Part shown: positions 1-33,589 of the stretch, piece by piece
Layout of the letters: each line of letters starts with the position of its first letter
How positions within the stretch are numbered: the first letter of the stretch is position 1
Assembly: GCA_022825595.1 (NCBI GenBank)
Contig: JAJDWM010000603.1
Span: forward strand, 1 to 33,589
Length of the DNA: 33,589 bases
Direction of reading: 5' to 3'
Source: Bryobacterales bacterium
GTDB lineage: Bacteria > Acidobacteriota > Terriglobia > Bryobacterales > UBA6623
Notes under the pieces: model-generated
What the model saw: the letters and a program-made list of their open reading frames with translations, nothing else
What the model was told of the DNA's origin: nothing
Databases searched by the model: none
Position numbers and translations under genes: made by a program

Positions 1-145
1 TCGCGCCGAGCTGGTCCTCATCGCCCCATCGGCCCCAGTTTGAGAGGGACTCCATCCAAGCGTCCACATCAGCCTTGGTGACCGTGGGCTGTCCATTCGC
101 GCAGGCCAAGACGGCCAAGATCGTCGGAAACAACAGCTTTCTCAT
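1..145 (-). CDS. Cyclase-family (kynurenine formamidase-like) secreted or lipoprotein, N-terminal fragment truncated by the window edge
   Basis: Manual translation from ATG at 145 on the minus strand: MRKLLFPTILAVLACANGQPTVTKADVDAWMESLSNWGRWGDEDQLGA. It has a signal peptide with a lipobox-like LAC, and an NWGRWG..DQLG motif typical of the N-terminus of PF04199 cyclases. Not in the ORF track because it is truncated. Confidence 0.7.
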   Translation of the reverse strand, partial: MRKLLFPTILAVLACANGQPTVTKADVDAWMESLSNWGRWGDEDQLGA

Positions 146-428
146 AGCGTCAATCAGGTTACAGCACGCAAGGCGGGCTCTCGGCCGCTGTCGCTAGATC
201 GCGTCGGCTGCCTAGATCGGCGCTCGCGGAAGGGAGGCGTAGGGAGAACAGACCGACAACTTCCGTGCAATCGGCTACCCCTTACGAGCGCCACTGCAAC
301 ACCGCGGGGTCGGCGTCTGGTTCCCTAGTTGTACCGTCGGAGCGAATTGCAGCGACTCCGTGTTCCTGCCGGTGGCCAGGTGGCACTGGCGCGCCGGCGC
401 AGGGCGACTGGGGCATCACCGCTCGTAG

Positions 429-449
429 CCTCGTGCCGCTTGCACGAGG
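429..449 (-). terminator. Candidate terminator hairpin for the two-ATPase operon
   Basis: Perfect 8-bp stem CCTCGTGC-CGCTT-GCACGAGG, about 19 nt past the stop codon of the 962-aa ORF. No U-tract is visible, so it may be a non-canonical intrinsic terminator or an RNA 3' end. Confidence 0.45.
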
Positions 450-467
450 GTAGAGCAAGGAATGGCC

Positions 468-3356
468 TTACGGTGAACCCAACTCCCTCAGTCTCGTTAA
501 GCTCAGACGTATGTCTTTGGCGACTTCGGCAACTTCTCGTGCAACTTTGGTCTCGAGGCCGCTTTCCTGCCGCAAGGCGGTGACCAAGGGGAACAAGCGG
601 TTCACGGCTGGAGACTCCTCAACCAACGCAAGGACGCGCTTGGGTCCGAATCGGACCGTGAATGCCAATAGCCCTTCGATACTCATCGATGGGAGGACCT
701 CGAACCTTGGCAGCAGTTCGAGCATCGCAGCAAGTTCAGACGCGTAGCCGAGTTCGTTCTGGCAGGCAAAGTAGCCTTCTGCTCGAAGGAGGTGAGCAAG
801 AACGAGGCTATCAGTTGGTTTAGCAGAGAATTCCCTTAGCACCCTGCCTGCTGTGCTTATGGCGGCCTCTGATTGACCCGTTCGCAACTCCGCTTTCGCC
901 TTTTCGAGAAGTGTGTTACCCACCATTTCAAGGATCGGTGCAGACGTGCTTCCGCTGAACCGGTCGCTGAAGTCTTCAATCGCAGCGTATCCCTCCTCGA
1001 GGCGGTCCGCTCGCACTAGCGAAGTGCCCCTATTCGCGTAGGCTGGGGCCAAGAGTTCGTCCATCTCTGGTGAATCGTGCGAGGAAAACCTGCGGATCAC
1101 AGATTCGTAGGCATCCAGAGCTTCGCGGGGTCTGTCTAGGCATTCGAGCATAACTCCGCGGTTCGTGGAGGCCGCTGCCAAGTGGTTGGCAATGTCCGGT
1201 GGGGTACCATCACTTTCGAAACGCTTGAGCAGGTCTTCAAAACAAGCGAGAGCGTCTTGGAAGCGGCCACTGTCCGCCATAGCCCCTCCCTTGTGGAGAA
1301 TCGCCGTGGCTACAGGCTCAGCGACTTCCGGCACTGGGCTCGACCCGAAGCGAGCGACCACCGCATCGTATCCGGCACACGCGTCTTCAGTCCGTCCTCC
1401 CTCTTCCAGCACCTTGGCCTTCGCCAGTAGGGCCCGCGCGACAGGCTCCTGCACCTCGTCGGCATCGCTGGACCCGAATCGTTCGAACACCTGTTCAAAG
1501 ACGGCAACCGCCTCCCTTGGCCGGTTCAGTTCCGCGAGAGCCACGCCCTTGTTGTAGAGCACCTGCGACCGCTGCTTGTCGGTCGCCTCCGAATCACCCC
1601 GCTCGAAGCGATCCGAAAACGCCTCGCTGACCGAAACGATCTTCGTGTCGCGCCCTAGTTGGGCCAACACGGCAACCTTGTTGGCGAGTATCTCGGCGAT
1701 CGTCGTCGAGATCTCGGGACCGTTGAGGGCCTCGTACCGATTCAGTGCCGCATCACAGACGCCGAGCGCGTCCTCAGGGCGCCCGGAGCGGGCCAGGGCG
1801 ACCGACTTCGCGGATAGCGCGTTCGCCATAAGGCGGGAAGAGTTGGGCGTGTCCAAGTCGACAAGAAGGACTTGGACCTTTTCGCAGACGGCAATCGCCC
1901 TGTCATACTGCCCGTCCTTGAGTAGTTGAGCGGCCTTGGCCACAAGGTTGCCCGCCCTCGATTCACGGGGGTCGGCAGTCATTTTGGATGTCCCAGTGGC
2001 TTCGAGGGCCTTGGTTACCCTGGCCTTCGCATTCGAAGTTGCCCCACCAGCGCCGAGAGTCATCCCCAGTCCAGCCATTCCACCCTTGCGGCTCGTCTTG
2101 TCAGTCAGGAGTTGAAGTGCCTGCTTCATCGCTGCTAGGAGCTTCCCTTCGGCGGCTCTCGTCTTCGCAGCGATCCGCTCACGGATACCGACGAGCTCCG
2201 AGTGGGAATAGAATGCCGTCATGAAGTGGACCAATGCTTGGACCACCCGATTCATGCCCCTCCCGCGTCGTAACAGGTAGTAGATGTTGTACATGCGCTC
2301 GGCAAGGTAGTACTCCTTTCGCCGAGGGGTGCCACCCGCGTGGATGACCGCGCCCCGATCAACCAGCCGTCTCAGGATCGCGCTGCAGTGGCTGGTTCTC
2401 AGTCTCGACCTAGCCGAGACCTGCCTCGCAGTTGCGGGCTTCCAGAGCCTTGCCAGAGCCAAGTAGACACGTCGATCCTGGACGCCCAAGGCTTCGAGAT
2501 GGCTTCGGAAGTACTCAGTGTGGTCGTCGACTAGACTCAACAGATTGTCCATGAGTTCGTGGAATGACAGCCGCGAGCCAAACTCGGCGACAATCGCGAC
2601 TAGGCGGGGACTTCCTCCGGTGAGTATCTCGAGCGACCGAATCGCTTGAGTGTCCGCATCACGGTCCGAGACGCTCCTCCACAAGACAGCGCAGGACTCG
2701 GTGTCAAGGCGCTTTAACGTATGCACCTGGAATAGCTCGTAGAGTGCTCGCTCCGAGTTCTCGATCTCCTCGAATCGGCTGGTCGCGCTCCCCATCAGGA
2801 GTATTCCAGGTTCACACTGCAGGGTCTTCCGCAGTTGCCACCCGACCCCGGGATCACCAATGTCGTCGAACAGGGTGTTCAGATTCTCGACAAACAGCAC
2901 CAAGCGCTTTCCTAGGCTGTCGGCGAAGTCCAGAATCGCCGCGAGGCAGAAGTCGGCGAGGATCCGGTCGTCCGCGACGGTCTGCAGTTCCTCGTAAGTG
3001 CGCTTGAGGTCGGTATCGGTTTCAACGTGCGATGCCTGGTCGGCAAGTTGCAGAAGGCACTCAAGCCAGAATTCGCCGCAAGTGGAGACTTCGTAGATCT
3101 CTTCGGGGAACACTACAGGAAACCACGCTTCGCGCAGAGCCGCGTCCCTCCTGACTTCGGCTGCGACACGCAGCAGCAGGGTCGTCTTTCCCGAGCCCCG
3201 GGGCCCGATCACGATTGCATGGGGATTCGAGTTTCCCGTGCTCTCCTGGAGCGCTTCGACCAGAAGTGCGAACTCGCCGATCCGCACGCAGAAGGAATCC
3301 ACGAGTTCTTGGTCGGTGAGGAATCCCGGATTGTATTTCTTGATCTTGCGGTTCAT
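468..3356 (-). CDS. STAND-like P-loop NTPase with winged-helix region and C-terminal TPR array (962 aa)
   Basis: Walker A GPRGSGKTTLL; Walker B-like RLVLFVENLNTLFD; sensor-like GILLMGSATSR; wHTH-like segment ending EYYLAERMYNIYYLLRRGRG; Gly-rich linker; then multiple ~45-aa TPR-like helical repeats (e.g. LYNKGVALAELNRPREAVAVFEQVFERF, AYANRGTSLVRADRLEEGYAAIEDF) over roughly 720-1950. Confidence 0.85.
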   Translation of the reverse strand: MNRKIKKYNPGFLTDQELVDSFCVRIGEFALLVEALQESTGNSNPHAIVIGPRGSGKTTLLLRVAAEVRRDAALREAWFPVVFPEEIYEVSTCGEFWLECLLQLADQASHVETDTDLKRTYEELQTVADDRILADFCLAAILDFADSLGKRLVLFVENLNTLFDDIGDPGVGWQLRKTLQCEPGILLMGSATSRFEEIENSERALYELFQVHTLKRLDTESCAVLWRSVSDRDADTQAIRSLEILTGGSPRLVAIVAEFGSRLSFHELMDNLLSLVDDHTEYFRSHLEALGVQDRRVYLALARLWKPATARQVSARSRLRTSHCSAILRRLVDRGAVIHAGGTPRRKEYYLAERMYNIYYLLRRGRGMNRVVQALVHFMTAFYSHSELVGIRERIAAKTRAAEGKLLAAMKQALQLLTDKTSRKGGMAGLGMTLGAGGATSNAKARVTKALEATGTSKMTADPRESRAGNLVAKAAQLLKDGQYDRAIAVCEKVQVLLVDLDTPNSSRLMANALSAKSVALARSGRPEDALGVCDAALNRYEALNGPEISTTIAEILANKVAVLAQLGRDTKIVSVSEAFSDRFERGDSEATDKQRSQVLYNKGVALAELNRPREAVAVFEQVFERFGSSDADEVQEPVARALLAKAKVLEEGGRTEDACAGYDAVVARFGSSPVPEVAEPVATAILHKGGAMADSGRFQDALACFEDLLKRFESDGTPPDIANHLAAASTNRGVMLECLDRPREALDAYESVIRRFSSHDSPEMDELLAPAYANRGTSLVRADRLEEGYAAIEDFSDRFSGSTSAPILEMVGNTLLEKAKAELRTGQSEAAISTAGRVLREFSAKPTDSLVLAHLLRAEGYFACQNELGYASELAAMLELLPRFEVLPSMSIEGLLAFTVRFGPKRVLALVEESPAVNRLFPLVTALRQESGLETKVAREVAEVAKDIRLSLTRLRELGSP

Positions 3357-3376
3357 GTGGCTCTCGTTGCAGGCTC

Positions 3377-4618
3377 CTAGGTTCCGGAGAGAGGATGGAT
3401 CGGCAGGCCTTGCCTAGCGCGCTGCCAGTCTTCCAGCAGCCCCGACGTGAAACAATAGCCCTCACGGCGCTTGTCGAAGTAACCGTCCTGTTCGAGTACG
3501 TCCAGCACGAACGGGAGCGAATCTGCGGCCGGGTCATGGGCCGCATCCAAGATCCGCCTGTAGTCTTTGATCGATTGCGGTCGGAGCAGTCCTCCCCTCG
3601 CAGCACGCGCCAGCAGTTCGAGGGCGACCGTGAATCTGTTGGGGCCCAGCACAAGCTTCAGCCGATCCTCAAAGTGGTCCATGTCGATTCGACCCCTTGC
3701 CCCGAGCATGTCCTCGCGATAGGCCCTGTCAGCGTCCTCAAGGGTGGCCTCGGATCGGCGTGCGATTGTCAAGCGCCTGTGGAGAGCGTCAAAGAACTGC
3801 TGGACATGGTGGGGAATGCAGGATCTCAGGCGATCGCAGACCACGTCTCGGACCTCGCGGGGAAGGTGCACGTGGTAGGACGCCGCGAGGGCTGCCAAGC
3901 ACTCGGAAGCTGTCGACCTGCTCCAAGGCTTCAGTTCGAAATTGGAGAAGACGTTCATCGCCGCGCTCAGTCCAACCCGCCTGAGGATCGGCGCGATCCC
4001 AACGCTTCCCGACACGATGAAGCAAAGTCGGCCGCGGTGCTCTTGGGCGTTCCGCCGGAACCACGAAAGGAACTCATCCGCCGCTGCAACATCCTCGGCT
4101 TGCTGCCGGTCGGACCGTCCCTTGAGGATTCTGTTGATCAGCAGCGGCAGCTCGTCGATTGCGAGCACCACCAAGTCGCTGCCCCTTGTCAGGTCTCTCA
4201 ACAACCGATCCCCCTTCCGCTTCCAGTTGCCGACGTGGATGTCCGCCCGGAGGTGGAATCGCATCTCCTCGTACTGCCCTCCCACTTGGATGTTTCTGAA
4301 CCTTGCCAATAGAGCGCGAGGAGACTCCAAGGCCCTCCGTCGAATCGATCTCAGGGACCGAGATGCCACTGAGATCTCCACGATCGCGTCCGCAGGATCC
4401 CTTGCATCTTCGAGGTCCACGAAGCATGTCTTGATTCCAGGGCTGCCATTCAGACCCCGGAGCAGTTCGCGGACGAGGCTAGTCTTGCCCATCCGCCGCT
4501 GGGCTGTGAGCAGGGTGTGGGTCCCATCCTGGACATACTCCCGCAACGCGGCAATTTCGTCCTCGCGGTTGAAGAATCGGTCGCCGTCGACCCAATTTCC
4601 AACGGTCTTCTTAAGCAT
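3377..4618 (-). CDS. AAA / archaeal-type ATPase with C-terminal wHTH-like region (413 aa)
   Basis: N-terminus GNWVDGDRFFNREDEIAAL, Walker A AQRRMGKTSLV, Walker B LVVLAIDELPLLI, sensor CFIVSGSVGI, and C-terminal VLDVLEQDGYFDKRREGYCFTSGLLEDWQRAR typical of archaeal-ATPase (PF01637/AAA_16-like) proteins. Strong SD AGGAGG at 4623-4628. Confidence 0.85.
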   Translation of the reverse strand: MLKKTVGNWVDGDRFFNREDEIAALREYVQDGTHTLLTAQRRMGKTSLVRELLRGLNGSPGIKTCFVDLEDARDPADAIVEISVASRSLRSIRRRALESPRALLARFRNIQVGGQYEEMRFHLRADIHVGNWKRKGDRLLRDLTRGSDLVVLAIDELPLLINRILKGRSDRQQAEDVAAADEFLSWFRRNAQEHRGRLCFIVSGSVGIAPILRRVGLSAAMNVFSNFELKPWSRSTASECLAALAASYHVHLPREVRDVVCDRLRSCIPHHVQQFFDALHRRLTIARRSEATLEDADRAYREDMLGARGRIDMDHFEDRLKLVLGPNRFTVALELLARAARGGLLRPQSIKDYRRILDAAHDPAADSLPFVLDVLEQDGYFDKRREGYCFTSGLLEDWQRARQGLPIHPLSGT

Positions 4619-4653
4619 TCGTCCTCCTTAAGCCCAACTGGCTCCCAATGTTT

Positions 4654-4697
4654 TTGTTGCCAACAATTATATTGGCACAAGTCGGGGGGATCGTCAA
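4654..4697 (-). promoter_or_regulatory. Promoter plus inverted-repeat operator of the two-ATPase operon
   Basis: Minus strand: TTGACG (4692-4697), 20-nt spacer, perfect TATAAT (4666-4671). The -10 is flanked by half-sites TTGTGCCAA / TTGGCAACAA, and 4654-4666 is a perfect 13-bp odd palindrome TTGTTG-C-CAACAA. The AGGAGG SD lies downstream. Confidence 0.6.
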
Positions 4698-4795
4698 GCG
4701 GTTGCCAGCTCGAGAGCGCGAATTGACCGATCCGGGCCCTCCCATGCGCCGTCCGACCGGAGAGTACCCGTAACTGCGAGACGCATCCTGAGGGT

Positions 4796-5152
4796 GTGCG
4801 GGGGACCAAGTGGAGGCTCCCTGCCGGGAGTTTCGAGGGATCCACGGCCTTCACGCTGCTCATCTTCAAGCTCCTCGTCGCCTTGGCTGTGTCTCTGGCG
4901 GTCGTGCGGCTCATTGGCCGTTTGAACGCCTCGATCCTTCGTCGAGTCGTGGCCGAGCAACTAAGCGGGTCCCGGCACCTACCTTTCCGGGCTCGGGAAG
5001 TGTATTGGCGGTGTCTCCGGAGGGGTTCAGGCCGGAAGCTGAAACGCTACGAGTCGGCACTTCGGAGGGACGGAGAAGTGCCCGTGCCCTCGCCGGAACG
5101 ATGGAATCCAGAGGTGTCCTTAGTGACCACCGGAATTGCGGCAAGGGCCTAG
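4796..5152 (+). CDS. Possible small single-TM membrane protein, GTG start, divergent from the ATPase pair
   Basis: Hydrophobic helix FTLLIFKLLVALAVSLAVVRLIG followed by a basic segment. The first half looks GC3-biased, but no family is recognised and the RBS is weak. Confidence 0.25.
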   Translation: MRGTKWRLPAGSFEGSTAFTLLIFKLLVALAVSLAVVRLIGRLNASILRRVVAEQLSGSRHLPFRAREVYWRCLRRGSGRKLKRYESALRRDGEVPVPSPERWNPEVSLVTTGIAARA

Positions 5153-5324
5153 CCCGAGACCTCGACATCGCGGACGAGGCGCACCTGCACTTCCCGCACC
5201 GCAATGACCTACCGGCCCCCTCAGAACGCTGTTGCACAGACATGGATCACTCGTCCGCCGCCCCAAACACGCCGACTGGATTCCTAGCCCTCCATGAGCC
5301 GAAGGGCCGTTGTCTAGGCGGCGG

Positions 5325-5385
5325 TTGAACGGGTCGGCGCCACCCACATACACTCGGTACGTGGCGCCTGTCCGGCGCCCGACCC
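5325..5385 (+). promoter_or_regulatory. Candidate promoter with overlapping inverted repeats and leader hairpin upstream of the Gfo/Idh/MocA gene
   Basis: TTGAAC (5325-5330) N18 TACACT (5349-5354). GGCGCCAC (5336-5343) pairs with GTGGCGCC (5361-5368). Alternatively GGGTCGGCGCC (5331-5341) pairs with GGCGCCCGACCC (5374-5385) with one bulge. SD AAGGAGG follows at about 5403-5408. Confidence 0.45.
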
Positions 5386-5415
5386 CCGAACTATGGGACA
5401 GAAGGAGGCACAGGC

Positions 5416-6561
5416 ATGAGCAAGGTGCGCGTCGCCGTGATAGGAACCGGCTTTGTGGGCAGGGTCCACGTAGAGAACATCCGTCGCCAGACGGATGCCG
5501 AGATCGTCGCGATTGCCGACCAGAACGACGAGTTGGCCGCGAGCTTCGGAGGGGCCTTGGGCATAGCCCGCGCCACCGGCGACTACCGCGAACTGCTGGC
5601 CGACGCGTCGATTGACGCGGTCCACATCTGCACGCCGAACCACACGCACTTCCCGATCGCGCGCGACGCGATCAGCGCCGGCAAGCACGTGATCTGCGAG
5701 AAGCCGCTGGCCATGACGTCGCAGGAGGCAGCCGCCTTGGTGGACTTGGCCCGCGAGAAGGGCGTTGTCAACGCGACCAGCTACAACCTGCGCTTCTACC
5801 CCAATGCGGCGCAGATGCGCCGCATGGTGGCCACCGGAGAAGTGGGCGAAGTGCTCGCGATCCAAGGCACATACTCCCAGGATTGGCTGTTCTACGACAC
5901 GGACTACAACTGGCGCCTGGAGCCGGAGGTCGGCGGCGTGTCGCGCGCAATGGCCGACATCGGCTCCCACTGGTGCGACTTGGCGGAGCACGTCACAGGC
6001 AGGCGCATCCAGGCCGTTTGCGCCGAATTGGCCACGTTCCACCCCGTGCGAAAGAAACCGAAGCGGGCCATCGAGACATACGCCGGCAAGATGCTGAAGC
6101 CGGAGGACTACGAGGACCGGCCCATCTCGACCGAGGACTTCGGCGCCATCCTGCTGCGCTTCGACGGCCGCATGCGCGGGGCGCTGACGATCAACCAAGT
6201 GGCCGCCGGCCGAAAGAACCGCCTGCTGATGGAGGTCTACGGCACGAAGCGCGGCCTGGCTTGGGACGGGGAGCGGCCCAACGAGCTCTGGATCGGGCGC
6301 CGCGACGGCAACAACGAGCTGCTGGTCAAGGATCCCTCCCTGCTGGAGGCGGAGGCCCGCTCGTTCGCGGACCTGCCCGGGGGGCATGCCGAAGGCTATG
6401 CCGACACCTTCAAGCAGTTCTTCCGGCGCTTCTACGCCGCCTGCCGAGACCGGTCCCGAGCGTCGGAGATCCCAGGCTTCGATGCCGGCCTTCGTCAGCT
6501 CAGGCTCGTTGAGGCAGTGCTCCGCAGCAGTGCCGAGGGCGGCTGGGTCGAACCAGAGTGA
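5416..6561 (+). CDS. Gfo/Idh/MocA family NAD(P)-dependent oxidoreductase
   Basis: N-terminal Rossmann VRVAVIGTGFVGRVHVENI; ICTPNHTHFPIARDAISAGKHVICEKPLA (EKP motif); good SD aaggaggcacaggcATG. Confidence 0.95.
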   Translation: MSKVRVAVIGTGFVGRVHVENIRRQTDAEIVAIADQNDELAASFGGALGIARATGDYRELLADASIDAVHICTPNHTHFPIARDAISAGKHVICEKPLAMTSQEAAALVDLAREKGVVNATSYNLRFYPNAAQMRRMVATGEVGEVLAIQGTYSQDWLFYDTDYNWRLEPEVGGVSRAMADIGSHWCDLAEHVTGRRIQAVCAELATFHPVRKKPKRAIETYAGKMLKPEDYEDRPISTEDFGAILLRFDGRMRGALTINQVAAGRKNRLLMEVYGTKRGLAWDGERPNELWIGRRDGNNELLVKDPSLLEAEARSFADLPGGHAEGYADTFKQFFRRFYAACRDRSRASEIPGFDAGLRQLRLVEAVLRSSAEGGWVEPE

Positions 6562-6589
6562 GCGCGCATCTCTTGTAAGATGGCCATTC

Positions 6590-7441
6590 ATGGCCGCTCT
6601 CAGTCCGCTGCAAGTAGGGTTAATGTTCTGGACCGGCGGCGTCCTCGGGGAAGACGCCACCCCGGAGGACATCGCCGCCTCTGTCGCGTCACTCGGGGTC
6701 ACCTGCGGGCAGCTCGGGGTGCACGGCGGAGCCGACCTGAGCACCGACTCTGCCCGTCGCTGGAGGGCGGCCCTGGACAGCAGCGGCATCGAAGTGGTGA
6801 CCGCATTCATGAACTTCGAGGGCGAGAGCTACGAGAGCATCCCGGTCTGCACGGCCACCGTCGGATTCGTGCCGCGCAAAACCCGCCACGAGCGGGAGGA
6901 GCGAGCACTGCAGATCTCGGACTTCGCAAAGGTCTTGGGAGTGCCCGGGATCGCGGCGCACATCGGCTGTTTGCCGAAGGATCCGGAGGACCCCGATCAC
7001 GTCGCCGTGCTGGGGCTTGTCCGACGCATCTGCGACCGCTGCGCTAGGAACGGCCAGACTTTCGCGCTGGAGACTGGGCAGGAGCCGGCAGCCGAGCTGC
7101 TCGATTTCCTGCATGCGGTCGACCGGCCCAATCTGGGAGTGAACTTTGACCCTGCCAACATGATTCTGTACGGTTCCGGGGAGCCGATGGAGGCTCTCCG
7201 AACTCTTGGTGCCCACGTAGTGACGGTGCACTGCAAGGACGGGACTTGGCCCAAGGCCAAAGGTGAGTGGGGCTGTGAGACACCCCTCGGGAGCGGAGAC
7301 GTCGGGATGGAAAGATACGTCGAGACCCTGCGGGCGGTCGGCTACACGGGCCCTCTCGTCATCGAGCGAGAGATCGTCGGCGAGGAGCAGAGAGCGGATA
7401 TCCGCCAAGCCGTGGCGCTGCTGCGACAAATCGCGGGCTAA
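6590..7441 (+). CDS. Sugar phosphate isomerase/epimerase (AP-endonuclease-2-like TIM barrel)
   Basis: MAALSPLQVGLMFWTGG... with FALETGQEPA, LGVNFDPANMILYG, VVTVHCKDGTW, TPLGSGDVGMERYVETLRAVGYTGPLVIERE. The ORF is open from 6386, but homology-like sequence begins at 6590. Confidence 0.88.
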   Translation: MAALSPLQVGLMFWTGGVLGEDATPEDIAASVASLGVTCGQLGVHGGADLSTDSARRWRAALDSSGIEVVTAFMNFEGESYESIPVCTATVGFVPRKTRHEREERALQISDFAKVLGVPGIAAHIGCLPKDPEDPDHVAVLGLVRRICDRCARNGQTFALETGQEPAAELLDFLHAVDRPNLGVNFDPANMILYGSGEPMEALRTLGAHVVTVHCKDGTWPKAKGEWGCETPLGSGDVGMERYVETLRAVGYTGPLVIEREIVGEEQRADIRQAVALLRQIAG

Positions 7442-7621
7442 CAGCCCACGACGCACGGGCAGCCCTCGTCGGCCCACCTACTGGAATTCCCTCCTATCTC
7501 ATCGGTCTCATCGGGAGAGACGCCCCGTCCCGCCGACACTGCACCTCGGCGCGAGCCGACCCTGCGTGCAATCGGTGGTGTGCTGCCAGAGCGACCGTTG
7601 GAGCCGGGTCCGGCCAAAGTC

Positions 7622-7642
7622 GCCGATCGCCCCGCGATCGGC
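7622..7642. repeat. Perfect 9-bp inverted repeat GCCGATCGC-CCC-GCGATCGGC
   Basis: Read directly from the sequence, in the intergenic region between the isomerase and the Lhr helicase. Confidence 0.7.
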
Positions 7643-7809
7643 ACGGAGCGCTGCCGGTGGCGTGGCTCACATCCCGCCGCCCGTGCCCGGTCTGATGGGA
7701 TCGACCATGGCGGGTGCCTTCTGGTGAACCGCCTGGTTGCCCATTCCCAGAGAATGGCCGGAGCGGCCTGCCTGTGCGTTACGATTCCACGAGGACGGGA
7801 CGTGCCGGA

Positions 7810-10800
7810 GTGAGCAACGGGTGGCAGTTCGACCCCTTGGTGCGGGAGTGGTTCGAAGGAAAGTTCGGAGAGCCGACAGACCCGCAGGCAGAAGGCTGGA
7901 AGGCGATTGCGTCCGGCAGGGACGTTCTGGTGTCCGCACCCACGGGCTCCGGGAAGACACTCGCCGCGTTCCTGATCTGCTTGGACGGGTTGGTGCGACG
8001 TGCGCGGCGAGGGACTCTCCAAGACCGCACCGAGGCACTGTACGTCTCGCCGCTGAAGGCCCTCAGCAGCGACATTGCGAAGAATCTCGAAGGACCGCTG
8101 TCGGAGATCCGCAGCCTGGCCGAGAAGCGGGGCACTCCCCTCCAGCCCATACGGACGGCCGTCCGCACCGGGGACACTCCCGCCTACGCTCGCCAGAAGA
8201 TGCTCAGCGAGGTGCCCCATGTTTTGGTCACGACTCCGGAATCCCTGTTCATACTGCTGACCGCCGATCGCAGCCGGGCGCTCGTTCGCACTGCCCGGAC
8301 ACTGGTCGTCGACGAGATACACGCGGTCGCCGGCAACAAGCGCGGATCGCATCTTGCGCTCACCCTCTCGCGACTGGACAGGCTGTGCCGGGGGGAGAGC
8401 GGCAGGCGGCCGCAGAGGATTGGCCTCTCGGCGACCGTGCGACCAATGCGCGAGGTCGCGCGGTTCCTTGTAGGCGGGACAGGCTCGGGAGAGCGTGACT
8501 GCGAAATCGTCCGGTTCGGGCACAGGCGGGAGATGGACGTGTCGGTGGTATTGCCGCAGGAACCTCTCGGGGCCGTGGCGACGAACGAGCAATGGGAGGA
8601 GACGTACGACACTCTCGCCGGGCTGGTGATGGCCCACCGGACCACCCTGATCTTCGTGAACACCCGGCGGCTCTCCGAGCGCGTCGCTCACCGGCTCGTC
8701 GAGAGGCTGGGCCCGGACGCAGTCCTACCGCATCACGGCAGCCTCTCCCGGAAACTGCGGATCGAGGCCGAGGACCGGCTCAAGAATGGACTCCTCCGCG
8801 CTGTGGTGGCTACGGCGTCCTTGGAACTTGGTATCGACGTCGGCTCGGTTGACCTAGTCTGCCAAATCGGGTCCCCGCGCTCAATCTCCGTGGCCCTTCA
8901 GCGGATCGGCCGCTCGGGTCACTGGGTCGGCGCATTGCCCAAGGGCCGGTTCTTCCCGCTTACCCGGGACGGGCTTGTCGAGTGCGCTGGGCTGGTCCGC
9001 GCCATTCGAAACGGCGACCTGGACCGCCTCGAAATCCCGCAGGCGCCGCTCGACCTGCTCGCCCAGCAGATGGTCGCCGCTGTGGCGTGCGAGGAGCTGG
9101 GAGAGGAAGAGCTGCTGGCGCTGGCTAGGGAGGCTCACCCCTATCGCGCGCTGAGCCGAAAGGACTACGGCGACGTCTTGGGCATGGTGGCCGCAGGTGT
9201 GGCTCCGTCACGAGGCCGTCACGGCGCGTATGTTCACAGGGACCGCGTCCATGGACGACTGCGGCCGCGCCGTGGCGCCCGGCTAGCGGCGATCACTTCG
9301 GGAGGGGCGATCCCAGACACGGCCCAGTACCTCGTGGTGGCCGAACCGGAAGGCGGAGCAGTGGGCATGGTCGACGAGGACTTCGCGGTCGAGAGCAGCA
9401 TCGGGGACGTTTTCCTGCTGGGAACGACCTCGTGGCGGGTCCGGCGGGTCGAAGCCGGCCAGATCCGCGTGGAAGACGCCCGGGGTGCGGCCCCGACCGT
9501 CCCGTTCTGGCTCGGCGAAGCTCCGGGACGGACGCCAGAACTCTCCTCCCACGTGTCCGCGATCAGGGAGCGGGTCGATGGCTTGGAATCGGGGAGCTCC
9601 GACCGATCGGGCGCATACCGATTCCTGACGGAGGAATGCGGGCTGGACCGAGAGGGAGCAGGGCAGGTAGTCGACTACATCGCAGCGGGGCGGAGCCTGC
9701 TGGGAGTCGTTCCCTTGGCCAAGCGGATCGTGGCCGAGCGGTTCTTCGATGAGTCGGGAGGAATGCAGCTTGTGATCCACTCACCGCTGGGTGTGAGGAT
9801 CAACCGCGCATGGGGGCTTGCCCTGCGCAAGAGGTTCTGCCGGTCCTTCAACCTCGAATTGCAGGCCGCCGCGACGGACGACGGCGTCCTGATCTCCCTC
9901 ATGGAGCAGCACTCTTTCCCTCTGGACCTGGTCTTCGGATTCGTCCAAGGCCCAACCCTCGAGCACGTGCTTACCCAAGCCCTGCTCGACTCCCCCATGT
10001 TCACGGCGCGTTGGCGGTGGAACGCCTCTCGTGCTCTGGCGGTCCTGCGCTTCGCGGGCGGGCGGAAAGTCCCGCCTCCGATCCAGCGCATGCGGTCTGA
10101 CGACCTCTTGGCGGCGGTCTTCCCGGATCAGGCTGCCTGCGCGGAGAACCTCTCTGGCGAGATTCGCGTGCCCGATCATCCGCTGGTGAGGGAGACGATC
10201 GGGAATTGCCTCCAAGAGGCGATGGACCTCCGGGGCCTGGCCCGCTTGTTGGACTCGATCCGGGCAGGCCGGACCCGCGTAGAAGTCCGCGAAACGCCCG
10301 AGCCGTCGCCGTTCTCCCACGAAATCCTCAACGCGAGCCCCTACGCGTTCCTGGACGACGCCCCGCTGGAAGAGCGCCGGGCCCGGGCCGTTCAGATGAG
10401 GAGGACTCTGGACGCGAAGCAGCTGGCAACGAACGCCGCACTCGACCCTCGGGTGATCGAAGATGTGGAGCGCACCGTCCAGTGCACGGTCCGGGATCCG
10501 GACGAGATGCATGACGCGCTGCTCTCGCTAGTCGCGCTGCCCGAGCGTGAGGAGTGGAGCGACCACTTCAGTGCGCTGGTCTCCCAGGCAAGAGCGACCA
10601 CGCTGAGGGTCGGCGGCCGGGCGTTCTGGGTCTCGGCAGAGCGGCTTGAGCTGGCCTCGCGCATCTATCCCGGGGCCGGTGCTTCTCAAGGGCTCGCAGC
10701 GGTGGCTCCGGAGCAGCCGCTGCCGGACAGCCGGCAGGGCTGCGTGGCCGAAATGCTGCGCGGCTGGTTCGACTGCACAGGGCCGAGCACGGCTGGCTTC

Positions 10801-12078
10801 ATGGCGTCAAGCCTGCAACTTCCCGCGTCTGTCGTTCAGGCGGCCCTGGCGCAGCTTGAGGCAGAGGGCGTAGTCTTGCGGGGGCGATTCAAGGACGTGT
10901 CCGAGGCCGCGGAGGTCGAGTGGTGCCACAGGAGGATCCTTGCGAGGATCCATCGTCAGACCCTGACGCGCCTCAGGCGTGAGATCGAGCCCGCGACAAG
11001 CGCAGACATCATGCGCTTCCTGTTCCGCTGGCAGCATGTGATGCCCGGAAGGAGGCTCCACGGCACAGACGGCACGCTGCAAGTCCTCAGGCAGCTGCAA
11101 GGTTTCGAGATTCCCGCGGCCGCGTGGGAGTCTGGGATTCTGCCGGCGAGGGTCGAGGACTACAAGGCGGCCCACTTGGACCGTCTCTGCCTCTCCGGCG
11201 AAGTCCTGTGGGGCAGGATGTCCCCGCACCCCGCCTTCGCTCGCCCAGCGACCCCCGATAGGTCGCGAGGCGGCGTCCGCCGGCGTCGCGTTCGGCCCAC
11301 TCGCTCGGCCCCGGTCACCTTCGTGCTCCGCGAGGACGCGGAATGGCTGCTTCCCTTCCTGCGTCATGGCGCCGAGGCCTCCGATGGGCCGCTTTCTTGG
11401 CCCGCCCAAGACGTCGCGAAGTGCCTCAGGCGCCGGGGCGCGTGCTTCTTCAGCGACTTGGTGCGGCTGACCGGCAGGCTCCCGAGCGAGGTCGAGGAGG
11501 CCCTCTGGGAACTGACTGCCGCCGGTTCCGTGACAGCCGACGGCTTCGACAACCTCCGCGCGCTGATCGATCCAAAGCGCCGGGGTGGGACCGGGCGGGG
11601 GCGACTTGGCCGACCTCGGCACGCCCCAGGTAGGTGGACCCTGCAGGCGGAAGCAGTGCCGCATGACGACGGCATCGGCCAGGAGCGCCAGTACGAGCTC
11701 TTGGCAGGGCAGCTGCTGCAGAGGTGGGGCATCGTGTACCGAGACATGGTCCGCCGCGAGCTGGTCCTTCCGCGGTGGCGCGGTGTTCTGAAGGCACTGC
11801 GCCGCTTGGAGGCCCGAGGCGAGATTCGCGGAGGACGGTTCGCCCAGGCGTACTGCGGCGAGCAGTTCGCCCTTCCCGAGGCCCTAGAGCTCCTCCGCTC
11901 TGTCCGGCGGAGCGGGGCGGGGGATGAACCTGTCGAGCTCGGCGCCGCAGACCCGCTCAATCTCACGGGAGTCGTGCTTCCGGGGCCGCGGTGCAGCGTG
12001 AGCTCGCGGGACGTTCTGCGGTTTCGGGGAGGCGTTCTCGACCCAAGGCCCGACACCTCCTCGCTTGCAGTCGCCTGA
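7810..12078 (+). CDS. lhr: Lhr-type ATP-dependent DEAD/DEAH superfamily 2 helicase, long form
   Basis: VLVSAPTGSGKTLAAFLICLDGL (Walker A), LVVDEIHAVAG (DEIH), IGLSATVRP, TTLIFVNTRRLSERVAHRL, VATASLELGIDVGSVDLVCQIGSPRSISVALQRIGRSGH. The C-terminus carries Lhr-CTD-like wHTH regions. Likely GTG start at 7810; the ORF is open from 7714. Confidence 0.93.
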   Translation: MSNGWQFDPLVREWFEGKFGEPTDPQAEGWKAIASGRDVLVSAPTGSGKTLAAFLICLDGLVRRARRGTLQDRTEALYVSPLKALSSDIAKNLEGPLSEIRSLAEKRGTPLQPIRTAVRTGDTPAYARQKMLSEVPHVLVTTPESLFILLTADRSRALVRTARTLVVDEIHAVAGNKRGSHLALTLSRLDRLCRGESGRRPQRIGLSATVRPMREVARFLVGGTGSGERDCEIVRFGHRREMDVSVVLPQEPLGAVATNEQWEETYDTLAGLVMAHRTTLIFVNTRRLSERVAHRLVERLGPDAVLPHHGSLSRKLRIEAEDRLKNGLLRAVVATASLELGIDVGSVDLVCQIGSPRSISVALQRIGRSGHWVGALPKGRFFPLTRDGLVECAGLVRAIRNGDLDRLEIPQAPLDLLAQQMVAAVACEELGEEELLALAREAHPYRALSRKDYGDVLGMVAAGVAPSRGRHGAYVHRDRVHGRLRPRRGARLAAITSGGAIPDTAQYLVVAEPEGGAVGMVDEDFAVESSIGDVFLLGTTSWRVRRVEAGQIRVEDARGAAPTVPFWLGEAPGRTPELSSHVSAIRERVDGLESGSSDRSGAYRFLTEECGLDREGAGQVVDYIAAGRSLLGVVPLAKRIVAERFFDESGGMQLVIHSPLGVRINRAWGLALRKRFCRSFNLELQAAATDDGVLISLMEQHSFPLDLVFGFVQGPTLEHVLTQALLDSPMFTARWRWNASRALAVLRFAGGRKVPPPIQRMRSDDLLAAVFPDQAACAENLSGEIRVPDHPLVRETIGNCLQEAMDLRGLARLLDSIRAGRTRVEVRETPEPSPFSHEILNASPYAFLDDAPLEERRARAVQMRRTLDAKQLATNAALDPRVIEDVERTVQCTVRDPDEMHDALLSLVALPEREEWSDHFSALVSQARATTLRVGGRAFWVSAERLELASRIYPGAGASQGLAAVAPEQPLPDSRQGCVAEMLRGWFDCTGPSTAGFMASSLQLPASVVQAALAQLEAEGVVLRGRFKDVSEAAEVEWCHRRILARIHRQTLTRLRREIEPATSADIMRFLFRWQHVMPGRRLHGTDGTLQVLRQLQGFEIPAAAWESGILPARVEDYKAAHLDRLCLSGEVLWGRMSPHPAFARPATPDRSRGGVRRRRVRPTRSAPVTFVLREDAEWLLPFLRHGAEASDGPLSWPAQDVAKCLRRRGACFFSDLVRLTGRLPSEVEEALWELTAAGSVTADGFDNLRALIDPKRRGGTGRGRLGRPRHAPGRWTLQAEAVPHDDGIGQERQYELLAGQLLQRWGIVYRDMVRRELVLPRWRGVLKALRRLEARGEIRGGRFAQAYCGEQFALPEALELLRSVRRSGAGDEPVELGAADPLNLTGVVLPGPRCSVSSRDVLRFRGGVLDPRPDTSSLAVA

Positions 12079-12886
12079 GCTCGCTGGCCTGACGGGACCC
12101 GGAGGCGCTCGATAAGCGACCGACCGATTCTCCCGACTGGATCACCGTCCGGAATCGAGAGCCATTGATCGCGTTGTGCAGCGATTCGAGACTCTCGGTA
12201 GTCGCGCCGCAATCGATGGGCTTCGTCCGACCTCAAGCCGACAGCGTCTCGCTGGGCGAGGGCCGCGGGAATGCGATGGTCCACCGCAGGCTTGCACACG
12301 ACGGAGGCGAGTGGGAGAGCGACTTTCCCTCGCCAGAACCCGGAGTTCAATGCGGTGTGGTTTCGCCCTCTCGTGCGACCCGACTGGAACGCGCCAGCCT
12401 TCGCGACCGAATGGTGCGGCCCTACCGGTCGTCATTGCTGGTTGTCGCCTTCCCGCCCCTGTGTCTCTCGGCAGCTCAACTGTGGCGCTAGGATGGTGGG
12501 CTGGAGGCACGAAGTCGCGACGGAGTTTGACGATTGGAGAGACCGCGGTTCGCTGATTGCGATCGAGAAGGGACATCCGGTGGGTCACAGAAGTCTCTCA
12601 GCTGGGCGACCGACGTTCGGCCTTCGACTCTGGAGGCATAGACGCGGCAGTTCGCCGTCGGCAAGTTGTTTCTCCTCGCGTTGGCAGGTCACGGCGTTGC
12701 CTGTGTTGCCTGTCCGTGCCTTTGCGATCTCGACGATGGAGGTCGCTTGGTGAGCCGGAGTAGTGGTTCGCAGCGACACGGAGCTGTCACGGCCAAACTG
12801 AACACACACCCCGAAACAAACCCCGTAAACATCCGAGACTGACTCGGTCGGCGACGGCCCAGTCCACGTCGCAGCGAAGAAACCCG

Positions 12887-14647
12887 GTGAGCTCAAGCAT
12901 GGAACCCCATGACGTCCGCTACGAGCCCGACGAGCGGCCCCCTCTACCGATCACGGTCGGGCTCGGAATCCAGTACGCGATCCTCTGCATCGCCAGCGTG
13001 ATCCTGACGCCAACCGTGATGATCACCGTCGCCGGGGCGGGCGATGACTACCTGTCTTGGGCGGTGTGCGCAGCGCTCGTTATAAGTGGCGTAACAACGG
13101 CGATCCAAGCGCGCAAGGTGGGACGCATCGGCGCTGGCTACATCCTGGTCATGGGGAGCACTGGCGCGTTCCTCGCGGTGAGCGTGACGGCCCTCGAACA
13201 GGGCGGTCCCGGAATGCTCGCGACGCTCATAATCGCGTCTGCGCTGGTTCAGTTCGTCCTAGCGGCGAGGATGGCCTTTCTTAGGCGGGTCTTCACGCCC
13301 ACGGTCGCCGGCACTGTACTGTTGCTCATCCCCGTGACCCTCTCCCCCCTCATCGTCCGGAAGCTGGGCGAAGTGCCCCCGGACGCCTCGCCCGCCGCTG
13401 GCCCCGTCATCGCCGGAGTGACGCTGCTGGTCATGATCCTCGTCCCGCTTCGAGCCTCTGGACTGCTGCGCCTCTGGGCACCGGCTTTCGGCATCGTCGC
13501 TGGCTGCCTCACCGCCCGGCTTGCGTTCGGGATGTACGACACTTCGACGGTCTGGGATGCGCCGTGGATCGGGCTGCCCCAGTTGGCCTATCCCGGCGTC
13601 GACCTGAGCTTCCGGCCGGAGTTTTGGGCTCTCTTGCCGTCATTCATCATGGTGACGCTCGTGGGCGCGCTTGACACCCTCGGAGACGCGATCGCGATCC
13701 AGCGGGTTTCTTGGCGCAAGCCGCGCGCCATCGACTTTCGGTCCATCCAAGGCGCGATCGCAGCAGACGGGCTGGGCAATCTGCTCTCCGGCCTCTCGGG
13801 GACGGTTCCGAATACCACCTACGGCATGAGCATCAGCGTCGCCGAGCTCACCGGCGTCGCCGCCCGACGCATCGGGGTCTGCGTCGGTATCGTCTTCGTG
13901 GCGCTCGCGTTCCTGCCGAGGTTTATCGGCCTGATCGTAGCGATTCCGGGGCCGGTCGTCGGGGCATACTACATCGTCATCGGCGGCCTGATCTTCGTCT
14001 TTGGGATGAAGATTCTGCTGCAGGAGGGCCTGGACTATCGCAAGGGCCTCGTGGTGGGCGTCGCGTTCTGGATCGGGCTCGCGTTTCAGTTCGACTGGAT
14101 CTATCCGGAGTACTTCCAGGGCATATGGGCAGAACTCCTTGGCAACGGCATGACCGTCGGCGGCTTCACCGTGATCCTGCTCGCCATGTTCGGGGAGCTG
14201 GTCGGGGGGCGCCGGTCGCGCCTGAAGACCCAACTCACGCCCGAGATCTGGTCGGAGATCGATGACTTCATGGTCAGGTTCGCCGCAAGCAAGGGCTGGG
14301 ATGAGGATATGGAGGGGCGCCTACGCGCTGTGGGAGAGGAGACAGCGCACATTCTCATGCGTTCAGATGCGGACGAGGGGGCGGACGCACCGAAACGACG
14401 TCTGCTCCTGATCGCCGGCAGCGACGGCGACGCCGCCGACTTGGAGTTCATCGCGACGACCCATGAAGCGAACATCGAGGATCAGTTGGTAATGCTCAGC
14501 GAAGGGGCGCCGAGCTTCGGAGCAGAGACCCCGCTCAGGCTGCTCCGCCACTACGCCTCGTCCATACGCCACCAGCAGTACCACGACATCGACGTCCTGT
14601 CGATCCGCGTGGAGAGCGCCGCACAGCCGAGCAGGGGGATCGACTAG
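12887..14647 (+). CDS. NCS2-like (xanthine/uracil) permease with C-terminal GHKL/HATPase_c_2-like extension
   Basis: PLPITVGLGIQYAILCIASVILTPTVMI N-terminus; multiple TM helices; IQGAIAADGLGNLLSGLSGTVPNTTYGMSISVAELTGVAARRIG motif of NCS2. Tail from about 14230 (EIWSEIDDFMVRFAASKGWDEDMEGRLRAVGEETAHILM...) resembles RsbW-type anti-sigma ATPase domains. Confidence 0.9.
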   Translation: MSSSMEPHDVRYEPDERPPLPITVGLGIQYAILCIASVILTPTVMITVAGAGDDYLSWAVCAALVISGVTTAIQARKVGRIGAGYILVMGSTGAFLAVSVTALEQGGPGMLATLIIASALVQFVLAARMAFLRRVFTPTVAGTVLLLIPVTLSPLIVRKLGEVPPDASPAAGPVIAGVTLLVMILVPLRASGLLRLWAPAFGIVAGCLTARLAFGMYDTSTVWDAPWIGLPQLAYPGVDLSFRPEFWALLPSFIMVTLVGALDTLGDAIAIQRVSWRKPRAIDFRSIQGAIAADGLGNLLSGLSGTVPNTTYGMSISVAELTGVAARRIGVCVGIVFVALAFLPRFIGLIVAIPGPVVGAYYIVIGGLIFVFGMKILLQEGLDYRKGLVVGVAFWIGLAFQFDWIYPEYFQGIWAELLGNGMTVGGFTVILLAMFGELVGGRRSRLKTQLTPEIWSEIDDFMVRFAASKGWDEDMEGRLRAVGEETAHILMRSDADEGADAPKRRLLLIAGSDGDAADLEFIATTHEANIEDQLVMLSEGAPSFGAETPLRLLRHYASSIRHQQYHDIDVLSIRVESAAQPSRGID

Positions 14648-14910
14648 GGGGATCGATGCCCCGATCGGGATGACCCCAACCCGTCCGCCAGCGTGTGCCG
14701 ATAGCCGCTGCTGACGATTGCGACCTGGGCCGACGGTCTGCCCAGGCGCTCCGTCTCCACCCTCTCCACAACCCGAAGGACGTTGCGGGCCCCTGTGCGT
14801 CCACTCGACCGTTGCCGATGTTGACCTCGAACAGCAGCCCAGCGGCCATCGCAAGTCTGCACGATAGCGTGCGCACCCAAGCCGCCCGTCTCCCGCTATT
14901 GAGACGTGAC
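14640..14910 (-). pseudogene. Possible decayed ApbE-like FAD:protein FMN transferase fragment
   Basis: Minus-strand translations in shifting frames give GLGAHAIVQTCD / AAGLLFEVNIGNGRVDAQGP / RVVERVETERLGRPSAQVAIVSSGYRHTLADG / GWGHPDRGIDPP. Order and motifs resemble ApbE (GxxKGYAVD, LVNIGG, ATSGxYR, DGxxYSHxIDP). Confidence 0.35.
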
Positions 14911-15371
14911 GGGATCGGCGGCTGGTCAGACCTCCGCGAATACGTACGCGGAGAGTTCCGCCGAAGCTGTCCGCACCCTGTGAAACTACGACCGCGGCGG
15001 CTCGGGCGGCGGGCGCCAAAGAAGGAACTCGCCGTCGGCTGCCTGGAGGACCTGTCTCAGGCTGTGGGCTCGAGCAAGGCAACGGGATTGACCCGACCTT
15101 GCGCCTACCCGACAGGTTCCGAGACTGCGGTTGGGCTACCCGTTGCAACAGGAGATGGGAAGAGCGAACGATCACAAGTGGATTGCAGTAGACGGGCCCG
15201 CATCAACAGCTGGGGGTGACCGGCACCATGAGACGCCGTTCATTGCCGTCCGAGGGCAGCCTTCCGGAGCCGCCCCAGAGTGCCGATGTTCCCCGTATTT
15301 CGTCCAAACCCCGTGTGACGCAACCCGGTTGTCGCTAGAGTCTTAGGAAGGAGGTCTGCCGCCGGCGAGCA

Positions 15372-18176
15372 ATGCGGAGAGGTCTGGACAGGAGCACGGC
15401 AGTAGTCGGGCTGGGCGCACTCCTTGCCGCAGCGCCCCTGACGCCGATTGCCGCGGCCACAGCGGAAGAGCACTTCGAACGCAGCGTCCGGCCGCTGCTG
15501 GAGGCCAAGTGTGCGGCCTGCCACGGGCCGGCCACTCTTATGGGTGGCTTGGACCTGACGAGCGCCTCGGGCCTAGCGCGCGGCGCGGATTCCGGACAGG
15601 TAGTGGTCCCGGGCCAGCCGGGTGACAGCCAACTGATCCTGGCCGTGGAATACGGGTCCGACATCAGGATGCCGCCCACGGGCAAGCTGCCAGCGCACGA
15701 GATCGCCGTCCTGCGAGATTGGATCCTGCAGGGCGCCATCTGGCCCGGCGGGCCGGATGCGCATGAGGCCGGGTCGCGGAGCACGCACTGGAGCTTCCAG
15801 CCGATTCGCGACGCCCGCCTGCCCGCCGTGAGAGCAAGGAGCTGGGTCAGGACGCCGGTCGATGCCTTCATCCTTGCCCGGCTCGAGAGCGAGGGTGTCC
15901 GACCGGCTCCCTCCGCGGGCAAGCTGGACTTGCTGCGGCGAGTGAAGTACGACCTGCACGGCCTGCCGCCCAGCCATGAGGAGACGCTCGCCTTCTTGGC
16001 AGACGACAGCCCGGACGCCTTCGAGCGGCTGGTGGACCGTCTGCTCGCTTCGCCGCGGTATGGAGAGAAGTGGGGACGCCACTGGCTGGACGTCGCACGC
16101 TACGCAGAATCCTCGGGGCTGGACGACGACATCAAGTTGCCGCACGTGTGGCGGTATCGCGATTATGTGATCGAGGCGTTCAACGAAGACCTGCCGTTCG
16201 ACCGATTCATCCTTGAACAGCTCGCCGGCGACCTGTTGCCCGCTGACCCGCCAAGCACCGTCAACCGGAGGGGCATCGTCGCAACGGGGTTCCTCGCCGT
16301 GGGGCCAAAGCCGCTCGTCCAGCAGGACAAGGTCCAGTTGCGCTACGACGTCGTGGACGAGCAGATCGATGCCGTCAGCAAGGCATTCCTTGGCCTCACC
16401 ATCGCCTGTGCCCGCTGCCATGACCACAAGTTCGACCCTATTTCGATCCGGGACTACTACTCGCTGGCGTCAATCTTCGCGAGCATCCGGAACTTTGAGG
16501 AAATCGACGTGCTCGTCTCGAAGGTGCACTTCGAGCCGCTCGTGCCCAGGGCCGAATACGAAACCTACAGAGAGAACGGCAAGAAGGTCGAGAACCGCGA
16601 GGAGTGGATCGAGGCCGCGGTGGAGCTCGCCGTGTACCGGGAAGTTGTCGAGGTGTCTGGCCCCCGGCTGGCCGAGTACATGCTGGCAGCCCGTAGAGTC
16701 TACGCCGACGGCGAGGACTGCGGAGCTGTCGCCGCGGAACATGGCATCAGCAGCCCTATGCTGCAGCGGTGGGTCGCATACTTGCGCCCGGCGGACGTGC
16801 TTCGCCTCTATCTGGGGCCTTGGTACGAGGCGCCTCTGGACCGGGCGGGACCCTTGGCGGAGTCCTACCAAGACCGGTTCCTTGGACGGGGCCGGGCCGA
16901 GATCGCCGTGCTGAAGTCTTGGCTCGAAGAAGCGGCCAAGGCCATCCGGGCCGACGAAGATCCCCCCGAGCGGGATCGATTCTCCGCCTCGGACGATCGG
17001 CTGTTCGCTGAAGTAGCGTTTCGGGCGGACCAGATGGGTGAAGGCGCCGCGGACATCGACGGTCCGTTCTCTGTGGCCAAGGGGGAGCGCGAGAATCTCC
17101 TGAGCGAAGGCGAGAGGAACTCAATCGAGGCGATGCGTCGGGAGATCGAGATTCTCAAGGCCAAGGCGCGACCGGAGCCAGACATGGCGTATGCCGTCAA
17201 GGAGGGCGAGAGCGTCGAGCAGCGCGTATTCCTTCGCGGGAGCTACCGCAGCCCGGGAGATCCCGTGCAGAAGGGCTTTCCGGCCATCCTGGCCGGCGAC
17301 AGCCCGCCCCGGATCACGGCAGGCAGCGGCCGGCCTGAGCTGGCCCGCTGGCTTGCGCAGCCCGCAAACCCACTCACGGCGCGGGTGGCTGTGAACCGGT
17401 TGTGGCTATGGCACTTCGGGCAGGGCCTCGTCCGGACGCCCAACAACTTCGGCATCCGCGGCCAGCCGCCGACGCACCCGGAACTGCTGGACTACCTGGC
17501 CCGACTCTTCATCGAGAGCGGCTGGTCTGTCAAGTCCGTGCACAGGATGATTCTGGCTTCCAGCACCTATCGCATGAGCGCCGACCCCGCCGAGGAAGCG
17601 CTTCGAGCCGACCCGGAGAACGCTCTGTGGTCCCGGTTCGGCCGAAGGCGGCTGACGGCGGAGGAAATGCGCGACTCGATGCTCGCAGTTGACGGAGCGA
17701 TCGACCTGACGGTCGGCGGCAGTGTCTCAAAGACCCTGGATTCGTATGGCTCGGAGGAACCCTTCTTCCACCCGGACCGCTCCCGTCGACGTACGGTCTA
17801 CATCCCGCTGTACCGGAACAAGCTCCCCCCGGACCTGACCCTGTTCGACTTCGCAAACTCGACGACGAGCGTTGGGCAGCGCTCGCAATCGACGATCGCG
17901 CCGCAAGGGCTGTACCTTATGAACAGCAGTTTTGTGGACGCGCGTGCCCGTGCCCTTGCCCGAAGCCTTCTGGCTGAGCCTGTCCCGTCCGATCGCGACC
18001 GGCTCGCCGCTGCGTACTGGGCCGTGCTCGCACGGCCCCCTTCCGAGGAGGAGGCGGAGCGCCTGGTGGCATTCCTGTCGCGCTACCCGCTTGACGGGAG
18101 CGAGGCACGCGTCACGGCTTGGACGGGGCTGTGCCGTGTCCTTCTCGCCTCCAACGCATTCCACTACCTGAACTGA
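15372..18176 (+). CDS. PSD1/planctomycete-type cytochrome c (PSCyt1) - DUF1549 - DUF1553 secreted protein
   Basis: Signal peptide; heme c motif CAACH in RPLLEAKCAACHGPATLMGGLDL; PVDAFILARLESEGVRPAP...YGEKWGRHWLDVARYAESSG (DUF1549); RVAVNRLWLWHFGQGLVRTPNNFGIRGQPPTHPELLDYLA (DUF1553); SD ggaaggaggt upstream. Confidence 0.95.
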   Translation: MRRGLDRSTAVVGLGALLAAAPLTPIAAATAEEHFERSVRPLLEAKCAACHGPATLMGGLDLTSASGLARGADSGQVVVPGQPGDSQLILAVEYGSDIRMPPTGKLPAHEIAVLRDWILQGAIWPGGPDAHEAGSRSTHWSFQPIRDARLPAVRARSWVRTPVDAFILARLESEGVRPAPSAGKLDLLRRVKYDLHGLPPSHEETLAFLADDSPDAFERLVDRLLASPRYGEKWGRHWLDVARYAESSGLDDDIKLPHVWRYRDYVIEAFNEDLPFDRFILEQLAGDLLPADPPSTVNRRGIVATGFLAVGPKPLVQQDKVQLRYDVVDEQIDAVSKAFLGLTIACARCHDHKFDPISIRDYYSLASIFASIRNFEEIDVLVSKVHFEPLVPRAEYETYRENGKKVENREEWIEAAVELAVYREVVEVSGPRLAEYMLAARRVYADGEDCGAVAAEHGISSPMLQRWVAYLRPADVLRLYLGPWYEAPLDRAGPLAESYQDRFLGRGRAEIAVLKSWLEEAAKAIRADEDPPERDRFSASDDRLFAEVAFRADQMGEGAADIDGPFSVAKGERENLLSEGERNSIEAMRREIEILKAKARPEPDMAYAVKEGESVEQRVFLRGSYRSPGDPVQKGFPAILAGDSPPRITAGSGRPELARWLAQPANPLTARVAVNRLWLWHFGQGLVRTPNNFGIRGQPPTHPELLDYLARLFIESGWSVKSVHRMILASSTYRMSADPAEEALRADPENALWSRFGRRRLTAEEMRDSMLAVDGAIDLTVGGSVSKTLDSYGSEEPFFHPDRSRRRTVYIPLYRNKLPPDLTLFDFANSTTSVGQRSQSTIAPQGLYLMNSSFVDARARALARSLLAEPVPSDRDRLAAAYWAVLARPPSEEEAERLVAFLSRYPLDGSEARVTAWTGLCRVLLASNAFHYLN

Positions 18177-18190
18177 TCCGACTCGCAGCC

Positions 18191-19627
18191 ATGCCAACGA
18201 AGCCAAGCCCAATCGCGATGTCGCGACGCGCCATACTGCGGCGCTCGGCGCTGAGCTTCGGGATGTTGGGGCTGGCGGGAATGGCCGCTCTCCCGACGCG
18301 GCGCGGCGCGGCGAGCACAATCGAACCCCTGGCTCCCCGGGAGCCGCACTTCCCGGCGCGAGCGAAGCGGGTGATCTTCCTGTTCATGCACGGCGGCGTG
18401 TCGCACATCGACACCTTCGACCCCAAGCCGCGCCTGGACCGGGACGACGGAAAGCCGATGCCGATCGCGCTGGAACTGGCATTCTCGAGAAACCTCGGCA
18501 ACCTGATGCGGTCACCGTTCGAGTTCCGGCGCCATGGCGAGAGCGGCATCCCGGTCAGCAGCCTGTTCCCGAACGTCGCCGGTTGCGTGGACGACCTGTG
18601 CGTGATCCGCTCCATGGTCGGCGACGGGGTAGACCACGGCGGGGCGATGCTGCAGCTGCACACCGGCTCCTTCACCTTCACCAGGCCCAGCGTGGGGTCG
18701 TGGGTGCTATACGGGCTAGGCACGGAGAACCGAAACCTGCCCGGCTTCGTGACCATCAAGCCGACCCTGTGGCACGGCGGCGCCAAGAACTGGGGGTCGG
18801 CGTTCCTGCCGGGCTCCTATCAGGGAACGCCCATCGGCAACTCGGCCGCCAGCCTGGACGAGCTCCGCAAGGCGCCCATCGAGCACCTCGCGAACACGAC
18901 GCGCACCCCGGAGCAGCAGCGGTATGAACTTGAGATGCTCGCTGAAGTCAATAGGCTCCACAGCCTCGACAAGCGGCACGATCCCAGTCTTGAGGCGCGA
19001 ATCCAGTCCATGGAACTCGCGTTCCGGATGCAGATGGAGGCGCCCGAGGCCTTGTCGGTGGAGGGCGAGTCGGAAGCCACAAAGAAGCTCTACGGGATCG
19101 ATGAAGAAGTGACCCGGGACTTCGGGTGGCAGTGCCTGCTGGCCCGAAGGCTGGCCGAGCGGGGAGTGCGCTTCATTCAGTGCTCGCACTCCGGCTTCGA
19201 GGAGAAGTGGGACCACCACAACGCGGTTGCGCGCCGGCACTATGCGAGCGCGCGCGAAGTGGACAAGCCCATAGCCGGCCTACTGAGGGATCTCAAGACG
19301 CGTGGCATGCTCGGCGAGACGCTGGTCATTTGGGCCGGGGAGTTCGGCCGAACGCCGTTCACCGACCAAGGAGACGGGCGGGATCACAACCCGTACGGCT
19401 TCACGATCTGGATGGCTGGCGGAGGCTTGAGGCCGGGGACGGTCTACGGGGCCACGGACGAGTTCGGCTACCACGCCGTCGAGAACCGCATGCACATCCA
19501 CGACCTGCACGCGACCGTGCTGCACCTGATGGGGCTGGACCACACCAAGCTGACGTACCGCTTCGACGGGCGGGACTTCCGGCTCACCGACGTGCATGGC
19601 AGAGTGGCTGAGAACATCTTGGCCTGA
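18191..19627 (+). CDS. DUF1501 domain-containing protein with Tat-like signal
   Basis: MSRRAILRRSALSFGMLGLAGMAAL twin-arginine signal; VIFLFMHGGVSHIDTFDPKP; LVIWAGEFGRTPFTDQGDGRDHNPYGFTIWMAGGGLRPGTVYGATDEFGY. The ORF is open from 18119 (overlapping the upstream gene), but ATG 18191 is the likely start. Confidence 0.94.
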   Translation: MPTKPSPIAMSRRAILRRSALSFGMLGLAGMAALPTRRGAASTIEPLAPREPHFPARAKRVIFLFMHGGVSHIDTFDPKPRLDRDDGKPMPIALELAFSRNLGNLMRSPFEFRRHGESGIPVSSLFPNVAGCVDDLCVIRSMVGDGVDHGGAMLQLHTGSFTFTRPSVGSWVLYGLGTENRNLPGFVTIKPTLWHGGAKNWGSAFLPGSYQGTPIGNSAASLDELRKAPIEHLANTTRTPEQQRYELEMLAEVNRLHSLDKRHDPSLEARIQSMELAFRMQMEAPEALSVEGESEATKKLYGIDEEVTRDFGWQCLLARRLAERGVRFIQCSHSGFEEKWDHHNAVARRHYASAREVDKPIAGLLRDLKTRGMLGETLVIWAGEFGRTPFTDQGDGRDHNPYGFTIWMAGGGLRPGTVYGATDEFGYHAVENRMHIHDLHATVLHLMGLDHTKLTYRFDGRDFRLTDVHGRVAENILA

Positions 19628-20239
19628 GCGACGGCGGGCGTACGGGGTCACGTTGCCGAGGAAGGGAAGTCAGCAGCTGACCCGAAGACTGCCTGGAGCA
19701 GCTTCACCGGGACGGCCGGACTCGAGCGAACAGCCAATCCGCCGATCCGGACGACCGGGGTCGTCTTGTGGCGCGATGGCCGTAGATTGCGCCGACCGGC
19801 CGCTGAGCCAGACGCGTGATGGGGGCGGGACATTCGCAACACGGGGCGGTGGCGGCTAGCACACATTACTGAGCGGAGAGTGGCTTCGGACTTGGAGCGG
19901 CGCACTGTGACGGTCGCGCCACAACAGCAGGATCTCCGGAAGTCGGTCACCGCTGCTGGGATGCGCCCATCATCACGCGGGCAAGCTTCTTGCGATCCAA
20001 TGCCGGCATAACTTACGTTCCGCGCCCCGTCGTAGTCCACGGCATCCCGACCGATGCACCCGCGGAGAATCGTGAGCCTAGGGTGCGGTGGGTTCCCTGC
20101 CTCAAGCAAGCGGCCACTCTTGCTGCGGTGGGCTCATTCCTGCCCCGCCACCCAATTTGGTCGCCACTGCTGCTGGGATCAACGTTCCCGGCAGGCACCC
20201 GGCGCGATCCTCTCTGTCCTAGGACCCAAGCGCCGCTGA

Positions 20240-20259
20240 TACACTTCAAATCTGAAGTG
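20240..20259 (+). promoter_or_regulatory. Extended -10 promoter element with adjoining inverted repeat
   Basis: TGATACACT (TGnTAnnnT; hexamer TACACT at 20240-20245) overlaps the perfect inverted repeat CACTTCA-AATC-TGAAGTG (20242-20259), 15 nt upstream of GTG 20275. Confidence 0.4.
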
Positions 20260-20274
20260 CACAGGCTCGCCACA

Positions 20275-21492
20275 GTGAAGGCCTCCCTGCTTCTGGTCGC
20301 GGCACTGTCGGCCAACGACCTGCGAGAAGCGGCCGAAGCTCTGGGACGGAATGACTTCGCCGGGGCAGTGCCGCACCTTCGCGCGGCGCTTGCGGATGAT
20401 CCCGAGAACGTCAACGCGCGGTTCAACCTGGCATACGCGCTGCAGTCGACCGGAGACGAGGACGGCGCGATAGAGCAGTACTCGCTTATCGCTAGCCGCC
20501 AGCCGGATCTGCTGGAGGCCCGGCAGAATCTGGCAACCTTGCTGATGCAGGCAGGCCGTTTCGGCGAGGCGGCGGACGAGTACGGCGCCATAGCCGCGGG
20601 CAGTCCGGACGACCCGGCCCCGCGCATGCTCGCAGCAATGGCGACGGAGCGGACGGGCCCTCCCGAGGCTGTGGTGGAGGCCTACCGCCGCGTCCTAGAG
20701 CTGGACCCCAGCAGCTTGGATGCGCGCCTCGGCTTGGCGAGGTCGCTTGAGGCGTCGGGAATGCTCCTCGAAGCTGTCGAGGAATACCTGCGGATCGCTG
20801 ACTCGACACCGCATGCGGATCAGCCCCTGCTGAACCTGGCGGAGCGACTCGAGGAGTCCGGCCAGCGGGACACCGCGCTCGACATTTATCGGCGCCATGC
20901 CTCGATGAACCCTGAGGATCCAGCAGTTCAGGAGGATCTCGGACTCCTGCTGCTGGAGGAAGGCGCGACCGGCGAGGCTATTGGTTTCCTCGAGCGGTCG
21001 GTGAAGGCGGATCCCACGGGCCGCAGGCACTCTGCCCTTGCAGAGGCTTACCGCCGCTCGAGGTGCCCGGATGCGGCGCACGAACAGCTCCGCCTGGCCG
21101 CCGAGGCCGATCCGGGGAACGCCTCCGGACGGCTGCGCTACGGCAGTTCCCTGCTCCAGCGGCAAGAGTTCGAAGGCGCGGCCCGCGAGTACCTGGCGGC
21201 CGCAGAGGCGGACCGAACTCAGCCGGAGGCCTGGAACGGGCTGGCCTTCGCCATGTACCGCCTGAACAACTTCCCTGCCGCACTTCGCGCACTCTCCGAA
21301 TCAGCCAAGCTGATTCCGCCTTCGGCCGCCAGCGTGTACCTGAGGGCAATCTGCCAGGACAACCTGCAGATGTACGAGGAGGCCCGAGACAGCTACCGGG
21401 CGTTCTTGGCCATGCAGCCGGGAATGGAGGACGAGGTCTGGAAGGCCACCCAGCGGCTGCAGACGATCGAGAAGGTCCTGAGAAAGCGGTGA
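20275..21492 (+). CDS. Tetratricopeptide repeat protein
   Basis: GTG start gives MKASLLLVAALSANDLREAAEALGRNDFAGAVPHLRAALADDPENVNARFNLAYALQSTGDEDGAIEQY... with repeated TPR units. The ORF is open from 19990 but the upstream part is unlike protein. Confidence 0.9.
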   Translation: MKASLLLVAALSANDLREAAEALGRNDFAGAVPHLRAALADDPENVNARFNLAYALQSTGDEDGAIEQYSLIASRQPDLLEARQNLATLLMQAGRFGEAADEYGAIAAGSPDDPAPRMLAAMATERTGPPEAVVEAYRRVLELDPSSLDARLGLARSLEASGMLLEAVEEYLRIADSTPHADQPLLNLAERLEESGQRDTALDIYRRHASMNPEDPAVQEDLGLLLLEEGATGEAIGFLERSVKADPTGRRHSALAEAYRRSRCPDAAHEQLRLAAEADPGNASGRLRYGSSLLQRQEFEGAAREYLAAAEADRTQPEAWNGLAFAMYRLNNFPAALRALSESAKLIPPSAASVYLRAICQDNLQMYEEARDSYRAFLAMQPGMEDEVWKATQRLQTIEKVLRKR

Positions 21493-21941
21493 TGCGGGGA
21501 ATTCGCCTGATCGCGTTGGCGGCCATCGTTATCGCCAACTGGCCCTCTGCAGCCCAAGAGTCCGGCCTCGAACAAATCACGGCCATACAGGAGATGACTC
21601 AGCGGGCACGGAAGGCGCTGGACTTCGCGGCAGCGCGCCTCGAGGCTGCGGCGAAGGCTTACGGGGCCGACGAGGTCGAGCCCGGCCGAAAGGCCTTGGA
21701 TGAGGTCGGAGCGGCCGTCGAACTGGCGGTTCAGTCGCTAGAGGCTACCGGCAAGCATCCCAGGCGCAATCCGCGCCACTTCAAGAATGCGGAGATCCGG
21801 ACTCGGAGGCTGCTCCGGCAGATCCGCCAGCTGCGCCAGAGTGCCCATATGGCCGACCATCCCGACATCGACCGCCTGATCGAGCGTGTCGAGGAGGGGA
21901 ACAGCAAGCTTCTGCTTGGAATCATGAGCCCGAAGGGCTAG
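21492..21941 (+). CDS. Small secreted helical protein of unknown function
   Basis: MRGIRLIALAAIVIANWPSAAQES signal peptide; helical body. The start overlaps the upstream stop (TGATG), suggesting translational coupling. Same frame as track ORF 21063-21941. Confidence 0.75.
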   Translation: MRGIRLIALAAIVIANWPSAAQESGLEQITAIQEMTQRARKALDFAAARLEAAAKAYGADEVEPGRKALDEVGAAVELAVQSLEATGKHPRRNPRHFKNAEIRTRRLLRQIRQLRQSAHMADHPDIDRLIERVEEGNSKLLLGIMSPKG

Positions 21942-21952
21942 AGTGAGGGGGC

Positions 21953-22618
21953 ATGCGACTCGGACTGCTTGTGTTGGCGATGGTTTGGGCCGCCGGTGCG
22001 GCTTCAGGCCAAGAGCTGCCCGGGAGCCGCGAGTTCCTCACGGACTACGAGATCGACGTCCTGCGCGAGAGGCAGGACATCAAGCTAAGGCTGGAGGCCT
22101 ATTCGAAGTTCGCGGCGCTGCGACTCGAGCTTGTGGAACAGCTGCTGGCAAAGCCCGAGCCGGGCCGCGGTGCCAAGGTCCACCGCTCCCTGTCTGAGTA
22201 CAGTTCAATCATCGAGGCCATCGATGACGTCATCGACGATGCGCTGCTGCGCAATCGGGATGTGAGCAAGGCTCTCAGCGGAGTGCTGGAGGCCGAGCAG
22301 CGATTTGCGGCCCGGCTGGCGAGGATTGCAGGCGAGCCGCAGGACGACGCCTGGCGCTACCAGTTTGTGCTTGAGGACGCAATCGACATCACGCGGGACA
22401 GCGCAGAGCTGCTCGCCGAGGATCTCGGAGCCCGCAAGGGGAAGCTCTTGGTCGACGAAGAGCAGCAGCGTCGCCGCAACCTTGAGAGCATGGCGCCCGA
22501 GCGGCGCAAGGAAGAGCAGCGAGCTGCCCAGAAAGAAGCCGACGAAGAGGCCGAACGCGATCGCAAGCGCCCCTCCTTGCTGCGGCCCGGCGAGAAGCTG
22601 GGCTCCAAGGGGCGCTAG
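21953..22618 (+). CDS. Secreted charged coiled-coil-like protein of unknown function
   Basis: MRLGLLVLAMVWAAGAASGQELPGSREFLTDYEIDVLRERQDIKLRLEAYSKFAALRLELVEQLL...; signal peptide; highly charged C-terminus; SD gtgagggg 11 bp after the previous gene. Confidence 0.8.
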   Translation: MRLGLLVLAMVWAAGAASGQELPGSREFLTDYEIDVLRERQDIKLRLEAYSKFAALRLELVEQLLAKPEPGRGAKVHRSLSEYSSIIEAIDDVIDDALLRNRDVSKALSGVLEAEQRFAARLARIAGEPQDDAWRYQFVLEDAIDITRDSAELLAEDLGARKGKLLVDEEQQRRRNLESMAPERRKEEQRAAQKEADEEAERDRKRPSLLRPGEKLGSKGR

Positions 22619-22625
22619 GCAGCGA

Positions 22626-25600
22626 TCAGCGCACCGGCACGGTGCCCGGCTCGGTGGGGATTCCGCCGATCGAGACAACCACGTCGGCGATCCCCGGCCG
22701 CACTCCTGACGGCACGGTTGCCTCGACGAATGTCAGCCCCGTCACACCGGGAAAGCTGCCGTCAAAGGTGACGGTTGCGGGCAGCCCGTCGATGCTGACT
22801 GCCACGTCGTTGGCCAGTTCGACGCTCTCTTCGAACGCATCTCCGCTCGCCAGCGGCTCGGCGAACGGGCCAGTGCCGGTCAGCTGCAGGAGGATGGTAT
22901 CCCCCGCCGAGGCGGGCTGGCCCGTAGTCACGGGACTGCCGTCGGCATGCCACGCCGAAGTCCAGCCAGCGCCGTCCGGCACCGAGTAGAGCTCCGGAGA
23001 AATGTCCGCCAGCTCTAGCACGACAGGCTCTGACCAGGACTGGTCTCCGAATCGGTCTGTGAGACGGACCTTGACGTAAGCGAAGTTCAGCCCGGCCAAC
23101 TCCCACGGGATCTGCACGCCCACCTCCTCTGGACCCACGTAGAAGACCCGGCCCGGTTCGCTGATTCCGGCCTCGGGAAAGTCGAAGCTGACGCTGAGGG
23201 CCTTCAGGGTCACCGGCAGAGGGGCCGCGGGGGCCTCGCCCCAGAACTCGCTGAACGCTCCGCCGAATATAGTCGCGAGCGAGCCCGGCGCCAACGGTCG
23301 CGCGTCGAGCAGGGTTGCGCTGTTGTAGATGCCGTCAATGCGCGGGCGCTCGCGTTCCGCGTAGAAGGTGAACGGCAGCTCGACCCCTCCGGCCACGACA
23401 ACCGCTTCGTGCGGGCCGCGAGAGGGCCCGAACTCCACGACGGCCTCCGCGACGCCATGACGGTCGGTCCGACCGGTGGCGCTCAGGACAGTGACCTCTC
23501 CGGAGGGCAGACGCACCTCCACCGGCGCGTCGGCCACGCCGACACCAAAGCGGTCCACGAAGCGGGCGGACACGCGGCGACGCGAGACCTCCCCCTGAAA
23601 CGCGCGTGTGCTGCCCGGCCCTGTCGCGAATGCTGTATGGGGCACGTTGTCACCGACCAAGTACAGGTAGGGGACCCGCACTTCGCCGAGTTCGCCGACG
23701 GCCCGCACAGCCACGTGGCCCTCATACGAGCCGGGAAGCGGGCGGAGGCCCTCCAATGAGACGCGGATGGCTCGGTACTGGTCCGGCTCAAGCCAAAGCA
23801 CGATCCGGCTGCGGCCTTCTAGCGTCACCGCTGCCCGCCGATCGTTGTCCCGCGGCACGACCTCAAGCTCGTAGCTGCGGGCCACGGGGGCGCGGTTTGT
23901 CACGTAGATCTCCTGCCAGACGGGCAAGGTGCGACCGGAGAGCATCCCGAATCCCACGGTGGCTGGCTCCACGGTCGCGATCGGTTCCAAGGCGGCCGCC
24001 ACATCGAGCAGGCCAGCGCCGACGGCTGCCGCGCGTGCCGGCTCGCCATCCTCCACGATCTCCGCACTGGCGGTGTTGATGAGCGCCGACGCCACCTCCC
24101 GTGAAGTTAGGGCCGGGTGCCGCTGCCAGACGAGGGCGGCCGCGCCCGCCACAGCTGGTGCAGCCGCGCTTGTGCCCGTGACGCGCCGGAACTCGCTTGG
24201 GTTGAAACCCCCGATCCGCTCGTACTGGAAGGCGCCGGCCGTGTACACGTCGAGCCCGGGAGCTGCAATGTCCGGCTTGAGGTTCAGTCCGGGGCTAGGG
24301 CCTCTGGAACTGAAGGCCGCCGGAGAGCGCCAAGGCCGGGCCGAGCGCAGGGGCGTCGGATCCATAGCCAGGAGAACCTCCCCCTCCGCACCGGCCTCCT
24401 GCACCAGTGCCTCGATCACCGCGCCACTCTCCGCGCTGACGAAGTAGGCCGGAATGTCCGTGTCGCGCAGGGCAGACATCTCAACCAGGTCCTGCATTGG
24501 CTGGTCGTCGTACACGACCAGGCCTGCCGCGCCTGCGGCAGCCGCGTTCTCAGCCTTGTCGGCGAACCAGCACCCGCCCCGGCGGGCGACAAGAATGGCG
24601 CCATCAAGCTCGGCACCCTCGAATGACGCGCAAGCCTGCGCGTCGCCCAGCGAAGCAGCGAGCCTGGCCGGAGCCCGCAGGCTATCGTCCAGCCCGGGCC
24701 CGGATCCGGACAGGGCGGGGAGAGTGCGCCTGGCGATGCGCACCGACTCGTGCAGCCGCACAGGGTTGGCGGTCGCCGCCACGGCGATGACATCTGGCGC
24801 GACGGCCGGCGTCGACACCGTCGCCCTAGCCGGCTGCAGGCCCCCTGCGATCCGGCCGTCGTTGCCAGCCGCCGCGACAACGACCCGGCCGAAGTCCACG
24901 ACGGCGCTCTGCGCGGCCGCGGCCAAGGGATCGCAGAGTACGTCTGGCGGCTGTCCGCAGCCGCGCCCGGAGGCGTTCCAAGGAGAGTCGGCCACGTGCC
25001 CCAAGCTCAGGTTGAGGATGTCCATCCCGTCAACGACCGCGTCGTCGATGGCCGCGATGACCGCCTGTGAACTGGCCGCCGGAACCAAACCCGGCGTGCC
25101 CGATACCTTATAGATCCCCAGATAGGCCTTGGGGGCGATGCCGCTGACCGGGCCTGCGGGTGATTCCACCCGGCCTCCCGCGGCGATCATCGCCACGGCC
25201 GTGCCGTGGCCGCTGAAGTCCCATGCGGAGGAGTCGTCCGGGGAGGACGTTGCCGGAGCCCGGGTGTTCTGCAGGTGCTGGTAGGTCCGAATCGCCACCA
25301 CCTTCGAATTCGCCAGCGCTATGTCCGCTGGGCGACCCTTGGGAAACCCCGCGAGCGGTGCCAGGGAATCGTCGGAGAAGGCCGGATGCAGGAAGTCTAG
25401 GCCCGAGTCGATGACGGCGATGCTGATTCCCTCGCCGGTGGCCCCGACCTCCGCGGCTTGGGAACGGGCCTCCATCAGGCGCACGGCCTCCTCTACGCCG
25501 ATCAGGCCCAGCGCCACTTCCCGGCTCGCGACTACACGTTTGACCCCGGGGATCCCCAGGAAGGACTCGGCCTGCTGCTCGTCGGCACGCACGAACACGG

Positions 25601-25922
25601 CGTTGAGAACGTTCCGGACCGATCCGAGCACGACGGCACCCCGCGCGCGGAGGGCTTCGATCACAGGCTCCTGCGTCCCGCCGACGGCCCTCTCCATGAC
25701 TATGAAGCTCGTCTTCGCGACGCGGGCCGGTCCCCGGCGCGCCAACTTCCCAGAGCGCTGACTGCTGAGGCGCTGACCCGTTGCGGGTGCGTCGAGCAAT
25801 ACAGTGTATTGGCCCGCACCATCGTCGGACGGCACACGCAGGGGCGCCTGGCCGAACAGCGGCACGGCGAGAGCGGCGATGAGCCACAGGTGCCGCAAGA
25901 GGTGAGCCAACGTGCTTGCCAT
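22626..25922 (-). CDS. Secreted S8 family serine peptidase (subtilisin-like) with PA domain and TIGR03437-like C-terminal domain
   Basis: Catalytic triad: ISIAVIDSGLDFLHP (Asp), FSGHGTAVAMIAAGG (His), VTGTSAAAPAVAGAAAL (Ser). PA-like segment ACASFEGAELDGAILVARRGGCWFADKAENAAAAGAAGLVVYDD. C-terminal IDGIYNSATLLDARPLAPGSLATIFGGAFSEF...VGPEEVGVQIPWEL. SD GAGGAG before ATG 25922; the track start at 25982 is probably too far upstream. Confidence 0.93.
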   Translation of the reverse strand: MASTLAHLLRHLWLIAALAVPLFGQAPLRVPSDDGAGQYTVLLDAPATGQRLSSQRSGKLARRGPARVAKTSFIVMERAVGGTQEPVIEALRARGAVVLGSVRNVLNAVFVRADEQQAESFLGIPGVKRVVASREVALGLIGVEEAVRLMEARSQAAEVGATGEGISIAVIDSGLDFLHPAFSDDSLAPLAGFPKGRPADIALANSKVVAIRTYQHLQNTRAPATSSPDDSSAWDFSGHGTAVAMIAAGGRVESPAGPVSGIAPKAYLGIYKVSGTPGLVPAASSQAVIAAIDDAVVDGMDILNLSLGHVADSPWNASGRGCGQPPDVLCDPLAAAAQSAVVDFGRVVVAAAGNDGRIAGGLQPARATVSTPAVAPDVIAVAATANPVRLHESVRIARRTLPALSGSGPGLDDSLRAPARLAASLGDAQACASFEGAELDGAILVARRGGCWFADKAENAAAAGAAGLVVYDDQPMQDLVEMSALRDTDIPAYFVSAESGAVIEALVQEAGAEGEVLLAMDPTPLRSARPWRSPAAFSSRGPSPGLNLKPDIAAPGLDVYTAGAFQYERIGGFNPSEFRRVTGTSAAAPAVAGAAALVWQRHPALTSREVASALINTASAEIVEDGEPARAAAVGAGLLDVAAALEPIATVEPATVGFGMLSGRTLPVWQEIYVTNRAPVARSYELEVVPRDNDRRAAVTLEGRSRIVLWLEPDQYRAIRVSLEGLRPLPGSYEGHVAVRAVGELGEVRVPYLYLVGDNVPHTAFATGPGSTRAFQGEVSRRRVSARFVDRFGVGVADAPVEVRLPSGEVTVLSATGRTDRHGVAEAVVEFGPSRGPHEAVVVAGGVELPFTFYAERERPRIDGIYNSATLLDARPLAPGSLATIFGGAFSEFWGEAPAAPLPVTLKALSVSFDFPEAGISEPGRVFYVGPEEVGVQIPWELAGLNFAYVKVRLTDRFGDQSWSEPVVLELADISPELYSVPDGAGWTSAWHADGSPVTTGQPASAGDTILLQLTGTGPFAEPLASGDAFEESVELANDVAVSIDGLPATVTFDGSFPGVTGLTFVEATVPSGVRPGIADVVVSIGGIPTEPGTVPVR

Positions 25923-25935
25923 GCGTCTCCTCAAT

Positions 25936-25970
25936 CCGACGTGCCCCTGAGAGGTACGGTTGCACGTCGG
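25936..25970. promoter_or_regulatory. Perfect 9-bp inverted repeat (CCGACGTGC N17 GCACGTCGG) in a divergent promoter region
   Basis: Read directly; lies between the protease start (25922, -) and the heparinase-like gene start (26009, +). Confidence 0.5.
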
Positions 25971-26008
25971 GCCTGCGGCCAAGACGGGCGTACCTACAAT
26001 GAGTCCCA

Positions 26009-27469
26009 GTGCCTAGCACTCGCGCCGTCGTGTTCCTCAGCGCGCTGCTCCCGCTCGCGGCGAGCGCGCGCGCACAGGCCGACTTCCGCGTCTACGAAGA
26101 CCATCCGAGGCTCTTCCTAGAGCCCGAGCGCCTGGTCAGGCTGCGCCGGGACGTCGACCGCCAGTCGCTGCGCTGGCGGGCGCTGCGTGACCTGATCGGG
26201 ACCGGAGCGGACTTTGAAGAGCAACCGCTCGTCGATGCACTGCTGTACCAGACCGAGAGAGACGCACGGGCCGGGCGCCGCGCCGTCCAGTGGTGCTTGG
26301 CCAGCGCGCCGGACGGCGTGGCAAGCTCTGCGGAACTGCGAATGCTCGCGCTGGCGTATGACTGGTGCCACGACCTCTTCGATCCAGCCGACAAGTCTGC
26401 GGTGGGCGGTGCAATGGCCTCGGCGATCGAAGACGTCGTGCCCCGGGCGAACCTTGGGCCGGGCCTGATCCGCGCCGCAATCCTGGGCTCGATCGCGCTG
26501 GCGGGAGATTGGGACGGTTCTGAAGCCGCGCTCGGGGCGCTTCTCGAGACCCACTGGGAGGCAGATGTCCGGCCGGGCCTGGAAGACGGTCGATTGGCAG
26601 ACGACGCCGGCGCCATGATCGCCGCACTCGAGGCCGGCTTGGCCGTGCGGCACAACCTGGACCGCGACCTTCTCAAGTCGGGGTTTGCCGCGCTGCGCGC
26701 GCTAGCGCGATGCCGACTGCTGAGCTACTACCCCGCGGACATCGAGACCGCCGAAGGGCGGATGCGGCGCCCTTCCCGCTTCGGGCCGGACGAGGCCGCG
26801 GCACGGTTGCAGGCCCCCCTGGACCGGATCGTGGAGATGCTGATCGTGGCGTACGAGGCAAACCTGCGGGAATTCCAGTTCGTGCAGGGCTGGATCCGGG
26901 ATGAGGCTTACCTGCCGCGCTCGACCCTGCTGGCGCCCTACGAGTTCCTTTGGGTGAACCCCTACCTCCCCGGGCTGACGGCAGAGTCCTCGCCCCTAAT
27001 CGCACACGACGCCGTCCGGGGCCGTCTCTTCGGCCGTTCGACGTGGGGATGGCCGACGACGTGGATCGGATACTTTGGCGGACGCTTGGAGATTCTGGCC
27101 GGAGGGGAGCTCGCGGCTACAGAGAGCATGGGCGGGCTCCCGCCGGTCTTCTTCGAAGAGGCGGTGATCGTCCCCATCCGGCCACCCGGGAGGGTCGTCC
27201 TGTCTTGGGAACCGAGCCGCGAGAAGGCCCCCGAGAGCGTGACCGTGTACCTGATCGGGCTAATGGCGGGGGAGACCTACGGCTTGAGGATCGCCGGGCG
27301 CGAGCCGCGCCTGATCCAGGCGGGTCCGGGCGGGATCGCGATCGTCCGCAGCGATCCGGGCGTGCCAAAGCGCGACCGAATTGACTTCAGGCGCAAGGTT
27401 CGCTTGGAGCTCCACCCCACCCTGAAGCCCACTAGGCCGGGCCGGCCGCCGCCCTCACTTGCGCGCTGA
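26009..27469 (+). CDS. Secreted heparinase/alginate-lyase-like toroid protein
   Basis: Signal peptide MPSTRAVVFLSALLPLAASARAQA; HPRLFLEPERLVRLRRDVD resembles the N-terminal motif of heparinase II/III-like proteins; alpha-rich middle with a beta-rich C-terminal half. GTG start. Confidence 0.7.
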   Translation: MPSTRAVVFLSALLPLAASARAQADFRVYEDHPRLFLEPERLVRLRRDVDRQSLRWRALRDLIGTGADFEEQPLVDALLYQTERDARAGRRAVQWCLASAPDGVASSAELRMLALAYDWCHDLFDPADKSAVGGAMASAIEDVVPRANLGPGLIRAAILGSIALAGDWDGSEAALGALLETHWEADVRPGLEDGRLADDAGAMIAALEAGLAVRHNLDRDLLKSGFAALRALARCRLLSYYPADIETAEGRMRRPSRFGPDEAAARLQAPLDRIVEMLIVAYEANLREFQFVQGWIRDEAYLPRSTLLAPYEFLWVNPYLPGLTAESSPLIAHDAVRGRLFGRSTWGWPTTWIGYFGGRLEILAGGELAATESMGGLPPVFFEEAVIVPIRPPGRVVLSWEPSREKAPESVTVYLIGLMAGETYGLRIAGREPRLIQAGPGGIAIVRSDPGVPKRDRIDFRRKVRLELHPTLKPTRPGRPPPSLAR

Positions 27470-28168
27470 CGCCTTGCGCGACGCTGGCGGCGACGCCAGT
27501 TCCGCGGACGGGCAGAGGGCCGCGAGTCCGCAGTCGTCGCACAGCGGCCTGCGGGCCTTGCAGACCTGGCGGCCATGGTGGATCACCTGGTGCGAGAACA
27601 GCACCCAGCGCTTGCGGGGCAGAAGGTCCATCAGGCGGCGCTCTGTCTTCTTAGGATCCTCCTCGGCGGTCAGGCCAAGCCGGGTCGAGATGCGCTGGAC
27701 GTGGGTGTCGACAACAACGCCCGTGGCCTTGCCGAACCATGTGCCCGTGACCACATTTGCGGTCTTGCGAGCGACTCCCCGCAGCTTCACCAGATCGTCG
27801 ATGCCGGACGGCACTTGGCCCCCGTGCTCGGAAACGATCCTTTGGGCGGAGCCCTTGATGGCCTTGGCCTTGTTGCGGAAAAACCCCGTCGTGCGGATCA
27901 GGTCCTCGATGGCCTCGACCGGGGCGTCGGCCATCCGCTGCGGCGTGGGGAAGGCCGCAAAGAGCGCGGGGGTAACCTTATTCACCCGCACGTCCGTGCA
28001 TTGCGCCGAGAGAATCGTTGCCACCAGAAGCTCCCAGGCACTGCGGTGGTCGAGAGCGCATTCGGCGTCCGGGTAGTCACGGTCGAGGATTCGCAGGATC
28101 TTGCCTGTCCGGCGCTTGCGGGCCAAAGCGCTCTCACCGCTGCGGGAGTAACGGCGCATCGGGGCCAT
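27455..28168 (-). CDS. nth: Endonuclease III (HhH-GPD, Fe-S)
   Basis: LLVATILSAQCTDVRVNKVTPALF; HhH LVKLRGVARKTANVV with catalytic Lys; GVVVDTHVQRIS catalytic Asp; 4Fe-4S ligands CKARRPLCDDCGLAALC. Confidence 0.95.
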   Translation of the reverse strand: MAPMRRYSRSGESALARKRRTGKILRILDRDYPDAECALDHRSAWELLVATILSAQCTDVRVNKVTPALFAAFPTPQRMADAPVEAIEDLIRTTGFFRNKAKAIKGSAQRIVSEHGGQVPSGIDDLVKLRGVARKTANVVTGTWFGKATGVVVDTHVQRISTRLGLTAEEDPKKTERRLMDLLPRKRWVLFSHQVIHHGRQVCKARRPLCDDCGLAALCPSAELASPPASRKASARK

Positions 28169-28194
28169 GGTAGCCGACGTCTCCGCAGGGCCTC

Positions 28195-29766
28195 TTACAC
28201 GCGCACCAATGTCCGGGCCAGTTCGGCCTCGAAGTCCGAGACGGCTGCAGCTATCTCATCCTCGTTCCACAGGAGCTGTTCCGCAGCGACTTCCGCAGCG
28301 GTGCGCGCCCATCCCGGCTCGTACCCGGCGGCGAAGGCCGCGCCTGTCCGGCGCAGCAGGATGTCGCCCAATGTCAGCGCGTGCTCCTCCCGCACGGCGC
28401 GGTGGACCTCGCCGCAGGCGACCTCGCACCCCGGCACCAAGGGGTCCGCGAAGCCCGGGGACGAGGAGAGGAACTGCTGCACTTGGGCGGCTCGAGGGCC
28501 GTAAACGGCAGACAGCCGTGCGGAAACAGCACCGTTCCCCAGCGGGGCGGACGCATCGCCCCTAACCGGCCGGACCACAGGCGTGAGCGCCCGCCCCAGC
28601 ACGGCCGCAACCCTCGTGAGCGTCCTGCGGGCGAACGACTGCGCCGTGGTCAGCTTCCCGCCGGCCATGGTCAGCAGCCCGGCGATCCCGTCCCTGCGCT
28701 GGTGGTTGACGATTGCGTCGCCCCTGGAGGCCTTGTTCAGGTCCGCGCCGCCTGTCTTCAGCACAGGGCGGGATCCTGAGTAGGCATACAGCACGCTGTC
28801 GCGGGTGACCCCGGCCTCCGGGAGCAGCGCGGCGGTCTCGTCGAGCAGGTACCGCACTTCCTCCTCGCCGGGCGTCGCGCGGTCCGGCCCGTCCTCGCTT
28901 CGCACCTCCGTCGTCCCGATCAGGTGAAGGCCCCGCCAAGGGACGATGAAGAACGGACGCCGGTCTGACCGGGCCTCGCGGTACACGGCGTGCGAGGGCG
29001 CAGCCTCTAGGCGGGGAACGACCACATGCGCACCGTTGATCAATGTGAGCAGCGGGCGCATCGGCTGCCGGCCGACTCGGGCCAGAACCTCGTCAGCCCA
29101 AGCCCCGGCCGCGTTCACCACGAGACTTGAGCGCACTTCGCCTTCCCCTCCGGCACCCTCGAACCGGAGCCCAATCACCCGAGACCGGCGGATCAGGAAG
29201 CCGTTTACGCAGGCGTGGTTCCGGATGTCAGCACCGGCGTCCTCCGCCTGCAGGGCCATCTCTAGGGCCAGGCGCTCGGGGTAAACGGCCTGGCAGTCAT
29301 GGTATTCGAAGCACGCCCTCAGTCCTTTCCGATCCAGCCCCGGAACGAGCCGTCCGCACTCTTCCACCGAAAGGCGGCGAGGGGGGGGCAGCTGCCCGCC
29401 GGCCCCCAGCAGGCGATAGAGCAGCAGTCCTGAGCCGACGTACCACGGCGGGCGCGAATCGGCGCCATAGACCGGCAGCAGGAAGGGCAGGGGCTGGACC
29501 TGCCCCGGGAACTCGCGCAGGAGTGAGGCCCGGTCGCGCAGCGAAGCCCGGACCAGGGACAAATCGAACCGCTCCAAGTAGCGGAGCCCTCCGTGGATCA
29601 GCCTAGTCGAGCGACTTGTCGTTCCGGCACCGAAGTCGCGACGCTCGAGCAGGAGCGTTCGCAGCCCGGCCCGTGCCGCCTCCCGGGCAAGAGCGCAGCC
29701 ATTGATGCCACCGCCGATGATGGCCAAGTCATAATGGCTGTCGGTGTTCAAGTCCCAATCTAGCAA
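28195..29766 (-). CDS. glpD: Glycerol-3-phosphate dehydrogenase (FAD-dependent)
   Basis: HYDLAIIGGGINGCALAREAARAGLRTLLLERRDFGAGTTSRSTRLIHGGLRYLERFDLSLVRASLRDR, VVNAAGAWAD, HLIGTTEV. N-terminal start uncertain. Confidence 0.93.
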   Translation of the reverse strand: MLDWDLNTDSHYDLAIIGGGINGCALAREAARAGLRTLLLERRDFGAGTTSRSTRLIHGGLRYLERFDLSLVRASLRDRASLLREFPGQVQPLPFLLPVYGADSRPPWYVGSGLLLYRLLGAGGQLPPPRRLSVEECGRLVPGLDRKGLRACFEYHDCQAVYPERLALEMALQAEDAGADIRNHACVNGFLIRRSRVIGLRFEGAGGEGEVRSSLVVNAAGAWADEVLARVGRQPMRPLLTLINGAHVVVPRLEAAPSHAVYREARSDRRPFFIVPWRGLHLIGTTEVRSEDGPDRATPGEEEVRYLLDETAALLPEAGVTRDSVLYAYSGSRPVLKTGGADLNKASRGDAIVNHQRRDGIAGLLTMAGGKLTTAQSFARRTLTRVAAVLGRALTPVVRPVRGDASAPLGNGAVSARLSAVYGPRAAQVQQFLSSSPGFADPLVPGCEVACGEVHRAVREEHALTLGDILLRRTGAAFAAGYEPGWARTAAEVAAEQLLWNEDEIAAAVSDFEAELARTLVRV

Positions 29767-29824
29767 TCCGAACGGAATCCCCAGAGGCGCAGCAACGAGA
29801 CCCTACGGCGCGCCAGTCTGAACC

Positions 29825-30745
29825 ATGGCGGACCTGCGCACCTCGATCTGCGGAGTCGAGCTGCGGAGTCCGGTGATCGCTGCCGGTGGGACCTTCGGGT
29901 ACGGTCTGGAATTCGGTGGGATCGCCGATGTTGGGTCCATCGGCGCCATCGTCACGAAGGGGCTCTCGCGTGAGCCGATGGCCGGGAATCCGGCGCCCCG
30001 GGTCACGGAGACCGCATCGGGAATGCTCAACGCCGTCGGCCTCCAAAACGTCGGCGTCCGAGCCTTTGTCAGAGAGAAGCTCCCTGCGCTGCGGCACGTC
30101 GGCACGCCGGTGATCGCCAACGTGTTCGGGTTCCGCGTAGAGGACTACGCCGAGGTCCTGCGCGTCCTGGAAGGGGCCGGGGGCCTGGCGATGTACGAGC
30201 TCAACGTTTCTTGTCCAAACACTCGCCATGGGGGCCTGGAGTTCGGGGCCGACGCGAGACAGCTGTCGAGGGCAGTCTCAGCCGCACGCGCGGCCGTGGA
30301 TCGGCGGCCGCTGCTGGTGAAGCTCTCCCCGAATGTCACCGACATCCGGGAGATGGCGCGCGCGGCGGTGGAGTCCGGCGCCGACGGGCTGAGCCTGATA
30401 AACACGCTCCGGGGCTTGGCGGTGGATGCGCGCGCGAGGAGGCCCGTCCTCGGCGCGGGCTCCGGCGGACTCTCCGGTCCCGCGATCAAGCCGGTGGCGC
30501 TGCACATGGTGCACCAGGTGACGCAGGCCACGTCCGTGCCCGTCATTGGCATGGGCGGGATCGCGACAGCCGAGGATGTGGTCGAGTTCCTGCTGTGCGG
30601 GGCAACCTGCGTGCAGGTAGGGACCGCCAGCTTCTGGGACCCTGCGCGGGTGGCGAACCTTCCGGGCGAACTTGGGTCCTACCTCGACGCACAGGGAACT
30701 GCGAGCGCGGCCGAGCTGAGGGGTACCCTCCTGAGCCCCGGCTGA
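29825..30745 (+). CDS. pyrD: Dihydroorotate dehydrogenase, class 1B-like
   Basis: IAAGGTFGYGLEF; MYELNVSCPNTRHGGLEFG (active-site Cys loop); LLVKLSPNVTDI; GLSLINTLRGLAVDARARRPVLGAGSGGLSGPAIKPVALHMV; VIGMGGIATAEDVVEFLLCGATCVQVGTA. Confidence 0.94.
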   Translation: MADLRTSICGVELRSPVIAAGGTFGYGLEFGGIADVGSIGAIVTKGLSREPMAGNPAPRVTETASGMLNAVGLQNVGVRAFVREKLPALRHVGTPVIANVFGFRVEDYAEVLRVLEGAGGLAMYELNVSCPNTRHGGLEFGADARQLSRAVSAARAAVDRRPLLVKLSPNVTDIREMARAAVESGADGLSLINTLRGLAVDARARRPVLGAGSGGLSGPAIKPVALHMVHQVTQATSVPVIGMGGIATAEDVVEFLLCGATCVQVGTASFWDPARVANLPGELGSYLDAQGTASAAELRGTLLSPG

Positions 30746-30748
30746 ACT

Positions 30749-30773
30749 GGGGCGGCCACGACCGCCACGCCCC
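30749..30773. terminator. Candidate bidirectional terminator between convergent pyrD and add
   Basis: GGGGCG...CGCCCC outer arms (or GGCGG-CCACGA-CCGCC) in the 27-bp convergent gap; no clear T-tract. Confidence 0.3.
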
Positions 30774-31828
30774 TACAGAGCCGGGGCGGACGCGAAAGCA
30801 AACCGGGACGCGCCCCGGGCCAGCCCGTCGATCTCGGGCCACGAGAACCCCAGCTTGCGCAGCCCAGCCAGTTCCTCGGCCAGCGAGGTACTGAAAAAGG
30901 TCGGATCGTCCGTGTTGATCGACATCTGGACACCGGCTTCGAAGAGGCCCCGCGCCGGGTGTTCCGCCAGCGACCGGTACACCCCGGTGCGGACGTTGCT
31001 GGTCGGACAGATCTCAAGCGGTATGCCTCTCTCAGCCAGATGCCGCACGAGCGATGGATCCTCGATCGCGCGCACGCCATGGCCGATCCGCTCTACTCGC
31101 AACGTCCGCACGGCCTGCCAAACGCTTTCGGGCCCCGCGGCTTCCCCGGCATGGACCGTCGTGCGCAGTCCTGCTTCCCGCGCGATCTCGTATGCGCGGC
31201 TGAAGTGCCGGTTGGGGAATAGATGCTCCGCTCCGCCCAGCGTCACGCCCAACAGCGTCTGCGGACGCCGTGCGGCGACTTCCTCGAGGTGCGCCTCAGC
31301 CTTTGCGGGCCCGTAGCCGCGGACCGGATCGACGATCCAGCGGACCGTCGGGCCTCCCGGCGGATCCTCCGCCAGGACTTCGAGGATCTCCGTCAGCTGC
31401 AGCCCTTGCTCGATGTACTCGGGAATCGAGACCGTCACCTCCGCATACGTGATTCGCTGCTCGCCGAAGCCGGCGCGGACCCCTCCCACGAGTGCGCGGA
31501 AATCGTCGATGGTCCGCACGAAGTGCACCGTGAAAAGGTACGCTGCGAGGAACTGCTCGAAGTTCTGGTACTGGAACAGTCGGTCTAGGTCTGCTGCGGG
31601 ATCATCAGCCTCCAAGAGGTCCCGTATGCCGGGATGCTTCGAGAAGAGTCTCAGATGACCCGGCGGCGCGGCGTCCAGCACGGCCGCCGGAGGCCGACGC
31701 CGCAGCCGCGAGCGGAGGAATGACAACGGGATCGCGCCTCGGAGGTGCAGGTGCAGTTCGGTCTTGGGGAGCGCCTGCAGATCGGCCAAGGAAGCAACGG
31801 GCCGAGCCGCAGCCGCGCGCTCAGCCAC
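30773..31828 (-). CDS. add: Adenosine deaminase family protein
   Basis: LPKTELHLHLRGAIP (HxH metal motif), TVHAGEAAGPESVW, RIGHGVRAIEDP, PLEICPTSNV, MSINTDDPTFFSTSLAEEL. Substrate unproven (adenosine or a related aminopurine). Confidence 0.88.
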   Translation of the reverse strand: MAERAAAARPVASLADLQALPKTELHLHLRGAIPLSFLRSRLRRRPPAAVLDAAPPGHLRLFSKHPGIRDLLEADDPAADLDRLFQYQNFEQFLAAYLFTVHFVRTIDDFRALVGGVRAGFGEQRITYAEVTVSIPEYIEQGLQLTEILEVLAEDPPGGPTVRWIVDPVRGYGPAKAEAHLEEVAARRPQTLLGVTLGGAEHLFPNRHFSRAYEIAREAGLRTTVHAGEAAGPESVWQAVRTLRVERIGHGVRAIEDPSLVRHLAERGIPLEICPTSNVRTGVYRSLAEHPARGLFEAGVQMSINTDDPTFFSTSLAEELAGLRKLGFSWPEIDGLARGASRFAFASAPAL

Positions 31829-33329
31829 GCTCGCCGTACTGCTCGCGGAGGCGCAACAGTTCCGCGCGCAGCTCTTCGACGAGCTGACCGTGACCCGGTT
31901 CCTCGTAGAGATTTCGGAGCTCGTGCGGATCCTCCTTCAAGTCGAACAACTCCCAATAGTCGCCCTCGCCGTAGAACTCGATCAGCTTGTAGCGGTCGGT
32001 CCGCAGGCCACGGTGCGGACCGACCCTGTGCGGTGTCCAGAATTGGAAGCTCGGATCGGTCATCTGCTCTCGGGCCATCTCCCGAAATGCCCAAGAGTTC
32101 TCGTAATAGCTGTAGAAGGTCGAAGTCCGCCAGTCGTCAGGCGGGGCGCCCTCGAGCAGCGGCCTAACGCTGCGGCCCTGCATGCCCTCCGGCACCCTGA
32201 CGCCCGCAAGATCGAGCAGGGTTGGCGCGATGTCCGTGTTCAGCACCGGCCGGCCCTCGACTTGGCCGGCGCGGCTCAGGCGAGGATAGCGAACGAGCAG
32301 GGGTATGCGGAGGGCCGGCTCATACATGAAGCGCTTGTCATACCAGCCGTGCTCCCCCAAGAAATACCCGTTGTCTGTGGTGTAGAGCACGACCGTGTCT
32401 TCCGCCAAGCCCGACGAGTCCAAGTAATCCAATACGTGTCCGAGATTCTCGTCCACACCGTGCACGGCGCGGTGGTGATCCTTCACAAAGCGCTGGAAGA
32501 TCCACTCGCGCCGCTGCGCGGGACCCAGGCCAGCCGGCAGATCCGGGTAGTCGCCCGCCAAACTGATCTCGAAGCGCATGTCCTCGGCCTCAGACGCCAC
32601 CTGACGGGTCGCGTAATCGTCGTTATAGCTCGGGGGCTTCGGCCAGTCGACGCCATCGTAGAGGCCGGCGTGCCGCGGCGCCGGCGTGAACGGCCTGTGA
32701 GGGGCCTTGTGCTGGTACAGCAGGCAGAACGGCTCGGGCCCAGCGGTTCGGAGAAAGTCCAGCGCAAAATCGGTGGTGATGTCCGTCGCGTACCCCGACT
32801 GCTTGACTGTCTCCCCGCCGATGATGAAGTCGGGGTCGAAGTAGACGCCCTGCCCCGGCAGCACCTTCCAGATGTCGAATCCCCTCGGCTGCTGGCGCAA
32901 GTGCCACTTCCCCACTAGGCCCGTGCGGTACCCCGCCTCCTGCAATAGCTGGGGAAAGGTTGGCAGGCTGGCGTCGATCTCTTCGATCGCGTCGGCCTTC
33001 TCGGAATTGCCGCGGATCCCGTGCACGTGCGAGTAGCATCCCGTCAACACGGTCGCCCGCCCCGGAGCGCAAAGCGAGTTGGTGCAGAGGGCGTTGGAGA
33101 ACCGCGTGCCCTCGGCGGCCAGCCGGTCCATGCTTGGCGTTTGCAGCAGCGGGTGGCCGGCACAGCCCATCTGGCCGTACTGCTGGTCGTCCGTCATGAC
33201 CAGAAGAATGTTCGGCCGCGGGCCGGATGGGCGACCGCAGCGGGTGAGGAATGCCGCGCCCGTCGCGGCGGCGGCCGACCGAAGTACGTCGCGGCGGCTG
33301 GGTCCACCGACCCCTGTCATTCCAGGCAT
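31821..33329 (-). CDS. Tat-exported sulfatase (formylglycine-type)
   Basis: SRRDVLRSAAAATGAAF twin-arginine signal; PNILLVMTDDQQYGQMGCAGHPLLQTPSMDRLAAEG; NSLCAPGRATVLTG (CxPxR formylglycine motif); GLVGKWHL; DNGYFLGEHGWYDKRFMYEPALRIPLLVRYP. Likely start 33329 (MPGMTGVGGPSRRD) with SD GGAGGAG; the track start 33506 overlaps the neighbour. Confidence 0.94.
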   Translation of the reverse strand: MPGMTGVGGPSRRDVLRSAAAATGAAFLTRCGRPSGPRPNILLVMTDDQQYGQMGCAGHPLLQTPSMDRLAAEGTRFSNALCTNSLCAPGRATVLTGCYSHVHGIRGNSEKADAIEEIDASLPTFPQLLQEAGYRTGLVGKWHLRQQPRGFDIWKVLPGQGVYFDPDFIIGGETVKQSGYATDITTDFALDFLRTAGPEPFCLLYQHKAPHRPFTPAPRHAGLYDGVDWPKPPSYNDDYATRQVASEAEDMRFEISLAGDYPDLPAGLGPAQRREWIFQRFVKDHHRAVHGVDENLGHVLDYLDSSGLAEDTVVLYTTDNGYFLGEHGWYDKRFMYEPALRIPLLVRYPRLSRAGQVEGRPVLNTDIAPTLLDLAGVRVPEGMQGRSVRPLLEGAPPDDWRTSTFYSYYENSWAFREMAREQMTDPSFQFWTPHRVGPHRGLRTDRYKLIEFYGEGDYWELFDLKEDPHELRNLYEEPGHGQLVEELRAELLRLREQYGERG

Positions 33330-33589
33330 TTCCCGTCTCCTCCGCATCCCGCCAATGTCCAAGCTGGGCGCCGCTTGTTGAGGAACGCCCTCACGCCCTC
33401 CTGCCCCTCCTCGGAGGAGCGACGGTCGGCCAATAGCTTCGCGGTCCTCAGGTGAATCGCCGCGTCGAGAGGCGATTCCGTGACTTCCCGGACCAAGCGC
33501 TTGCAAGCGGCCAACGCGCCGGGCGCTCCCAGCAACAGCCGGTCGACCACCGCCCGGGCGCGGACCTCCAGCTCGCCGGGCGGTGCGAC
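33317..33589 (-). CDS. Enoyl-CoA hydratase/isomerase family protein, C-terminal fragment truncated by the window edge
   Basis: VAPPGELEVRARAVVDRLLLGAPGALAACKRLVREVTESPLDAAIHLRTAKLLADRRSSEEGQEGVRAFLNKRRPAW is typical of the crotonase C-terminus. Confidence 0.88.
   Translation of the reverse strand, partial: VAPPGELEVRARAVVDRLLLGAPGALAACKRLVREVTESPLDAAIHLRTAKLLADRRSSEEGQEGVRAFLNKRRPAWTLAGCGGDGKCLE

What the first reader, a model, noticed from the sequence alone, without database searches (positions are those of the whole stretch)
468..4618. Two-gene ATPase module: AAA/archaeal-type ATPase plus STAND-like NTPase-wHTH-TPR protein
Sequence shows two adjacent minus-strand P-loop NTPases 20 bp apart, with different Walker motifs (AQRRMGKTSL and GPRGSGKTTL), wHTH-like C-terminal elements, and a long TPR array on the second. 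No housekeeping partner is in the operon. P-loop + wHTH + superstructure repeats is the established STAND architecture, used as signal sensors in bacteria (e.g. MalT, Avs). No recognisable effector domain (nuclease, TIR, protease, TM) is present in either ORF, so any output would have to come from the second NTPase, the TPR part, or an unlinked partner. A role in defence or stress sensing is inference only.
Basis: partly seen in the sequence, partly recalled or inferred. Interest (0 to 1): 0.78.

Follow-up and report, generated by a model that had tools for sequence, protein, structure and literature searches.

The report
Paired STAND ATPases with promoter array
Two neighbouring genes make a pair of ATP-driven switch proteins, one with a long, fast-changing sensor arm, that travel together through many bacterial phyla, carry their own row of short mirror-image DNA sites in front of them and sometimes head virus-defence operons, so they are probably an undescribed sensor-regulator of bacterial immunity.

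Summary
In detail: two minus-strand P-loop NTPases, A (3377-4618) and B (468-3356), 20 nt apart. A folds like archaeal STAND ATPases (PAB2304, SSO1545). B is a STAND/ORC-like NTPase, then a TrmB-like winged helix, a TPR superhelix and a conserved C-terminal cap.

The pair is a real unit: A is adjacent to B in 75 of 79 informative B-retrieved loci, 37 of 40 A-retrieved loci and 21 of 22 further loci; A and B distances correlate at r = 0.90. It is patchy (about 1-2.5% of sampled genomes) and spans many phyla.

New here: a promoter array of 9-bp palindromes (GTTGNCAAC, 15-bp period) before A, almost confined to A-B loci. Many divergent pairs carry arrays with other letters. B-only relatives keep the motif, so B is the likely binder. 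In seven loci a long gene is translationally coupled behind B; all are defence-type (Hma/DUF1156, type IIG RM, Wadjet JetA, PDC-S39). A Moraxella pair leads an Avs4/PD-Lambda-4 operon. Most copies stand alone.

Best reading: an autoregulated STAND sensor-regulator module of anti-mobile-element defence. DNA binding and defence are inferred, not shown. I found no description of the pair.

The parts
3377..4618 (-). Gene A: STAND-type ATPase with C-terminal winged helix, 413 aa
   Evidence: ORF; weak AAA_16/ATPase_2 match; model pLDDT 87, best PDB match 2qen E 1.3e-11
4478..4504 (-). A: Walker A (AQRRMGKTS, residues 39-47)
   Evidence: sequence; R42, G44, K45, T46, S47 invariant in 49 sequences
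4148..4168 (-). A: Walker B (VLAIDEL, residues 151-157)
   Evidence: sequence; D155, E156 invariant
3413..3586 (-). A: C-terminal winged-helix region, about residues 345-402
   Evidence: secondary structure of the model H347-359 H363-377 E381-384 E387-390 H393-402
468..3356 (-). Gene B: STAND/ORC-like NTPase, winged helix, TPR array and C-terminal cap, 962 aa
   Evidence: ORF; Pfam; model and best PDB match 6mfv E 2.2e-8
3183..3206 (-). B: Walker A (GPRGSGKT, residues 51-58)
   Evidence: sequence; G51, G54, G56, K57 invariant
2883..2888 (-). B: degenerate Walker B acid pair, E157-N158
   Evidence: E157 and N158 invariant in 37 sequences
2301..2489 (-). B: TrmB-like winged helix, residues 290-352, proposed DNA-binding domain
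   Evidence: Pfam TrmB 1e-5 in B and in 36 of 37 homologues; recognition-helix comparison
705..1970 (-). B: TPR array, residues 463-884, proposed sensor
   Evidence: Pfam TPR families; helix pairs in the model
480..644 (-). B: conserved C-terminal cap, residues 905-959 (PLVTALRQESGLETKVAREVAEVAKDIRLSL)
   Evidence: conserved end in homologues of very different length
4641..4679 (-). Promoter array upstream of A: TGTGCCAAT (4671-4679), GTTGGCAAC (4656-4664), ATTGGGAGC (4641-4649), exact 15-nt spacing; a weak copy of the family array
   Evidence: motif statistics over 60 promoters
4666..4671 (-). TATAAT sequence between array sites 1 and 2, possible -10
   Evidence: read from sequence; the consensus scan did not call a promoter in the window, but 37 of 60 homologous promoters have one
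4692..4697 (-). TTGACG, possible -35 (20 nt from the TATAAT, longer than usual)
   Evidence: read from sequence
4623..4628 (-). AGGAGG, likely ribosome-binding site of A
   Evidence: read from sequence

Best explanation
A and B are one module: a pair of STAND ATPases acting as an autoregulated sensor-regulator linked to defence against phages or plasmids. B is built like the regulator MalT: an NTPase switch, a winged helix that binds the palindrome array over the operon's promoter (probably repressing it), and a TPR arm that senses a cell or invader signal. A is a second STAND ATPase with an intact catalytic site that works with B, whose Walker B lacks the usual catalytic acid. On sensing, nucleotide-dependent opening or assembly of B, helped by A, would remodel the promoter complex and switch on the operon: A-B alone in most genomes, A-B plus coupled defence genes in some. 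Shown: architecture, pairing, co-evolution, the array, its near confinement to A-B loci, and coupled defence genes in a minority. Inferred: B as the binder, repression, the ligand, A's role, and that the function is defence.
For: A-B adjacency in 75 of 79, 37 of 40 and 21 of 22 informative loci; A-B distance correlation 0.90, best of 1000 permutations 0.24. B: STAND-TPR architecture with TrmB winged helix, best PDB match 6mfv. Array: at least two sites in 57 of 60 promoters, 113 spacings of exactly 15 nt; overlaps a sigma-70-like promoter in 37 of 60, 0.4 expected; in 20 genomes almost only at A-B loci. B-only loci keep the motif. Recognition helix of B differs between GTTGSCAAC and GTTGWCAAC lineages. 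Long ORFs coupled within 20 nt behind B are defence-type in all seven loci (six scanned, the seventh a near-copy); Moraxella A-B overlaps an Avs4/PD-Lambda-4 gene or lies near QatD and an anti-phage dGTPase.
Against: No binding, repression or phage test exists. In 20 further loci no coupled defence gene was seen, and most of the 80 loci have none. Three of the seven coupled genes are of one family (HmaB), so independent events are fewer. The covariation of recognition helix and site follows phylogeny. The window's own array is weak (one perfect site). No defence gene was recognised in this window. The copies that stand alone have no obvious target but themselves.
Confidence: 0.47

Rival explanations
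1. A-B is a complete NLR-like defence system of its own. B's TPR arm recognises an invader product, and A or an A-B oligomer is the effector, acting by a yet unknown route. The array only keeps expression low, and coupled defence genes are neighbours gathered in defence islands.
For: Most copies stand alone; patchy accessory distribution; fast-evolving sensor arm with variable repeat number; A is broken more often than B.
Against: No effector domain or recognisable toxic activity in A or B. Stop-start overlap with different defence genes suggests more than neighbourhood.
Confidence: 0.27
2. A-B is an addiction-like pair: A is harmful when free, B restrains it and represses the operon through the array.
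For: A interrupted with B's NTPase frame open in about 11 of 80 loci and in six A-retrieved loci (two near-copies) against one with only B broken; autoregulatory-looking array.
Against: Both genes are far larger than usual toxin-antitoxin pairs; small numbers, retrieval bias and draft bins; B-only genes exist, and A shows no toxin domain.
Confidence: 0.1
3. The pair serves symbiosis: the TPR arm of B is one of the eukaryote-like repeat proteins of sponge symbionts and senses or handles host factors.
For: Many relatives come from bins that appear to be sponge-derived (host assignment inferred); TPR proteins are reported as enriched in sponge symbionts (PMC8163846).
Against: Relatives occur on plasmids of Moraxella, Agrobacterium, Sphingobium and Segatella; no secretion signal was examined; winged helix and promoter array point inside the cell; symbiont defence genes are also reported as enriched.
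Confidence: 0.06
4. B is a MalT-type metabolic regulator with A as accessory ATPase.
For: Architecture and TrmB-like winged helix.
Against: No shared metabolic neighbour among 633 flanking ORFs; the array is almost absent elsewhere in the genomes searched; patchy presence.
Confidence: 0.05

Closest known systems
TPR-sensor STAND proteins: MalT (PMC4381067, PMC10427625), the TPR STAND of PDB 6mfv (PMC6468293), AfsR (PMC10936776)
   Same: NTPase switch with a TPR superhelix as likely sensor; 6mfv is the best structural match of B; MalT and AfsR are transcription regulators
   Different: B's DNA-binding candidate is a winged helix between NTPase and TPR; B comes with an obligate second STAND ATPase, and the only visible target is its own promoter
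Archaeal Walker-type ATPases PAB2304 (2qen) and SSO1545 (2fna)
   Same: Fold of A: P-loop ATPase plus C-terminal winged helix
   Different: Sequence identity 17-18%; A is always paired with B
Avs and other bacterial NLR-like defence STANDs
   Same: STAND NTPase and C-terminal repeat sensor
   Different: No effector domain in A or B; a winged helix and a promoter array instead
Defence-operon regulators BrxR (PMC9122601, PMC9122589), CapW (PMC9122588), CapK/CapS (PMC13373217), RptR (PMC12255303)
   Same: Regulators encoded with diverse defence operons; here A-B or B alone precedes diverse defence genes in some loci
   Different: Those described as WYL-domain or other repressors; here an ATPase pair with a TPR arm
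BREX ATPases BrxC/BrxD and iSTANDs (PMC12839542)
   Same: ORC-CDC6-like NTPase; in BrxC it is followed by a winged helix
   Different: No BREX gene set around A-B; B ends in TPRs and a cap

Membership tests
STAND NTPases | P-loop NTPase core with Walker A and B, followed by a winged helix | tested here: met
   Both motifs and models; B's Walker B is degenerate (E-N)
STAND NTPases | Superstructure-forming sensor repeats | tested here: met
   B has TPRs; A has none and would be a bare core
STAND NTPases | Inducer- and nucleotide-dependent multimerisation | not testable with these tools
   Needs purified protein
MalT family | C-terminal LuxR-type helix-turn-helix | tested here: not met
   No such match; TrmB-like winged helix at 293-346 instead
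Avs / bacterial NLR defence | N-terminal effector domain (nuclease, protease, TIR, other) | tested here: not met
   B begins directly with the NTPase and A has no effector match
Defence-operon regulators | Encoded at the head of diverse defence operons | tested here: inconclusive
   True for seven coupled loci plus Moraxella; not for the majority or the further sample
Defence-operon regulators | Binds its operon's promoter | not testable with these tools
   Array present; binding not measured
BREX | Co-occurrence with PglZ, BrxX and other BREX genes | tested here: not met
   No gene family recurs in more than five of 80 flanks
Toxin-antitoxin systems | One partner toxic alone and neutralised by the other | not testable with these tools
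   Only an indirect hint from decay of A

The most novel reading that the evidence does not exclude
A previously undescribed class of immune switch: two paired STAND ATPases with NLR-like sensor architecture but no effector, which recognise a lineage-specific palindrome array at their own promoter and act as an exchangeable control head for different bacterial defence operons, each paralogue kept apart from the others by its own array letters.
Probability: 0.33. Interest if true: 0.78.

Novelty: new variant of a known kind. Interest (0 to 1): 0.62.

Why it matters
If true, bacteria use an NLR-shaped receptor to control immune operons rather than to kill directly, which would join MalT-type regulators and NLR-type immunity in one design. 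The array makes the idea directly testable with one protein and a short DNA probe. Different arrays on paralogues within one genome would be a natural set of mutually insulated regulators. If the apparent abundance in sponge symbionts holds, some of the TPR proteins noted there may belong to such switches rather than to host contact.

Tried and rejected
A third conserved gene: none among 633 flanking ORFs. Virus origin: no relative in viral contigs or phage records. Known RNA element: no Rfam match in the window. Programmed stop or frameshift in A: breaks lie at several places and include deletions, so pseudogenes or assembly errors are likelier; TGA recoding was not pursued. Recent repeat amplification in the window's own B: none by TRF. 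A regulon in trans: away from A-B only two convincing orphan arrays were noted (L171, L176), beside genes with no evident link. A scan with the broad A alignment failed for lack of conserved stretches and was replaced by the B N-terminal alignment. Literature searches found no description of the pair; the library holds only open-licence PubMed Central papers.
Full report
OBSERVATION. A is 3377-4618 minus, 413 aa; B is 468-3356 minus, 962 aa; 20 nt separate them. A matches AAA_16, ATPase_2 and AAA_22 below Pfam's curated cut-offs, but 46 to 49 of 49 homologues match the same families. B matches AAA_16 above cut-off, ORC-CDC6-like and nSTAND_NTPase5 below it, a TrmB winged helix at 293-346, and many TPR models. 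NCBIfam and PADLOC add only weak P-loop or TPR matches. The own genome holds one A, one B and one TPR-only relative of B's C-terminal half.

STRUCTURE. Models were built from alignments of 49 A and 37 B sequences. A (pLDDT 87, pTM 0.84) is closest to the Pyrococcus Walker-type ATPase 2qen (E 1.3e-11, TM 0.65/0.75), followed by ORC/Cdc6 proteins and SSO1545, 2fna. B (pLDDT 86, pTM 0.54) shows NTPase, winged helix, a low-confidence linker at 424-459, a TPR superhelix from 463 and a helical cap; its best match is 6mfv, a STAND protein with a TPR sensor (E 2.2e-8), described in PMC6468293. A keeps a canonical D-E Walker B; B has E-N there, invariant in 37 sequences. That A hydrolyses and B mainly binds nucleotide is inference.

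THE PAIR IS ONE UNIT. In the order-level search 30 of 200 genomes had A. Re-scanned with profiles, 37 of 40 A loci have B next to A on the same strand; the other three are A fragments, one at a contig end. A genome-collection scan with the B N-terminal alignment found 291 relatives, of which 80 were kept; A or a remnant of it lies directly upstream in 75 of 79 informative ones. In 23 further loci from sampled Alpha- and Gammaproteobacteria and the window's phylum, A is adjacent in 21 of 22 informative ones; a few of these genomes overlap with the earlier set. Identity matrices of A and B over 60 loci correlate at 0.90, against at most 0.24 in 1000 permutations. No third gene is shared.

DISTRIBUTION. 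The loci used for the tree come from at least eight phyla; the tree clusters by phylum but needs 12 label changes where 7 would do, which fits some transfer between phyla, though misbinned contigs can give the same. Prevalence is low: 3 of 289 Alphaproteobacteria, 9 of 369 Gammaproteobacteria and 10 of 396 genomes of the window's phylum, each count including the centre genome. Many titles carry bin codes that fit sponge studies, for example RHO, COS, CAR and APA against the host species listed in PMC8163846. The link from code to host is my inference, and enrichment was not tested.

SENSOR ARM. Complete B proteins in the 80 loci run from about 530 to 1450 aa. In close pairs the N-terminal part is about 54-68% identical and the TPR part about 28-41%. 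About a dozen loci hold 129-nt (43-aa) or double-length tandem repeats at roughly 70-95% identity; the window's array is degenerate. The last 55 or so residues are conserved again.

PROMOTER ARRAY. Upstream of A, 57 of 60 promoters hold at least two sites like GTTGNCAAC (6 of 8 fixed positions); the mean is 3.55 sites against 0.81 in first-order Markov shuffles, and 113 neighbouring pairs are exactly 15 nt apart, the next commonest spacings having six each. Two or more exact copies of one unit, nearly always CAAC-N6-GTTG, occur in 36 of 60, 0.6 expected. A sigma-70-like -35/-10 pair is present in 37 of 60, 0.4 expected. In the window the array is weaker: one perfect site with two partial ones at exact 15-nt spacing (4641-4679). 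A search of 20 whole genomes found the double site with at most one mismatch only at A-B or former A-B loci, except one orphan; several two-mismatch matches were a GTTGWCAAC variant in front of other A-B pairs of the same genomes, one was a clear orphan, and the rest look like chance. More distant pairs show comparable arrays with other letters, such as CTAC-N6-GTAG (L068) or CTAT-N6-ATAG (Moraxella). Of 22 distant promoters 11 have two or more exact copies of one such unit at a 6-nt gap; others were judged by eye only.

WHO BINDS. B-only genes on Agrobacterium pAtCFBP7129a and Sphingobium SC-1 plasmids keep GCCAAC-N6-GTTGGC-like sites, seen by eye, without A next to them, as does L110. B's winged helix matches TrmB, a DNA-binding family, and its recognition helix reads mostly TSxCSA in GTTGSCAAC lineages and IRxVST-like in GTTGWCAAC lineages. 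This favours B, but the covariation follows phylogeny and no binding was measured. The array's position over the core promoter suggests repression.

DEFENCE LINK. Long ORFs (over 450 aa) starting within 20 nt of the end of B occur in seven loci. Six were scanned and all match PADLOC families: HmaB/DUF1156 (L084, L087, L110), type IIG REase-MTase (L142), JetA3 (L094), PDC-S39 (L137); the seventh, L101, begins with nearly the same protein as L094. Dsr2 lies 77 nt behind B in L080 and a SoFic-like protein 137 nt behind in L118. On Moraxella plasmids A-B either overlaps a PD-Lambda-4_A/Avs4 gene or lies in an island with QatD and an anti-phage dGTPase. The Sphingobium B-only gene lies beside Pycsar, AbiE, TIR and Mov34 genes. 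Against this, none of the 20 further loci examined downstream has such a gene recognisably coupled (by eye), the neighbours of the 80 loci are mixed, and no defence gene was recognised among ten large ORFs of the window. No matched random control was run.

DECAY OF A. A is interrupted or partly deleted while B's NTPase frame is open in about 11 of the 80 loci and in six A-retrieved loci, two of them near-copies, against one with B broken and A intact. This hints that A is the costlier partner, but numbers are small, retrieval is biased and draft bins carry errors.

VERDICT. A real, conserved STAND pair with a self-specific promoter array. The best-supported function is an autoregulated sensor-regulator tied to defence; a complete NLR-like defence system is the main rival. 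Known regulators of defence operons such as BrxR, CapW, CapK/CapS and RptR are analogues in role, not relatives. I found no published description of the pair in the library held.

Noticed in passing
L171:6468-6520 (G210:C1:3527467): A clear GTTGWCAAC array with no A or B within the 13 kb read: a remnant or a target in trans.
   Followed up: partly
L176:4238-4261 (G218:C261): An orphan GTTGSCAAC double site on a 5.3-kb contig without A or B.
   Followed up: partly
L111 and L128, gene A: In two different phyla A carries a stop in place of the same conserved tryptophan (LKPW / LRPW); independent decay or a hot spot.
   Followed up: no
L084, L085, L090, L093, L113, L130 and others, gene B: 129-nt tandem repeats in the TPR region, some over 90% identical between copies, suggest recent array expansion.
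   Followed up: partly
L003:1333-2376 (G000:C399): A 347-aa TPR-only protein in the window's genome resembles B's C-terminal half including the cap.
   Followed up: no
L182:6951-16375 (Moraxella osloensis pSKB0120-2): Behind A-B: a PD-Lambda-4_A/Avs4-like gene, a 1586-aa NPHP3_N-type protein and a 290-aa protein without a match.
   Followed up: partly
window:7714-12078 (+): Large Lhr-type helicase with its winged-helix domains.
   Followed up: no
window:15372-18176 (+): PSCyt1/PSCyt2/PSD1 protein, a domain set named for planctomycetes, in a genome whose nearest named relatives are Acidobacteriota.
   Followed up: no
window:19990-21492 (+): A second, unrelated TPR protein of 500 aa.
   Followed up: no
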